Source of the DNA: Candidatus Woesearchaeota archaeon
GTDB taxonomy: Archaea; Nanobdellota; Nanobdellia; UBA10117; JABICX01
Reading direction: 5' to 3'
Assembly (NCBI GenBank): GCA_018652045.1
Contig: JABICX010000001.1
Span: 45,354-109,353, forward strand
DNA length: 64,000 bases
Part shown: positions 1 to 64,000 of the stretch, piece by piece
How the letters are laid out: the number at the start of each line of letters is the position of its first letter
Position numbering within the stretch: the stretch's first letter is position 1
Translations under genes and position numbers: made by a program
The notes under the pieces: generated by a model
Seen by the model: only the letters and a program-made list of their open reading frames with translations
Database searches by the model: none
Told to the model about the DNA's origin: nothing

Positions 1-2826
1 TGGGTAGACGCAACTCGGATCGGAACCTGGAGAGATGTAGTTGTCAACCTAACATCTTCTGACACAAACAACCAATCAACTTTCCTAGACTGGAATAAGA
101 CGCTAGTTGGATATTGGAGCATGGACGCAGTTTCAGGATCAACCGTACTTGACAACTCAACCTGGCAGAACAACGGAACTCTCGAAGGTGGTGCTACACC
201 AACCCAAGGTAAGTTCGGCAAAGGAATGAAGTTTAATGGTGATGATGAAGTAATTAGAATGGGTGAGATCACTTCGGGACACCCACTCATGCTAGCTAAC
301 TCAAATATAACAATATCTGCATGGTTTAAACAATATAGTGGAGATACATACCAACGAATTGTTGATAAATCCACGGCAGGTAATAGTGCAAATGGTTACG
401 GGCTTGCTGCGCATACTAATCGAGATATTTACTTATTAGTTGACGGCTCTTATTATCGGACAGATACTAGTGCATATAATTTTGGAGAATGGACGCACGT
501 TGTGGGTGTTGTAACTGAAGATACTTTTGAAATATATATTGATGGTGTAAATCAAACGGGAGGTAGTTGGTCTGGAAGCGCTAAGTTACCTCCAGATGCT
601 ACAGCTAATCTAAGTATTGGATCATGGAATCATGCAGATGCTAGAGAAGTTAACGGATCAATCGATGAAGTTCAGATCTACTCTCGAGCATTATCAGCTA
701 ATGAAATACGCGCATTGTACGATGCTAACGCTAATCAGTATAACAAGACATGGACAGGTCTGACTGAGGGACAGAGCTATACATACACAGGATATTCTGT
801 TGACTTGGGAGCTAACAAGAACGAGACAGCTGAGAGAACAGTCACAATCAACAACATACCAACTACCTTCACAAGCGTAGCTATGGCATCATCAACGGCA
901 GCTAACATCACGTCTGACAACCTGTCAGTTAGCTGGACAGATGGAACTGATGGAGACTCGGACACAATATACAACATCACTGACTGGAGAGTAAATGGAT
1001 CTAGTATAGCTGTCCTTAACCTGGCTTTTGATAGTAACCGTTCTGGAACAACTACAGCAGTTATCCGAGACTATTCAACTTTTGAGAACAACGCAACTCT
1101 GGGAAATACAACTACCGGTAGAGCACCAGCATGGACATCTTCTTGTCAGATTGGAGGATGTTACGAATTCACTGCCGCAGGAGAGGAGAAGATAAATATT
1201 TCCAATACGGTTTTGACTGGTTTAAGTACGGTCACAACTGAATTATGGATTAAAACTTCTGGATCTGCTCAGGGAGTAATAACTGGAGCAAATCCTACCT
1301 ATAATAATGAGTATCTAATTTACGATCAATCATCCTTACGGCTCTATGTACATGATTCTAATTGGAATAGTGGCGTTTCAATTAATAATAATGCATGGCG
1401 TCATGTTGTATTCACCTGGGACGGATCAAACGGAACTGTAAAATTATTCGTAGATGGTGTGTTCCAAAATTCTGGTACAGTAAATACAGGGGCATTAACT
1501 ATACCTGTAAATGGATTATGGCTTGGAGCAGAGCAAGATTCCGTTGGTGGTGGATTCCAAGCATCGCAAGAGTTAGTAGGGTTCTTAGATGAAGTACGCA
1601 TTTACAACCGGAGCTTGAGTGCAGATCAAATCTGGGCCAACTATGTGGCAGGTAATGCCTCTCTCTCAGTTCAGACTATGGTCTCAGATGAGACTGGCAA
1701 GAATGATGTATGGTCGGTGTCTGTAACTCCTAATGACTTGTATGAAGATGGACCTAACACAACATCTGATTCGTTGACCCTTGTAAGCACAGCTCCAAAT
1801 CCACCAACCTCTATCACACCAGCATCTGGAACATGGGGTGGAGACAACAGCTCAATGGAGCTGAACTGTTCAGGCGCGTCGGACAATGACTCTGACACAA
1901 TAACATACTCAATAGAATCTAACCGAACAGGTAGCTGGACTGAGGTAACTACTGGCCTGGCAGACGGCAACTACTCGTGGGACATATCTAGCTACGACAA
2001 TATAGTTGGAATCAACTTCAGATGTTGGGCAACAGATGGAGCACTTAACTCTAGCAAGTATACTGCAAGCGCAAGTGTAAACTTGGACAACTGGGGACCA
2101 CGATGGAGCAGCCCAAGCAAGAACGCATCTACAGTCTATAATGGATTGAACATCAGCCTGAACACAACCTGGACAGAGACACAGGCAGCAGATGTCGGGC
2201 TCGCAGGATTCATCTTCTCATCAAACGACAGTGGTAGCTGGACAAATGGCAGCTATACAGTACTTAACGGAACAACCAATGTATCTACATATGAACTTGA
2301 GGTAACAACCTCTGCAGGTAATACGGTTGGTTGGTACTTCTGGACCAATGATACACAGGGTAACACAAACCAGACTGATCTACAGACATTCACTATCGGC
2401 AACAAGTCCATCGCAATAGCAGTTTCTGACCTTCTAGATGCAGGGGTACGGTGGGTAATTCAGAGTCTTCCATCAACTAGAGCGAACGCGTCATATAACA
2501 ACGGAACATCTGACACGAGCTATTATGTAACCGTTACTTCAGTTGGCACAAATGTAGACCTATCTATTGCAGCAGATGGCAACCTGACAACATCTGGCGG
2601 ATCAGTTCTGGACATCAGTAACGAAGAGTTCAGATACAATACTTCTGAAACAGATGTAACTAATAGCGACTATTACACCATGGCTACAACCAACAACACA
2701 ATTGGTTCTAACATTGTCAACGGTACAACTTCCTACATGAAGTTCTACCTAACGGTTCCAGGTAACCAAACTGTCGGAATTTACAATAACACATTATCTG
2801 TCTATGCAGAGGAGAGTTCACTATAA
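1..2826 (+). CDS. Large secreted surface protein with two LamG/concanavalin-like domains and Ig-like repeats (5' truncated by window edge)
   Basis: Frame is open from base 1 (WVDATRIGTWRDVVVNLTSSD...) into ORF 121..2826; two LamG-like blocks (GYWSMD...GSIDEVQIYSRALSANEIRALY and ...GFLDEVRIYNRSLSADQIWANY); many N-x-S/T sequons. Confidence 0.85.
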   Translation, partial: WVDATRIGTWRDVVVNLTSSDTNNQSTFLDWNKTLVGYWSMDAVSGSTVLDNSTWQNNGTLEGGATPTQGKFGKGMKFNGDDEVIRMGEITSGHPLMLANSNITISAWFKQYSGDTYQRIVDKSTAGNSANGYGLAAHTNRDIYLLVDGSYYRTDTSAYNFGEWTHVVGVVTEDTFEIYIDGVNQTGGSWSGSAKLPPDATANLSIGSWNHADAREVNGSIDEVQIYSRALSANEIRALYDANANQYNKTWTGLTEGQSYTYTGYSVDLGANKNETAERTVTINNIPTTFTSVAMASSTAANITSDNLSVSWTDGTDGDSDTIYNITDWRVNGSSIAVLNLAFDSNRSGTTTAVIRDYSTFENNATLGNTTTGRAPAWTSSCQIGGCYEFTAAGEEKINISNTVLTGLSTVTTELWIKTSGSAQGVITGANPTYNNEYLIYDQSSLRLYVHDSNWNSGVSINNNAWRHVVFTWDGSNGTVKLFVDGVFQNSGTVNTGALTIPVNGLWLGAEQDSVGGGFQASQELVGFLDEVRIYNRSLSADQIWANYVAGNASLSVQTMVSDETGKNDVWSVSVTPNDLYEDGPNTTSDSLTLVSTAPNPPTSITPASGTWGGDNSSMELNCSGASDNDSDTITYSIESNRTGSWTEVTTGLADGNYSWDISSYDNIVGINFRCWATDGALNSSKYTASASVNLDNWGPRWSSPSKNASTVYNGLNISLNTTWTETQAADVGLAGFIFSSNDSGSWTNGSYTVLNGTTNVSTYELEVTTSAGNTVGWYFWTNDTQGNTNQTDLQTFTIGNKSIAIAVSDLLDAGVRWVIQSLPSTRANASYNNGTSDTSYYVTVTSVGTNVDLSIAADGNLTTSGGSVLDISNEEFRYNTSETDVTNSDYYTMATTNNTIGSNIVNGTTSYMKFYLTVPGNQTVGIYNNTLSVYAEESSL

Positions 2827-3080
2827 TGGCAACAAAGCAAGCAGCACATAAGAGAACATTCAGAGAGATCAGAAAGTCTCTCCTACTGAACCTTACACAG
2901 GGTCAGAAGAATGTCAATCAGTTAGCTGATGCTGCCCATGTTAACTGGCACACAACACGTAGACAGATGATCTACTTAATCGGGTTTGGATATGCTCGCT
3001 ACGTTGTCAACTATCCACAAGTAAAGATCTTTGAAATCACTGAAAAGGGGATGGATGCTCTAGATCATAAAAAGGTATAA
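2826..3080 (+). CDS. Small winged-helix DNA-binding protein
   Basis: 84 aa; start overlaps upstream stop (TAATG); helix-turn-helix-like segment NQLADAAHVNWHTTRRQMIYLIGFGYARYV. Confidence 0.7.
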   Translation: MATKQAAHKRTFREIRKSLLLNLTQGQKNVNQLADAAHVNWHTTRRQMIYLIGFGYARYVVNYPQVKIFEITEKGMDALDHKKV

Positions 3081-3085
3081 TAAGT

Positions 3086-3667
3086 TTGAAAATGGAATAT
3101 ACTATGCATAAGATTAGTTTGATTCTAGCACTGTTGGTATTAATGACACCACAAGCATCCGCTATGAAAGGCGTCGGCATTGTATATGGTACTGTGATAA
3201 GTAATGTTGACGAAGGCGAAACAGCCTGCTTTGACTATGGTGTATACAACCCTTGGGATCAGGATGTAAAGATCATACTAACTGTATCAGGTGACCTTGC
3301 TGAGCTTAATGCATTTAGCGAGAATGTTGATGTGCCTGCAGGCACAACCCATGACAAAGCAAAGTCGGTTGAGATTTGCTTTGATGTACCTAAAGTCTAT
3401 TCTTACACCTGTCCCGATACCCCGATAGTGCTATCAGGTAAAGTAATCGCTACAGAGTATTATCCAGCAGGTGTATCTGGAACTGGCTCAACAACCTCGG
3501 TTTCAGCAGCAGCGCCGCTTGAGATGAGAGTCAGATGCGATGCAGACAAGGGAGTCCAATTCACGACACAATACTTCTTTATTGGTGCAGGCATAGCGAT
3601 TCTGCTAGCCGCACTATATGTAATGAGAAAATTCTTCAAAACCCATAAAATCATCAAAAAGCGCTAA
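3086..3667 (+). CDS. Secreted protein with signal peptide and C-terminal TM anchor
   Basis: N-terminal hydrophobic segment ending ...TPQASA, C-terminal IGAGIAILLAALYVM followed by basic tail. Start could be 3104. Confidence 0.7.
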   Translation: MKMEYTMHKISLILALLVLMTPQASAMKGVGIVYGTVISNVDEGETACFDYGVYNPWDQDVKIILTVSGDLAELNAFSENVDVPAGTTHDKAKSVEICFDVPKVYSYTCPDTPIVLSGKVIATEYYPAGVSGTGSTTSVSAAAPLEMRVRCDADKGVQFTTQYFFIGAGIAILLAALYVMRKFFKTHKIIKKR

Positions 3668-3763
3668 TTTTCCCTTTTACCCCCTCAAAATGGTGAAAAT
3701 ATGGGCTAAAAAGAGGCATTTTTAGGCATTTTTAAGGCTATAGTGGAAAGATTTTAATACTAC

Positions 3764-3824
3764 TGTTAATGTAGTTAACACATACATGGTTAAAACTACG
3801 TTAAATATGTTAATGTAGTTAACA
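3764..3824. promoter_or_regulatory. Two identical 17-bp palindromic operator-like sites (TGTTAATGTAGTTAACA) plus a degenerate third between them
   Basis: TGTTAATGTAGTTAACA at 3764-3780 and 3808-3824; GGTTAAAACTACGTTAAAT between them; second site overlaps the ATG at 3824. Confidence 0.6.
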
Positions 3825-4639
3825 TGTCTTTGGGGCAAAAAGTGGCTGACCAGCCGAAGAAGTTAGTAGGCATAGGTATAGGTAGATATACTCTAATTAG
3901 CTATAGCCCCAAACTATCTAGTTCTGAGCTAGTAAAGTTCCATTATGCGCTTTTAGGTAGAGGCAAACAACCTGGCCTTCTTCGAAAAACGCATAGCATA
4001 AAGCTAGCTAATTCTGTTATTCTTGCCCCCAAGGCATATAGTAAAGAAGTTCTTGACTTCTTGAGAACTTGGAAATGTAACATTTCCACGAAGGAAATCA
4101 TAAACAAGGTTTCCGATGAGAAAAAGTTGCAACAGGCTGCTAAGAAGCTTGTAGCTAAGCGACGAGACATATCAGATGTCCTACTTGTGGACGCCAGCCT
4201 GATCTCAAAAAAGGCTAAATCTAGCCCAGTTGTCTGCCTTCTAACTCACTCAAAAACACCACAACGAATCGCACAAAACCTGCAAAGCGAGATTGGCCTA
4301 CCCGTTATCTTTGTACAAGCAGATCAGTTATTCACCCCTAAATATTCTTCCATTGTTGATGCCTTAAAACAAGGTACGAGCCTCATTACATCAAAGACTT
4401 TTGCCCCAAAGACTTTGTTTGTCTATTCGACAAAGCACATAAAAGGCTCAGATAAAGTCCGCTTCTTTTACGATCTAAAAGGACGCGGCAAACAAAAGGG
4501 TATCATAGAGAGCACTCGTAGCGAGTTCTTTGCTAAGTCAGTGATTATCGCACCTAGCAAGAGCGTCGAAGCTATGCAGAAGTTCTTGACCAAGTGGAAG
4601 TGTCAGTACGAAAAAATGGAGGTAGCTGAAAGTGTCTAG
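3824..4639 (+). CDS. Conserved-looking protein with an internally duplicated domain (GRGKQ...SVI.AP...FL..WKC), function unknown
   Basis: 271 aa; N- and C-terminal ~70-aa segments clearly align (VKFHYALLGRGKQPGLL...NSVILAPK...FLRTWKC / VRFFYDLKGRGKQKGII...KSVIIAPS...FLTKWKC). Confidence 0.75.
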   Translation: MSLGQKVADQPKKLVGIGIGRYTLISYSPKLSSSELVKFHYALLGRGKQPGLLRKTHSIKLANSVILAPKAYSKEVLDFLRTWKCNISTKEIINKVSDEKKLQQAAKKLVAKRRDISDVLLVDASLISKKAKSSPVVCLLTHSKTPQRIAQNLQSEIGLPVIFVQADQLFTPKYSSIVDALKQGTSLITSKTFAPKTLFVYSTKHIKGSDKVRFFYDLKGRGKQKGIIESTRSEFFAKSVIIAPSKSVEAMQKFLTKWKCQYEKMEVAESV

Positions 4640-5498
4640 AAAGTTTAGCTTCGTGACTGAGAGAAAGATACAGTACCTAGAGAACTCTCTCGCAAGGTTA
4701 CAGGCTAGACGGACAGAGGTAGTAGATAGGCTAGATTGGCTGAACACTGCATATAGTGAGAACATCGTTGACTATGAGCATTACATCATGCAGAGAAGTG
4801 TCCTGCTTAACGGGAAGACTGTAGATAGCTGGGACGCAGATTGGATTGCTCGGAGAACACAGATTGAAGAGACGCTGCACGCATTGCATTACGGTAGAGC
4901 AACAGCTGATGTAACACGCGCAGCAAAGAAGGCGTTCGGTATAGCCGCTGTATTCATAATGATCCTTGCGGCATTAGCTGGAATGCAGGCACAAGTACCA
5001 ATCACTGGATTTGCAGGAGATAGCTCAGGATTTGTAGCTGAAGCAAATATCACTGCATACTTTGCAGTAGCAGCATCCGAGAATCTCGCAGATGGAATAG
5101 AGTTCAGTACGATAGTTGCAGGTACAAATAACAATAACGCTTCAGACAATTACAACAACGATAGTAGCGGAAGCTCAATGTATCTATCAGTATCAAACGA
5201 CTCTAACGTGCCAATAGACTTCTGTCTAGCAGCAGATCAGAAGATGAAGAGCGGCACAGATGCAATAGAGTTAGCTAACTTTGTATGGAATAGCTCAACC
5301 TCAACAGACGCGTCAACACCAACTCTAGCAAGCGCAACAGCAATGACAACAAGCTTCGTCAGCGCAGATACGGCAGTTACGGGTGGATTAAGTGAGTACT
5401 TGAGATTCTGGCTATCAGTACCTCTTGGACAGACAGCAGGAACATACAATAACACAGTTACCTTAAGAGCGGTTCAGAATGGACAATCATGTAGTTAG
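4632..5498 (+). CDS. Membrane-anchored surface protein: cytosolic coiled region, TM, extracellular beta-rich domain
   Basis: 288 aa; TM FGIAAVFIMILAALAGM followed by PITGFAG; C-terminal domain resembles the end of the 1-2826 protein (YLRFWLSVPLGQTAGTYNNTVTL vs YMKFYLTVPGNQTVGIYNNTLSV). Confidence 0.75.
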   Translation: MSRKFSFVTERKIQYLENSLARLQARRTEVVDRLDWLNTAYSENIVDYEHYIMQRSVLLNGKTVDSWDADWIARRTQIEETLHALHYGRATADVTRAAKKAFGIAAVFIMILAALAGMQAQVPITGFAGDSSGFVAEANITAYFAVAASENLADGIEFSTIVAGTNNNNASDNYNNDSSGSSMYLSVSNDSNVPIDFCLAADQKMKSGTDAIELANFVWNSSTSTDASTPTLASATAMTTSFVSADTAVTGGLSEYLRFWLSVPLGQTAGTYNNTVTLRAVQNGQSCS

Positions 5499-5566
5499 TT
5501 CTAACTTTAGTTTTCTTGGGATAGTAAAACCTTCTTTTCTAAAGAAGGGATTACGTTCAGAATGGA
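5472..5566. repeat. 12-bp direct repeats (GTTCAGAATGGA) at 5472-5483 and 5555-5566 bounding a 71-nt insert
   Basis: Exact 12-mer read twice; first copy is in frame inside the 3' end of CDS 4632-5498. Confidence 0.7.
5508..5552 (+). repeat. ~45-nt dispersed element matching, in inverted orientation, the tRNA-Val(GAC) intron at 29912-29955
   Basis: ACCTTCTTTTCTAAAGAAGGGATT (5529-5552) is the exact reverse complement of 29912-29935; flanking TAGTTTTCTTGGG matches TAGTTTCTTGGGG (rc 29943-29955). Confidence 0.75.
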
Positions 5567-5643
5567 TGGAGTTGTGCTTAGTTTTACGTAGTTACTTTTA
5601 GGTAGTTAGCAATGGTTTTATATCAGAGCCGACAGATTAAATC

Positions 5644-5856
5644 ATGAATATTGGAGATAGGCGCACTCAGGGGGCTATTTTTGTAGTTGTAGTATTAGTT
5701 GCTATGGTTTTCTTTTATGGTGATATTGGAACAACCGAACCCGAACAAAAGAGCGCACCATCCTCGAGCGACGCAACAATTGGTATAACAATCTTGCCCA
5801 GCGAGGCGGTAATTGGTGATAATGGTGGAGAGGTATTAGATGGCGAAGCGAGCTAG
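5644..5856 (+). CDS. Small membrane-anchored protein
   Basis: 70 aa, N-terminal TM GAIFVVVVLVAMVFFYG; overlaps start of next gene. Confidence 0.5.
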   Translation: MNIGDRRTQGAIFVVVVLVAMVFFYGDIGTTEPEQKSAPSSSDATIGITILPSEAVIGDNGGEVLDGEAS

Positions 5857-6475
5857 ACAGGTAAAGAGCAGTAATCGAAGCAACTTTAAAGTTTCAAACG
5901 AGTTGTTAGCAGGATTGCTAGTACTTGCAATCGCAATATCATTTTTCGACATATTCGCAGGAGTTGGTACCGAACTAACTGGATATAGTACTGTTGAGAA
6001 CAATGCATCCGCAGCTGTGACCATAACGTCAGTTACATCTATTAATTGGACAACCGCATCTATTGACTGGGGTTCTGGAGCAGTAACCGCACCTGGACCA
6101 GCTGTATTAGATTCTGAAGCCGGAACTACAAGTTTGGGAACATGGACTGCAAATGGAACTATATTACAATTAGAGAACATTGGTGGAGATGACGTAGTCT
6201 TAAATATGACTAGTAACTCAACTGCCGGGCAGTTTATCGGTGGAAGTAGTCCTACATTTAAGTGGAAGTTTGCGCAAGGTGAAGGAACCTCCTGTACCAG
6301 TATACAAGATACATCGTATACAGCAGTATCTGATGGAACTGGAAAGCAGATATGTGCAGTATTTTACGCAAATGACACAAACGACTTACTTAACATGTCT
6401 ATTGAATTAACAATACCTGCAGACGCAACATCTGGAGCAAAATCTGCAACAATAACTGCTACGGGCGTAGCATAA
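5840..6475 (+). CDS. Membrane-anchored surface protein with beta-rich ectodomain
   Basis: TM LLAGLLVLAIAISFFDIFAGV then ELTGYSTVENN; extracellular Thr/Ser/Asn-rich domain. Confidence 0.7.
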   Translation: MAKRARQVKSSNRSNFKVSNELLAGLLVLAIAISFFDIFAGVGTELTGYSTVENNASAAVTITSVTSINWTTASIDWGSGAVTAPGPAVLDSEAGTTSLGTWTANGTILQLENIGGDDVVLNMTSNSTAGQFIGGSSPTFKWKFAQGEGTSCTSIQDTSYTAVSDGTGKQICAVFYANDTNDLLNMSIELTIPADATSGAKSATITATGVA

Positions 6476-6529
6476 TTTTCATTTGTTTTCTTAAGTAAAC
6501 TATAAATATCTAACCTGATCCTAATAGAT

Positions 6530-7651
6530 ATGAAGTTTAGACTGTTAGTGATCTTATTGTTAGTTGCCTGTATAATATCCGTATCTCAAGCAGAGGCAAT
6601 TGGATTGGCACACGGTCCACTTAAGCACACTTTTGAAGCTGAAAAGGAGATAAACGTTGATTTCAAAGTAATATATTTCCAAGACCTGGACGCATTAGAT
6701 ATTGTATTGGCAGGCGGTTTAACTGATTATGCAACGATGAGTGAGTTACAGGAAGATGGTAGTTTTTCAATTAAAATAGATTTACCAGCAGATATCCCCG
6801 ACCCCGGAACACATGTTCTTACAGTAAGTGCGTATGAAGTACAACCTTCTGCAGGAATGGTGGGTGTTGATACGCGTATTATTAATCGTATACAGGTATT
6901 TGTCCCTTTTGACGGTAAGTATCTTGAGATAACTTCATTTGAAGCAGATAATGTAGTTATTGGTAACCCTGGTAAGTTTAGAATTGGTGTAGAAAATCTT
7001 GGTACTGATGCAATAACTGCAGCATACGCAAAGGTTGAGATATATGATAATCTTACTCAAAAGAAGATTGCTACAGTACAATCCGATCAGATTGGACTAG
7101 ATTCGTTTGAATCAAATGGTTTTGAGGTGAGATGGCCACACCCAACACAAAAAAATAGTATATATGACGCAAAAGCAACAGTGTATTTTGATGGCCAGTC
7201 AACTCAGGCAGACACAACTTTTAGAGTAGGTGAACTACTTGTTGAGGTTACCGATTTCTCAAAACAGGTACAACAAGCAAAGACCGCACCCTTTGAGATA
7301 CAGGTAGAAAGCAAGTGGAACGAAGAGATAACTGATGTGTATGCGAGAGTTATGATCAACGAGAGTGAGTTTAAGTCATATCCGATGGATATTGAGGCGT
7401 GGGGAAGTGAGAATATGACTGCATATGTCGATGCATCTCTATTTGAGGTTGGGGCGATAGTACCTGTAAGTATTGAGCTTCATTTTAATGGCGAGACTCA
7501 CGCAACACAGGGTGAAGTAGAGATTGTTGAAGCAAAGTTTAGTTTAAGTTCACCAAACGTAATATATGTACTTATTGCTATAGCGTTAATCATTGGAATC
7601 TATGTTCTGAAAAAGATAAATATTAATATATCTGTCAGAAAAAAGGTATGA
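6530..7651 (+). CDS. Secreted Ig-like (CARDB/COG1361-like) protein with C-terminal TM
   Basis: 373 aa, N-terminal signal, repeated beta-sandwich-like segments, C-terminal VIYVLIAIALIIGIYVLKK; TATA-like ACTATAAATATC about 30 nt upstream of ATG. Confidence 0.7.
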   Translation: MKFRLLVILLLVACIISVSQAEAIGLAHGPLKHTFEAEKEINVDFKVIYFQDLDALDIVLAGGLTDYATMSELQEDGSFSIKIDLPADIPDPGTHVLTVSAYEVQPSAGMVGVDTRIINRIQVFVPFDGKYLEITSFEADNVVIGNPGKFRIGVENLGTDAITAAYAKVEIYDNLTQKKIATVQSDQIGLDSFESNGFEVRWPHPTQKNSIYDAKATVYFDGQSTQADTTFRVGELLVEVTDFSKQVQQAKTAPFEIQVESKWNEEITDVYARVMINESEFKSYPMDIEAWGSENMTAYVDASLFEVGAIVPVSIELHFNGETHATQGEVEIVEAKFSLSSPNVIYVLIAIALIIGIYVLKKININISVRKKV

Positions 7652-7852
7652 ATGCGGAGTATACCTTTAAGCCTGTTTGTTTTAGGATTAGTCGTAGTCA
7701 TCAGTGTAGGTCTCTATGTACCATATGTTATCGAACAGGTAGGTTGGACGCCAATTGATAAACCTACTGTAATTGATGTTGAATCAGAATCAGGTAATCT
7801 TTTTTTTACAATCGATCCAAAGGAGAATGTAACTAACAATGGCACGAGTTAA
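7652..7852 (+). CDS. Small N-terminally anchored protein
   Basis: 66 aa, N-terminal TM; directly abuts upstream stop. Confidence 0.5.
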   Translation: MRSIPLSLFVLGLVVVISVGLYVPYVIEQVGWTPIDKPTVIDVESESGNLFFTIDPKENVTNNGTS

Positions 7853-8252
7853 CCTGACCAAGGCAGTATTTCTGTATATAGTTATATACATAATTGTGTT
7901 CGGCGCGTCGTATCTTTACTATCTACATAGAACTGAGGTTGTAATCTATGACACAAACTTTATTGTAGGAGATCACGTCGGTTTTGATCTTAACAGTAGT
8001 GTTATCACTTTTGGTATGGTTACACCTGCAGGTTCGGCTTCAAGGGGAATAAACATATTAGAATCTGATGTAGCACGTCATGCAAAGTTATACGCACGTG
8101 GAGATGTGTCTAAGTTCATAAGCACGTCGCAACATAGTGTATACGTTGCACCAGATTCTGCGCAAGAGATTATGCTAGACGTTAGCATACCTGTAGATCT
8201 ATCTTTTGGAAACTATTCAGGTAAGGTTAAGGTCGTTCTACTGACTGATTAG
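7839..8252 (+). CDS. N-terminally anchored secreted protein
   Basis: 137 aa, TM KAVFLYIVIYIIVFGASYLYYL, beta-rich ectodomain ending SIPVDLSFGNYSGKVKVVL. Confidence 0.6.
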   Translation: MARVNLTKAVFLYIVIYIIVFGASYLYYLHRTEVVIYDTNFIVGDHVGFDLNSSVITFGMVTPAGSASRGINILESDVARHAKLYARGDVSKFISTSQHSVYVAPDSAQEIMLDVSIPVDLSFGNYSGKVKVVLLTD

Positions 8253-8288
8253 TAGTGATTTTTAAGCCAGGCAACACGAAAAGTATAA

Positions 8289-9149
8289 ATGTACCTGAAT
8301 GTTAAGTATAATATGAAGCAGTTGTCGAAGAAGGCACTAGCGTTATTGCTAGTGATCTATATCATAGTGCTAGGTAGCAGAGTCTATACGAAAGTAACTG
8401 ATGAAAGCCTAACTAGTTATATGGAATACAACCCGGTCGATAATGTAACGATTAATTTTTATCTTAACTCTGCTCCGACGCAGGTAGAAGACTTACCTGA
8501 TCTCGAATGGAACGAAGGATACACTTACACCGGTTTAGATTTAGACGATTACTTTAATGATACTCCTGGAGAGATTCTTTCATACACATTCACTGGACCG
8601 AATAACATTGCGATAGCGATTGGTAACGATTCGGTTATAACGGCTATTCCCGTATCTAGTAGCTGGACAGGTACAGATTACGTTATTTTTACTGCTTGGG
8701 ATAATTATGGTCTAAGTACTGCAGGCAATAACGCAACACTCACAGTTGTTCCTTACGACGCACCTACGACTTCTTCTAGTAGTGGTAGTGGCGGAGGAGG
8801 CGGAGGAGGAGGCGGCACTAAGTACGAAAAAGCAGTATGTGTAGAGAACTGGGCATGTACTGATTGGACGCGCTGCATTTCAGGCAAGCAAACTAGAACA
8901 TGTCTTGATGTACATAACTGCGACGTTAATGATACAATGCCTTCAATATCACAAACATGTACAGTTAGTGCGGTAGAAGAGTCGTTTGAGATAGAAGATT
9001 TACCTTTTGAACCGATTATAAGAGAGGTATCTCATAGACCCGTATTATGGGTCGTACTCGTGTTGGTAGCAGTGTTCTCATTTGAGTTATACATCTACCT
9101 AAAGCAACGGAAAAAGCGGAGTGCACTCCAGGGGAACTATTATGGATAA
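8289..9149 (+). CDS. Surface protein: Ig-like repeat, poly-Gly linker, TSP1-like Cys domain, C-terminal TM
   Basis: SSGSGGGGGGGGGTKYEKAVCVENWACTDWTRCISGKQTRTCLDVHNC; C-terminal TM VLWVVLVLVAVFSFELYIYL. Confidence 0.75.
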   Translation: MYLNVKYNMKQLSKKALALLLVIYIIVLGSRVYTKVTDESLTSYMEYNPVDNVTINFYLNSAPTQVEDLPDLEWNEGYTYTGLDLDDYFNDTPGEILSYTFTGPNNIAIAIGNDSVITAIPVSSSWTGTDYVIFTAWDNYGLSTAGNNATLTVVPYDAPTTSSSSGSGGGGGGGGGTKYEKAVCVENWACTDWTRCISGKQTRTCLDVHNCDVNDTMPSISQTCTVSAVEESFEIEDLPFEPIIREVSHRPVLWVVLVLVAVFSFELYIYLKQRKKRSALQGNYYG

Positions 9150-12100
9150 AAAAGAGATTCAACGGCAGTATAATAAAGAACTTGTATCTGTTATGATCTT
9201 TACTACACTTATTCTACTAGCCTTTGTCTTTGGAAGCTTATATTATTACACCTGTAGTCTACCTGAGGGATGCTTGTATAATACACATTTTACTATTTTC
9301 TTCGCAATATTGTTTGTTTTACTTTTAGTTATGATACGTATAGAGAAACATAAACTTAAGCATCATATACTACGTATTCATGAAAAGATAAAGAGAAAGA
9401 ACGTCTTGCCACCAAAGCCACTTGATTCAATTGATTCTAAGTTGAAAGGGATTGAGAAGAACCTACGCAAGACTGCACTACCGACGTTAATCAGTGATTT
9501 TTCTAACGTCTTTAAGGAACTAACTGTACGGTTGTTGGGTATAAAAGGTAACTTTACTTACGAAGAGTTACTTGTGCGCCTGGAAAAATCACACTTACAA
9601 GAGAAATTACGTTTAGATTTGATTAAGACTGCAGAGTTTTTGCAATTAGTGCAGTACAAAGACAAAAAGTTATCTCTTAGCGAGTTACGTGAGTTAGTTA
9701 GATACACACGTAATCTTGTACGAATACATAATTTTTATCCACCTAAACCTAAAACACCAAAATACGAGAATTTAAAACCAAAACTACCTTCACCTAAGCA
9801 CGCGCATTACATCGCACTCTTCATAGTGTTGTTTATTGCAGTAGGTGCATATGTATCGGGATCTATGCAAGGTATAACTGGATTTTCTACTTACCAAGTA
9901 ACTGAAGGTACGGGTGGATCAGTTACGGTATTTACCATTGCGGATCAGACTGTTGTAGAGGGACATAACCTATCTATAATTGTATATGCTAACGACTCAG
10001 ATTCTGAAGCAATAACTTTTGACATTGGAGATAGCGATCCTTCCTGGGTAAATATTACAACAATTAGTAGTTCAACTGCAGGTGGCGCAAACGCAACAGG
10101 AAACCTAACCTTTACACCCGCTTCAACGGGAGATACAGGAGATAATTACAATGTAACTATAATTGCGCGTTCAGTTGATAATGACGCAGCTTCGGAGGGA
10201 ATAAATGTTAATGTTACTGAGAACACCGCTCCAACAGCAAACGTAACGATTCCTAACATGACTTGGCCAGAAGATACAGTAAACAATAGTTATGATCTGG
10301 ATGATTACTTTAATGATACTGAAAATGATACGTTGAGTTATACGTATTCAGGTAATACGAACATAGCAATATCAATTGCAAGTGGTGTTGCAACACTCAC
10401 TCCTACGTCAAACTGGAATGGGACTGAAACGATAACCTTCACTGCTTCAGATGGTATTGATACAACCAATTCTAACGCAGTTTTGATGAATGTAACTGGT
10501 GTATATGATCAGGCAGAGATGTCTGGCTTTGCAGTCTTGCCGAGTTCACCACATAACTTGAGTAATCTGACTTGTAGTTGGACTGTGGCGAGTAATGATA
10601 CCACTGCGAACATAACCGCAAATGTTTCGTGGTATATTCTTAATACTTCCTGGCAACTTGAGATGCAGCAGAATAATGTTACCTGTTCCGCAAATGGTGT
10701 GTGTAATGCTTCAGAATTAATATTCTATACCAATACAAGTATAGATGATGTTTGGAATTGTACTGCTAACATATCTGATCAATCAAATTATACTTTCTTT
10801 TCAGCTAATAACACGATCGTTAGCGCAGCACCGACCATACTTACAGTAACTACGAACTCTAATGATTATAATCGTACTCCGATAAATTCTAGCGCAATAT
10901 TTAACGTGACGTGGTCGGATGTAGATACGTTGAACATAAGTACGCATATATGTAGCACCTCTTCAGGTAATACGAGCGGTTGTAATGGAACTGAATTATG
11001 TGGTGTAAACAGCACAAATGCTACGATTATTTCATGTAACTATACTGTTTTAGCTACTGATGTTGTGAACACATCGGTGTGGGTTTTTGCATGCGACGAT
11101 ACTACTTGTTCTAATACTACAACTACTTTTTATGTTAATCAGATACCTGCAATGAATGAAGTAACTAGCACGTTTAACTATCTTAGTGGCACCGGTATAA
11201 CTTTTGGTAATGGTGAGTTTGACGCACCACCTGTTTTAAATCAACAAGCAATGTTTAAACTCAATAGCTCTGCTTTGTATACATTAGATAAGATAAATGT
11301 GTCTAACGCTACGTTCTACATAAGTATAACTGAACTGTTGGGTAACTGGACAGGAGGCATAACTGTATTGAGCATTACAAATCAATCTTGGTTAACAAAC
11401 GATAGTATTGCTGCACTAACTTCCCTGACAGGTACTGAATCTAACTTTACAGAGATTAACACAACTGCGGTTCGAGGTATGAATGTATCTGATTTAGTTA
11501 CTGCTGCATACGCGAGTAATCTGATAAATATTTCACTTAAGATATCTGCAACACAGGGAAGTGGTACGCTTAACGATTCAGAGATACCAACTACTTACTT
11601 TTCAGTTGGAGATAATGACACCGGCAGTACGCTTGGTGGTATGACCTTTAGCACAACTACGAACATAACCGCAAATCTGACAAAGTTGATTCCAGATTAT
11701 AACTGGAACATGAATGTTGTACAAAGTGGACCTGATTTAGATAGTTACTTTTATGATCCAGATGGTTACGATCTGAATTTTAGTACAAGTGGATCATCGT
11801 ATGTAACTGTAGCCATCGCCAATGACACACACATCGCTACATTCACACCTACCTCTGGTTGGTATGGTACTGAGACAATAAACTTCATAGCAACTGATGC
11901 TGCTAATGAGACAATGTATAGTAATCTTGTGAGTCTGACCGTAAACTATGTCGCAGGAGATACAGTTACAACTACAACTACATCTAGTTCCAGTTCGACA
12001 AAAGTTAAACGAATGTCTATAGAACTAACCGCAAATGATATTGAGTTGTATCCAACTGATGCTAAGATTCTCCAAATGCAGGTGTCTAATACGGGAGATG

Positions 12101-12645
12101 TTAATCTTGATAAGATATCTCTTGCAGCATTGTTCCCAAGCATCACCGGTCTATCTGGCAGTCTACAACAGACGTACATATCTCGTCTAGAGCCTGAAGA
12201 GAACGTAACTGTCGAAGTAGCGCTTAAGAGTGAGAATGTTACACCTGGTAAGTATAATGTCACGCTTAATGGAAATGTCGGTGATCCAGCAAGTGTTCGA
12301 GATATCGAAATCTTTACAGTGTGGGTTAAAGAAGATGATGAGAACTCCTTTGCAGGTCGAGTTCGTTTTGTTACTGACTTGTTTAGAACAAATCCTGAAT
12401 GTACGGAGTTGTTACCAAATATAAAAGACGCACAGACTCTGTATAACAATGGGCAAAAAGCACTGGCAGATCAGAAGCTAAGCGCGTTCATCAAAGAATG
12501 TAAAGATCGCATAAGTTCTGATGCAGACAAAACTTTTGCTTCAGAAACACGTGGTGTTTTGGAAGAGAGAAAGGTGGAGATTATTATTGGACTATTTATT
12601 CTTAGCGCATTATACATTTTTTCACTAGTTCTTAACAAATTTTAG
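9142..12645 (+). CDS. Giant surface protein with cytosolic/TM N-terminus and cadherin/Ig-like repeats, C-terminal TM
   Basis: ATG at 9142 preferred over GTG at 9121; TMs near residues 20-75 and ~230; repeats SYDLDDYFNDTENDTLSYTYSG and DLDSYFYDPDGYDLNFSTSG. Confidence 0.8.
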   Translation: MDKKEIQRQYNKELVSVMIFTTLILLAFVFGSLYYYTCSLPEGCLYNTHFTIFFAILFVLLLVMIRIEKHKLKHHILRIHEKIKRKNVLPPKPLDSIDSKLKGIEKNLRKTALPTLISDFSNVFKELTVRLLGIKGNFTYEELLVRLEKSHLQEKLRLDLIKTAEFLQLVQYKDKKLSLSELRELVRYTRNLVRIHNFYPPKPKTPKYENLKPKLPSPKHAHYIALFIVLFIAVGAYVSGSMQGITGFSTYQVTEGTGGSVTVFTIADQTVVEGHNLSIIVYANDSDSEAITFDIGDSDPSWVNITTISSSTAGGANATGNLTFTPASTGDTGDNYNVTIIARSVDNDAASEGINVNVTENTAPTANVTIPNMTWPEDTVNNSYDLDDYFNDTENDTLSYTYSGNTNIAISIASGVATLTPTSNWNGTETITFTASDGIDTTNSNAVLMNVTGVYDQAEMSGFAVLPSSPHNLSNLTCSWTVASNDTTANITANVSWYILNTSWQLEMQQNNVTCSANGVCNASELIFYTNTSIDDVWNCTANISDQSNYTFFSANNTIVSAAPTILTVTTNSNDYNRTPINSSAIFNVTWSDVDTLNISTHICSTSSGNTSGCNGTELCGVNSTNATIISCNYTVLATDVVNTSVWVFACDDTTCSNTTTTFYVNQIPAMNEVTSTFNYLSGTGITFGNGEFDAPPVLNQQAMFKLNSSALYTLDKINVSNATFYISITELLGNWTGGITVLSITNQSWLTNDSIAALTSLTGTESNFTEINTTAVRGMNVSDLVTAAYASNLINISLKISATQGSGTLNDSEIPTTYFSVGDNDTGSTLGGMTFSTTTNITANLTKLIPDYNWNMNVVQSGPDLDSYFYDPDGYDLNFSTSGSSYVTVAIANDTHIATFTPTSGWYGTETINFIATDAANETMYSNLVSLTVNYVAGDTVTTTTTSSSSSTKVKRMSIELTANDIELYPTDAKILQMQVSNTGDVNLDKISLAALFPSITGLSGSLQQTYISRLEPEENVTVEVALKSENVTPGKYNVTLNGNVGDPASVRDIEIFTVWVKEDDENSFAGRVRFVTDLFRTNPECTELLPNIKDAQTLYNNGQKALADQKLSAFIKECKDRISSDADKTFASETRGVLEERKVEIIIGLFILSALYIFSLVLNKF

Positions 12646-12686
12646 CTAGGCGAAGACTTATATATATTGGAATATATACATTAGAC

Positions 12687-13205
12687 ATGATAGATTGGCT
12701 ATCGAACTTCTTGTTCACCCGGTTAGATATAATAATCATAATCGCCATTATCGGGCTTGTCTTTTGGGTGTATCTGTACGTTATTGAGTATAGTGATTGG
12801 TTTAGAAACCTTACAAAGAAACAGAAGCCACATCATGCTACAATGAATCTCGTTCATTTCTTCAAGATGCGTGTTCGTTATCTTATGGATAACTTTCATA
12901 CACTTACATCCTCTAATGTATTAGCTGAGTTAGATATGATTATGCGTCAGTATCTAGCAACTATATCACATGTTAGAATACATGCTGGTGAGACTGCGCA
13001 GGATCTTAGTATTAAGATAAAAACCAAAAGCCCAGAGGTCGAGTTAATTATCGGTTTCTTAGATCGAATCCAACAACTTAAACATAAACCAACCGACTTC
13101 GTTAAGTCTAGATTATATAGTTATGTGCAGTTTGCAGACGCTTTGTTGAGTCGTAGAAACTTTTCAATGGAACTTCTTGATCATCCTAAAAATAAAAAAC
13201 ATTAA
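12687..13205 (+). CDS. Single-TM protein of unknown function, convergent with the VWA/DUF58/MoxR genes
   Basis: 172 aa, N-terminal TM IIIIIAIIGLVFWVYLYVI; helical cytosolic domain. Confidence 0.65.
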   Translation: MIDWLSNFLFTRLDIIIIIAIIGLVFWVYLYVIEYSDWFRNLTKKQKPHHATMNLVHFFKMRVRYLMDNFHTLTSSNVLAELDMIMRQYLATISHVRIHAGETAQDLSIKIKTKSPEVELIIGFLDRIQQLKHKPTDFVKSRLYSYVQFADALLSRRNFSMELLDHPKNKKH

Positions 13206-14137
13206 GGTACTGCTTTTTCTCGTGTGTTGATAAATACCCATTCACTCATAAAAAGCAGAAGTATTGCGAACAACAAGTAACGTGTAAGATCAATATCATA
13301 GATACCATGCGTTTGTATCTGTTTATTACTAAAGACGTTACGTAGTTCTTCAACATCTTTTACAAAATAGTAATTTCCATGCGTCTCTTCAGCAATTCTA
13401 ACAAGCATATCTTTATCTAGAGATGTACTTAGTCGATCTTCATAAACCGTACTTGCTTTAGTACCGACTCCAATTGTGTTTATAGTAGTACCTCGTTCTT
13501 TAGCATAATTAAGCGCAAAATCCACGTCTACACCAACATTGCTAGCTCCATCTGTAACTAAATATACTATCTTTGCTTTGTCACTATCGTGGAGCAGATT
13601 GACGCTATTAACAATCGCCTCACCGATCGCAGTCCCGGGAACATGACTAATGTTTAGCGAACGAACCGTGTTTTTTGCAAAGAGTGTATCATATGTTGGA
13701 GATAGATGGATTAGCGTTGTACCTGAGAACGTGATTAAAGACACGCGCGATTTAACGCCTGAATCTGCTAGTGAATCTAGAAAGAGTATCTCCGCATCTT
13801 TTGCAGCTTCAAACCTACTTGGTGGAATGTCAGTACTAGTCATCGAACTTGAAGCATCAAGCGCCAGTACATAGTCTGCACGATTAACTGTAGTTTCATA
13901 GTTGAGATGTGTACCTGCCATCGCAAATGCAAACATGATAACTATTATTATTCTAAAACTAACCCAGAAAATGTATTTTGGATACTTATAATTCTCATCC
14001 GCGCGTTTTAGTGCCTCAAAGTTTGAGAATAACATAGCTCGTTTTCGATTTCGATGTAGACTTAATGAGTGGAAGAAAATCACGATAGGTACGGCTAGTA
14101 GCAGTATTAAGAATTGAGGGTATTCAAACGCTAGCAT
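13202..14137 (-). CDS. Membrane-anchored von Willebrand factor A domain protein (BatA-like)
   Basis: VLALDASSSMTSTD (MIDAS DxSxS), VTDGASNVG, flanking TMs; ORF open to 14170, start at 14137 (MLAFEYPQ) preferred. Confidence 0.85.
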   Translation of the reverse strand: MLAFEYPQFLILLLAVPIVIFFHSLSLHRNRKRAMLFSNFEALKRADENYKYPKYIFWVSFRIIIVIMFAFAMAGTHLNYETTVNRADYVLALDASSSMTSTDIPPSRFEAAKDAEILFLDSLADSGVKSRVSLITFSGTTLIHLSPTYDTLFAKNTVRSLNISHVPGTAIGEAIVNSVNLLHDSDKAKIVYLVTDGASNVGVDVDFALNYAKERGTTINTIGVGTKASTVYEDRLSTSLDKDMLVRIAEETHGNYYFVKDVEELRNVFSNKQIQTHGIYDIDLTRYLLFAILLLFMSEWVFINTREKAVP

Positions 14138-15008
14138 TTTGTAAAACCAATTTATGGAAGTTATCTTCAAACGACTCGTTAGTGTAAAGTCGTATGATCT
14201 TAGATCGAGTGTTTACGAATCTTTTGACCACAGAATTTTCTTGTTCACGAGATATTGCTTCGTACTCAGAAGCGATACGATTAGTGTTAACTAACAGACT
14301 TTCAGTTCCAGAAGGGTCTCTAAATAATACATGTCCTCCTGACGGTAGTGTCTTGTCTAGACGATCTCGTACCATTATACCAATTACTCTGCATTTGAGT
14401 GCGAGTAGATTTAAGATGTTCTTCTGATCTTCATCAAATCCAATAAAGTCAGATATAAATATGACAACACTCTCTCGTTTGACTAATGCGTTGATTAAAC
14501 CAAACGCAGATCGTAAGTCTCCCTTCGAACCAAATACAGTTGGATTAAGTAATACCTGACTTATATGATGAAGTTGTATTCGTCCAGATGTTGGTCGAGC
14601 AAAACCTTGTACTTTATCATTATACAGTACTGCGCCAACCGTAAACCCTACTGTAAGACATATGTGTGCTATTGCGAGCGCAAGTTCTATTTCATGCTCA
14701 ATTTTAAGTTTGTCAACAGAACCGTATAGTGTACTCGCACCACAATCTATCGCAAGAATTACTTCAGGTTCCTTTTCAATAAGTGTCTCTCTACAGAGGA
14801 GCTCACCTGAACGAATAGATGATCGCCAATCAATCGTTCGGGGATTATCTTCAGAAGTATAATTTCTGAAACCATAGAACTCAATAGACTCCAAGCCGAC
14901 GTATTCACTTTCATACTTCTGTAAAAAGTTCTTTACGCCTTTCTTAGTTATGTTTAGCTGAGCGACTTTTGATATAACTTCATTAATATCGAGCTTTACT
15001 GATTTCAT
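14124..15008 (-). CDS. DUF58 family protein
   Basis: GLESIEFYGFRNYTSEDNPRTIDWRSSIRSGELLCRET, VILAIDCGAST; next to MoxR and VWA genes. Confidence 0.85.
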   Translation of the reverse strand: MKSVKLDINEVISKVAQLNITKKGVKNFLQKYESEYVGLESIEFYGFRNYTSEDNPRTIDWRSSIRSGELLCRETLIEKEPEVILAIDCGASTLYGSVDKLKIEHEIELALAIAHICLTVGFTVGAVLYNDKVQGFARPTSGRIQLHHISQVLLNPTVFGSKGDLRSAFGLINALVKRESVVIFISDFIGFDEDQKNILNLLALKCRVIGIMVRDRLDKTLPSGGHVLFRDPSGTESLLVNTNRIASEYEAISREQENSVVKRFVNTRSKIIRLYTNESFEDNFHKLVLQNASV

Positions 15009-15010
15009 TA

Positions 15011-16024
15011 TTATGGTAAAGGAACCTTCGCGAGTATTTCCTTAATAACATCGTCAGATGTAATCTTTTCAGCTACACCTTCGTAGTTTATCTTAATTCT
15101 ATGTCGTAGTACGTCGTAGGCAACATCCTTAACATGTTGTGGTAGAACAAATCCCTGACCATTAAGAAGCGCATTCGCTTTAGCTGCGATATATAGTCCA
15201 ATAGAACCTCGCGGACTAGATCCAAATGATATATATCGACTTAATTCTAAATCGTATTTCTTTGGATATCGTGTAGCATCGATTAACTTTACAATGTACT
15301 TCTTGATCGCTACGCTAACTTGAATCTCCTTCACAAACGATTGTATCTCGAGGATCTTAGCTGCGTCAATGACTGATTTAATAGAAAGTTCTGAGAACTC
15401 TTTTGTAGTTACATTTGCGTCAAGAATAAGTTCTTCTGAGGCGATATCTGGATAGTCCACCTTTGTTTTAAACAAAAATCTATCCATCTGAGCAGCAGGT
15501 AGTTCATATGTACCTGATTCTTCAATAGGGTTCTGTGTTGCAAAAACTAAGAATGGTTTTGATAGGGGATATGTCTTTTTTCCAATAGTTACCTGATGCT
15601 CCTGCATTGCCTCAAGCAATGCAGACTGTACCTTTGGAGACGCACGGTTTATCTCATCAGCAAGTACGAAGTTGCTAAATATTGGACCTTTGATAATTTC
15701 TTCACCCTTTGATTTGGTTTTAGAACCAGACATTGCTGCAAATGCATTGGCAAGCGTAGTCATTCCGAGGATGTCTGCAGGAAGCAGATCCGGAGTAAAC
15801 TGAATTCGGCTGAACTGGCTCGAATTAAGACTGGCCATTGTCTTGACTAATAATGTTTTTGCGAGTCCCGGCTTACCCTCAAGAAGTGTGTGACCATCGC
15901 AAATAAGAGATAAAATGACTATCTTAACTGCATGTTCCTGACCAATAACTACTTTTGATAATTCTTGATACAACTCTTGAATATAAGTAAGATAATGTGC
16001 TACTTTCTGGTCAACATCAGCCAT
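15011..16024 (-). CDS. MoxR-family AAA+ ATPase
   Basis: LEGKPGLAKTLLVKT (Walker A), FVLADEINRASPKVQSALLEAMQEHQVTIG, ATQNPIEESGTYELPAAQMDRFLFK. Confidence 0.92.
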   Translation of the reverse strand: MADVDQKVAHYLTYIQELYQELSKVVIGQEHAVKIVILSLICDGHTLLEGKPGLAKTLLVKTMASLNSSQFSRIQFTPDLLPADILGMTTLANAFAAMSGSKTKSKGEEIIKGPIFSNFVLADEINRASPKVQSALLEAMQEHQVTIGKKTYPLSKPFLVFATQNPIEESGTYELPAAQMDRFLFKTKVDYPDIASEELILDANVTTKEFSELSIKSVIDAAKILEIQSFVKEIQVSVAIKKYIVKLIDATRYPKKYDLELSRYISFGSSPRGSIGLYIAAKANALLNGQGFVLPQHVKDVAYDVLRHRIKINYEGVAEKITSDDVIKEILAKVPLP

Positions 16025-16098
16025 ATAAACCTATATACTGTGTTAGTTATATATTTTTTGATACATACTCTTTTAAATCATATTTTTGACACTTTATA

Positions 16099-16620
16099 AT
16101 GGAAATGACCGTAAGAGCAGCCACTAGTGATGACGTAGATCTTCTAGCAAAAGTAGCTGCAAATGACGGATATCCTTGGAAACGCGTACTAACTCCTGAA
16201 TATTTCTTATCTAGAATGAGTAAGCGAGAACGTTTCTTTATCTTGGACTGGAATTTGTACACAGTAGGTGGGAGAGTCAATACAATTGGTTATATATCAC
16301 TAACTAATGTAATCACAAAAGAACCTTCGAATATAATGTTTTTAGACTCTGAAGAAGTGGCTAACTTCCCAAAAGCAAGTAAGATACATTACTTGTCCGT
16401 TGATGAATCCTATCAGGAACAAGGTTTTGGCAAGCAACTTGTTGAACATATGCTTGAGCAAGCTAGATTAAAACGCAAGAAATACCTCTATGTTTTTACA
16501 CCTCAAAAGAATAGAAATGCAATAGGTTTTTATTTACATCTAGATTTTTTAATACAGGGAACGTATCCTAATAAATATGGACCTCAGGATCATGGGATCT
16601 TGTTGAGTAAGGCGATATGA
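16099..16620 (+). CDS. GNAT-family acetyltransferase
   Basis: IHYLSVDESYQEQGFGKQLVEHMLEQA and terminal FYLHLDF segment. Confidence 0.8.
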   Translation: MEMTVRAATSDDVDLLAKVAANDGYPWKRVLTPEYFLSRMSKRERFFILDWNLYTVGGRVNTIGYISLTNVITKEPSNIMFLDSEEVANFPKASKIHYLSVDESYQEQGFGKQLVEHMLEQARLKRKKYLYVFTPQKNRNAIGFYLHLDFLIQGTYPNKYGPQDHGILLSKAI

Positions 16621-17282
16621 TGGTAATTATATGTGGATGTGATGAAGCTGGAAGAGGACCTGTTCTAGGGCCAATGGTGCTAGCTGGTGTGTCTATATCG
16701 GAAGATCGACGGCATGAGTTGACGGAGATTGGTGTTAAGGACTCTAAGTTACTTACGGCTAAAAAGCGCGATCAGCTCTATGATCAGATCATAAAGATCG
16801 CAGATAATTATTCTATCGTAGAGGTCTCACCCGATGAGATTGACCAATGTAATGTAGATGGTATTAACTTAAACCAGTTAGAAGCAATCAAGATAGCACA
16901 TATTCTAACTGAGCTAAAGCCAGATAGAGTCTATGTTGATTCGCCTGAGCCTGCAAAAGGTGGTCAGAAATTCGGAGATATGATTGTTACACATATGCAT
17001 GGAAAGACACCAGAGATCATTGCAGAGCATGGCGCAGACGCAAAGTATGAAGTAGCTAGCGCAGCGTCAATACTCGCAAAAGTAACGCGAGACAACGCAG
17101 TTCGGTGTATCTCAAAGGAGATTGGCCACGATATTGGAAGTGGATACCCGGCAGACCCAAAGTGTAAGGAGTTTTTAGAAAAGCACTATAAAGATAAGCA
17201 TGTTCATCATATCAGAACCTGTTGGTCAACCTACCAAAAACTCAAACGAACTAAAGCCCAGACAAACCTTGATTCTTTCTAA
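16617..17282 (+). CDS. rnhB: Ribonuclease HII
   Basis: CGCDEAGRGPVLGPMVLAG, KDSKLL, ASAASILAKVTRD, GSGYPADPK. Confidence 0.93.
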   Translation: MMVIICGCDEAGRGPVLGPMVLAGVSISEDRRHELTEIGVKDSKLLTAKKRDQLYDQIIKIADNYSIVEVSPDEIDQCNVDGINLNQLEAIKIAHILTELKPDRVYVDSPEPAKGGQKFGDMIVTHMHGKTPEIIAEHGADAKYEVASAASILAKVTRDNAVRCISKEIGHDIGSGYPADPKCKEFLEKHYKDKHVHHIRTCWSTYQKLKRTKAQTNLDSF

Positions 17283-17314
17283 ATCATTTAATATAAGAAT
17301 AGATTATTCTTAAT

Positions 17315-18262
17315 ATGCCAAATTGGATCTTACTAAGTAAGACTGAAATTGAAGAGTTGCTGCAGGAGTACAACTTAGGTAAGCATTTATCACATAAGCA
17401 TATTGACTATGCTCTGGACAATACTGTTTATATTGTTCGAACATCTCGCGGCAAATTTGTATTAAAGTTATACAATAGTGCTGATGTTAAATTCATAAAT
17501 TATCAGCTTAGACTAAATGAATATCTCCGAAAAAAAGGCGTTCCGGTGGCAAAAGTATTACCTACAAAAGATAATAAGATGATATATACTTACAAGGGTA
17601 AGAATCTAATTATACAGAGATTTGTAGAGGGTCATTATTTTATCCGCGCTAATAGTGCGTTAGTTATAGATTTTGCTGAGAACGTTACTAAACTACATAA
17701 AGCGTTAGTTAAACTGAACATACGTGGTGGAGATCGATGGGAACGAGCGCATCAATTTGATAAAGATCCCGAATTCTGCGAAACTGCGAGAGGTTTTGAG
17801 TTAAGTAAAGCGTACAAACAATATTCACAGGAAGTCAAAGTAATCGATAAACATTCTCTGACTCGGTCGATTATACACGGCGATCTAACTCACGATAATA
17901 TTATGGTTAAGTGTAACAAAATTGCAGCGTTCATAGATTTTGATGACGCACACAGAGACTATCTTGTATATGAGATAGCTATCGCTTTAGCTAAGTTTGT
18001 ACGTAAAACAAAAGTCAACAAGGATTACATCAAACTTTTTATGGCGCACTATCGATCACCAGTACCCTTAGACCTAAATTCTAAGAAAGCAATATACTAC
18101 TTTATAAAACATCGATTCTTGGTAGCGATTAATTGGGCTGAGAACCATCGTCAGAAAGACAAACGTATTCACGAAGGAGTTGGACGTTGGGTGGAAGAGA
18201 CTATCGGTCAGTATAAATCAATAAGCAAGATACCCGTCAATGAGTTTGTTAAATTATTGTAA
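17315..18262 (+). CDS. APH/homoserine-kinase-like phosphotransferase
   Basis: IIHGDLTHDNIMVKCNKIAAFIDFDDAHRDYLVYEIAIAL catalytic/Mg-binding motif. Confidence 0.85.
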   Translation: MPNWILLSKTEIEELLQEYNLGKHLSHKHIDYALDNTVYIVRTSRGKFVLKLYNSADVKFINYQLRLNEYLRKKGVPVAKVLPTKDNKMIYTYKGKNLIIQRFVEGHYFIRANSALVIDFAENVTKLHKALVKLNIRGGDRWERAHQFDKDPEFCETARGFELSKAYKQYSQEVKVIDKHSLTRSIIHGDLTHDNIMVKCNKIAAFIDFDDAHRDYLVYEIAIALAKFVRKTKVNKDYIKLFMAHYRSPVPLDLNSKKAIYYFIKHRFLVAINWAENHRQKDKRIHEGVGRWVEETIGQYKSISKIPVNEFVKLL

Positions 18263-18383
18263 TTGAGGCTAACCATAATCCTTATAAGCTCTTTTTATTA
18301 GATGTAAATATGTTAGGTGAGTATCCCGATATACAGTGAACAGAATTCTAACCTAGCAAGAGTTTTATACCACGAGATTGTAG

Positions 18384-19715
18384 GTGAATATAATGAGAAT
18401 TAGTTTGAATAAACGAGAAAGTACAGCAACAGCCCAAAATGCAAAAGTGGGCAAACAATTGATCCTAGCTGGCTGGATACAGGAAATCCGCGTAATGGGA
18501 AAGTTAGCATTTGCAAAATTGCGGGATCGTGATGGTGATATACAGATTGTATTCTTCCCAGATAAGTTCAAAAATTTCAAAGACCTAAGCAAGATCACTC
18601 GCGAGTCAGTTGTCTCAATCAAAGGAACCGTCCAGAAGTCAAAGCTAAAATCTGGTGGAAATGAGATAGTAGCTGCTGAGTTAGAGATGTTATCTTTGGC
18701 ACACACTCCATTGCCAATCGAGTTCTTAGGAAAGGGTATTGAGACAGACCTTAGCAAACGTCTAGATGCACGTTTCTTAGATCTTCGAAACCCAAGAATC
18801 GCAGCAATCTTTAAGATCAAAGAACGCGCAATTATAGCTATACGTGAGTTCTTAGGAAATGAAGGTTTCATTGAAGTAATCAGTTCTAAGTTCTCTGGAG
18901 CAGGTGCTGAAGGAGGCGCTACAATGTTTGAGTTTAACTACTTTGGCAAGAAAGCGTACCTTAACCAGAGTCAGCAGATCTACAAACAGACACTTATGGC
19001 TTGTGGTTTTGAGAAAGTATATGAGATTGGCCCAAGCTTCCGTGCAGAAAAGAGTCATACTCAGAGACACGTTACAGAGTTTACACAATTAGATTTGGAG
19101 ATGTCCTTCATTGATTCTGAAGAAGACCTATTTAAGTTGGAAGAGAGAATGCTTAAGTATGTTTTAGATTACGTACGTAAGAATTGTAAATCTGAATTAG
19201 AAAGGTTAGAGAAAACATTACCTACGATCAAGCTTCCACTCCCACGAGTCTCATACGAAGAGGCAATTAAGTTGCTTCAGAAATCAGGAGTTAAAATAAA
19301 ACTTGGTGAAGATATTGGAACCTCTGACGAAAAGAAAGTTGGAGCGCTCGTTGAGACGAAGTATGGTAGTAGGGCTTATTTCCTTACACAGTTTCCTTGG
19401 AGTCTAGAAGTTGCTAAGTTCTACTGGATGCGTAATGGTAAGTACGGTCGAGGTGGAGACTTTGAGTTTATGGGACAGGAACTAACAACTGCGGCTCAGA
19501 GAGAACACCGATACGATATGTTAGTTAAGCAGATTAGAGACAAAGGTTACAGCCCAAAGAACTTTAGATCCTATCTAGATACATTCAAGTTTGGCATGCC
19601 TCCGCATGGCGGCTTTGGATGGGGTATTGACCGATTGGTTCAACAGATGCTGCAGATTGATAACATCCGAGAAGTAGTTCTCTTCCCAAGAGATCCAGAA
19701 AGGCTAACTCCATAG
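18384..19715 (+). CDS. aspS: Aspartyl-tRNA synthetase (class II)
   Basis: OB-fold LAGWIQEIRVMGKLAFAKLRDRDGDIQ; class II motifs FRAEKSHTQRHVTEFTQLDLEM and GFGWGIDRLVQQML; ends LFPRDPERLTP. Start may be ATG 18393. Confidence 0.92.
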   Translation: MNIMRISLNKRESTATAQNAKVGKQLILAGWIQEIRVMGKLAFAKLRDRDGDIQIVFFPDKFKNFKDLSKITRESVVSIKGTVQKSKLKSGGNEIVAAELEMLSLAHTPLPIEFLGKGIETDLSKRLDARFLDLRNPRIAAIFKIKERAIIAIREFLGNEGFIEVISSKFSGAGAEGGATMFEFNYFGKKAYLNQSQQIYKQTLMACGFEKVYEIGPSFRAEKSHTQRHVTEFTQLDLEMSFIDSEEDLFKLEERMLKYVLDYVRKNCKSELERLEKTLPTIKLPLPRVSYEEAIKLLQKSGVKIKLGEDIGTSDEKKVGALVETKYGSRAYFLTQFPWSLEVAKFYWMRNGKYGRGGDFEFMGQELTTAAQREHRYDMLVKQIRDKGYSPKNFRSYLDTFKFGMPPHGGFGWGIDRLVQQMLQIDNIREVVLFPRDPERLTP

Positions 19716-19720
19716 AGAGA

Positions 19721-19729
19721 TTTATATAC
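19721..19729 (+). promoter_or_regulatory. TATA box of smc, near-leaderless spacing
   Basis: TTTATATAC about 21 nt before the ATG at 19750. Confidence 0.5.
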
Positions 19730-19749
19730 AAGCCACGCTTTTTACTTGT

Positions 19750-22700
19750 ATGGTGCAGACACACGTATCTAGCTTGCATATGCGTGGTTTTAAGTCCTTT
19801 AACAACAAAGCTAGCCTTGAGCTTGGACCTGGATTGAATTGCATTGTTGGACCAAATGGTTCTGGAAAGAGTAACATACTTGATTCTATCTGTTTTGTTC
19901 TTGGACGAAGTTCAACAAAGTCTATCCGCGCGGAAAGTGTGCAAGATTTGATTCACAAAAAGAAAGATTCACATGTTGGATCTGCAGACGTCGTCTTTCG
20001 ATTGAACAATGAGAACAAAGTTTTCCCAATTGATGCACGACATATAGAGATCATTCGTCGAATAACAAAAGAAGGACAGACAAAGTATTACATTAATGGT
20101 AAGCGAGCCAGTCGAAGACAGATACTTGAGCTGTTGTCAATTGGAAGAATTCATCCAGAAGGTCATAATATCATATTACAGGGAGATATTGAGAAGTTCA
20201 TATCAATGTCACCTATTGAAAAGCGACAGATCATAGAAGAGATCGCAGGCATTTCAGTATATGAGGCAAGAAAGAACGACGCAATGCGTGAGTTAGGTAA
20301 GGTTGAAGACAAACTCAAAGAAGCAAAGATCGTGTTAACTGAAAAAGAAATGTATCTTAAGGGGCTCGAATCTGAAAAGATGCAAGCAGAAAAGTATCGT
20401 AATTTTAACAATGAGTTGGAAGGTTCTAAAGCAACGGAGATTAAGCTTCGGCTTGATGGTATAAATCGAAAAAAGAATGAGATTGGTACTAAGTTCTATA
20501 AGATAGAAAAAGCACACAAGAAGTTCCAAGGCGACATTGATGAGCATGAGAAGAAGATAGATTTCATACAAAGTAAGATAGATGTTATTGAAGGAAAGAT
20601 TGAGAAGAAGGGTGGTGAAGATCAGTTAGAACTAGAACACGCAATCTCAGATCTTAAGTTAGCAGTTGAGAACTCTAAAAGTCTTATACTAAGTTCTAAA
20701 AATGAGATTAGTAGAGTTAATCAGCGGAAGAAACAACTTGATAGTAGCTTAGTTGAGATAAACAGAAAGCTTGCAGAAAAGAACAAAGAACTTACAGCCC
20801 TTTCACGAGATAAGAACGCATATGATAAAAAGATGCAGGCACTAACCGGTGTTGCAAAAAGTTCCGCAAGAAGTTTAGATGATCTAGATCGATTGTTCGA
20901 ACAGAAAGAAAAAGACATTGATAATCTTAAGTCTGACAAAGAAAAGATGTCAGAACAACTGCGCAACTTCGACGCCGACATAAAGATCTTTGACTATAAG
21001 TTAGCTGAGATACAAAATAAGTTAGTTACAATCAATCAAAACCAGTCTGAGCTAAAGAAAGTACATAAGAGCAAAGACTATTACAAATCACTTCTCGATA
21101 AGATTAGCAAGTTAAGTTCTGATGATTCAATGTTAGCAGTTAAGTTACAAGATCTGAGACAGAGAGTTGACACAAAAGACGAGATGCTTGCAAAGCTTCG
21201 AATTGATTCAAGTGCAACTCAAGAATTGCTTATGCGCGATAAAGCAATCTCAGCAGTTCTGGCGTCTAAGAAAGAACTGAAAGGTGTAGTGGGTACAGTT
21301 GCACAACTTGGAACATCAAAGAAAGAATACCAACAAGCTCTTGCTGTTGCAGCTGGCGGCAAGATGCGTAACATTGTGGTTGACAATGAGAACACGGCGA
21401 TATCGGCACTTAATCTACTTAAGCGTGCAAGGTCGGGCGTAGCAACATTCCTACCAATAACTAAACTTAAGACGCGAGACCTTTCCTATCTGTCAAAGCA
21501 AGCATCTGGTCAGTCTGGAGTCTTTGGACTTGCATCAGAGTTAATCAACTGCGATTCAAAGTACAAGAAAGTCTTCCAACATGTTTTCAAAGATACACTC
21601 ATACTTCAAGATTCTAAAACTGCAAAATCATTAGGTATTGGTCAGTTCAACATGGTTACATTAGACGGAGATGTTTTCTCAGCATCTGGTGCAATCACTG
21701 GAGGTTTTAGACGAAGAGATGTTGGAGTTAAGTTTGCTGAACGAGATATCTCAAATCGCGTTGATAAAGAGCAGTCTGAACTTGCTGCATTAAAGAAAGA
21801 GCTCTCTCGAACAGAGCGGAACAGAAATAACTTACAAGAGCAGCTGATTAAACTGCGCCACGAGAAGGCAGAGTTAGAAGGTAAGTTAGGAGCTACAAAG
21901 TTCGCAGATATGGATCCAACAAAGATCTTAGCTGAACAGAAAGATATCCAATCTCAGAAAAAAGCAATGATCGCTCAGCAGCAAAAGTTAGCAAGAGAAG
22001 AGGGTTCAATCTCAGACAAAGTAAACAAACTTACTGTTGAAAAGAACGCAATCTCAGTTAAGATAAAAGATCTACGATTTGGTCGACAGAGCACAGAGAT
22101 CAAAAAGATAGAGTCTGCGATTAAGATGATTGATACAAGAACAGCAACTATACAATCTGTTGTTGAGAACTCTCTTGCACCAGAACACGGAAACATTGAG
22201 AAGCTACTAACACATCTAGTAAAAGAGCGGATCGAGTTTGAAGAACAGATAACAAAAGAGGATCATAACATCAACACAAACAAACAAACTCTTGACAAGA
22301 AGCAAAAAGAAGAGAAGGACTTCTACGGTTCACTGAAGGTACTATTTGCAGAGAAGAAAAAGTATGGCGCACTTATGGACAGAGAGCAAGAGAACATAAA
22401 GAAGATCGAAGAACACTTGACAGGGGACTCTGAAGAACGCAACGCACTCATCATCGCAAAAGCTAAGATTGAAGCAGAGTTTGCTGCACTATCTGAGGAG
22501 TTTGAACCATACAAGAAAGTTAGCGTTCTTTCACACATTAAGAATGTAACTCAGGCAAAGCAGATGCAGGATCAGCTTAAACGAAAGATAGAGGCACTGG
22601 GTAGCGTTAACATGCGCGCACTGGAGATATACGATGGCGTAAAGAAAGAGTATGATAATCTCAACTGGAGAATTGATAAACTTGGCAGTGAGCGAGATTC

Positions 22701-23187
22701 AGTTATTAGTGTAATCACGCAGATCGAACATCGTAAGAAAGACTCTTTCGAAACAACTTTCAATGGAGTTAACAAATACTTTCAAGACATTTTTTCAAAG
22801 ATATCGCATAAGATGCGAGCCCAACTAATTTTGCAAAATCCGGAAAAGCCCTTTGATGGTGGACTTAACATTCGAGTACGCGACACAAATGGAAAGGCAA
22901 TGTATCTTGGAGCACTTTCAGGTGGAGAGAAAACTTTGGTTGCATTAGCATTTATCTTCGCAGTTCAGGAACACAGCCCAGCACCGTTCTACTTGTTAGA
23001 TGAAATCGACGCAGCTCTTGATAGGTTAAATTCAGACAAGGTTGCAAAGTTGCTGAAGGAGTATAGCAAGCGTTCGCAAGTTATCATCATCTCACACAAT
23101 GACGCAATAATCTCTGCATCCGATAATCTGTATGGTATCTGGATGAACAAGAAAGGAGAGAGCTTTGTAAATAGTCTTAAGATTTAA
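19750..23187 (+). CDS. smc: Chromosome segregation SMC ATPase
   Basis: GPNGSGKSNILDSICFVLG (Walker A), long coiled coils, hinge, LSGGEKTLVALAFIFAVQ and LLDEIDAALD. Confidence 0.97.
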   Translation: MVQTHVSSLHMRGFKSFNNKASLELGPGLNCIVGPNGSGKSNILDSICFVLGRSSTKSIRAESVQDLIHKKKDSHVGSADVVFRLNNENKVFPIDARHIEIIRRITKEGQTKYYINGKRASRRQILELLSIGRIHPEGHNIILQGDIEKFISMSPIEKRQIIEEIAGISVYEARKNDAMRELGKVEDKLKEAKIVLTEKEMYLKGLESEKMQAEKYRNFNNELEGSKATEIKLRLDGINRKKNEIGTKFYKIEKAHKKFQGDIDEHEKKIDFIQSKIDVIEGKIEKKGGEDQLELEHAISDLKLAVENSKSLILSSKNEISRVNQRKKQLDSSLVEINRKLAEKNKELTALSRDKNAYDKKMQALTGVAKSSARSLDDLDRLFEQKEKDIDNLKSDKEKMSEQLRNFDADIKIFDYKLAEIQNKLVTINQNQSELKKVHKSKDYYKSLLDKISKLSSDDSMLAVKLQDLRQRVDTKDEMLAKLRIDSSATQELLMRDKAISAVLASKKELKGVVGTVAQLGTSKKEYQQALAVAAGGKMRNIVVDNENTAISALNLLKRARSGVATFLPITKLKTRDLSYLSKQASGQSGVFGLASELINCDSKYKKVFQHVFKDTLILQDSKTAKSLGIGQFNMVTLDGDVFSASGAITGGFRRRDVGVKFAERDISNRVDKEQSELAALKKELSRTERNRNNLQEQLIKLRHEKAELEGKLGATKFADMDPTKILAEQKDIQSQKKAMIAQQQKLAREEGSISDKVNKLTVEKNAISVKIKDLRFGRQSTEIKKIESAIKMIDTRTATIQSVVENSLAPEHGNIEKLLTHLVKERIEFEEQITKEDHNINTNKQTLDKKQKEEKDFYGSLKVLFAEKKKYGALMDREQENIKKIEEHLTGDSEERNALIIAKAKIEAEFAALSEEFEPYKKVSVLSHIKNVTQAKQMQDQLKRKIEALGSVNMRALEIYDGVKKEYDNLNWRIDKLGSERDSVISVITQIEHRKKDSFETTFNGVNKYFQDIFSKISHKMRAQLILQNPEKPFDGGLNIRVRDTNGKAMYLGALSGGEKTLVALAFIFAVQEHSPAPFYLLDEIDAALDRLNSDKVAKLLKEYSKRSQVIIISHNDAIISASDNLYGIWMNKKGESFVNSLKI

Positions 23188-23188
23188 A

Positions 23189-24166
23189 ATGAACAAAAAA
23201 CAAGTCCGCGAAATATTTAGTACGTATGATCTTGGCGAGTTTAGAAGTTGGAGTCCTACCAAGATGGGTTTTGGTAATGATAATTATGTTGTTAAAACAA
23301 CTAAAGGTAAGTACGTATTAAGAATATACCGAGATGTGCGCAAAATTTCCGAGCTTAGATATGAAGTCGAGTTTACAGACCATTTGCTAGCAAAAGGATT
23401 TCCATATGAAATACCAAAATGGTTGCCTAATAAATCGGGAGAGTTAATCTCTACGTTTAATGGTCGAATGTATATAATCTATAAATACCTGCCCGGCATT
23501 GTTGTTGAGAAACCTACTAATGCACAAGTTAGACAGGTAGCTAAGATGATATCGATACTGCATAAAATGTCTGTGGGATTTAAACCAAAGAGCGACAAAG
23601 ATTGGGGAAATGCGTTTACAACACACTGGCAAAAAGCAGAGTTGAATGATTATGCACCACGGGCTAAAAAACAAAACACTACGCGAAGTAAGCTTCTTTT
23701 GAAGAATGAGATGTATTATCGAAGATTGTTAGATGACGTTGATAAGAAGTATGCTAAAGTTTCATATAAACGGTATGTTTTACACAACGATCTCAATAAG
23801 CACAACATGTTGTTTCGGAACGGAAAGTTATCTGGACTAATTGATTTTGATAATGTTAATGCAGACTACCTCATTAAAGATATTAGTCAGTATGTACTAT
23901 ACGGTCTTAATCAGGGCAGTAAAATTGATCTACGAAAGGCAAGAATATTCATTAAAGAATATCAGAAGTATCATTCATTATCCGATAAAGAAATTAAATG
24001 CATTCCAGATATCGCAATTATTGGTAAGATTGGAGCTTTCGTATGGACATATGATCGTATGGAACGAGGTATATCTAAAGTAGATCTTAAGGGAATGCGA
24101 CAGATGGCAGCATTTGTAAAGTGGGTTGATGTGAATCGAGATAAGATTATGGAGGCATTATTGTGA
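23189..24166 (+). CDS. APH-like phosphotransferase embedded between smc and scpA
   Basis: VLHNDLNKHNMLFRNGKLSGLIDFDNVNADYLIKDIS; paralogous to 17315-18262. Confidence 0.85.
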   Translation: MNKKQVREIFSTYDLGEFRSWSPTKMGFGNDNYVVKTTKGKYVLRIYRDVRKISELRYEVEFTDHLLAKGFPYEIPKWLPNKSGELISTFNGRMYIIYKYLPGIVVEKPTNAQVRQVAKMISILHKMSVGFKPKSDKDWGNAFTTHWQKAELNDYAPRAKKQNTTRSKLLLKNEMYYRRLLDDVDKKYAKVSYKRYVLHNDLNKHNMLFRNGKLSGLIDFDNVNADYLIKDISQYVLYGLNQGSKIDLRKARIFIKEYQKYHSLSDKEIKCIPDIAIIGKIGAFVWTYDRMERGISKVDLKGMRQMAAFVKWVDVNRDKIMEALL

Positions 24167-24972
24167 CTGAACAGAACAAGATCCATAGTATGATTTTTGA
24201 AGAGGACGACCTTAAGTGGCAATCTCTTATCTATGAGATGATTCGAACTGGAAAGGTAGATCCATGGGACATCGACATCTCACAATTTTCACAAGAGTAT
24301 CTGAAGATTATCAATAAGCTAAAAGAACTAAACTTCCGTATCTCAGGTAAGGTTGTTCTAACTGCAGCAATCTTGTTGCGGATGAAGATGAACCGACTTG
24401 GTTTGGAAGAGTTCTTGGGAATGATCGCAGAGCCTGAAGAAGACGTTGAGGTCGAGGCGGGTTTAGATGAGTGGAATCAAGAAGATCCGAACGAAGTTGA
24501 GCAACGGATCGATCAGCTAGCTAAACAGATCAAGCAAACTCAGACAAAGCGGATGGTACTTGACCCAAGACTTGATAGAATGCGAGAGCGAAAAGTAACC
24601 GTGTTTGAGCTGATGGGGGCGCTTAAGAAAGCAATGGAAGTAGATGAGCGTAGACAGATCAGATACAAAAAAGAGGTTAAAGATAGAGACGATTCTCGTC
24701 CAGATTTCAACTACGAGAAGTTTGACATTCTCGGAAAGATCAAAAATGTTTATGATGCACTGAAGATATTCTTCAAAAAGTCAAAGCGCAATACTGTTGA
24801 GTTTACACACATAGTTCCTAGTAAAAGAAAGGAAGATGTTATCTGGACATTTGTACCTTTGTTACATCTCGCAAACGAAGGCAAGATAGAACTTATACAG
24901 GATAAGCCCTTTGACAAGATCTTCGTAGAGCTAAAAGCTAAAGATTTATTAGATAAGACAGCTAAGGAATAA
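24163..24972 (+). CDS. scpA: Segregation and condensation protein A (ScpA)
   Basis: LIYEMIRTGKVDPWDIDISQFSQEYLKII...LTAAILLRMKMNRL; GTG start overlapping upstream stop. Confidence 0.9.
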   Translation: MTEQNKIHSMIFEEDDLKWQSLIYEMIRTGKVDPWDIDISQFSQEYLKIINKLKELNFRISGKVVLTAAILLRMKMNRLGLEEFLGMIAEPEEDVEVEAGLDEWNQEDPNEVEQRIDQLAKQIKQTQTKRMVLDPRLDRMRERKVTVFELMGALKKAMEVDERRQIRYKKEVKDRDDSRPDFNYEKFDILGKIKNVYDALKIFFKKSKRNTVEFTHIVPSKRKEDVIWTFVPLLHLANEGKIELIQDKPFDKIFVELKAKDLLDKTAKE

Positions 24973-24973
24973 A

Positions 24974-25243
24974 ATGGATATATTAGCGAGTTTAGTAGTG
25001 GGTATTAATGTAATCGTGTCATTATCATGGTTCTTACAGGCACACAAGATCATCAAACGTAAAAGCTCAAAAGATATATCAATACCTTTTGTTGCTGTCG
25101 TGCTTGTTGGACTAGCTTTTTTTGCCATATATGCCTGGCGAGAGCAAGACTTTGTAATACTGATACCCTTTTTAGTCGGTATGGCAGGAGTTGGCGCAGT
25201 ATTGGTGTCTGCTTTAATCTATAAGAAGAAGGTGAGAAAGTGA
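24974..25243 (+). CDS. Small 3-TM SemiSWEET/PQ-loop-like protein
   Basis: SLSWFLQAHKIIKRKSSKDISIPFVAVVLVGLAFFAIYAW resembles the MtN3/SemiSWEET PQ-loop pattern. Confidence 0.6.
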   Translation: MDILASLVVGINVIVSLSWFLQAHKIIKRKSSKDISIPFVAVVLVGLAFFAIYAWREQDFVILIPFLVGMAGVGAVLVSALIYKKKVRK

Positions 25244-25719
25244 AAGAACTAAAGTCTAAGATAGAAGCAATCTTGTTTTGTACACCTGATGGAGTTGAGA
25301 CTAAGAAGCTAGCTAAGTTATGTGGGATGGGTTCTGTTGGTCATGTTAAGACTGCGCTTCAAGAGATGAAAGAAGAGTTTGAAAAAGACGGTCGTGGAAT
25401 GTCGGTGGTTCTAAAAGAAGGAATGTGGCGCTTTGCAGTTCGTGATGAGCATGTTCCATTAGTTAGGGAAGCTGCTAAGCCCGAGATCGAGAAAGCAATA
25501 CTTGAGACTCTAGCATTCATCGCCTACAAAAAGAATGCTAAGCAGAGTGAGGTAGTTAAGGTTAGATCTAACAAAGCATATGGACACATAAAGCACCTAG
25601 AAGCGCAAGGCTTTGTCACAGCTAAGACAAAAGGCAAGACTCGTACCCTAACTCCAACTAAAAAGTTCTATGATTATTTCAATCTACGAGAAGATGAAGA
25701 GATTCAGCCTGAAGAATAA
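25240..25719 (+). CDS. scpB: Segregation and condensation protein B (ScpB)
   Basis: IEAILFCTPDGVETKKLAKLCGM...AILETLAFIAYKKNAKQSEVVKVRSNKAYGHIKHLEAQGFV double winged helix. Confidence 0.88.
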   Translation: MKELKSKIEAILFCTPDGVETKKLAKLCGMGSVGHVKTALQEMKEEFEKDGRGMSVVLKEGMWRFAVRDEHVPLVREAAKPEIEKAILETLAFIAYKKNAKQSEVVKVRSNKAYGHIKHLEAQGFVTAKTKGKTRTLTPTKKFYDYFNLREDEEIQPEE

Positions 25720-25824
25720 CCCTTTAAATCTTAGTTTCTTATAAATTATTGGGATTAAAATCCTTTTTCGTTGATGAAGCCGAACGCTTGTCGCTGAGGC
25801 TGAAACGGAATCAACACGAAAAAA

Positions 25825-27774
25825 ATGGTAAAAGTACTTACTAGTTTGGAGCTATCAGTCGTGATTCGAGAACTTCAGCAGCTAGTGGGAACTAAGGTTA
25901 GTAAGATACATCAGCCAAACTCGCGGCTTTTGACTTTGAATATGTTTAAGACCGGCGGATCTAAGTTCGTACTTAAGATTGACTCGGGAGTTGGTATGTA
26001 TGTAACTTCATACGCTTCTAAAAATCCATTGACTCCGAATGGATTCTGTCTGTTTCTAAGAAAACATCTACACAATTCGCGATTAGTTGGAGTTGTTCAG
26101 AAAGATCTTGAGCGAATAGTCGAACTTCATTTTGATACCTCAAAGGGTTTGAGGATCTTGATATGCGAGCTATTTAGCAAAGGCAATTTCGTGTTGTGTG
26201 ATGGTGGTCTTAAGATCCTTAACTGTGCGTCAGTTCAACAGTGGAAAGACCGAACAGTAAGAAAGGGCGAGACATACAAGTATCCCCCTCCTGGATTTAA
26301 CATTTTAGCAATAAACAAACTATCTTTCCAAAGTTATCTGAATAAGTATCCACATCACGAAGTAGTTCGACTTATCGCAACGTTAGGATTTGGAGGGATC
26401 TATGCAGAAGAGATCTGTCTGAGAGCAGACATACAAAAGAATACCGTCTCTCAACTTATACGACCTACAGAGGTTGATGCGATATACACGCAGATAGTCA
26501 AACTCCTTACACAGTTTAAGTCCAATCTAACGTCTGAAATCATCTATGAAGGTGGCGCTCCAATTGAAGCAACACCTTTTCCATTGAGCTCTTTTTCAGA
26601 GCACGAACATAAGCTTGCAGAGAGTTTTAATCAAGCATTAGATACTTTATACACTTCCGAGGTTGCTACCAAAGTAAGATCTGATTCAGATGAACGGTAC
26701 CAACAAGAAAAGAATCGATTAGAGACAATATACAACGCGCAGAAACAAAGCTGCGACAATTATATTGAGGAGTATAACAACAGTCAGCGAATCGCAGACA
26801 TGATCTACAGTCAGTATAATACGATCTATACTATCTTTTCTAAGATCAAGGCCGCAGTTGATGCTGGGCATGATTGGTATGAAGTCTATCAAGTACTTCA
26901 GCGAGAAAAAGACGCAGGTATACATGAAGCAAGTTTGGTTAAGGAGATAAAACCTGAAACTCGACAGATTACTATTGATCTTGGCGAACTCTTAGCTTTA
27001 GATTTAACAAAGTCATTGGAGGAGAACGCCGGAGACTATTATGATTTGGCAAAGAGAGCTAAAGCAAAGTTAGCAGGTGCACAACGAACGCTGGACGAAG
27101 TTAAGCAGAAACTTGATGCATTGGAACTGCGACGAGCAGACATGCAACAAGAATATGCAGTAACTGCGCCAAAGTTCATGGATAAAAAGAAACAAGATTG
27201 GTATGAGAAGTTCCACTGGTTTTTTACTAGTTCAGGATTGTTAGCAATTGGTGGAAGGGACGCAACCTCGAATGAAGTAATCATCAAGAAGCACATGGAC
27301 ATAAAAGATGTAGTATTCCATACAGAGATTGCAGGATCACCTTTCTTTGTCCTAAAAGAAGGTAGAGAAAAAGCTACTGAGCAAGATCTAGCTGAAGTCG
27401 CGCAAGCAACTGCATCATATTCATCTGCATGGAAGTTAGGCGTTGGGTCAACAGACGTGTATCAGGTTAAGCCTGAACAGGTTTCAAAACAGGCGCAGTC
27501 TGGAACATATCTTGGGAAAGGTTCTTTCGTGATTAGTGGAAAGCGTAATTATTTTAGGAACACTGTGCTTGAGATCGCCATTGGTATGTATAAGGATCGG
27601 ATGATGGGTGGAGCTACCTCTGCAATTAAGAAATACTGTGAAACCTCGGTTGTTGTTAAGCAGGGCGACGCAAAAAAGTCCGATATTGCTAAGAAAGTTG
27701 CACACAAGTTTTCGGTCGATGTTGATACTGTATTAAAACTCGTACCAACCGGAAGCAGCAGAATCGTTGAGTGA
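25825..27774 (+). CDS. rqcH: RqcH/NFACT ribosome-quality-control protein
   Basis: NFACT-N start (SLELSVVIRELQQLVGTKVSKIHQPN), coiled coil, NFACT-R KFHWFFTSSGLLAIGGRDATSNEVIIKKHM. Confidence 0.9.
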   Translation: MVKVLTSLELSVVIRELQQLVGTKVSKIHQPNSRLLTLNMFKTGGSKFVLKIDSGVGMYVTSYASKNPLTPNGFCLFLRKHLHNSRLVGVVQKDLERIVELHFDTSKGLRILICELFSKGNFVLCDGGLKILNCASVQQWKDRTVRKGETYKYPPPGFNILAINKLSFQSYLNKYPHHEVVRLIATLGFGGIYAEEICLRADIQKNTVSQLIRPTEVDAIYTQIVKLLTQFKSNLTSEIIYEGGAPIEATPFPLSSFSEHEHKLAESFNQALDTLYTSEVATKVRSDSDERYQQEKNRLETIYNAQKQSCDNYIEEYNNSQRIADMIYSQYNTIYTIFSKIKAAVDAGHDWYEVYQVLQREKDAGIHEASLVKEIKPETRQITIDLGELLALDLTKSLEENAGDYYDLAKRAKAKLAGAQRTLDEVKQKLDALELRRADMQQEYAVTAPKFMDKKKQDWYEKFHWFFTSSGLLAIGGRDATSNEVIIKKHMDIKDVVFHTEIAGSPFFVLKEGREKATEQDLAEVAQATASYSSAWKLGVGSTDVYQVKPEQVSKQAQSGTYLGKGSFVISGKRNYFRNTVLEIAIGMYKDRMMGGATSAIKKYCETSVVVKQGDAKKSDIAKKVAHKFSVDVDTVLKLVPTGSSRIVE

Positions 27775-28126
27775 ACAAATTCTTATAATAGTTTATTACG
27801 ATACGAGTTGTATGTTACATTATCTTCGTATCCCTAAAAAATTATTTCCATTTATTGAGAGACTTACGCTTGTATATTCAGCACTTACACACAATGCGGA
27901 GAAAGTAGAGGTTATTGAAAAAAGGTTGGAAGAACACGGAATCCCATGTAAGCAACTGGAGAGTTTACTGGGAGTACTAGTTGAGTCTGGAAGTGCAACA
28001 TTTACGTATGTTGATATTAATCCTAAAGGCCAAGCTACGGTTTTAACTCCAAATCCAGATCCAACGAAGCCACCAGTTCTTGAGAAGAGATATCTTGTAC
28101 CTGGCGTTACCATCGAACGTGATTAG
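27767..28126 (+). CDS. Hypothetical protein downstream of rqcH
   Basis: 119 aa ORF from TTG at 27767, overlapping the rqcH stop; ATG at 27812 is an alternative start. Confidence 0.45.
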   Translation: MSEQILIIVYYDTSCMLHYLRIPKKLFPFIERLTLVYSALTHNAEKVEVIEKRLEEHGIPCKQLESLLGVLVESGSATFTYVDINPKGQATVLTPNPDPTKPPVLEKRYLVPGVTIERD

Positions 28127-28451
28127 ACCAGATATAGAATAACAATATTACTGATATGATCATAATCATCGCAAGGTTAGCAAAGAAGAACTGCTCGTCA
28201 GATGTTTCTGCTTTACATCCATCTTCACAGTCACTTGTACACGTCAATACCTCCGCTTCTTCACATACACAGTTTCCGCATATAGTTGTGCAGTCCTGCG
28301 GACAGGTACCTAGCGTCTCTTCACTAACGTGGCAGACGCCATCACCACATTGTGATGAGGTAGATGCACTATGTATTGTCCATAAGTTATTAAGACTAAT
28401 AACCAGGATAAAAACTAATGATAATATGATTACAGCTTTCTTAAGTTTCAT
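28107..28451 (-). CDS. Secreted/membrane Cys-rich protein with CGDGVC...ETxxxCPxDC motif
   Basis: SSQCGDGVCHVSEETLGTCPQDCTTICGNCVCEEAEVLTCTSDCEDGC then TM. Confidence 0.65.
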   Translation of the reverse strand: MKLKKAVIILSLVFILVISLNNLWTIHSASTSSQCGDGVCHVSEETLGTCPQDCTTICGNCVCEEAEVLTCTSDCEDGCKAETSDEQFFFANLAMIMIISVILLFYIWSNHVRW

Positions 28452-28452
28452 G

Positions 28453-28884
28453 TTAACGCTTTTTTATTCGTCGACGCTTAGACTTTAACTTTATCACTTT
28501 ACTTTTGTCCATTGTCTCGTATGCATTGTTGATTAATTCATCATTCCAGCCAACTACTCTTAGTGCATGTATGATTTGTGGTGGCGGAACGCCTTGCGCA
28601 CTCTGTTCAGCAATATAGTCTCGGATTCTATCTAAGTCAGACGTAGGTTTGTATAATTGTCTTACTTTCCAGCGAGCATTTCCTAAGTCAGGGGATAGGT
28701 AAAATAACCAAAATAGACCTAGCACCACTACGATCGCGATTGTAAGGAGTGTTAGATTGGTTAGACTAAGTCCGAAGATGGAATAATGTAATAGTTCTTG
28801 AGAGATAATTGGAATGAGTATAATTAGCGTAAATAATAAGAGCACTGCATAATCGTATTTTTCTAACCTATCCATGTTACTCAC
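28453..28884 (-). CDS. Two-TM membrane protein with helical cytosolic tail
   Basis: 143 aa, two hydrophobic segments, basic C-terminus. Confidence 0.6.
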   Translation of the reverse strand: MSNMDRLEKYDYAVLLLFTLIILIPIISQELLHYSIFGLSLTNLTLLTIAIVVVLGLFWLFYLSPDLGNARWKVRQLYKPTSDLDRIRDYIAEQSAQGVPPPQIIHALRVVGWNDELINNAYETMDKSKVIKLKSKRRRIKKR

Positions 28885-29015
28885 TTACATAAGACTGAAT
28901 AGTGCGAATACAATAATCACTAAGATAAGTAAGTCTCTTTCTGGTTTTCCTAGATTTCCCATAGCCATAATTAAGAAAGTATATGCTCTAATAAATAGTT
29001 TTTGTAGAAGTAAGT

Positions 29016-29162
29016 GCGAGGGAGAGGATTCGAACCCCCGTAGGCACTAAGCCACTGGATATCTTAAGCCATTGTCCGCTTTCTTTTCCGCGAACGCTTT
29101 TCTTTCCAAGAAAGAAAAGGGCTCCTTGAGTCCAGCCCGTTTGACCACTCCGGCACCCTCGC
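29016..29162 (-). tRNA. tRNA-Leu(CAA) with 64-nt intron (29061-29124)
   Basis: Minus strand GCGAGGG...CTGGACTCAAG|intron|ATCCAG...GGGTTCGAATCC...CCCTCGC; long variable arm; intron at 37/38. Confidence 0.85.
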
Positions 29163-29210
29163 GTTAACTAGTTAGCTTAAAACTGTTTTAAAAAGATGTT
29201 GAAACACCGA

Positions 29211-29711
29211 TTATTCATCTCTTAATCGCGCTAGATTCTTTCGTAGTTCCTCTAACGGATTCTGTCTCTCAGCTACCTCAACTACTTGTGCTGGCTTCTT
29301 ACGCGGTCTTCCCATCTTTTTATGCGTTGTAGGACGTAGCTCCTTAGGGAGACTCATAGCTAAAGCTTTGGGCATTTTCGGAGGTCTTCCCATTCTTTTT
29401 TTAGGTGCAGCTGCTTTAATCGCTCTAGGTTTACGAGGTCTACCCATCTTACGTCGAGGTGCAGCTGTTGGATGCTCTTGAGCAGTTTTCTTACCTAATA
29501 AAAATGAATTTAACTCTCTGACTTCAGGAATTAACATGGATGAAACATCTTTGGCCCCATTCATTAAGTCATTTTTTTCAATCATTAGATGACGTAGGTC
29601 GTCAGTCTGATTCATCGCTTCCATAAGCTCAGTATTCAAGGCACGGATCTCCTGTTGAACCTCTTCCAGACCTTCTACTTGGATAAACTCAGGCATATTA
29701 GTTTCTTTCAT
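29211..29711 (-). CDS. Coiled-coil protein with three AT-hook-like GRP repeats
   Basis: RRKMGRPRKPRA, KKRMGRPPKMPKA, HKKMGRPRKKPA; ORF open to 29837 but the upstream part is tRNA-Gly; TATA (minus strand TTATTTAAATAT) just upstream of 29711. Confidence 0.75.
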   Translation of the reverse strand: MKETNMPEFIQVEGLEEVQQEIRALNTELMEAMNQTDDLRHLMIEKNDLMNGAKDVSSMLIPEVRELNSFLLGKKTAQEHPTAAPRRKMGRPRKPRAIKAAAPKKRMGRPPKMPKALAMSLPKELRPTTHKKMGRPRKKPAQVVEVAERQNPLEELRKNLARLRDE

Positions 29712-29761
29712 TGCAATGGGAATCAGTAGATATTTAAATAATTTGCCAAACTTAAAAGTAC

Positions 29762-29832
29762 GCGTCCGTGGTCTAACGGCATGATCCGGGCTTCCCAAGC
29801 CCGTGACGGGGGTTCGACTCCCTCCGGTCGCA
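29762..29832 (+). tRNA. tRNA-Gly(CCC)
   Basis: GCGTCCGTGGTCTAACGGCATGATCCGGGCTTCCCAAGCCCGTGACGGGGGTTCGACTCCCTCCGGTCGCA; anticodon loop TTCCCAA. Confidence 0.85.
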
Positions 29833-29873
29833 TTCAAAAAGACTTAAAAAAGCCACTATTCATGCATATATGC

Positions 29874-30013
29874 GGGCCCATGGTCTAGTGGTATGACGTC
29901 GCCTTGACGAGAATCCCTTCTTTAGAAAAGAAGGTCTTCTAACCCCAAGAAACTATTCTTGTGGAAAGATCTCAAAATGGCGGAGGTCCTCAGTTCGATC
30001 CTGAGTGGGCCCA
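29874..30013 (+). tRNA. tRNA-Val(GAC) with 68-nt intron (about 29910-29977)
   Basis: GGGCCCATGGTCTAGTGGTATGACGTCGCCTTGACG|intron|TGGCGGAGGTCCTCAGTTCGATCCTGAGTGGGCCCA; acceptor, T and anticodon stems all pair. Confidence 0.85.
29912..29955 (-). repeat. Intronic copy of the dispersed element also at 5508-5552
   Basis: AATCCCTTCTTTAGAAAAGAAGGT = exact reverse complement of 5529-5552; CCCCAAGAAACTA = near-match to rc of 5508-5520. Confidence 0.75.
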
Positions 30014-30020
30014 CTTCCTA

Positions 30021-30581
30021 ATGAAAAAGACCCTACTTTTAATTGCAGTTTGGATCTTGTTGGTTTATTATCCTAATCCGTTGATGTTGACAGGTTCTAT
30101 CGGACGTATGATTGATCCAGTTCAACCAGGTTCTGTTGATGACTTTGCAGCTATCTTGCCTGAGGATCCAGCTGAGATTGAGCGACTGACTGAGAACTAT
30201 ATTCTGGTTGAAGATGATTGGGATCAGCATGGAGTTTTCTGGTATGTGCCAACGGCACAAGAGGTTGTAATTAATGCACGCGGTAACTGCAAGCACAGAA
30301 CCGTCTTGCTAGCAAATGTGTTTGAGGCTAAAGGTATTGAATATGAATACAGAGTTGATCCAGTTCACTTTTGGCTAGATTATGACAGAAAGCACATCGG
30401 TGAGTTTGAACAAAACTGGGAATCTGGAAAGGTCCCTCCTGCAGACTATTGGGCAACTAGCTACCGACAGATGCTTTGGGATGATATGCCTACGTATAGG
30501 AAGGTCTTGTTAATTGTAGGTACAATAGAGATAGCTCTGATAGGTATGTTACTTAGAAAAATAAAGAATAAGAAGAGCTAG
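30021..30581 (+). CDS. Membrane-anchored transglutaminase-like protein
   Basis: RGNCKHRTVLLANVFEAKGIEYEYRVDPVHFWLDYDRK (Cys...His...Asp); N- and C-terminal TMs; start taken after tRNA-Val. Confidence 0.65.
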   Translation: MKKTLLLIAVWILLVYYPNPLMLTGSIGRMIDPVQPGSVDDFAAILPEDPAEIERLTENYILVEDDWDQHGVFWYVPTAQEVVINARGNCKHRTVLLANVFEAKGIEYEYRVDPVHFWLDYDRKHIGEFEQNWESGKVPPADYWATSYRQMLWDDMPTYRKVLLIVGTIEIALIGMLLRKIKNKKS

Positions 30582-31171
30582 TACTCTTCTACATCTGGAA
30601 GCTTGTTGTTGACATCTTCCATTTTCTTTTTAGCTTCAGAAAGCAAATTGTTCCAGCTATCGATTAGGTCACCTTCTTGATTTCGGATGTCTTTGATCTT
30701 ATCAATAGAGTTTTGAAGATCATTGATCCTGCCTTCCATTTTGTTAACTGTGCTGACAATCTCTTTGTACTTCTTGAGCTGAACAAACACTTGTGGTTTC
30801 TTCTTTGGAGCCTCTTTAGCTTCAATCGGAATAAACTTATCGTGCATTGGTTCCTTGAAGTTAGGATGTATTGGCTCTCGAAGTTCTGGCAGCCTTGGTT
30901 CTAGGCGTGGCATATCATGTGGTTTCCTTGCTGGCGGAAGATTTGGTCTTAAAGCTACATCCATTCGATGTGGTGGCTTTGGCATTGGCAACGGAGGCAG
31001 CGGTCTAGGTGCTTGCTTCGCCATTGGTGGGAGTGGAGGTGCATGCGGCACTCGTTTTCCCATGAAGCCCCCTCTTGGCTCTGCTGGCAGAGGTGGCAAC
31101 GCATCATCATTTGGAAGGTATGGAAGATTATCAAAATTTTCCTCTTTTTTCTTTCTACCGAACAATCCCAT
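30578..31171 (-). CDS. Pro-rich N-terminus plus C-terminal coiled-coil protein
   Basis: MGLFGRKKKEE...PPLPPMAKQAPRPLPPLPMPKPP... then VNKMEGRINDLQNSIDKIKDIR. Confidence 0.7.
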   Translation of the reverse strand: MGLFGRKKKEENFDNLPYLPNDDALPPLPAEPRGGFMGKRVPHAPPLPPMAKQAPRPLPPLPMPKPPHRMDVALRPNLPPARKPHDMPRLEPRLPELREPIHPNFKEPMHDKFIPIEAKEAPKKKPQVFVQLKKYKEIVSTVNKMEGRINDLQNSIDKIKDIRNQEGDLIDSWNNLLSEAKKKMEDVNNKLPDVEEY

Positions 31172-31266
31172 TATATCACGCTAATCAAAAAGAACCCATG
31201 CTTAAAATAATTTGTTTACTCCGGTAGAGTTAGAACAGCAAGAAATATATATTTTGAACCGTAATC

Positions 31267-32022
31267 ATGCATATGAAACTGGGTTTGATCTTGACCGTGA
31301 TCTTAATCATTCCACTGAGCTCAGCACTTCAAATCTCTGAAATTATGTATGATTTAGAGGGGGCAGATGCAGGTAATGAATGGATCGAGGTCTTTAACGA
31401 TGGAGAATCTATGGATATATGTGTACATCGTCTGTTTGAGGCTGAGACAAACCACTATATTAAAGGCGATTTCTGTACTTTAGAATCCGGAAGTTACGTT
31501 ATACTTGCAGACCGGGCAGAGAACTTAGCGTTTGAGTCCAATGTTCTTGATTCCGCATTCTCTTTATCAAATACTGGAGAACGTCTCTGTATCCGTAACA
31601 ATGCTGGCGAAGACTTGGTCTGTGTTGAGTATTCCGCGACATTAGGCGCCAAAGGCGATGGGAACTCTCTCCAACTTTCAGGTGGAGAATGGTGTACAGG
31701 AGTACCCACTCCAGGTAAATTAGGTGATTGCCGAGCCTCTATTGAAGAACCTGCTGAATCAGTTAAGCTAGAAGACACCGAAGTACTAGATCTCGAGGAG
31801 CAGGCACCCGAAGAACAAAAGCAAGACGTGGTTGTTTCTGAGCCAGATCCCGTAAAAGAACCTGCTGTCGCAGTTCTTTCTGCACCACAGATTGAAGCGC
31901 CAGTTACAGGGCAGATTATATACAAGTCAAAGTCTGAACGAGCAAGTAACGTTCCAATACTGATGTTGCTTACAGTTTCGATAACTTTAAATGTATTCTT
32001 CATAATCTCGAGATTAAGATGA
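31267..32022 (+). CDS. Lamin-tail-domain (LTD)-like secreted protein with C-terminal TM
   Basis: ALQISEIMYDLEGADAGNEWIEVFNDGESMD...VILADRAENLAF; PVTGQIIY then TM LMLLTVSITLNVFFII. Confidence 0.75.
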   Translation: MHMKLGLILTVILIIPLSSALQISEIMYDLEGADAGNEWIEVFNDGESMDICVHRLFEAETNHYIKGDFCTLESGSYVILADRAENLAFESNVLDSAFSLSNTGERLCIRNNAGEDLVCVEYSATLGAKGDGNSLQLSGGEWCTGVPTPGKLGDCRASIEEPAESVKLEDTEVLDLEEQAPEEQKQDVVVSEPDPVKEPAVAVLSAPQIEAPVTGQIIYKSKSERASNVPILMLLTVSITLNVFFIISRLR

Positions 32023-32456
32023 AAGAGAGTGCGATTCGAGAAAAGATAGGTGTCGGTTGGATTAGACTAAAGGCCATCTTTGAAGTAGCTGGTTTTCCTG
32101 CTGAGCATGTAGAGACTTCAATAAATACTGTTGCAGATCGGATCGCTAAGGAAAAAGGAATAATGATCCTCGAACAAGCAGTTCATAAGCCAAGGAAGAT
32201 CTCAGATCAAATATATTCATCTTTCATAGAGATGGAGTTCTTAGCAGAATCTCTTGCACAACTAGTTGGTATGTTGTACGATTATATGCCAAGTTCTGTG
32301 GAGATCATTGAGCCAGAAGATCCAATATCAGATGATCCACAAGCAGTTACAATGATTCTAAACGACCTTTTGGCAAAATTGCATAATTATAATCAATTAA
32401 TACATGCCCTAAAGGCAGAAAACACTATTCTAAACAGAAAGTTGCAGAATAAGTAA
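32019..32456 (+). CDS. Hypothetical helical protein
   Basis: 145 aa, start overlaps upstream stop. Confidence 0.6.
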   Translation: MKESAIREKIGVGWIRLKAIFEVAGFPAEHVETSINTVADRIAKEKGIMILEQAVHKPRKISDQIYSSFIEMEFLAESLAQLVGMLYDYMPSSVEIIEPEDPISDDPQAVTMILNDLLAKLHNYNQLIHALKAENTILNRKLQNK

Positions 32457-32478
32457 CGATTGAGCTTAAGCTCAATCG
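32457..32478. terminator. 22-bp perfect palindrome between convergent genes, possible bidirectional terminator
   Basis: CGATTGAGCTTAAGCTCAATCG; contains the stop codon of the minus-strand gene. Confidence 0.5.
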
Positions 32479-32804
32479 CTCGTTATTACTACGACTCTGA
32501 TCTTGTCTTTTAGCGACGTTGAGAACATATTGCAGAGCTCTAGCGCGCTATAATCTTCTAACTCTGTACATGATACAGTTATCTCATTGCCACGGAAACT
32601 TGCATGACAATACGGTGGTACCATAACTTGTGCGTCGTCTATCTTACTTGTCTCTCCAAGTGTATGTCCCATCCAAAAACCAATCGACATAAACACTATT
32701 GATCCTACCATAAAGATACCTAGCAACTTATACATAGTTATTTCATACTTCACTTTGATCTCCCTCCTCTTCAGTATTTTCTTCAAGAACGATTTCTTGT
32801 TCAT
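32472..32804 (-). CDS. Single-TM hypothetical protein
   Basis: 110 aa; TM LLGIFMVGSIVFMSIGFWMG; overlaps 3' end of the HTH gene. Confidence 0.55.
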   Translation of the reverse strand: MNKKSFLKKILKRREIKVKYEITMYKLLGIFMVGSIVFMSIGFWMGHTLGETSKIDDAQVMVPPYCHASFRGNEITVSCTELEDYSALELCNMFSTSLKDKIRVVVITSD

Positions 32805-33165
32805 TATGCTTAGCTAAAGCAGCTGCTTCTTTTTGTTTTTTAGTTGTGATTACAACCGTACTTTGTAAGAATTGCATAACATGGAATGGATTCAACCTGT
32901 AACGCGTCTCTTTTCCTTCACCGATCTTACTAATCAATCCTTTTTCTTCCAACTCTTTTATTTTTTTAGAAGTAAATGATTTGTCAGTATCCAGCACTTT
33001 TGCGAGTTCTTTGTTACGGTTTTTCCCAAGAGATATAGCTGTGATTATCTTTAAGTCTTTGACAAGTTTTTCAGGTTTAATTTCCTCAGGAGTACTGTCT
33101 GATTCCATATTTATTATGCCCGTTTTTACTTCTGAGTAAGAATATATAAGCTTGTTGATAACCAC
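32743..33165 (-). CDS. Winged HTH transcriptional regulator
   Basis: KNRNKELAKVLDTDKSFTSKKIKELEEKGLISKIGEGKETRYRLN. Confidence 0.7.
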   Translation of the reverse strand: MVINKLIYSYSEVKTGIINMESDSTPEEIKPEKLVKDLKIITAISLGKNRNKELAKVLDTDKSFTSKKIKELEEKGLISKIGEGKETRYRLNPFHVMQFLQSTVVITTKKQKEAAALAKHNEQEIVLEENTEEEGDQSEV

Positions 33166-33253
33166 TTATCTAACGCGGTGTTCCAAATTTGTAACGGAGT
33201 CGTAACTGGTCAGTGAAGAAAAAAACACTATGCCGCGCCTAAACGACCATAAT

Positions 33254-33263
33254 GTATTTAAAT
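33254..33263 (+). promoter_or_regulatory. TATA-like box of the S-layer gene
   Basis: GTATTTAAAT; about 25 nt before the predicted stem-loop leader. Confidence 0.5.
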
Positions 33264-33288
33264 GGAACTAAGTTCTATATAGGTAAGC

Positions 33289-33329
33289 GAGTATCGATGA
33301 CTGCAGATAGTATCTGCAAGATGATATTC
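33289..33329 (+). other. 5'-UTR stem-loop preceding S-layer start codon
   Basis: Arms GAGTATCGATGACTGCAGATA and TATCTGCAAGATGATATTC around 33310; core TGCAGATA-G-TATCTGCA is perfect; followed by AAAGGTGA Shine-Dalgarno-like and ATG 33347. Confidence 0.65.
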
Positions 33330-33346
33330 AAAAGGTGAAAAAAACA

Positions 33347-35641
33347 ATGCAAGAAAAATTTGTATTAAGAGCAAAAACCGCGATTAAGAGAGTTGCAGCG
33401 ATTTCAGCTGGTACAATGATGTTGGGTGCGTCAGCATTCGGCATGGTAGCAGCAACAGACTTAGGTGATTACCCAGCACCGTTCGTCGCAGACGGACAGT
33501 GGAGTGGATTAGTTGTGGTTGGTAGTAACGCGAACGCCGCAGATATTGTAGGCGCAACCGATATTGTAGGACGACTTACACAAGAAGCTGTTAGCGCAGT
33601 TTCTGGAACAGGAATAACAACAGTTACTGGTGGAGTAGCTGGAAAGGCAGTCTTCAGCGAAGGAATTGCAAATTCCAGTATACCTGACACAGTTGACTAC
33701 GAATTAGAAGATGACGATATTGCAAGTTTATATGATGGATCAATAACATTTAACAGTACAAGTTACGATGTTAGAGAATTAATCTTACTGAACCAAGACA
33801 GTCCATCTGTTGAGACAAGTCTAACAAGTACTGATGACGAATATTTAACTGACGCATATATGGAAACTAACAAAGCAGCTATGCAGTATTTCTATTTATT
33901 TGATAAGACAATAAATATTGCAGGAGCATCAACAACAGTCCCTGTAAAGATCGACTTTTTGGGAAAATCCCTTAAGATTGTATCTGTTACAGCAACAGGT
34001 TTTACAGCATATGTTGGTGATGAATACTTCCTAAATGTAGGAGATTCAGTAACTGTTAATGAAAAAGTAATTACCTTACAGAATGTAGCATCATGTACAA
34101 CAAGTCCATGTAACATTATTGTAGATGTTAGTGGTACAAAAGAGACTGTATCTGGAACTGAAACTGTAAATGAGATTGAGATTACTGTTGACGAGACCTT
34201 TTACTCAGACGCAACAGCAGAGCGATCTGCAACCCTTATTGTTGGAGAACAAGCATCTGAAACATACACTAACAACGATGAATATGTAGATTACTGTGCA
34301 ACAAAATGGGCAACACCAAACTGTAAGAAGACAGATCCAGATTGGAAATGGGTTATTGGTGGATTAACATCTAACGCAGTCGGAGACACAAATCAGTCAA
34401 GTTCAGCACCAACTATTGGAATAAAGAATGATTACGTCACAAACGATTATAAGGACAACCCAGTAGGTGTTGGAGAATGTTATGACTTCCCAAACGATTT
34501 TGCAGAAATTTGTTTTGATAGTTATACAACAACTGAGTACTTAGACCTAACCTTAGAGTGGGACGCAAACACAGATATTTCAAATGAGCATGCAGACCTA
34601 ACTGATGAAGATTCAATTTCCATATATAGTACAGTTGAAGATACAATCGAATTGATTGCAGCTGGTTTAGGAAACATTTCTTCAAACACAAAGACTGACC
34701 ACATATATATCTGGCACGCATCAACAGGTACTGGTGAAGTATTCTACGAAGATACTAACAACGACATACAATCAGCAGGAACATTTAATTGTACCGACTT
34801 TGCTGATTTGAACGTAGCTCAGATTACCTATGGTGCAACAAAGACATCTAATGTTGGAATCGATATGCGTGGAAACTGTTCAACAACAAGTTACGACATG
34901 TTTATGGACATTAATGACGATAATGCAGCTGGAGCTGGAATTGAGGACGCTGCAGATGACCTAAATATTTCCTGGTTATACAGCGCAGACACTGACTTTG
35001 CAGGATTAGGAACTGTAGCTGGAGCAAATGAAGTAAAGGAACTAGCTTGGGGATCATCTGATATCAGTACAAAAGACGAAGATCACATGACACGGTACGG
35101 TATAATCGTTGAAGATCCAAAGAGTTCTGGAACAAGCGACAGAGTTGAATTACAGATTCCAAATGATGTTGTAAGAGCAAACATTATTGTTAAGGGAACT
35201 GCAGCAACTGTAGGAACAACTGGCGGATCAGTACAAGTAAACTCAATTGCAGGTGTAGACTTAGTTAAGTTAGACACAGAAGTTACAGACAAGACAAGTA
35301 AGCCAATGATTGTTGTCGGTGGACCATGTGTAAACCCACTAGCAGCTGAAGCACTTGGAGTAACCTTCCCAGCATGTGGAGCTTCTTCAACAATACCAAC
35401 TGACAAAGCATTGATTAAGTTAGTAGAAAACGCATTCGGTGGAACTAATGTAGCATTAGTCGTCGCAGGATGGGAAGCAGCTAACACAAGAGATGCAGCA
35501 AACATTCTGAAGACATACGACCAGTACATGACAGAACTAGATGGAAAGATGGAAGTACAAGTTGTAGGAACTTCAGTTACCGCAGTAACTGCTGACCCAG
35601 TGGTCGCAGACCCTGTAGTACCAGACCCAGTAGTAGCTTAA
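33347..35641 (+). CDS. S-layer protein
   Basis: Signal peptide MQEKFVLRAKTAIKRVAAISAGTMMLGASAFGMVAA then DLGDYPAPFVADGQWSGLVVVGSNANAADIVGATDIVG (archaeal S-layer N-terminal pattern); GTG at 33335 is a less likely start. Confidence 0.9.
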   Translation: MQEKFVLRAKTAIKRVAAISAGTMMLGASAFGMVAATDLGDYPAPFVADGQWSGLVVVGSNANAADIVGATDIVGRLTQEAVSAVSGTGITTVTGGVAGKAVFSEGIANSSIPDTVDYELEDDDIASLYDGSITFNSTSYDVRELILLNQDSPSVETSLTSTDDEYLTDAYMETNKAAMQYFYLFDKTINIAGASTTVPVKIDFLGKSLKIVSVTATGFTAYVGDEYFLNVGDSVTVNEKVITLQNVASCTTSPCNIIVDVSGTKETVSGTETVNEIEITVDETFYSDATAERSATLIVGEQASETYTNNDEYVDYCATKWATPNCKKTDPDWKWVIGGLTSNAVGDTNQSSSAPTIGIKNDYVTNDYKDNPVGVGECYDFPNDFAEICFDSYTTTEYLDLTLEWDANTDISNEHADLTDEDSISIYSTVEDTIELIAAGLGNISSNTKTDHIYIWHASTGTGEVFYEDTNNDIQSAGTFNCTDFADLNVAQITYGATKTSNVGIDMRGNCSTTSYDMFMDINDDNAAGAGIEDAADDLNISWLYSADTDFAGLGTVAGANEVKELAWGSSDISTKDEDHMTRYGIIVEDPKSSGTSDRVELQIPNDVVRANIIVKGTAATVGTTGGSVQVNSIAGVDLVKLDTEVTDKTSKPMIVVGGPCVNPLAAEALGVTFPACGASSTIPTDKALIKLVENAFGGTNVALVVAGWEAANTRDAANILKTYDQYMTELDGKMEVQVVGTSVTAVTADPVVADPVVPDPVVA

Positions 35642-35651
35642 ATCGTATAAT

Positions 35652-35681
35652 GGGGCTTTAAGCCCTACTTTTTCCTTTTTT
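35652..35681 (+). terminator. Stem-loop plus T-tract after the S-layer gene
   Basis: GGGGCTTTAAGCCCTACTTTTTCCTTTTTT. Confidence 0.55.
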
Positions 35682-35734
35682 ATTGATATCTTAGTGAGCA
35701 CTACCATAATGTTTAAATATCGGCCAGGTTTTTC

Positions 35735-36394
35735 ATGAGTATGAGATACGATCGTCTATTTGGTTTATTTATTGTAGTTGTTATGCTTGGTTCGCTGGCA
35801 GGTGTAGCAGTATATAATATGGATGATACTACACAAGATCCAAATGGTAATGATCCTATTGACGATGGTTCTTTCGAAGTAAATGGATTTTATTTTTATG
35901 AAGACCTTTCGTTAGGTGGCTATGTTACGCTAACGGTAGATGAACTAGGCAATGCCCTATCTGTCCCATTTAGAGCAGATCCGCGTAATGTCTCACATAT
36001 TACTATCGAAGACACTGCAGTGTCGCAGATAGTCAACGCGCAGAAGGTATACCTAACTTTTGATCCTAATATCGAGAACTTTGAAGAGACAAAGAACGAT
36101 GTGCAGATCGCAATGGGAGAAGTTAGCAGATTGATCAGCAGAGTAAACGTCAATCAAGTTGTACCAACGGCTGCAATAACTGCAGATATACCTAATGAAA
36201 CATACGACGATACAATACCCTTGAAAGATTGTACACACGCTACAGATACGGTAGCAGTACTGTATTTTACAGTTGGCGAAGGTGATACTGCTAAGATGCA
36301 AGGAAACTGCACAATTATCTCGGGAAACACTGGCGAAGACTTGATATTGACAGCAGATAAGTATGGTATGTATCTGATTGGTGTGAAAGTTTAA
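35735..36394 (+). CDS. N-terminally anchored secreted protein
   Basis: 219 aa; TM LFGLFIVVVMLGSLAGVAVY. Confidence 0.65.
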   Translation: MSMRYDRLFGLFIVVVMLGSLAGVAVYNMDDTTQDPNGNDPIDDGSFEVNGFYFYEDLSLGGYVTLTVDELGNALSVPFRADPRNVSHITIEDTAVSQIVNAQKVYLTFDPNIENFEETKNDVQIAMGEVSRLISRVNVNQVVPTAAITADIPNETYDDTIPLKDCTHATDTVAVLYFTVGEGDTAKMQGNCTIISGNTGEDLILTADKYGMYLIGVKV

Positions 36395-36447
36395 TTCGTA
36401 GAACAGAACACCACAATTACTTTAAAACAACTTAACCTGTTTCTAGT

Positions 36448-37677
36448 ATGATCTTGATAGATGTAGTCTATATGTTGTTTATCTTTCTAACTTTGTATTT
36501 CACAATACTTTTCTTAGTTATATTCTTTGATAATAAACATGCCATAATGGAAGGATCTTTCCCTAAGAAATATCCACATCTAACTATCATTATGCCTGTT
36601 TGGAACAAAGCTAAAGAGGTGAGTGAAGCGATAAGTTTGATTAAGAAGTCAGTATATCCCAAGGATAAATTGCATATTCTGGTAATTGATGATGGATCAA
36701 CAGACACATCTGTAAGTATTCTTAAGAAAATTAAGGGTATTAAACTCATTATTAGTAAACAGAATAATGGAAAGGCAAATGCAGTTAATACGGCTTTGAA
36801 ACAGGTTAAAACCGAACTAGTAGCCGTAATTGACGGAGACTCATACATCGAGAAAAATGCTTTGGCATATATGGCTAATATGATTCAGCAAGATCAGACT
36901 GTAGGTGCAGTAACATCTGCGATCACTGCACGTAGAGCAGATAGTTTTCTACAAAAGCTACAAGATATTGAATATTCTATTATTGTATGGGTACGTAAGC
37001 TTTTGCAATCTGTCGAGTCCATATATGTTACTCCAGGTCCACTAGCAATGTATCGAACAGCAGTTGTAAAGGAAGTCGGTGGGTTTGATCCTAAAAATAT
37101 CACTGAAGATATTGAGATTGCTTGGCGAATTATGTACCACGGGTATAAGATACGGCTATCATTACAATCTCGAGCAAAAGTTGACGCCCACAAAAAGTTT
37201 TACCCTTGGTGGAGACAGCGGTTAAGGTGGTCTATGGGTGGTATTCAGACATTACTAAAATACAAACATACACTATTTAGTTCAAAATATGGTATGTTGG
37301 GCAAGTTTGTCACGCCTTTCTTTCTGTTATCTGTTATAACGAGCCTTAGTGGATTTGCAATATTCGTATATTCGATATTCTTAATCATACTGCGAGTTTT
37401 ATACTGGTTTATTGCTCCAACAATGATGGCGCAGAATCTTGGAGACGCCTTTCTATTACCCAATGTCTTTATGTTCTTTGGTGTAATAATATTTATATTG
37501 TCATTAGTTTACCTATATTTCGGGCTCAACACAATGGAGAATCGAAGACACTTTAACATTCGAAAGCTAGGATTTATAGAAATCATTTGTTATCTGACCT
37601 TTTACGTAACGATTTTCCCAGTTATACTGCTTGTAGCAATGTATCGAATCGCAAGAGGTGATATGTCGTGGTGTTGA
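36448..37677 (+). CDS. Processive GT2 glycosyltransferase with TM segments
   Basis: LTIIMPVWNKAKEVSEAI...LVIDDGSTDTS...AVIDGDSYIEK...ITEDIEIAWRI...WWRQRLRWSMGG. Confidence 0.9.
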   Translation: MILIDVVYMLFIFLTLYFTILFLVIFFDNKHAIMEGSFPKKYPHLTIIMPVWNKAKEVSEAISLIKKSVYPKDKLHILVIDDGSTDTSVSILKKIKGIKLIISKQNNGKANAVNTALKQVKTELVAVIDGDSYIEKNALAYMANMIQQDQTVGAVTSAITARRADSFLQKLQDIEYSIIVWVRKLLQSVESIYVTPGPLAMYRTAVVKEVGGFDPKNITEDIEIAWRIMYHGYKIRLSLQSRAKVDAHKKFYPWWRQRLRWSMGGIQTLLKYKHTLFSSKYGMLGKFVTPFFLLSVITSLSGFAIFVYSIFLIILRVLYWFIAPTMMAQNLGDAFLLPNVFMFFGVIIFILSLVYLYFGLNTMENRRHFNIRKLGFIEIICYLTFYVTIFPVILLVAMYRIARGDMSWC

Positions 37678-38342
37678 GAAAGCACTATTTTCTGATAACG
37701 TTCATAATTACAATGATACTTTTTATATCTGGTATTTTTGTAGGAATTCGTCTAGATATCGCTAAATCTGATGATATACATGATAGATACCGACAAACAG
37801 AGTTAGACTGGTATGATATACAGCTACAGACTGAATACTATCAAGTATATCCTGTTGAAAATGAATGTGACGTGTCTATACAGAACAATCTCGCGTTTGC
37901 AGATAAGGTTTACCTTCGGGGACAGGAGATTGAACGTTATGAAGCACAGCAAAAGGTTTTTCTGGAGCTACAACAAGATAAAGTTGAGTATGGTTTGCTA
38001 AAGTTTCAATTTTGGCTAAATGCTGTACGAATCCGAGATGTATGTGACGCAAATTATGTCACAGTTATGTACTTTTACAAAGATGTACCTACTGGTGTCG
38101 AAGAGATACAGCAGAACGCGATGAGTAGCATACTTTTTGATCTTAAACAGGAGTTAGGATCGGATATGGTATTAGTTCCATTAGCGATAGATTTGAATGT
38201 GGATTCAATTGATTTGCTAACCAGTGAATTAGGTATAACAACTGTACCAAGTATATCTATAAACGAAGAGCTTGTTTTAAATGGAGTTATAAGCGAACGA
38301 CAGGTAAAGACACATATTAAGGACTATCAAACAGCTGTCTAA
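37668..38342 (+). CDS. Membrane-anchored protein with thioredoxin-like C-terminal domain
   Basis: VTVMYFYKDVPTGVEE...SELGITTVPSISINEELVLNG (cis-Pro-like TTVPS); overlaps the GT2 gene. Confidence 0.6.
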   Translation: MVLRKHYFLITFIITMILFISGIFVGIRLDIAKSDDIHDRYRQTELDWYDIQLQTEYYQVYPVENECDVSIQNNLAFADKVYLRGQEIERYEAQQKVFLELQQDKVEYGLLKFQFWLNAVRIRDVCDANYVTVMYFYKDVPTGVEEIQQNAMSSILFDLKQELGSDMVLVPLAIDLNVDSIDLLTSELGITTVPSISINEELVLNGVISERQVKTHIKDYQTAV

Positions 38343-39285
38343 TAAGTTCGGTTGCATAGCAACCTCGTGGAAGCTCAAAATTAAGCTTAACTATGTCACC
38401 TTCAACAGTTTTCTTGAGATTCTTTGGTTTAATAATAACATCTCTTTCTGCTCCAAGCATGGTTAACTCAGGCATTCTTTCAACCTTAACTGGCGGTATC
38501 TTTAGCGTTTTCAGTTTAGTTTTCATTGCCTCTTTATTCCATAGATCACTTTGATACGCACTGATAAATATCCGTCGAGTTGGCTTGGGTATGTTTCTTA
38601 AGCTACCTCCAAAATCCTTTGGATATTGTATTAGCCATTGTAGAATCGCCATCTCAAGCCCAAGGAACCTTGGACATTCCTGAGCAACTTTTTTCCAGTC
38701 GCCCCAGTGCCTAAGAGTATATTTACCAAACTTAGTAGCCTCTTCATTAGGTCCATGCTCAGTCAAAAACAACTTGACAGCGTCTTTCAAGTTACCGCGA
38801 ATGATTGCTCTGCCGATCAAATGACCATTACCTGCACTACCAAACCGTTGTTCTCCAAATAAGTTCATAAAGCCGTTCTTCTTGATCGTATCAAAGTTCT
38901 TTTCAAGGTTTGCTAATTCTTTTTTAGATACTTCCCTGACAATAATCTTAAACTTATTACCTTTAAGGTCACCAAGATTGATTCGTTCATCGCCTCTGCC
39001 GAGGACTTTAAGCTTGATATCTTTGAGAATGACCCATTCAATTCGTTCAGCTGAGGTCTCCCATGCAGAACAGACTTGGGTTGTAATCGCATGTCGATCT
39101 TTATTACCTGCAAAACCAATACGTTTCGCAGAAACACGTAGCTTTCTAGCGACCTGTTGAATCGCACGTTGAGTTGTCCAGTTTTCTTTTTTCAGCAGGA
39201 AGTATGCATACTCACCTGTTTTTTTTGGCTTTACAATAGATACTTCATCGACAATAAAGTCCTGCGGTGATTGTTTTATTTTCAT
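38317..39285 (-). CDS. truD: tRNA pseudouridine synthase TruD
   Basis: DFIVDEVS...RIGFAGNKDRHAITTQVCSAW...NLFGEQRFGSAGNGHLIGRAI; start at MKIKQSPQ. Confidence 0.9.
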   Translation of the reverse strand: MKIKQSPQDFIVDEVSIVKPKKTGEYAYFLLKKENWTTQRAIQQVARKLRVSAKRIGFAGNKDRHAITTQVCSAWETSAERIEWVILKDIKLKVLGRGDERINLGDLKGNKFKIIVREVSKKELANLEKNFDTIKKNGFMNLFGEQRFGSAGNGHLIGRAIIRGNLKDAVKLFLTEHGPNEEATKFGKYTLRHWGDWKKVAQECPRFLGLEMAILQWLIQYPKDFGGSLRNIPKPTRRIFISAYQSDLWNKEAMKTKLKTLKIPPVKVERMPELTMLGAERDVIIKPKNLKKTVEGDIVKLNFELPRGCYATELIRQLFDSP

Positions 39286-39740
39286 TGGTTTAAAATAGTT
39301 AGACCTGTAATCGTGCTTTGAACAGCTGCAATAGTTATGAGACCTGCAATGAGTATACCAAGCGCTATTACTAAAAACGACTTCTTTTTGTCCATTTTTA
39401 ATAAAGTAGCTACAAACGCGCCAGTCCAGCCACCTGTAAATGGCAAAGGTATTGCTACAAAGATTAGAAGCGCGAGCACACCCCAACGATCGATGTGGTG
39501 TTGGTGTTTTTCGATCTTTAGGTAGGTTCTCTTTCCGAAGAGGCGCTTAGCTAGACTTAGAAGATTAAGCCGTCCAAGTACTAAAAATATAATTGGTATA
39601 GCAATGATATTACCGATTGCACCTATTGCAAAAGCATGCCACAGATTGATATTTAGAGCTGCAGCATAGATGATTGAGCCACGGACTTCTGCGATAGGAA
39701 AACCTCCCAGAATAAGAATCATAAGGTAATGTTCAAGCAT
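39282..39740 (-). CDS. Small multi-drug export protein family membrane protein
   Basis: GGFPIAEVRGSIIYAAALNINLWHAFAIGAIGNIIAIPIIFLVLGRL...PLPFTGGWTGAFVATLLKM. Confidence 0.75.
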   Translation of the reverse strand: MLEHYLMILILGGFPIAEVRGSIIYAAALNINLWHAFAIGAIGNIIAIPIIFLVLGRLNLLSLAKRLFGKRTYLKIEKHQHHIDRWGVLALLIFVAIPLPFTGGWTGAFVATLLKMDKKKSFLVIALGILIAGLITIAAVQSTITGLTILNQ

Positions 39741-39788
39741 AGCTATTTGATGCGCAACGCTTTTAAATGCCTTTTTGTTTCTTCTGAC

Positions 39789-39950
39789 ATGGAAAAGAGA
39801 TGCAACTCGTGTAATTTAAATCTAACAAATGATAAAAGTGCAACTAGCTTCAAGTGTCCTGAATGTAATAAGGAAGAAGTTTGTCGATGTGGCAAATGTA
39901 GAAAGTTAGGTACCGTATACGTGTGTAAGTGTGGTTTTGAGGGACCTTAG
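39789..39950 (+). CDS. Small zinc-ribbon protein adjacent to aEF-1beta
   Basis: MEKRCNSCNLNLTNDKSATSFKCPECNKEEVCRCGKCRKLGTVYVCKCGFEGP (four CPxCG-like knuckles). Confidence 0.85.
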   Translation: MEKRCNSCNLNLTNDKSATSFKCPECNKEEVCRCGKCRKLGTVYVCKCGFEGP

Positions 39951-39952
39951 AT

Positions 39953-40228
39953 ATGGCAAAAGTTTATGTTAAAGTTAAGATCATGCCAGAGTCACCTGAC
40001 ATTGACTTAGGCAAGATCGAGACACAGGTTAAGAAGATTGTAGAAAACGATGGCAGTAAGTACCACGTTTCTGAGATTAAGCCCATAGCTTTCGGGCTCA
40101 ATTCGTTAGAGTTCATTTTTATGCGTGATGAGAGCAAGGGCGACACAGAACCTATGGAGAAAGAATTCGTAAAGATATCTGGTGTTCAATCAGTTGACGT
40201 AATTGATGTACGTAGAGCATTTGGCTAA
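39953..40228 (+). CDS. ef1b: Archaeal elongation factor 1-beta
   Basis: AKVYVKVKIMPESPDIDL...PIAFGLNSLEFIFMRDE...SGVQSVDVIDVRRAFG. Confidence 0.9.
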   Translation: MAKVYVKVKIMPESPDIDLGKIETQVKKIVENDGSKYHVSEIKPIAFGLNSLEFIFMRDESKGDTEPMEKEFVKISGVQSVDVIDVRRAFG

Positions 40229-40267
40229 TCGATAGTTTTTTACATCAAATCAAAGATTTGCTGCCTA

Positions 40268-40287
40268 GTTTTTCCAATAGGAAAAAC
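40268..40287. promoter_or_regulatory. Perfect 8-bp inverted repeat directly upstream of TATA box
   Basis: GTTTTTCC-AATA-GGAAAAAC followed by CTTATAAAT. Confidence 0.45.
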
Positions 40288-40318
40288 TTATAAATCATTT
40301 TTACAGGGTAGTAACACT

Positions 40319-40660
40319 ATGACAAATGCAACCGTACTAACTAAAATTAGTAACGAAGTATTTAGACCCGAGAAACTTGCTCCCGAAGAGGCGCTAGACG
40401 AGAGCACAAACTTTGGCAAGATTATTTTATGTTCAAAAGCATGCGACGGAACTTATCATAAGGTTAATTCTGAAGTTGGTAAGGTACTAAAAGAGAGTAG
40501 AGCTGCATTGTCAAATGGCGGATTTCAGATTGTAATCAACAAGTTTCATGATGAAGATGTCCATGGACAGCGATATTTAGTCTATCCAAACGGAAAGAAG
40601 GCACTCTTAATCGGAAACCTTTTCTTTGGGCTAAAGAAGCTTGCTAAAATACACAAATAA
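40319..40660 (+). CDS. Hypothetical 113-aa protein
   Basis: Own promoter-like TATA; no recognised family. Confidence 0.55.
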   Translation: MTNATVLTKISNEVFRPEKLAPEEALDESTNFGKIILCSKACDGTYHKVNSEVGKVLKESRAALSNGGFQIVINKFHDEDVHGQRYLVYPNGKKALLIGNLFFGLKKLAKIHK

Positions 40661-40688
40661 TTTTAAACTCTGTTTTCTAAGTTAAAAT

Positions 40689-41672
40689 ATGGGTGTTCCA
40701 TTCAAGGATTTAGTTGTACGCGAACCAATTTCTCTAGAGGATCTATCTGGTAAGAAGCTAGCGATCGACGCATTTAATATTCTATTTCAGTTTCTATCTG
40801 CAATCCGACAGCGTGACGGAACACCACTTAAAGACGATAAAGGAGCGATTACCTCACACCTTAACGGTATCTTTTATCGAACTGTTAAGCTAATGCAAGC
40901 AGGAGCAAAACCCTGTTTTGTCTTTGACGGTACTGCTCCAGAACTAAAAGCAGATACACAAGCAGCAAGGCGCGAGGTTAGAGCTGCAGCAAAAGTAAAA
41001 CATGAAGCCGCATTAGCTTCTGGAGACATGGAGTCTGCTAGAAAGTACGGTCAACAAGCAATAACTCTGACTTCAGATATGATTAAAGAAGCCAAAGAAC
41101 TGATAGTTGCAATGGGTTTACCGGTTATACAGGCGTTAGGTGATGCTGAAGCGCAGGCAGCGTATATGGCACGGAAAGGACAGGTTTGGGCTATTGTTTC
41201 GCAAGATTATGACTCGCTTCTGTTCGGATCCCCAAGAGTTATACGGAACCTTACGGTCTCGCAGAAAAAGCGAGGTACTAAGATAATATCTCCTGAGATG
41301 ATAGACTTAGCAGACACTTTAAATGAACTTAAGCTAGATCGCCAGGGTTTGGTTGACGCAGCAATACTTATTGGAACGGATTTCAATTCCGGAATTCGAG
41401 GTGTTGGACCTAAGAGCGCGATAAAGATCGCACGAGAGGGGCGTTTTCAAGAGTATGAAGACAGATTACCTCGATTCGCAGCAGTTAGAAAAATATTCTT
41501 ACAACCTGCAACAACAAACAGCTATACTTTGGAGTGGAAGCCACTAGATGTAACGGCAGTTAAAGAGATCCTTTGCAAGCGTCATAACTTTAGTGAAAAG
41601 CGAATAGATTCAGCAATGGGTCTAACTCAATCTCAAAGAAATAAAGATCAATCCAGCCTAGCTGACTTCTAA
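40689..41672 (+). CDS. fen: Flap endonuclease 1
   Basis: LAIDAFNILFQFLSAIRQRDGTPL, CFVFDGTAPELK, GDAEAQAAYMARKGQVWAIVSQDYDSLLFG; PIP-box-like end QSSLADF. Confidence 0.95.
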   Translation: MGVPFKDLVVREPISLEDLSGKKLAIDAFNILFQFLSAIRQRDGTPLKDDKGAITSHLNGIFYRTVKLMQAGAKPCFVFDGTAPELKADTQAARREVRAAAKVKHEAALASGDMESARKYGQQAITLTSDMIKEAKELIVAMGLPVIQALGDAEAQAAYMARKGQVWAIVSQDYDSLLFGSPRVIRNLTVSQKKRGTKIISPEMIDLADTLNELKLDRQGLVDAAILIGTDFNSGIRGVGPKSAIKIAREGRFQEYEDRLPRFAAVRKIFLQPATTNSYTLEWKPLDVTAVKEILCKRHNFSEKRIDSAMGLTQSQRNKDQSSLADF

Positions 41673-41984
41673 TTACTTTTGAATTTCAAGTTTAAAATTG
41701 TGAATTACAACACCAGTGTATAGTGCGATGACGATACTTGCGAGCCCGTAAAAGTAGATTGGATCAATAAGGTAGATGAAGTATCCAATAACACCAAATC
41801 CTATGATTGATAGCAACTTGTACAGGAAGACACCCTTTTCACCTTCTTTTTCCTCTAATATTCGGATGATTTTGTTGCTCTCCGCGTCGATGCCAAATCG
41901 CTTAAGATCAACCTGTGTTGTGATTTCGTCTAAGAACTCCAATATAGCGATTATAAACATCAGCAGAAAGAATAACCATAGCAT
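41673..41984 (-). CDS. Three-TM hypothetical membrane protein
   Basis: 103 aa; three hydrophobic segments. Confidence 0.6.
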   Translation of the reverse strand: MLWLFFLLMFIIAILEFLDEITTQVDLKRFGIDAESNKIIRILEEKEGEKGVFLYKLLSIIGFGVIGYFIYLIDPIYFYGLASIVIALYTGVVIHNFKLEIQK

Positions 41985-42056
41985 ACTGTATATACCTCTA
42001 GAACAATATAAATCTTGCCGTATAAAATGTTATAAGTTTTGAATGTAGCAAGTAAT

Positions 42057-42533
42057 ATGATTAATTTGCGTTCGATCCGAGTTGGGTTAGACAAAAACGC
42101 AGAATTCTTTAGCGAGGAGCAAGCAAGTGATTATTTTTCTAGTGAAATTGCACCTCGTGCAGAATCATTTCAACAGCTTGCTGAAGGCCTATTAGCTCTA
42201 ATTGACGTGGAAGAGCAATTAGGTATTCCGTTAGATACGTTGTGGTATGCTAATAAACTAAAGTTGATCCAGGATGAGCGAGGAAAATGGTATGATTGGG
42301 TGTCTGACCGAGAGATCGAAGCAATTGCTGAGCGCAAGCAAGATATACTTGAAAGAGTAGAAAGAGAAAAACAGCAAGTTTCACCTCGAATAAGGATAAA
42401 ACCAATTGATTATAGAACTGCTATAAAACCAATTGATTACCGAAATTTGATACGTCCTAAAGGTGCCGTACCGCGAGATCCTGAAGATGCAGCACGGTTT
42501 AACGAACTTAAAAAAATAAAAGCTAGGCTTTAG
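42057..42533 (+). CDS. Hypothetical protein with IKPIDYR tandem repeat
   Basis: IKPIDYRTAIKPIDYRNLIRPKGAVPRDPEDAARF. Confidence 0.6.
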   Translation: MINLRSIRVGLDKNAEFFSEEQASDYFSSEIAPRAESFQQLAEGLLALIDVEEQLGIPLDTLWYANKLKLIQDERGKWYDWVSDREIEAIAERKQDILERVEREKQQVSPRIRIKPIDYRTAIKPIDYRNLIRPKGAVPRDPEDAARFNELKKIKARL

Positions 42534-43614
42534 TTTTGAGAATTCTATTGACACTTAGTGCGGCTTGCTTACGTTTCTTATGATGTTGGTTTAGGAACGC
42601 AGTCATCTTTTTACAAGCAAGATTCTTACAATCACCACACATCAGCTTACCACCTGCACAGCGTTTGTAGAGTTCAGTTAGCTCTTTGTCATCTTCAATC
42701 AAACCAAACTTGTACAACTCATAAACTTTACATATATCTGGCTGGCCACCTAGCTGCCTTTGTTCTTCAGGCGTGTTTCTACCACCTGTGAACGCTTTTT
42801 TCTTGATCTTACGACAGGCAAGTTCAGCGCTTTCGTTTAAGAATATCAGACCTTCGGGTTCACGTTTACTCATCTTAGCCGAACCGGTAAGCGAGCCCAT
42901 AAATTTATTATATGTTCCTGCAGGAGGTACGAGTTTATGTTTTTTAGCTATGTCTCGAACCAATCGTATGTGTGGATCTTGGTCAAAGCCAACGGGAACA
43001 ACTGTTCGAACCTTACCGTTTTCTAGCTGAGGTTTTAGTATGTCCCCCATCTGCACTAGCGCAGCGTTGTATATCTTGAGTTCATGCAGACCATATATTG
43101 CCTTAAGCATGTTGTTAGTAACATTACTTGCAAACACTTGCGCAGCACGTAATACTGTCAAGTCTTCGCTCTGTCTGTAGAATTCAGTCTTCTTAGGATC
43201 GAGACCTAACGCAATACAGTCCATAATGTTATCCCGTGCAATAGCATCTGCTTCTTTTAAGGGCATTTCATTATCTGCTAAGCTTTCAACATCTGCAACA
43301 GCAAATACGACTTTTCCACCATGTTTCTGAAGATATGCTAGTTGATCAACAACTATCTTCGATCCAAAGTGAAAGAAGTTTGACGGCTTGATCCCAGTCA
43401 TAACTACAAAAGGAATCTGCTTTTCCATAGCATCGATAATCATATCAAAGTCACGATGCGCAAAGACGATACCTCTACGATACACCGCTATAGGATCTGG
43501 CATGTATCTAACTAACGATGTCATCGGAGATACTCCGAATTCCTTGATTAACTTATCATAATCTTTTATATCCGACATACCAAATGCCGTTATTACATTT
43601 TTCTTTTCAGTCAT
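42523..43614 (-). CDS. trpS: Tryptophanyl-tRNA synthetase
   Basis: FVVMTGIKPSNFFHFGSKIVVDQLAYL, VPVGFDQDPHIRLVRDIA, GSAKMSKREPEG (KMSKS). Confidence 0.93.
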   Translation of the reverse strand: MTEKKNVITAFGMSDIKDYDKLIKEFGVSPMTSLVRYMPDPIAVYRRGIVFAHRDFDMIIDAMEKQIPFVVMTGIKPSNFFHFGSKIVVDQLAYLQKHGGKVVFAVADVESLADNEMPLKEADAIARDNIMDCIALGLDPKKTEFYRQSEDLTVLRAAQVFASNVTNNMLKAIYGLHELKIYNAALVQMGDILKPQLENGKVRTVVPVGFDQDPHIRLVRDIAKKHKLVPPAGTYNKFMGSLTGSAKMSKREPEGLIFLNESAELACRKIKKKAFTGGRNTPEEQRQLGGQPDICKVYELYKFGLIEDDKELTELYKRCAGGKLMCGDCKNLACKKMTAFLNQHHKKRKQAALSVNRILKTKA

Positions 43615-43651
43615 TTTAATTTACCTCTTTAATTCTTATTAACATTTTGGA

Positions 43652-43873
43652 TTAAGGTACGAATAAGTCCCATCCGAAAACAGCTAGCGGGTCTTTGTCT
43701 GGTTTTGCGAGTAAAGTTGTATCTTCTTCAAGTAGACAGATCAGTTCTTCACGTACCTTTTCGTCTATACTTTCAGGCATTCGTGTAGTACCTATGTAGA
43801 TTGGTTCCTGCGCTTTTAGTGCGTTTATAACTTGGTTAAAGTAGGGTGGTCTTTTAGCACCAGGGCCGATCAC
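43652..43873 (-). CDS. Hypothetical 73-aa protein
   Basis: MIGPGAKRPPYFNQVINALKAQEPIYIGTTRMPESIDEKVREELICLL; sits between trpS and tRNA-Trp. Confidence 0.45.
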   Translation of the reverse strand: MIGPGAKRPPYFNQVINALKAQEPIYIGTTRMPESIDEKVREELICLLEEDTTLLAKPDKDPLAVFGWDLFVP

Positions 43874-43948
43874 TTATTTCCATGCTCCGATCTTGAGCTT
43901 CACTATTGTTTTTGTTTTCACTAGCTGTCATTTTATTACCTCTAAAAA

Positions 43949-44058
43949 TGGGGTCAGAGGGATTCGAACCCCCATCAATCGGTCTCTCTCGTAAACTTTT
44001 TCCTTTTGGGAGAAAGTCTTCTGGAGCCGACCACACTGCCGGATTATGCTATGACCCC
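43949..44058 (-). tRNA. tRNA-Trp(CCA) with 37-nt intron (43984-44020)
   Basis: Minus strand GGGGTCATAGCATAATCCGGCAGTGTGGTCGGCTCCAG|intron|ACCGATTGATGGGGGTTCGAATCCCTCTGACCCCA. Confidence 0.88.
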
Positions 44059-44078
44059 TATTTTGATAACTATCTCTA

Positions 44079-44151
44079 CCACGGATAATCACCTAAGTAA
44101 AAGATAGAATCTGCTAGCACGACATTCTTACATTGTCCAGGGATAATCGCC
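44079..44151. repeat. Two 15-nt direct repeats (CCacGGATAATCaCC / CCagGGATAATCgCC) in the trm5-tRNA-Trp intergenic region
   Basis: Copies at 44079-44093 and 44137-44151 (58-nt period). Confidence 0.55.
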
Positions 44152-44191
44152 TGCTAACATGATAATGAGTCAAGTCTTCGGTTTATAAAAG

Positions 44192-45214
44192 TTATGGTAG
44201 TTGAATGTCAAAACAGAATCTGTCAATCTTCGGAGAGAAACCACCTGCACGGACAGGTTTAACTGCCTTTGCACCTGTCATTTTCTTAAGTTCTTGAGCA
44301 CGTCTATCTGCATCGTCTCTTGCCTCAAACTGATATATATGAATCATGGCACCTTTGTTCGCAACCTTTAATGCGTGCGGTAAGAACTCGTGCGCCTTCT
44401 CTGGAAGGACCATGATGATCCGATCGAACTTTTGCTTTAGCTTTGGAACCTCAACCTTAGCGTCACCTTTGATTAGCGTGATTCGTTTCTCTAACTTGTT
44501 TAGTTTTAAGTTTTGCTTAAAGTATCTGACTGCAGCAGGATTCAACTCAATAGCGGTCTGAGTTATGTCTTTTTTGTTCTTTGCAAAAACAATCGGATAA
44601 GGACCGACTCCTGCAAACATATTCAGAATGTTTTCTTTAGGTTTAACCTGCCTTAAGATTCGCAAACGTTCAGAACCGAGTTTAGGTGAGAAGTATACTT
44701 TATTCAGGTCAAGCTTTAATCTAGCACCAGACTCTTTATGTACAGTCTCAGTTCGCATGTCACCTACGAGTACCTTAACTTTTCGAATCCGATACTTTCC
44801 CGAAGTCTTTTTATCTTTCTTAGCAACAACTTTGATATGTTTATGAATACGTTTAAGTGCCCAAGCAATGTTGACCTCGAGTTTAGATAACCCCTCGGGA
44901 ATCTCAATAACTGCAATGTCTCCAATAGCCTCAAACCCTCGATTAATCTTATCTAGTTCTTCTGCAGGAATCACGTTGCTTAGTGCATCTTTGATGGTGC
45001 GCGTCTCTAGTTTTACTTTTAGTATGTTTCTTTGTTCAATGCTCCCCATAAACTTGGCGAGAATCGCTTTCGTATCCGCCTTGTCTGTGATTGCGAGTAG
45101 AACATACTTACCAGATTTACCCATGCAGTAAGATGTATCTAACCAACCTTTCGTCACCAAGAAGCTCTTGGCTGCCTGAGTGTTCTGCTTCTTAGTTTTT
45201 AGACAAGAAACCAT
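44192..45214 (-). CDS. trm5: tRNA (guanine-N1)-methyltransferase Trm5-like (Met-10+ family)
   Basis: FSPKLGSERLRILRQVKPKENILNMFAGVGPYPIVFAKN...AIELNPAAVRYFKQN...RIIMVLPEKAHEFLPHAL. Confidence 0.88.
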   Translation of the reverse strand: MVSCLKTKKQNTQAAKSFLVTKGWLDTSYCMGKSGKYVLLAITDKADTKAILAKFMGSIEQRNILKVKLETRTIKDALSNVIPAEELDKINRGFEAIGDIAVIEIPEGLSKLEVNIAWALKRIHKHIKVVAKKDKKTSGKYRIRKVKVLVGDMRTETVHKESGARLKLDLNKVYFSPKLGSERLRILRQVKPKENILNMFAGVGPYPIVFAKNKKDITQTAIELNPAAVRYFKQNLKLNKLEKRITLIKGDAKVEVPKLKQKFDRIIMVLPEKAHEFLPHALKVANKGAMIHIYQFEARDDADRRAQELKKMTGAKAVKPVRAGGFSPKIDRFCFDIQLP

Positions 45215-45242
45215 TTATATAATCGGAGCTATACATTTAAAA

Positions 45243-45980
45243 ATGTTATACTTAATCGGATTAGGACTTGATTTTAAAGATATATCTGTAAAGTCCTTAG
45301 ACACACTGAAAAAATGTTCTGAAGTCTATTTAGAGAACTATACCTCTGCAGCAAATTTTTCAATTAAGCAACTTGAAGGTTTGCTGAAAAAGAAAGTTCA
45401 GATTTTAGATCGGGATCGTGTAGAGATTGTTAAACCTTTCTTAGCTAGAGCAAAGACGCGTAATGTAGCACTTCTAGTTTACGGAGATCCGTTATCTGCT
45501 ACCACGCATGTGGAGATCTTGCAACAGACAAAAAAGCTTAAGATAAAAATCGAGATTATGCATGCACCTTCAGTGCTTACCGCTGTAGCAAGAACTGGCC
45601 TGTCACTGTACAAGTTTGGAAAAACTGCATCGATTCCATTTTGGCAAAAGCACTTCCGGCCAGAAAGCTTCTTCGATATCTTAGAACAAAACCAAAAGAT
45701 TGGTGCACATACATTGTTCCTTTTAGATCTTAGTCCTGAACTGAATAAGTTTATGAGCATAAAACAGGCAATAGATGTTTTACGCACTATAGCAAAAAAG
45801 CGCAAGTCAAAGTTATTTACTGAGAAGACGTTCTGTATTGCATGCTCTCAACTTGGGACTCCCCAAGAACTTATTAAAACCGGAACATCAAAACAGTTAA
45901 TGACTAAACGATTTGGAGCACCTGCCTGCCTGATCGTTCCAGGAAAGCTGGCAGATTATGAAAATGAAGCGATTCACTAA
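45243..45980 (+). CDS. dphB: Diphthine synthase
   Basis: MLYLIGLGLDFKDISVKSLDTLKKCSEVYLENYTS...LLVYGDPLSATTHVEI...GLSLYKFGKTASIPFW. Confidence 0.92.
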   Translation: MLYLIGLGLDFKDISVKSLDTLKKCSEVYLENYTSAANFSIKQLEGLLKKKVQILDRDRVEIVKPFLARAKTRNVALLVYGDPLSATTHVEILQQTKKLKIKIEIMHAPSVLTAVARTGLSLYKFGKTASIPFWQKHFRPESFFDILEQNQKIGAHTLFLLDLSPELNKFMSIKQAIDVLRTIAKKRKSKLFTEKTFCIACSQLGTPQELIKTGTSKQLMTKRFGAPACLIVPGKLADYENEAIH

Positions 45981-46515
45981 ACTTAGATGGAGAATGTATC
46001 ATAAGAAGCTTATGCTAGCAGACCAAAAGTTGCCAGAACTTATTCACCATCAGATTCAAGGTAATTTTATACATCAACTGAGACACACTGAACGTATTGT
46101 TGAGCATCTTTTTACGAATTGGGATAAGATCGATAGTATTGATAAGGAGTTTGCACAAACTCAGGAAGACGTGAAAAATTATGTTATGCGTGTTCAGCTT
46201 TTACGTGAACATAAGTCTTTACATCAAAAAGCCATTCGTGAACTAAAAGACAAACGTAAGAATTCGCAGATACTTCAGAAACAATTACGTGCATCGTCAA
46301 ACCTTATGAGTACAGATGTTAGAGATGTGGTTGAGTTAGCACAGATACAGGCAGAGCGACTGAAAAAAGAGATAGAATTGCTAAAGCATCGTATAAATCT
46401 TCTGCGTGAGTATGTAATAAAAAACGGTTACATTAAAGATAAGAAGCAAGCAAAGCGTTTCGAACGACGCTATAAGCAAGTCTTAAAGATCACTAAACCA
46501 CTGTTGAAGTTTTAA
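45958..46515 (+). CDS. Basic coiled-coil hypothetical protein
   Basis: 185 aa, long charged helices. Confidence 0.6.
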   Translation: MKMKRFTKLRWRMYHKKLMLADQKLPELIHHQIQGNFIHQLRHTERIVEHLFTNWDKIDSIDKEFAQTQEDVKNYVMRVQLLREHKSLHQKAIRELKDKRKNSQILQKQLRASSNLMSTDVRDVVELAQIQAERLKKEIELLKHRINLLREYVIKNGYIKDKKQAKRFERRYKQVLKITKPLLKF

Positions 46516-46556
46516 TTTGGCATAACATATATAAATATCCTATTGTATATATTCAT

Positions 46557-48593
46557 ATGGAACCTCGTGTCGAGCGAACAGTCTTTATTCTAACGATGCT
46601 TCTAATGCTTGGAGCATTTTTCGCAGGTCAATACGCAAATGGCGCAGTAATAACTGGCGCTGCGTCTTCTTGGGACTATAGTAATGTTGGACTCGACCCA
46701 TGGAAGATTACGACGGTGACTATGGACAGTATTGGTATTGAGATGATGCAGTTAATAGCTGCGTTTGGTATACTTTACTCCATTCTGTTTGTAATTATCA
46801 ACTCGGCTAATCGTGGAGAACGATTTGGAAGCAAAGATTGGGAACGTACCGCCAATATTATCGCAGTACTTGGATCAATAGTTACTGTTTGGCAGATTAA
46901 AGATACGATCATATTGTTTATTTATTTCTTAATAGCGCTATTCTTAGCACTCATTATAGGTAATATATTTTTGTCACGGAAAGAGGCAGGTTACCCGTCT
47001 AAGTTACTTGCGGGCGGTATTTTTAGTTTAGTCATGGGTTTAATGATGCTTTGGATGGAGCAAGGAGCAATGCTTGGATCTTCAGTCGCATCTGATTTTG
47101 CGATAGTCGGCATCCTTAAAGGTGCTCTTATTGGCCTAGGTATTTTTGGAATCATACTCGGAGGAGGGTTATCTCTGGGTGGCGGCGGCGGAAAGGGTTT
47201 CAGTAACTATCTCGGGAGAGCTGCAGGATTAGAACAGCAAGAGTTATGGGATTCTCGAAAGGAGCGAGGACTTGCACGAAATCTTTACCGTCGACTTCGA
47301 GGTGAGTCTGTTATGACAACTGAAGAAGAGAAGATGCTGGAGGTAATCCGAAACAAAATTAATGCGCTTGAAGAACGTGTAAAAAGTGGACAGATATCTG
47401 AACCAGTTCAAAAAGAGCAAGATTTAGAGTTAAAGACAGATATAGAGAAACTTCGAGAGGTTATGTTACGTAATCGTAAGCTCAAAGAACAAGACATAAT
47501 TAATTTAGAAAAGCAGATCACTGTGACTAAGCAAGAGATTTCGAAGATGCGAGTTGAACTTGAAGATGCGCGAGGAGAAAAACGTGCGGTTTTGGTTAGA
47601 GATATTCAGGAGCTGCAAAAGGCACAAAACGAGCAGAAGCAGATATTATTAGCACATCGATCTGAAATTCAACGGTTAGAAAGAGGAACACAAGAGGTTG
47701 CTCATACAGAGCAGGTAATCACAACAAATGCACCTAATAAGTATGAAGTTAGTAAGAGTTCACTTAACGAGACACTAGCATTACTTGCTGCAATCAAAGG
47801 AATGACGGGCAGAGAGGCAGCCATGAATATTAATGTTAATCAACTTCAAACAGCAGTAAGTACTGATGTACAACAAGACTTGACAAATACAGAGATTAAC
47901 GAAAAGAAAGCAGAAGTACTTCAGAAAGAGCGTAAGACTCAAGGGAAAACCGAGAAAGTAATTGATAAGATAGAAAAAAAGATAATAAATGAAGACGAAA
48001 GAGTGGTTTTAGAGATGAAGCAAATCGGAGCATTATTTCAAAAAGCTAAGCTAGACCTCGAGAAGAAAGAGTCTCGTTATCCAAATTCTCGTGCAGGTAT
48101 ATTCATTGGACGGTTAGAAAAGGTATTTATTGATTTTAGGCGAATCTATAAGATTGTGTATGGTGTTGAAGTTACTGATATTGCAATGTTAAAGGCAGAT
48201 TTTAACAATAATCAACATCATCCAGAGGAAACGATTCGTATAGCACAACATGCGCAAGAGGTTAGAGGATTTTGCGTTCGTGCGCTTAACGAACTTGGCG
48301 CATTAAGAAAAGGGTTTAAGTTTGACGTACGTAAGACTAAAGGGTATATGCAAGACGTAGCAGCCATTGTTGTTAGATTAAGAACTGTAATGACGCAAGA
48401 GACACAGGTTATTGCTCTTGCAAAAGAACTAAGCCTGGAGTTTAGGGGCGATATTAAGCTGAAGAAAGAGGAAGTTGTTGAGGCGAAGCAGATCAATCAT
48501 GCTGGAATTAAGGAAGTAAATGATCTAGCTGCTAGATATACTGGTGGGTATCCTGGCGGCGATGTTACTGACGCATATGGTGATCTTAAGTAG
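46557..48593 (+). CDS. Multi-TM protein with long cytosolic coiled-coil region
   Basis: TM VFILTMLLMLGAFFAGQYANGAVITGAASS, further TMs, Gly-rich SLGGGGGKGF, then coiled coil. Confidence 0.7.
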   Translation: MEPRVERTVFILTMLLMLGAFFAGQYANGAVITGAASSWDYSNVGLDPWKITTVTMDSIGIEMMQLIAAFGILYSILFVIINSANRGERFGSKDWERTANIIAVLGSIVTVWQIKDTIILFIYFLIALFLALIIGNIFLSRKEAGYPSKLLAGGIFSLVMGLMMLWMEQGAMLGSSVASDFAIVGILKGALIGLGIFGIILGGGLSLGGGGGKGFSNYLGRAAGLEQQELWDSRKERGLARNLYRRLRGESVMTTEEEKMLEVIRNKINALEERVKSGQISEPVQKEQDLELKTDIEKLREVMLRNRKLKEQDIINLEKQITVTKQEISKMRVELEDARGEKRAVLVRDIQELQKAQNEQKQILLAHRSEIQRLERGTQEVAHTEQVITTNAPNKYEVSKSSLNETLALLAAIKGMTGREAAMNINVNQLQTAVSTDVQQDLTNTEINEKKAEVLQKERKTQGKTEKVIDKIEKKIINEDERVVLEMKQIGALFQKAKLDLEKKESRYPNSRAGIFIGRLEKVFIDFRRIYKIVYGVEVTDIAMLKADFNNNQHHPEETIRIAQHAQEVRGFCVRALNELGALRKGFKFDVRKTKGYMQDVAAIVVRLRTVMTQETQVIALAKELSLEFRGDIKLKKEEVVEAKQINHAGIKEVNDLAARYTGGYPGGDVTDAYGDLK

Positions 48594-48648
48594 TAATTCT
48601 AAAATCGAGTGCAAAAACTTTATATTGAACTACAGAATATAGATTAGC

Positions 48649-49326
48649 ATGGTGAACGCTACAACTAGTCCTCTGCTTGATACGATATCTTTTTTCAAAG
48701 ATTTTGGCATATTTGATGTAGTTGTACCCGCGATCTTTATGTTCACGCTTTTTTATGGAATCTTACTTAAGACTAAGATCTTTGGAGATCCCAGTCAGGC
48801 TACAGCAGGTGGAACGCAGATATCTACAATTTACGGAATCCTTGCCCTTTCTGGATCTTTATTCGTGCTCGCATCAACAGATGTTATCAAGATGATGAAT
48901 GAGCTGATACCTAGCTCAATGATGCTGTTAACTGTAATGTTTTTCATGCTTGTAATACTTGGTATGGCGGGTTTTGAGGCCAGAGGATTTGACTATGCAA
49001 ATATAAGCTGGGGAATGCGAATCACAGTGGTTATACTGATCCTAATCTTTTTAGGAGTTATCGATATGGCAATGGAAGATGTTGAGATTCCAATTGTGCA
49101 TGATTATGCTACAGGTTTTTATGATCAACCGGGCCCAGGTCAGGGTGGTAGTTCAGCAAGAGATGTAACAGATAGTTTCTTGACTGATGAACAGTATAGT
49201 GGTATAATTGGAGGAGCATTGACGATAGCATTATTTTACCTCATCTATCGATTCATAACTAACACCAATGCTGGCAATCAACCAAGACAGCCCGCAGCAC
49301 CTGTCGTGCCAGGCAGACCTAATTAA
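48649..49326 (+). CDS. Multi-TM protein, paralogue of next gene
   Basis: LLDTISFFKDFGIFDVVVPAIFMFTLFYGILLKTKIFGD. Confidence 0.7.
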   Translation: MVNATTSPLLDTISFFKDFGIFDVVVPAIFMFTLFYGILLKTKIFGDPSQATAGGTQISTIYGILALSGSLFVLASTDVIKMMNELIPSSMMLLTVMFFMLVILGMAGFEARGFDYANISWGMRITVVILILIFLGVIDMAMEDVEIPIVHDYATGFYDQPGPGQGGSSARDVTDSFLTDEQYSGIIGGALTIALFYLIYRFITNTNAGNQPRQPAAPVVPGRPN

Positions 49327-49335
49327 TAATATACA

Positions 49336-50001
49336 ATGGTATCATTACTAGATAGCGTTTCATTCATGAAGGATCTGGGTATCTTTGCAGTGCTTATACC
49401 TTTCATATTTATTTTTGCAGTAACCTATGGAATGTTGCTCAAAACCCAACCGTTTGGCGATGACAAGACAATTAATGGAGTAGTTGCGTTCACAATAGCA
49501 TTTATTTCATTACAGATGATGCCCGTACTTAATTTTATACAGTTAGTTATTCCATATCTATTTGCGTTATTTATGATAATTGTGCTAGTTTTGATCTTAT
49601 TTAATTTCATGGGCGTAAAAGAGGACTCTATGAAAGAATCTTTTGAACACCCAGCAGTATATGGTACTATTATTGGTCTGATACTACTCGGAATCTTTGT
49701 ATTCACTAGCTCAAGTTTTGATGCAACATCGCCAGGACAGACTACAGATACAGATCAACTTTCATTCAAAAGTAACCTTCAAACAGGTGAGACAAAGCAG
49801 GCTACTTCAATCATAACTGAGACTGACGAAGGTCCGGTTACAATTGTTCCTCAAAGCGATAGTGGTGGATCTAGTGGAGCTACTGATCAGGAATTCTTGA
49901 GAAACACGATTTTCCACCCAACAATTATGGGAATGTTTGTATTGCTGATAGTTTTTGCTACTGCTACCTGGATGATTATGATAGTAAAAGAAGAAGGTTA
50001 A
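49336..50001 (+). CDS. Multi-TM protein, paralogue of previous gene
   Basis: LLDSVSFMKDLGIFAVLIPFIFIFAVTYGMLLKTQPFGD. Confidence 0.7.
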   Translation: MVSLLDSVSFMKDLGIFAVLIPFIFIFAVTYGMLLKTQPFGDDKTINGVVAFTIAFISLQMMPVLNFIQLVIPYLFALFMIIVLVLILFNFMGVKEDSMKESFEHPAVYGTIIGLILLGIFVFTSSSFDATSPGQTTDTDQLSFKSNLQTGETKQATSIITETDEGPVTIVPQSDSGGSSGATDQEFLRNTIFHPTIMGMFVLLIVFATATWMIMIVKEEG

Positions 50002-50003
50002 GA

Positions 50004-50873
50004 TTAATCTTTTTTAGTTCGTCCACGCGCTTTCTTTTCTTTGTCAACCATCTTTGATAGTTTCTTAACATTATCTGTGAACGTAGGCATAATCTTGCTG
50101 AAAACTTTAGACATTGCTTTGATTTCAGAATCAACACTATTAATGCTCTTTTGATAATCAGAAACCTTCGTCATGATAGCTTTTTGAGTCTGGTCAACTC
50201 TTTTCTCGATCTCATCAAGATTCTTTGTTAGATCTGCGACCTCTGTGTTGAGCGAAGCCTTCCACTTATCAAGTTTAGCAATCTGATCGTTGAGTTTACT
50301 AAGTTTTTCATCAATTATTGATTCAGTAATCTGTTCGATATCGTCAGTCATAAGTGTAACAGAGTTAGAGTTCTCTTTTGGTGGTGCAGGTGGCTCATCC
50401 ATCTTCATTATTGATGCCGGTGGTGCAGGTGGTACGGGCATATCAGTGGGTAGTGGAAGTGCCATCTTGTGAACGATTGGTAGCGGCAGATTTTGTACAG
50501 GAACTGCTGCTGGCGCTGCTTGCGGAGCAGGCATCTGCGGAGGAGGACCAAAATTGGCAGTGTTTGGATTAAACTTATCTACCTGTGGCTGTGCTGCACC
50601 TGGAAACGTTGGAGCAGCAGGGTTTGCCATTGGTGGCGCCTGTGGAGTTAAGACAGGCGGAGCAGGCATCTGCGGAGGAGGACCGCCCATACCAGGATCG
50701 GTAGGCATCTGGCCGAATTGTAAACCCATTGGTACGTTTGGTTTCATCTGCGTAATACCACCATCCATACCGGGAGGTGGTGGGAAAAAATCATCTTGTG
50801 TGTTGAATTCAGGTGCTGATGGGATCTCAGGCTCAGTGCCTTTGTTCTTTTTAAGAAAATCAAGTAGTGCCAT
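50004..50873 (-). CDS. Pro-rich N-terminus plus coiled-coil protein
   Basis: MALLDFLKKNKG...PPPQMPAPPVLTPQAPP... then long coiled coil ending KKARGRTKKD. Confidence 0.7.
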   Translation of the reverse strand: MALLDFLKKNKGTEPEIPSAPEFNTQDDFFPPPPGMDGGITQMKPNVPMGLQFGQMPTDPGMGGPPPQMPAPPVLTPQAPPMANPAAPTFPGAAQPQVDKFNPNTANFGPPPQMPAPQAAPAAVPVQNLPLPIVHKMALPLPTDMPVPPAPPASIMKMDEPPAPPKENSNSVTLMTDDIEQITESIIDEKLSKLNDQIAKLDKWKASLNTEVADLTKNLDEIEKRVDQTQKAIMTKVSDYQKSINSVDSEIKAMSKVFSKIMPTFTDNVKKLSKMVDKEKKARGRTKKD

Positions 50874-50920
50874 TGTGTATTCTTTAATATATATTATTAA
50901 CTATATATATAACTTTTCCC

Positions 50921-51301
50921 TTAATCTGACTTGGCTTTAAGTTTCTCCGCAACTATCTCTTCAACGTCTTCTTTATCTAACATTTTAAGCGGATCAAGTA
51001 TATCAATATATTTCTCAATAACCTTTACGCTATCTTTACTTGCTAAGCTATTCATCTGGTCCGCAAACTTCTCGAACTGTTCTAGGTCTGTCTGCATCTG
51101 TTTTCTCAACTCGCGCGCAGTTCGAGTTAACTCATCTTTTTGTTTAGCAATTACGTTGTTGGTTTCTAGAAGGTTATTCTCAACTAGATCAAGGTGATTA
51201 TGAAGGTTGTCCATCTTTTCTTCAATTAACCGAAGCTTTCGGTCCATCTGTGATAGTGCACCAGCGATAACTCCAGGGTCTGGGCTTGGATTTGTTTTCA
51301 T
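50921..51301 (-). CDS. Coiled-coil protein
   Basis: RKLRLIEEKMDNLHNHLDLVENNLLETNNVIAKQKDEL. Confidence 0.65.
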   Translation of the reverse strand: MKTNPSPDPGVIAGALSQMDRKLRLIEEKMDNLHNHLDLVENNLLETNNVIAKQKDELTRTARELRKQMQTDLEQFEKFADQMNSLASKDSVKVIEKYIDILDPLKMLDKEDVEEIVAEKLKAKSD

Positions 51302-51364
51302 ATTACTCCAAAAACTATATATCTTTACATCTATATATCTATAAAACTTGCGTAGTCCCTGACA

Positions 51365-53614
51365 ATGGTAACTTCAACGAAACCAGTTAAGAATTATAAG
51401 GTAATTACTGACGCTAGTCAGCGAACACTGTTCATAAACTATGAAGGTTATGCGATTGTGCCAAGTATTGAAGATAAACCTTTCTGTATGTCTCAAACAA
51501 TTAACATGCTTTTAGATGTTGGATCAGTTACACGTATTGTATTCAAACAGCGAGAAGACTTTGTGTACGACGGTGCTCAAGCTGATGCTTTATCTGAGTT
51601 AGCTTCTTTGATAAAAGATCTTATTGAGCGTGATCGGATTCTAGATTTGAGCTCAATGAATCGTTGTTCTGTCTGCTTGCCAGCATGGCAGAATTTTACA
51701 AACATACTGGTCATGTCTGAATTGCGTGAGGACCCACTTGGTGCGTATCTGCATCTTATTGAGCGTATTCAAAAAGAAAAAGCTGTAAAAACTAAGTGTC
51801 ATGGTTGCGGAACCACTAACGAAGCCTTTGTTAAGTTACTTGAGAAGATCTTTGCACGAATGACTAAGCTCCAAATCATAAAGCAAGCGATGCCATTTCT
51901 TAAGGAATACGATCCTGAAACACGAGATTTGTATCGTAAAATATTTCATCCAGCAATTAAACCAGATTTCCTATATACAAAAGTAGCTAAATCATTTCCC
52001 GTTGCTGCGAAAGAGCTAACTGCGTATACTCTTGAGGGAGCTAAAGTTACAATGTTTAGGAAAGACGATGAAATCAGACCAATATATCATATATTACCTG
52101 CAGAATACGATTTATTAGAAGATGAGTACATCGTACTCGGACAGGCAAGAGAGACACTCGCAGCACATAAACCTACTCAAGCAGAGTTTGTCGATCCAAA
52201 ACATACACGCGAGATTTTTAAGAAAGTCAGTCGAGACCTGCTTGCAGATCTGTTTAAGTCGAGAGGCGTTGATGTAGCTGCAGAGAAAATAGACTTACTT
52301 TCAGATATCTTAGTGCGTTATACAGTTGGTTTCGGTGTGATTGAACTAATACTGAAGGATCATAAGATTCAGGATCTGTCCATTAACTCACCAGTTTCCA
52401 TGAACCAACTGACTGTGATACATGCAGATTACGGTGAATGTTTGACTAACATAACAATTACTCCCCGGGATGTTGATAGTTGGGCAACTAAGTTTCGATT
52501 GATGTCAGGTAGACCGTTAGATGAATCTAACCCTGTTTTAGATACAGAGTTGTTGGTTCCAGGATCACGTTCAAGAGTTGTTGTAATACAAGGCCCGCTG
52601 AGTCCAAGCGGCTTAGCATTCACATTTAGACGTCATAGAGATAAACCGTGGACTTTGCCACTTTTTGTTCAGAATAAGATGCTTACTCCGTTAGCCGCAG
52701 GCCTTTTGAGTTTCTTTATAGATGGCGGTAGAACTCTACTTATCGCAGGTACTCGATCAGCAGGAAAGACAAGTTTGCTATCCTCACTTATGATACAGAT
52801 TCTTCGTTCAATTCGGATAATTACTGTAGAAGATACACTCGAACTCCCTGTCGATGAACTAAAGCGGCTTAGCTATGATATACAGTCACTTAAGGTTAAA
52901 TCGGTGATAACTGGTGGAGACCAAGAGATTGATGCTGCAGAAGGTATTCGTACGAGTTTGAGAATGGGCGATTCTAGTTTGATTGTTGGTGAGGTTCGAA
53001 GTACTGAGGCGTTGGCGTTGTACGAAGCAATGCGAGTAGGTGCGCTAGCAAACGTAGTTGCAGGAACAATACACGGAGACTCGCCATATGGTGTCTTTGA
53101 TCGAGTTGTTAATGATCTTAAAGTTCCACCAACCAGTTTCAAAGCAACAGACATCATTGTTGTATGCAACCCAGTTAAGTCTGCAGCAGGACTAAAGAGC
53201 CAGCGTCGCGTTGTACAGATAACCGAAGTTAGAAAGAACTGGCAAGAAGACCCTATGAAGGAGAACGGCTTTGTAGATCTTATGGTATATAATCCAAAGA
53301 CAGATCAGTTGGAGCCAACAGACGCGTTGATTCAGGGCGAGAGTGAGATTCTTAAATCGATTGCATCGCGAGTTCGTACATGGTCGGGAGACTTCAATGC
53401 AATATGGCAAAGCATCGAGCTTCGGGCAAAGGTTACACAGACAATCATAGATACTTCAGTAAAAGAGAAAAAGCCTGCGTTGTTGGAATCTGACTTTGTG
53501 GTAGCAGCAAATGATGAATTACACAAGATTATGGAAGATCTGGGTGACGATACAAAGATGATCTATTCAGAATGGCTAGCCTGGTTTAAACAGAAGGTTG
53601 TGAGTGTAGAATAA
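51365..53614 (+). CDS. Type II/IV secretion-type ATPase (GspE/PilT/ArlI-like)
   Basis: TLLIAGTRSAGKTSLLSSLM (Walker A), RIITVEDTLELPVDEL, GDSSLIVGEVRSTEALALYEAMRVGALANVVAGTIHGDSPYGVFDRV; N-terminal CSVC/CHGC pairs. Confidence 0.93.
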   Translation: MVTSTKPVKNYKVITDASQRTLFINYEGYAIVPSIEDKPFCMSQTINMLLDVGSVTRIVFKQREDFVYDGAQADALSELASLIKDLIERDRILDLSSMNRCSVCLPAWQNFTNILVMSELREDPLGAYLHLIERIQKEKAVKTKCHGCGTTNEAFVKLLEKIFARMTKLQIIKQAMPFLKEYDPETRDLYRKIFHPAIKPDFLYTKVAKSFPVAAKELTAYTLEGAKVTMFRKDDEIRPIYHILPAEYDLLEDEYIVLGQARETLAAHKPTQAEFVDPKHTREIFKKVSRDLLADLFKSRGVDVAAEKIDLLSDILVRYTVGFGVIELILKDHKIQDLSINSPVSMNQLTVIHADYGECLTNITITPRDVDSWATKFRLMSGRPLDESNPVLDTELLVPGSRSRVVVIQGPLSPSGLAFTFRRHRDKPWTLPLFVQNKMLTPLAAGLLSFFIDGGRTLLIAGTRSAGKTSLLSSLMIQILRSIRIITVEDTLELPVDELKRLSYDIQSLKVKSVITGGDQEIDAAEGIRTSLRMGDSSLIVGEVRSTEALALYEAMRVGALANVVAGTIHGDSPYGVFDRVVNDLKVPPTSFKATDIIVVCNPVKSAAGLKSQRRVVQITEVRKNWQEDPMKENGFVDLMVYNPKTDQLEPTDALIQGESEILKSIASRVRTWSGDFNAIWQSIELRAKVTQTIIDTSVKEKKPALLESDFVVAANDELHKIMEDLGDDTKMIYSEWLAWFKQKVVSVE

Positions 53615-54151
53615 TTAATAGATCTCATGGATTGATACGCTGAACTTTCTATCAACTTCATTAAATTCATTTTTTCTACCTAGTTCTCGATCATAGTGAT
53701 ACTCCATCTCTGGATGATCCGCCATAGATCGTACTTGCTCCATACCGGGAATCGCCGCTATTCTTCTCTGAAGTTCTAAGAAATCTTCATGTTCACTAAC
53801 TATCAACTGCAAATGTGGACAGGTCCAGGAGTTTCTCCAATTCTCTGGATCGGGATCTTGTGCATGATCACGAGTCATCATTCTAAAGTCATCGTCTGAA
53901 CTCCATTCCTTACCACCACTTTTCTCGTGGAAACCGTTCCACTCGCCTTGAGCGTCATCGCGTAATATCTGATGGAAAAACGGAAGTCGATAATCTAATT
54001 GGCCGCGACATAGATGTTTAGATAGCCACGCAAGGGTATCATTGATCTCGCTAAGTGCGCGGATGTCTCTAGCCTGTCTGTTAGCAGTAGCTAGCATCTG
54101 AGTTATGTTAGCATAAGGGTTTTCAGCTTCAGTAGGTGTATCGTCATTCAT
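53615..54151 (-). CDS. Soluble hypothetical protein, opposite strand between ATPase and TadC-like gene
   Basis: 178 aa, Trp/His/Asp rich, no TM. Confidence 0.55.
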   Translation of the reverse strand: MNDDTPTEAENPYANITQMLATANRQARDIRALSEINDTLAWLSKHLCRGQLDYRLPFFHQILRDDAQGEWNGFHEKSGGKEWSSDDDFRMMTRDHAQDPDPENWRNSWTCPHLQLIVSEHEDFLELQRRIAAIPGMEQVRSMADHPEMEYHYDRELGRKNEFNEVDRKFSVSIHEIY

Positions 54152-54247
54152 GTTTATGGTATGAAGGTTAATTATTTAAGATATTCTAAAGCCCAGTATC
54201 TATATAGACAGCAAGATATATTAATTCTGTATGATTAAGAATATAAT

Positions 54248-56314
54248 ATGGTTGATCTCGATAAGTATAGGCGCGAGTTAGACAAAGAGCTAGATGGTAA
54301 GCAAGAGATCATTCCAGATCAGAGTTATTCTACTGAATATCGCCAGTTTATCAAAGACCAAGATGGTTCAGGTAAACAAAGATATGCTCGAGCCTGTAGA
54401 AAAGCAGGCAATTTGCTTCATGTGCACATAAGTCAGAAGGATTTTGATCGTCTAAATCCTTACCTGAAGTTGCTTCATCTTAATATAAGCCCGCAGAATG
54501 TAATGTCTTTGTCATATCTATCTGCAATCGTAATGGTCTTACTTTCTATAATCGCGTTCGCGTTAACGTTGAACTTTATGGTTCTCATTGGGGGCATGAT
54601 ATCGTCAGTAGTTGTGATGTACATGTTATCCAAAGCACCTTCATTAATGTTCAAGAGCTGGCGAGCAAAAGCATCAGACCAATTAGTTTCCGCAGTTTTG
54701 TACATGGTTATCTACATGGAACACACCTCAAATCTTGAACAGGCTGTTTACTTTGCGGCAAGAAATCTTCCACCACCACTCTCCTTGGATTTTATTCGAG
54801 TACTCTGGTTGGTTGAATCAGGTAAGTATGCAACCATTGGCGAATCTCTTGAAAGCTATGTTAAAACATGGGAGAGCTGGAATCCCGGTTTCGCAGAGGC
54901 AGTGCATATGTTAGAATCGTCACTTTATGTTAATACAGCAACACGTCGTCACGAAATACTTGAGCGAACCGTGAATACGATATTAGATAGCACAGAGCGA
55001 AGTATGATGAAGTATGCGCACGATACGCAGAATCCTGTACAAGCAGTACATATGCTGGGAATCATTCTGCCAGTTATGGGTTTAGTCATGCTACCTTTGA
55101 TCGTATCTTTTATGGGCGATCAGGTTAGTATCTGGAAAATAGTTTTCTTGTATAATGTATTACTTCCAATTTCAGTCTTTTTATTAGCTAAGCATACGTT
55201 GGATACACGACCTGCCGGAGTTAACACAAACGATATCTATGATTTCTATAACTATAAGAATTACCGCACGAAGATACGTATCGGAAAGCGGTACATATCG
55301 ATTAGTCCTAAACTAGCAGCCGTAGTTGTAGCGTTGTTGTTCTTTATTGGACCGATTATGCATTTCTCAAACATGTATTCAGATCCAGACACACTTAATC
55401 TCGTAGCAAATAGTTTATTGACTCTGGGTATGAGTCTATTGATTATTGGCGGACTTGGTTTTGGACTCGCTACGTATTATTACCTACGTGTTAAAGATCT
55501 CATTCCACGACAGAAGCAACTAAATAAGTTAGATACGGAGTTTTCAAATAGCGTATTTCAGTTAGGTAATCGGTTAGAAGAAGGCATACCGATTGAAAGT
55601 GCATTTAGACGTGTGGCGGAATCTATGCCAAAGTCACCAATTGCAGCTCTGTTTAATAAAATACAACTTAATCTTGTTCAAGGTAACATGGGTCTTAAGC
55701 AAGCTATTTTTGATCCACATACCGGTGCATTAGTAGAGATTAACTCAGCGATGATCCGAAGCGTCATGAATATTATTGTAGAAGGATCTAAAAAAGGATC
55801 TAAGATCGTCGCTTTCTCGTTGATTACGATATCTCGATACATGACCTCTATTCGAAACGTTAATGAGCGACTTAAAGACCTGCTAGCTGAAACAATCGCA
55901 TCTTTGCGTTCAGAGGTTAAGATATTCATACCAATGATCTCGGGAATCGTCGTTGCAATGGCCGTCCTGACAACAAACATATTGATAAGTCTTTCAGATA
56001 GATTGGCAGATATAAGTTCAGTGGGGGGTTCTAATCAACAGCTTGGATTTGGATCGACTCTGATGGATATCTTTCAGTTAGAGCATCTTATACCTTCTTG
56101 GGTCTTCCAGCTTGTTGTTGGTATATACCTTATACAAGTCACACTTGTTATGTCCTACATGCTTTCAGGAATACTACATGGATCTCAGCGAGTTGAACGT
56201 AGCAATGTCATGCAGAGAAACCTATTTATGAGTACAACTGTTTATATTGTTATAACACTTGTAATGAGTATGATCTTCGTAATGCTCACGCAGGGTGTCG
56301 GTGGTCGATTATAA
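54248..56314 (+). CDS. TadC/ArlJ-like type IV pilus assembly membrane protein (two T2SSF-like halves)
   Basis: 688 aa; FNKIQLNLVQGNMGLKQAIF, ELLERTV-like helical domains, about 8 hydrophobic segments; follows the ATPase gene. Confidence 0.85.
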   Translation: MVDLDKYRRELDKELDGKQEIIPDQSYSTEYRQFIKDQDGSGKQRYARACRKAGNLLHVHISQKDFDRLNPYLKLLHLNISPQNVMSLSYLSAIVMVLLSIIAFALTLNFMVLIGGMISSVVVMYMLSKAPSLMFKSWRAKASDQLVSAVLYMVIYMEHTSNLEQAVYFAARNLPPPLSLDFIRVLWLVESGKYATIGESLESYVKTWESWNPGFAEAVHMLESSLYVNTATRRHEILERTVNTILDSTERSMMKYAHDTQNPVQAVHMLGIILPVMGLVMLPLIVSFMGDQVSIWKIVFLYNVLLPISVFLLAKHTLDTRPAGVNTNDIYDFYNYKNYRTKIRIGKRYISISPKLAAVVVALLFFIGPIMHFSNMYSDPDTLNLVANSLLTLGMSLLIIGGLGFGLATYYYLRVKDLIPRQKQLNKLDTEFSNSVFQLGNRLEEGIPIESAFRRVAESMPKSPIAALFNKIQLNLVQGNMGLKQAIFDPHTGALVEINSAMIRSVMNIIVEGSKKGSKIVAFSLITISRYMTSIRNVNERLKDLLAETIASLRSEVKIFIPMISGIVVAMAVLTTNILISLSDRLADISSVGGSNQQLGFGSTLMDIFQLEHLIPSWVFQLVVGIYLIQVTLVMSYMLSGILHGSQRVERSNVMQRNLFMSTTVYIVITLVMSMIFVMLTQGVGGRL

Positions 56315-56412
56315 TGCCAGAACTATCTGTAAGAACGTTCGTATACTTAGCATATGGTGCACTAGCTATCTTCTTTACGCTAATGCTCCTTTATAGTTTC
56401 GGAGGAATATAG
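56314..56412 (+). CDS. 32-aa single-TM microprotein
   Basis: MPELSVRTFVYLAYGALAIFFTLMLLYSFGGI; TAATG overlap with upstream stop; absent from ORF track because of length. Confidence 0.55.
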   Translation: MPELSVRTFVYLAYGALAIFFTLMLLYSFGGI

Positions 56413-56552
56413 TGAAACGAGGAATAACCATGAAGTTTGCAGTGACACTAATCGCTTTCTTAGTTTTGTTCATCCTACTATATGCGATGTCGAAAAAGAT
56501 AGGTATGAATCTAGTACAGGATGTAGAAGTATTGCCTGGAATCTTGGGTTAA
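56412..56552 (+). CDS. 46-aa putative pilin-like protein with class III-like leader
   Basis: MKRGITMKFAVTLIAFLVLFILLYAMSKKIGMNLVQDVEVLPGILG; GTG start at the upstream TAG. Confidence 0.55.
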   Translation: MKRGITMKFAVTLIAFLVLFILLYAMSKKIGMNLVQDVEVLPGILG

Positions 56553-56590
56553 GACCAAAACATTATATTTTAGTAGTGTTCTAGACAGAT

Positions 56591-56740
56591 ATGGATAAAA
56601 AAGCATATACTTTCCTCCCATCTTTTTTCGTTAAGTTCATATTAGTATTGGTGGTGTTGATTATCGTAATATTCTTAGTTAGAGGTTACTTTGTGGGTGC
56701 AGAATCAATTGCAGACTCAATAAGTTTTGGAAGATGGTAA
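56591..56740 (+). CDS. 49-aa single-TM protein
   Basis: MDKKAYTFLPSFFVKFILVLVVLIIVIFLVRGYFVGAESIADSISFGRW; overlaps next start. Confidence 0.55.
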   Translation: MDKKAYTFLPSFFVKFILVLVVLIIVIFLVRGYFVGAESIADSISFGRW

Positions 56741-57489
56741 AAAAAGGATCGTTTCAAGTTATAGTATTTTTAGTAGCTTTATTTATTGGATTGATTCTCG
56801 TATGGTCCTTAGTAGTGCCGCGACTTGGTGCGTTAGGCGCAGTTCCTAACCCAACAGACTTAGTAATAGAAGAAGATAGTATATTCTGTACTCGATCAGA
56901 TACTGGCTTCTATTGTGAGATGAGTGTTCTGAATGATGGCTGGCAAGATACTAAAGAAAGCGATGGCGTAAATGTCAACTGCTCAATTCTATCTGGAGAC
57001 ATATATTGGAATGGTGCGGTATATAGTCACGATCATAGAGGCAAGGATCTTGCAATCAAAAGTAGGGACTCGCAGGAGATTTTACTTCGAGTAATCACCA
57101 CACAAAGTGCTTCAGACATTGCTCAAGCAACGTGTTGTATTGATTATAAGTATGATATTGCAAAGGATAATGACTGTCAGACGTGGGAGTTAATACCTAA
57201 CGATGATGAGTTACTTCCAGAGGACCGCGTCTTAGCTAACGAGCAAGTTGGCAAGCCATGTAGATCCACAACTGCTTGTATATCTAATACTGAAAATGCT
57301 AAGCTTGCATATTGTAAATGTAATGATATTGATGAAATACCTGGTGTAGGTGTGTTTCAGTGTCTATCAAATAGGCCCGGTATATGTAAATATAGATATT
57401 CAGCAGGTTCGGAATGTGTTACGTCATATAATGACGTTCTAAGTGATAGCTGCATGTCTAGTAAATGCATAAATAAAGCCTGTGTGTAA
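56734..57489 (+). CDS. Pilin-like/secreted Cys-rich protein
   Basis: MVKKGSFQVIVFLVALFIGLILVWSLVVP; C-terminal Cys-rich. Confidence 0.7.
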   Translation: MVKKGSFQVIVFLVALFIGLILVWSLVVPRLGALGAVPNPTDLVIEEDSIFCTRSDTGFYCEMSVLNDGWQDTKESDGVNVNCSILSGDIYWNGAVYSHDHRGKDLAIKSRDSQEILLRVITTQSASDIAQATCCIDYKYDIAKDNDCQTWELIPNDDELLPEDRVLANEQVGKPCRSTTACISNTENAKLAYCKCNDIDEIPGVGVFQCLSNRPGICKYRYSAGSECVTSYNDVLSDSCMSSKCINKACV

Positions 57490-57539
57490 TGTAACATAAC
57501 GTTTATTGAAAATATAAAAATGTGCAAGAATTTTCAACC

Positions 57540-57574
57540 CCGATATCGATTTTAACCGATATCATTATATATTT
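57540..57574 (+). promoter_or_regulatory. Direct repeat CCGATATC x2 followed by TATA box
   Basis: CCGATATCGATTTTAACCGATATCATTATATATTT; TATA about 25 nt before ATG 57593 (leaderless). Confidence 0.5.
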
Positions 57575-57592
57575 GCTCGACTAAACACTTCT

Positions 57593-58084
57593 ATGGAATC
57601 AAAGAAGGCACAAGGTATAAGTCTTAATTTCATCGTGATTGCAATTATCGCAGCACTCGTTCTTATTATCATTATTGCGTTCACAGTGGGTGGACTTGGA
57701 ACATCTCTGTCAAAGATCTTTGAAGCAGGTGATTCTGGTACTGAAGCAGATATTGATCTGGCTGAAGCAAAGTGTGAGAAGTTATGTAACGACGCTGTTC
57801 AGATAAAGGATGCAGCTGCATGGGAGAATGAAGATTACTGTCAGCAGACATTCGTGATTGAAGGTGAACAGATACATTGTTGGGAAGACCCTGTCGGTCA
57901 AGCATGTTATGTTTCTGAGCAAGATGTATATGGTGAGTTATGGGAGTGTGCGCCATCAGATTGTGGCAACGGATGCGCACCAATTACATGTACCGGCCCT
58001 ACTGAATGTGCAGGATTAGATCATAACGATTGTCTAGATTTACTTGACTCTGGAGACAACCAACTGTGCGATTGGACACAATAA
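57593..58084 (+). CDS. Archaeal type IV pilin-like protein, Cys-rich
   Basis: MESKKAQGISLNFIVIAIIAALVLIIIIAFTVGG; Cys-rich ectodomain. Confidence 0.75.
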   Translation: MESKKAQGISLNFIVIAIIAALVLIIIIAFTVGGLGTSLSKIFEAGDSGTEADIDLAEAKCEKLCNDAVQIKDAAAWENEDYCQQTFVIEGEQIHCWEDPVGQACYVSEQDVYGELWECAPSDCGNGCAPITCTGPTECAGLDHNDCLDLLDSGDNQLCDWTQ

Positions 58085-58140
58085 CTTTATTGTAAAACAA
58101 TTCGCACAAGGTTTTTATATTTCTATTTAATTACATATAT

Positions 58141-58413
58141 ATGAAAAAAGGAGAACTAGCTTTTTCGACGATCGTTGTCGCGATTATTGCTTTAGCAATT
58201 TTGATAATGATTCTAGTCTGGGTGTTCCCAAGTTTGGGTGAGACATTTAGACAGACTGAAGAGATCAAGGATAGCGCAGGATTAAATGATAACGAAATCG
58301 CACAGTTGGAATGTGATAGACTCTGTGCAATTCGAAGTAATACTGCTTTTTGCACTAATGGTTGTGATGAGAGTAAGTGTGATGCAATTGATGAAGACTG
58401 TGAGTTGATATGA
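58141..58413 (+). CDS. Archaeal type IV pilin-like protein, Cys-rich
   Basis: MKKGELAFSTIVVAIIALAILIMILVWVFPSLG...CDRLCAIRSNTAFCTNGCDESKC. Confidence 0.7.
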   Translation: MKKGELAFSTIVVAIIALAILIMILVWVFPSLGETFRQTEEIKDSAGLNDNEIAQLECDRLCAIRSNTAFCTNGCDESKCDAIDEDCELI

Positions 58414-58679
58414 GATCAAAAAAAGGAGCTGCAGAGTGGTTTTGGATTGTCATCGGAGTAATTATGGCACTCGTTGTAATGGTCTTTTTGCTTGGAATGT
58501 TCTTTGACTTTGGAGATGATATCCGCGGATCATTTGACGACGCAATCGGATTAACCGATCTAGACGCCGAAGAGTTAATGAATGAAGGCGACGAAACAGA
58601 AGATGAAGGGGAGACTTTCGCATCGCCAACTGGCGCAGCAGGTGCTTCGAAACTTTTATTACCAGAGCCTGCCTTGTAA
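58410..58679 (+). CDS. Pilin-like protein
   Basis: MRSKKGAAEWFWIVIGVIMALVVMVFLLGMFF. Confidence 0.7.
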   Translation: MRSKKGAAEWFWIVIGVIMALVVMVFLLGMFFDFGDDIRGSFDDAIGLTDLDAEELMNEGDETEDEGETFASPTGAAGASKLLLPEPAL

Positions 58680-58682
58680 ACT

Positions 58683-58856
58683 ATGCGAGGTCAATTCAAT
58701 CTATCGCCAATGAGCATTCTTTTGATGTTAGTTGTTATGATAGTCAGTCTTCTTATTATCTATGGTATCTACATATATATGACTGAGGGAAGCATTGTTG
58801 CTGCAGATAATATTCTATTTGGCTCATTGAATGAGCTCGGGTTGGTTTCAGAATGA
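58683..58856 (+). CDS. 57-aa pilin-like protein
   Basis: MRGQFNLSPMSILLMLVVMIVSLLIIYGIYIYMTEGSIVAADNILFGSLNELGLVSE; stop overlaps next ATG. Confidence 0.6.
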   Translation: MRGQFNLSPMSILLMLVVMIVSLLIIYGIYIYMTEGSIVAADNILFGSLNELGLVSE

Positions 58857-59731
58857 CTAGAAAAGGAGTATCTGCTGTTTTGGGTGCATTATTGATATCA
58901 GCATTAGTCTTCGCACTTTTTCTTTACATCTATTTCGGAAACTTTGGGAATCTAGTTGATGTATGGAAGGATGAGTCTGCTAAAGCTAACCTCGGCGCAA
59001 TACAACATATTGAGTTAGCAGAGGGGTTTCTTAATAAGCGGGGGCAGTCTTTAGAGATATTTGCTAATCATTATAAAGAGACACAGACAGTCTCTGCAGA
59101 AGATATATCCTGTGGTGGCTTTATTGATTATGATGTGTCTTCCTGTCCATTCTTAGGAACAAACTGTATTGGAGAACCTTCGAGAGAGGCGTGCGTTACT
59201 CTTCTTGCAACAGACGAAGGAATATCTGATGAAGCGTATGTTAAGAAGCATTGCCAGTATGAAAGTTTCTGCGATGAGCATGATAATGACAAAATAGAGA
59301 GTGTGGAACACACACTTGTTGCAAAGAGATATCTTAGTCTACAGATAACTCAGATGATTGAGAGATGTATATATATTAACAAGGACGCAGATCTTGGGGA
59401 TGTAGTTGATCTGTATCAACCATGTTTTTCATTTGAGTATGACTCAGATATACCAATAACATATGCGGATCTGATGCAGACTGTAGAGTACACCGAATCT
59501 TTTTACTCTGACGATCATCTAGTACATGATATGTTGATTATCGGGAGTCGCGAGTTAGATGATATACATATGTATACTACGTCGTTAGAACGAAGTGTTT
59601 CAGGTACTGATGAACAGAATGATGATTGGTATATGATTAACTATTGGCATGATGACTGTGATCCATATGATAGTCAAGCTGTTTTAATTGACAAGGCCAT
59701 GTACAAAGGATATACTTTTGTTTATTGTTAA
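58853..59731 (+). CDS. Pilin-like protein with large ectodomain
   Basis: MTRKGVSAVLGALLISALVFALFLYIYFGNFG. Confidence 0.7.
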   Translation: MTRKGVSAVLGALLISALVFALFLYIYFGNFGNLVDVWKDESAKANLGAIQHIELAEGFLNKRGQSLEIFANHYKETQTVSAEDISCGGFIDYDVSSCPFLGTNCIGEPSREACVTLLATDEGISDEAYVKKHCQYESFCDEHDNDKIESVEHTLVAKRYLSLQITQMIERCIYINKDADLGDVVDLYQPCFSFEYDSDIPITYADLMQTVEYTESFYSDDHLVHDMLIIGSRELDDIHMYTTSLERSVSGTDEQNDDWYMINYWHDDCDPYDSQAVLIDKAMYKGYTFVYC

Positions 59732-59773
59732 TGATCCGAAGATCTTATATCTAAGTCATGTATAATACATGAT

Positions 59774-59902
59774 ATGAATAAACGAGGAATCTCGATGGGA
59801 TCTGAGGATGCTGTTATGACGATAAAAAGTCTTGTAATTACGGCAGTATTATTGTTAGGTGTAATGGCAGCAGTTGTTTGGTTCTCATTAGGTACACAGT
59901 AA
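59774..59902 (+). CDS. 42-aa pilin-like protein
   Basis: MNKRGISMGSEDAVMTIKSLVITAVLLLGVMAAVVWFSLGTQ; not in ORF track. Confidence 0.6.
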   Translation: MNKRGISMGSEDAVMTIKSLVITAVLLLGVMAAVVWFSLGTQ

Positions 59903-59903
59903 A

Positions 59904-60665
59904 ATGAAATCACTCTTAGAGGTAATTATACTACTAGCCGTTTTACTTGCATCTGCTTTTGTAATTATTATGATACCTGAACTTGCGTCAAGTTTAGGTA
60001 ATCGTGCACCTGGTTATGTTGCTAAGAATATTGCACTTACTATGGACGGTGTAGCTGCAGCTCCTGAAGAGACTCAGATTGAGTATGACATTCCGATAGA
60101 TGACTGGAAAGCAAGTATTAATCCCGCAGCATCACCTGAGAAAACAATTGCGTTAGTACACTTTACGGGTAAAGATTTGGTGTGGGTAGGTAGGGACGAT
60201 ACTTGTGACTATCTTGAGAACGTGTTCTCAGCAGGCGCCAAATCTGTTTTGAAGAAAACTGGCGGATGGTTTGGACGTAATGTCCCGATAGTTGGTGGCG
60301 CAGCAAATGCTGCATGGGGCGCAGCAAAACCGCTTGGAGTAGATCATCTATTGGACGGCGATGATGTTGGTGCACGAGTAGCACAACGGAAGGTCTCCAA
60401 ATACATTACCTCCCCTGATTTAGATTATAAGTATAGTAGTACAAAACAGTCTGACTGTAAAGGTGGTTTTGAGGAGTTATACGATGAAACGGGATTTGCT
60501 ATTGCATATCAGTTTGTTGGTCCGTTCGGAAGTATATGCGAAGCTGTGGTGGAGATGGAACAACACTTGAAAGATGACTATATATACAATGATCCAGATA
60601 CACTTTATTTTAGTAAGACAGAACGATTAGGTAATAATCTATTGGAGGTAGATGCAAAGTGCTAA
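59904..60665 (+). CDS. N-terminally anchored ectodomain protein
   Basis: MKSLLEVIILLAVLLASAFVIIMIPELA. Confidence 0.7.
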   Translation: MKSLLEVIILLAVLLASAFVIIMIPELASSLGNRAPGYVAKNIALTMDGVAAAPEETQIEYDIPIDDWKASINPAASPEKTIALVHFTGKDLVWVGRDDTCDYLENVFSAGAKSVLKKTGGWFGRNVPIVGGAANAAWGAAKPLGVDHLLDGDDVGARVAQRKVSKYITSPDLDYKYSSTKQSDCKGGFEELYDETGFAIAYQFVGPFGSICEAVVEMEQHLKDDYIYNDPDTLYFSKTERLGNNLLEVDAKC

Positions 60666-61171
60666 TGGGTCGGAAGGGTGATGGAGTACCTTCTTTGTTG
60701 GTACAGACTGTTGCGGCACTTATCATAGCTGTTTTCGGAATCCAGTTAGCAGTATTTCCCCTCGTGTCTGATTATTATCTAACGACATCTTTTGCAACAC
60801 ACCAATTAGATTATGATGTATATACGTCCGTAGTTATCAATTCACCAGAGTGTCTGGCGTATAAAGATGCAGAAGGTAATGTTCGCGCAGGAATTATTGA
60901 TAGTCGTAGAATCAATGCAGATAGAGTTAAAGATTGTTTTGGATTTGATGTGCAAAGGTATTTTCTATTGTTCGATGATATTTCACCAGATGGAAAAACA
61001 ATAAGCAAAGTTATCTATCTCAATGAGAATAATTACGACGATTTTTTAGCACTTATAGACGCAAGTGATGATGGCACACAACAGAAGTATGTTGCGAAAG
61101 TATTTTTAGTTCAGTATTATGATGGTTCAAGTATAAAGACAGGGAGGTTGCACATAGGCATAGAGAAATGA
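60665..61171 (+). CDS. Pilin-like protein
   Basis: MGRKGDGVPSLLVQTVAALIIAVFGIQLAVF. Confidence 0.7.
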   Translation: MGRKGDGVPSLLVQTVAALIIAVFGIQLAVFPLVSDYYLTTSFATHQLDYDVYTSVVINSPECLAYKDAEGNVRAGIIDSRRINADRVKDCFGFDVQRYFLLFDDISPDGKTISKVIYLNENNYDDFLALIDASDDGTQQKYVAKVFLVQYYDGSSIKTGRLHIGIEK

Positions 61172-61575
61172 GATCAAAACGAGGACAGTCAGATATAGCA
61201 GGATTCATTTTAGGATTCACTATCTTAGTGTTCTTAATCTTATTCGCTTTTATCATTAGCGTAACGGGCGCTCTAAGCCCGGTATTTGATTACCAAGTTA
61301 ATGGAGTTACTCGTTTTCATGCTTGTGATACAACGCTTCTAAGCATACTTCAAACAGATGTTCCTGAACAAGCGTACACTTTTGAAAGTGCAATCGTTAC
61401 AAGCAAACCATTTACTATCGAAGCAAAAATACTGTTAGATCAAATATACGATCCGGAAGTAGTTCAAGTTGAGTTGGTGGCAGTTGACGGCTGTTGTCTG
61501 TCTTCAGAGTTATGTTGCTCACAGTTTATCCCACAGTTAGATGGAAGTTCACAGGAGGTGTGTTTAGTTGCGTAG
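61168..61575 (+). CDS. Pilin-like protein
   Basis: MRSKRGQSDIAGFILGFTILVFLILFAFIISV. Confidence 0.7.
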   Translation: MRSKRGQSDIAGFILGFTILVFLILFAFIISVTGALSPVFDYQVNGVTRFHACDTTLLSILQTDVPEQAYTFESAIVTSKPFTIEAKILLDQIYDPEVVQVELVAVDGCCLSSELCCSQFIPQLDGSSQEVCLVA

Positions 61576-62068
61576 TAAACGTGGAGCAGTCATACCTGTA
61601 TTTTCATCATTAGGCGTTCTTCTGGCGATGGTTGTGATAATCATTAGCCAATCTTCAGACGAATCTTTTCTTTTTGAGATTGGGGCAGATCAAAATCCTT
61701 TGTTAGATAGTTATACAGTTGCAGAGGGTGCAAGGCGCTATATTGAACGATCTGTGGAATATTCTGAAAATAGTGTCGAATGTGACCCTAAAGATGTTGC
61801 GAGTTTCGATATGGCAGCATTTAACGATAGTTTTCAGAACTTTATGCAGAATGTACCAACATATAGCATGCGACTCTTTATTGAGAATCCATACGAAGCT
61901 CCAGTCACCTATCGAATGTATCTTGAATCTGGCGTTATATATGGCGAAGCAGAACGATTGATTGTGACTAACTGCCCAAAACTATTGGCAGAGCAAGATC
62001 AATGCCCAACTTTTCGGATAAATACGAGCGTAAATGCAGACATAGTTTATCCATTATCGTGTAGTTAA
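61568..62068 (+). CDS. Pilin-like protein
   Basis: MRSKRGAVIPVFSSLGVLLAMVVIIIS; start overlaps upstream gene. Confidence 0.65.
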   Translation: MRSKRGAVIPVFSSLGVLLAMVVIIISQSSDESFLFEIGADQNPLLDSYTVAEGARRYIERSVEYSENSVECDPKDVASFDMAAFNDSFQNFMQNVPTYSMRLFIENPYEAPVTYRMYLESGVIYGEAERLIVTNCPKLLAEQDQCPTFRINTSVNADIVYPLSCS

Positions 62069-64000
62069 GATCTTTTTACCTTTCTTACACGTACTTCTTT
62101 TTTACCAAGCGGAGTGTGAGTAGGTTGTCTAACGCGGATTGGTGTAGGTTCGTCCAAGTCATCTATCGGTATTAATTCTTCATCAGTGGGTATCAATTCT
62201 TCATCCATCGGTATAAGTTCGTCTTCAGTCGGGATTAACTCTTCATCTGAAAATAGTTGATAACTCATGGTGTCTACTTGGTCAGAATATCGATTAAATT
62301 CTAATCCATCATCAATTCTTTGAGCTGCAGAGGGTGTTGATTCAATTACACGTCGCTTTCTGCGCGCCGCTCGGACACCTGTGATAGTAAAGAAAGTAGC
62401 GAGACCCCCTGCAGTTGCCCACGCATAAGTCATATCTCCATCCGCATTCGATCCATTACCATTAAGTATAACTGGCTCGAGCGGTCCAGTTAAGGGATAT
62501 CCAATAGTCTGACCTTTCGTTACTTTATGCGAGAAAATTCTGTGCGTAACATCTCCCTGTTCCTCAAAGATATGTGACGCATCTACATGTCCATCATCCT
62601 TTGCAAAATCGCGGATCTCTTTAACTGCGACCGTTGGGACGTAGATGAATTGTGAGTCTTCACCGTTGTAGTAAAAACTTCCTTCGACTTCAGTAAGTTC
62701 TTGGTTGTTGTCAAAACCAACTATATGGCCATCCTTAGTTCTTACCTGCGTCTTGACGGGGCATTGATGATATACAGTAGTAGATCTTGCATGCACATTT
62801 GAGTTTTCCAAGGAATCTGTCGCAGTCATCATCGTCTCAAGATCCTGCCATTTGTGACCATCATGCATCTGAATACCATAATGAATGGTACCTTGATTGT
62901 TAATCATCGCATCAAGTGCATGTCCAATACCCGAACCTTTAGCACCAACTACGGATTCGATTACTTTTGGATTGTATCTACCAATCTGGACATCTGCACG
63001 ATATAGATTATTACCTTGCGGGACGAGATCAAATAACAATACTTGACCGCTGTTCTCAGCAGTAGCAGATATACGCAAGTCTTCTACATTTTCCATAACT
63101 CTTGCAGGTATCTGAACATAGAGCTGCTCGTCTACAATATGAACGATTGGGTCAAAGTTATCATCAAACGCACCCTTAAGAATTTCAACAACGTCGGATT
63201 GATCAACTTGGTTTGTGACTATGTCAACAATCTGCGCATCATTTTCACCAAACCGTTCTGTGGATGGCGATTGAAACACACCAACGTTGGAGTCAGTTCG
63301 ACCCCAGAGTCTATCGGAGCTAGCTTCTTTGACATTTAGAACATCGGAATTAGATTTAAACTCTTGCGCAACAAAAATATTAGTTGGATCAGTTACGTCT
63401 AACATCTCTTTATCAATAGTTGTTGAAGATGCATCTGAGTACTTTTGGGAGAGAACATATCCATTTCCTAAAGGTACAAAATCGCCACTTGAATGTCTAC
63501 CAACCTCGATTAATGCACCGCCCTGTATCTTAAAGATAATCAACTCACTTTTTTGTGGTCTAAAGTTATCGTCGATGTTTGTAACGCCAAAGAAAACGTG
63601 CTTGTTGGTTTCAGATATACCATAGTACGGTGTATCGCTTGTATCTATATCGAACTTTTCTTTTGTTTCAGCAATAACGTTTAGTTTGTTATCTACTATC
63701 TTAAGGCCCATCTTTCCATCTTCACCACGATTTATACTATATATAGTAAAACTCGAATCAGTCCCAAGGTGCGAATCCGAACGACCTTCAGATATCTGCT
63801 CTAAGTTTTTATCAAAGATAACCTCCTGCGGATTTTCGAAATCTGTCGCAGTATATATCTTATCATCTAATACAATAACCTCGAGAGTCTCATCTGAAAT
63901 CAGTGTCTCGTCAATGAAATTTAGATTGTTGTCAAACTTCATCAGGAAGTTATCTCCGTTTGATTTGATTCCAATTGTGTATACATATCCTGTCTTGTTA
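62065..64000 (-). CDS. Large secreted protein (beta-propeller-like N-terminus), C-terminal TM and acidic DEELIP repeats; N-terminus beyond window
   Basis: Frame stays open upstream of 63942 to the window edge (NKTGYVYTIGIKSNGDNFLMKFDNN...); TM YAWATAGGLATFFTITGV followed by RKRR. Confidence 0.75.
   Translation of the reverse strand, partial: NKTGYVYTIGIKSNGDNFLMKFDNNLNFIDETLISDETLEVIVLDDKIYTATDFENPQEVIFDKNLEQISEGRSDSHLGTDSSFTIYSINRGEDGKMGLKIVDNKLNVIAETKEKFDIDTSDTPYYGISETNKHVFFGVTNIDDNFRPQKSELIIFKIQGGALIEVGRHSSGDFVPLGNGYVLSQKYSDASSTTIDKEMLDVTDPTNIFVAQEFKSNSDVLNVKEASSDRLWGRTDSNVGVFQSPSTERFGENDAQIVDIVTNQVDQSDVVEILKGAFDDNFDPIVHIVDEQLYVQIPARVMENVEDLRISATAENSGQVLLFDLVPQGNNLYRADVQIGRYNPKVIESVVGAKGSGIGHALDAMINNQGTIHYGIQMHDGHKWQDLETMMTATDSLENSNVHARSTTVYHQCPVKTQVRTKDGHIVGFDNNQELTEVEGSFYYNGEDSQFIYVPTVAVKEIRDFAKDDGHVDASHIFEEQGDVTHRIFSHKVTKGQTIGYPLTGPLEPVILNGNGSNADGDMTYAWATAGGLATFFTITGVRAARRKRRVIESTPSAAQRIDDGLEFNRYSDQVDTMSYQLFSDEELIPTEDELIPMDEELIPTDEELIPIDDLDEPTPIRVRQPTHTPLGKKEVRVRKVKRS

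What the first reader, a model, noticed from the sequence alone, without database searches (positions are those of the whole stretch)
5508..5552. Intergenic element nearly identical (inverted) to a tRNA-Val intron 24 kb away
Seen: 5529-5552 is the exact 24-nt reverse complement of 29912-29935, inside the tRNA-Val(GAC) intron. The match extends with few differences over about 45 nt (TAGTTTTCTTGGG-ATAGTAAA vs TAGTTTCTTGGGG-TTAGAAG). The core folds as CCTTCTTT-TCT-AAAGAAGG. Archaeal tRNA introns are usually short and are not known as dispersed repeats. Inference: a tRNA intron and a protein-gene 3' region share a mobile or copied mini-element, or a common RNA-processing hairpin.
Basis: partly seen in the sequence, partly recalled or inferred. 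Interest (0 to 1): 0.8.

Follow-up and report, generated by a model that had tools for sequence, protein, structure and literature searches.

The report
Dispersed tRNA-intron-like mini-elements in archaea
A 71-base insert behind a protein gene in a tiny uncultured archaeon belongs to the same family of small, structured, seemingly mobile sequences that also form several of its tRNA introns, which suggests how such introns spread.

Summary
Window 5529-5552 is the exact reverse complement of 29912-29935; the match runs over 41 nt at 88% (E about 1e-8) and has no chance equivalent in the genome. It is not an isolated pair. Both belong to a structured family (consensus N3-A-UC-CCUUUCUUU..AAAGAAAGG-UC-U-N3'-..ACCCCAAAGAA, strong covariation, no Rfam match). 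In this Pacearchaeota genome it supplies the introns of tRNA-Val, Thr, Arg and Met and a weaker one in tRNA-Tyr. It also lies behind tRNA-Ala in the rRNA spacer and behind ORF 4632-5498. In a same-family genome about 14 of 15 good copies lie outside tRNAs, seven of them between 12-53 bp direct repeats that regenerate gene or tRNA ends. The window copy is a 71-nt insert abutted on both sides by a 12-bp direct repeat (0 of 6000 random sites). The orthologous gene of that relative carries a similar hairpin insert and repeat at the same nucleotide; homologues in three other genomes have none. Best reading: a non-autonomous mini-element inserts into DNA with long, variable target duplications, and persists as a tRNA intron where BHB splicing can remove it. 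The enzyme is unknown. Direct copying between the two window loci is not shown.

The parts
5484..5554 (-). The inserted mini-element (71 nt; reads GTAATCCCTTCTTTAGAAAAGAAGGTTTTACTATCCCAAGAAAAC...GATTG on the minus strand)
   Evidence: lies exactly between the direct repeats
5512..5554 (-). Conserved family core: arms GTAA (5554-5551) and TTAC (5527-5524), UC and UU on the two sides of the internal loop, stem CCTTCTTT/AAAGAAGG (5548-5530), then TATCCCAAGAAA
   Evidence: covariance model R1, 53.9 bits, E 4.5e-11; covariation
5472..5483 (+). Left copy of the direct repeat GTTCAGAATGGA (imperfect homology to 5503)
   Evidence: 0 of 6000 random sites in this genome have such an abutting repeat
5555..5566 (+). 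Right copy of the direct repeat (imperfect homology to 5586); still reads V-Q-N-G-W-S-C-A-stop
4632..5498 (+). ORF of 288 aa whose 3' end carries the insert; homologues have no insert in G005, G007, G010; a hairpin insert and a repeat at the same site in G002
   Evidence: no Pfam match
29874..30014 (+). tRNA-Val(GAC) gene
   Evidence: ARAGORN with introns
29911..29978 (+). Intron of tRNA-Val, family member (a BHB reading, TTGA/TCAA central helix, would put the cuts one base upstream)
   Evidence: R1 match at 29910-29952, 63 bits

Best explanation
5484-5554 is one copy of a family of non-coding, non-autonomous mini-elements (core about 36-45 nt, whole inserts 36-130 nt) in Pacearchaeota and related Nanoarchaeia. 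SHOWN: the family has a conserved RNA-type fold (arms of variable but complementary sequence, a UC/UC internal loop, a CCUUU../..AAAGG hairpin, a trailing ACCCCAAAGAA). The same sequences form tRNA introns and also sit outside tRNAs. In a close relative many copies lie between direct repeats of 12-53 bp that are host sequence, so gene ends, gene starts and tRNA 3' ends are regenerated. The window copy is abutted by a 12-bp repeat. INFERRED: copies move as DNA (or through a cDNA) into staggered breaks of variable width, with machinery supplied in trans. An insertion near a gene end is tolerated because the long duplication rebuilds the gene. An insertion in a tRNA body is tolerated only where a bulge-helix-bulge forms, so that the splicing endonuclease removes it; such copies are what we annotate as tRNA introns. 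The window copy itself is most likely an old, harmless insertion that left the ORF intact.
For: Similarity E about 1e-8 in the own genome. Introns of tRNA-Val, Thr, Arg, Met and, more weakly, Tyr share one core. One member starts directly behind the rRNA-spacer tRNA-Ala gene, and a tRNA-Phe intron of a second family has a 91%/47-nt copy outside any tRNA in the same genome (E 7e-13). Structure: 97% of cells paired on 45 matches against at most 77% when slid, 51 double changes against 12 in shuffles. G002: 15 copies at E<=0.001, about 14 outside tRNAs, seven flanked by repeats of at least 12 bp against 71 of 1500 random sites. G002 has 47 repeat-insert-repeat structures outside long ORFs in 368 kb, against 3 in 382 kb of G000 and 1 in 360 kb of G006; 20 of 47 inserts hold a stem of at least 7 bp against 36 of 470 random pieces. 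11 of 56 structures touch one of 29 tRNA genes, and in 10 the repeat covers the tRNA 3' end starting 16-22 nt inside it. At C28:63668 the 33-bp repeat preserves both of two overlapping genes. Window repeat: 0 of 6000 random. G204, another family, again has copies half in tRNA introns and half intergenic.
Against: No transposition was observed; no reverse transcriptase, Cas1 or DDE_Tnp_1 transposase is found in the window's genome, although that draft is 88.5% complete. Variable repeat lengths do not fit a single ordinary transposase. Canonical tRNA introns of this genome show no clear flanking repeats. The window repeat is only 12 bp exact. Draft metagenome bins could misassemble repeats. The hairpin is short and pyrimidine/purine-biased, so single copies can converge.
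Confidence: 0.72

Rival explanations
1. The shared sequence is a functional RNA or protein-binding hairpin (processing, 3'-end or stability signal) that recurs by selection in tRNA introns, tRNA trailers and mRNA 3' ends, not by mobility.
For: Compensatory changes show selection on the fold; copies cluster at gene and tRNA ends; the gene in the window and its G002 orthologue both carry a hairpin insert at the same site.
Against: Copies lie on either strand relative to the gene, and the window copy is antisense to its ORF. Around strong copies of G002 there are host-sequence duplications of up to 53 bp, which a regulatory hairpin does not explain. The core is missing from most of 280 class genomes.
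Confidence: 0.15
2. The window copy is itself a spliced archaeal (BHB) intron in an mRNA: excision would join the first C-terminal codons to the second repeat and give a normal C-terminus.
For: The second repeat still reads VQNGWSCA-stop (G002: VQKGTSCS-stop), as if translated; in this genome serine is kept by a different codon.
Against: No cut pair exactly one repeat unit apart makes an acceptable bulge-helix-bulge on either strand. My strict scanner also missed the known tRNA introns, so this is weak evidence. The unspliced ORF is complete anyway.
Confidence: 0.06
3. A small insertion sequence family (IS1634/IS1549-like) moves these as MITEs; such elements make direct repeats of 8-514 bp.
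For: Long variable direct repeats are reported for IS1634 and IS1549 (PMC2266710); G002 holds one transposase gene.
Against: That transposase is IS5-type; the window genome has none; the element ends are not inverted repeats.
Confidence: 0.07

Closest known systems
tRNA intron transposition in Thermoproteales (Fujishima et al. 2010, as described in PMC4090602)
   Same: near-identical introns in unrelated tRNA genes, taken as recent intron spread
   Different: here in Pacearchaeota (DPANN), with copies outside tRNA genes, flanking direct repeats and a covarying fold; the review says the mechanism is unknown
Direct repeats at intron borders (Rogers and Bendich 2025, PMC11782384)
   Same: proposes that archaeal introns too entered DNA breaks and left direct repeats
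   Different: no archaeal intron family caught outside its host genes in what was read; repeats there average 11 bp
Mobile C/D box sRNAs of Nanoarchaeum equitans (PMC3491384)
   Same: small structured RNAs in a tRNA intron and beside genes in a nanoarchaeon, thought mobile
   Different: no C box (RUGAUGA) in any aligned core of this family (A2)
Introners of eukaryotes (mentioned in PMC11782384; details from memory)
   Same: a mobile element that becomes introns, with target duplication
   Different: archaeal endonuclease splicing instead of the spliceosome; much smaller
IS1634/IS1549 insertion sequences (PMC2266710)
   Same: long, variable direct repeats
   Different: full transposons with inverted repeats and a transposase

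Membership tests
Archaeal (BHB) tRNA intron | interrupts a tRNA gene that is otherwise complete | tested here: met
   tRNA-Val copy. The window copy at 5484-5554 interrupts no tRNA, so this row is met only for the tRNA-Val member.
Archaeal (BHB) tRNA intron | bulge-helix-bulge at both splice sites | tested here: inconclusive
   tRNA-Val: TTGA/TCAA central helix with 3-nt bulges can be read by eye, but a strict scan missed it and the two other known introns. Window copy: none giving exact excision.
Intron transposition between tRNA genes | same intron sequence in several different tRNA genes of one genome | tested here: met
   Val, Thr, Arg, Met, and weakly Tyr
MITE of a DDE insertion sequence | terminal inverted repeats | tested here: not met
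   ends GGAATCCC and CCCCAAAC are not complementary (read directly)
MITE of a DDE insertion sequence | target duplication of fixed length and a partner transposase | tested here: not met
   12-53 bp; no DDE_Tnp_1 in G000 or G001, one IS5-type gene in G002
Group II intron or other retroelement | reverse transcriptase in the genome | tested here: not met
   no PF00078 in G000, G001, G002; two in G009; the genomes are incomplete
Cas1 (CRISPR or casposon) integration | Cas1 integrase and duplication of fixed length | tested here: not met
   no PF01867 in eight genomes; repeat lengths vary
C/D box sRNA | boxes C (RUGAUGA) and D (CUGA) | tested here: not met
   box C absent from all 13 aligned cores; no Rfam match

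The most novel reading that the evidence does not exclude
Archaeal introners: a self-spreading, RNA-structured mini-element of DPANN archaea that inserts into DNA with long target duplications, prefers the T-loop/3' end of tRNA genes and gene ends, and becomes a spliceable tRNA intron wherever it lands in a BHB-compatible place. It would be the missing source of archaeal tRNA introns.
Probability: 0.4. Interest if true: 0.9.

Novelty: new variant of a known kind. Interest (0 to 1): 0.74.

Why it matters
How archaeal tRNA introns arise and spread is an open question; the review read here calls the mechanism of intron transposition unknown (PMC4090602). Copies of the intron outside tRNA genes, with host-sequence duplications at their borders, are the footprint one would expect of DNA-level insertion, and make the question testable by comparing strains for filled and empty sites. 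The family is also a covarying RNA motif absent from Rfam.

Tried and rejected
Chance hairpin similarity: rejected by shuffles, BLAST and the number of further members. A decayed tRNA with its intron at 5508: no tRNA body there. A tRNA-targeting virus or plasmid as carrier: no match in phage records and one pattern match, not examined and taken as chance, in viral contigs. Reverse transcriptase, Cas1, DDE transposase: not in the window's genome. Box C/D RNA: no box C. Splicing of the window copy: no motif giving exact excision. My first BHB scan missed the known introns, so it could not be used as a screen. G006 as control for repeats: its repeats are almost all inside long reading frames, so inserts outside ORFs were compared instead. 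Pfam on the neighbouring proteins gave nothing.

Full report
THE OBSERVATION. Bases 5529-5552 are the exact reverse complement of 29912-29935, inside the 68-nt intron of tRNA-Val(GAC) 29874-30014. The ungapped match is 41 nt at 88%, E = 7.6e-9 in the own genome. Shuffles give 0.01 sites per window.

THE SURROUNDINGS. The match is part of a 71-nt insert, 5484-5554, abutted on both sides by the 12-bp direct repeat GTTCAGAATGGA (5472-5483, 5555-5566). Among 6000 random 71-nt stretches of this genome none has such an abutting repeat of 12 or more. The repeat is the end of ORF 4632-5498: the first copy reads VQNGQSCS-stop, the second VQNGWSCA-stop. The insert runs antisense to the ORF.

THE FAMILY IN THIS GENOME. 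A search of the intron against 56 relatives showed further hits. Printing the intron-containing tRNAs of the genome showed the same core, GAATCCC-hairpin-GGTCTTCYAACCCCAAA, in tRNA-Val, tRNA-Thr(CGT), tRNA-Arg(TCG) and tRNA-Met(CAT), with a weaker relative in tRNA-Tyr. One copy begins directly behind tRNA-Ala(TGC) in the 16S-23S spacer. A second, unrelated intron family behaves alike: the tRNA-Phe(GAA) intron has a 47-nt, 91% copy outside any tRNA (E 7e-13).

RELATIVES. An exact pattern scan of genome contigs found the core in two Pacearchaeota bins, Meg19_1012_Bin_180 and Meg22_810_Bin_162, and in a tRNA-Phe intron of a Micrarchaeota bin, AUK095, in another phylum. Equal contig lengths identify the first two as G001 and G002. 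Both are in the same taxonomic family as the window's genome. Other hits of that scan lie in bacteria and in a Euryarchaeota bin and may be chance.

FOLD. Thirteen cores aligned (A2) support arms that covary around a hairpin. A covariance model (R1) finds 7 copies in G000, 3 in G001 and about 31 in G002 at a lax threshold. Over 280 genomes of the class at E<=0.001, nine genomes have matches, with 15 copies in G002 and six in G204. On 45 matches, 97% of pair cells are standard against at most 77% when the partner is slid, with 51 double changes against 12 in shuffles. The fold was derived from the same family, which helps the first figure; the double changes are the stronger evidence. No Rfam family matches.

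DIRECT REPEATS. Of the 15 G002 copies, about 14 lie outside tRNA genes and seven are flanked by repeats of 12, 22-23, 23, 24 (34 with mismatches), 29-34, 43 and 53 bp; 4.7% of random sites in this repeat-rich genome have one of at least 12. At C28:63668 a 33-bp repeat carries both the end of one gene and the start of the next, overlapping one. At several tRNA genes the repeat covers the tRNA 3' end. A census of 368 kb of G002 found 56 repeat-insert-repeat structures, 47 outside long ORFs, against 3 in 382 kb of G000 and 1 in 360 kb of the control G006. Twenty of the 47 inserts contain a stem of at least 7 bp against 36 of 470 random pieces. The inserts fall into several hairpin families, of which the present one is only one. 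Eleven structures touch one of 29 tRNA genes (0.7% of the sequence), and in ten the repeat covers the 3' end, starting 16-22 nt inside the tRNA, that is in the T-arm.

THE WINDOW SITE IN RELATIVES. The orthologue in G002 (34% identical) also ends in a duplicated C-terminus around a hairpin insert: the repeat copies are identical at 32 of 34 bases, the hairpin is of another family, and the element end abuts the same nucleotide of the gene. Homologues in G005, G007 and G010 show no insert. Either the insertion predates the two genera and has been converted or kept, or the site is a hot spot. That the second repeat still reads as a C-terminus in both genomes, with a different serine codon in this one, is unexplained.

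MECHANISM. Shown: one family, two kinds of location, host-sequence duplications, conserved fold. Inferred: insertion into staggered breaks by machinery in trans, survival in tRNA bodies through endonuclease splicing. Not found: reverse transcriptase, Cas1 or DDE_Tnp_1 transposase in the window's genome; one IS5-type transposase in G002. Long variable duplications are known for IS1634 and IS1549 (PMC2266710). No splice motif for the window copy, with the caveat that the strict scan missed known introns.

LIMITS. The two loci of the window need not be copies of each other: the hairpin CCTTCTTTAGAAAAGAAGG recurs in G025 and G204, and the GTAA/TTAC arms recur in G002:C26:155354. All genomes are draft metagenome bins. 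Fujishima 2010 was read only as cited in a review. The literature searched was open-access only, so an earlier description elsewhere cannot be excluded.

VERDICT. Interest 0.74.

Noticed in passing
G002 contigs C28, C8, C21 (L171-L190): Several further families of hairpin mini-inserts between direct repeats, e.g. CTCCCTTTTCTTT..AAAGAAAAGGTAAGTTTCCAAAAGAAA, GTCCTTCTGCTGAAGGGACCCACAGC.., GCAAACCCTTT..GTTTGCATTCCCAAA; about 15 structures per 100 kb after removing overlaps.
   Followed up: partly
G002, ten tRNA genes: Ten of 29 tRNA genes have a second copy of their 3' end (starting 16-22 nt inside) behind an insert; annotation may report these as tRNA fragments.
   Followed up: partly
window 5555-5586 and L088: The duplicated C-terminus behind the insert still reads VQxGxSCx-stop in two genera, as if translated, though it lies behind the stop codon.
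   Followed up: partly
L073 (G025:C2:9835) and L060, L070, L071, L072: In G025 (another family of the class) one 20-nt hairpin recurs five times: three in tRNA genes with multiple, partly non-canonical introns, one next to a duplicated tRNA 5' end, one just behind a protein gene.
   Followed up: partly
L076 3344-3515: Micrarchaeota tRNA-Phe intron of 180 nt holds the family core and a second, inverted match to the model.
   Followed up: no
G000:C4:96447-96493: Second example in the window's genome: copy of the tRNA-Phe(GAA) intron outside a tRNA, upstream of tRNA-Val(CAC).
   Followed up: partly
window 1-12650: Cluster of secreted or surface-like proteins without Pfam matches (four tested); the C-terminal domain of ORF 4632-5498 (..RFWLSVP..GTYNNTV..) recurs in ORF 121-2826 and elsewhere in the genome.
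   Followed up: no
window 50522-50684: 28-bp exact direct repeat GCGGAGCAGGCATCTGCGGAGGAGGACC, 135 bp apart.
   Followed up: no
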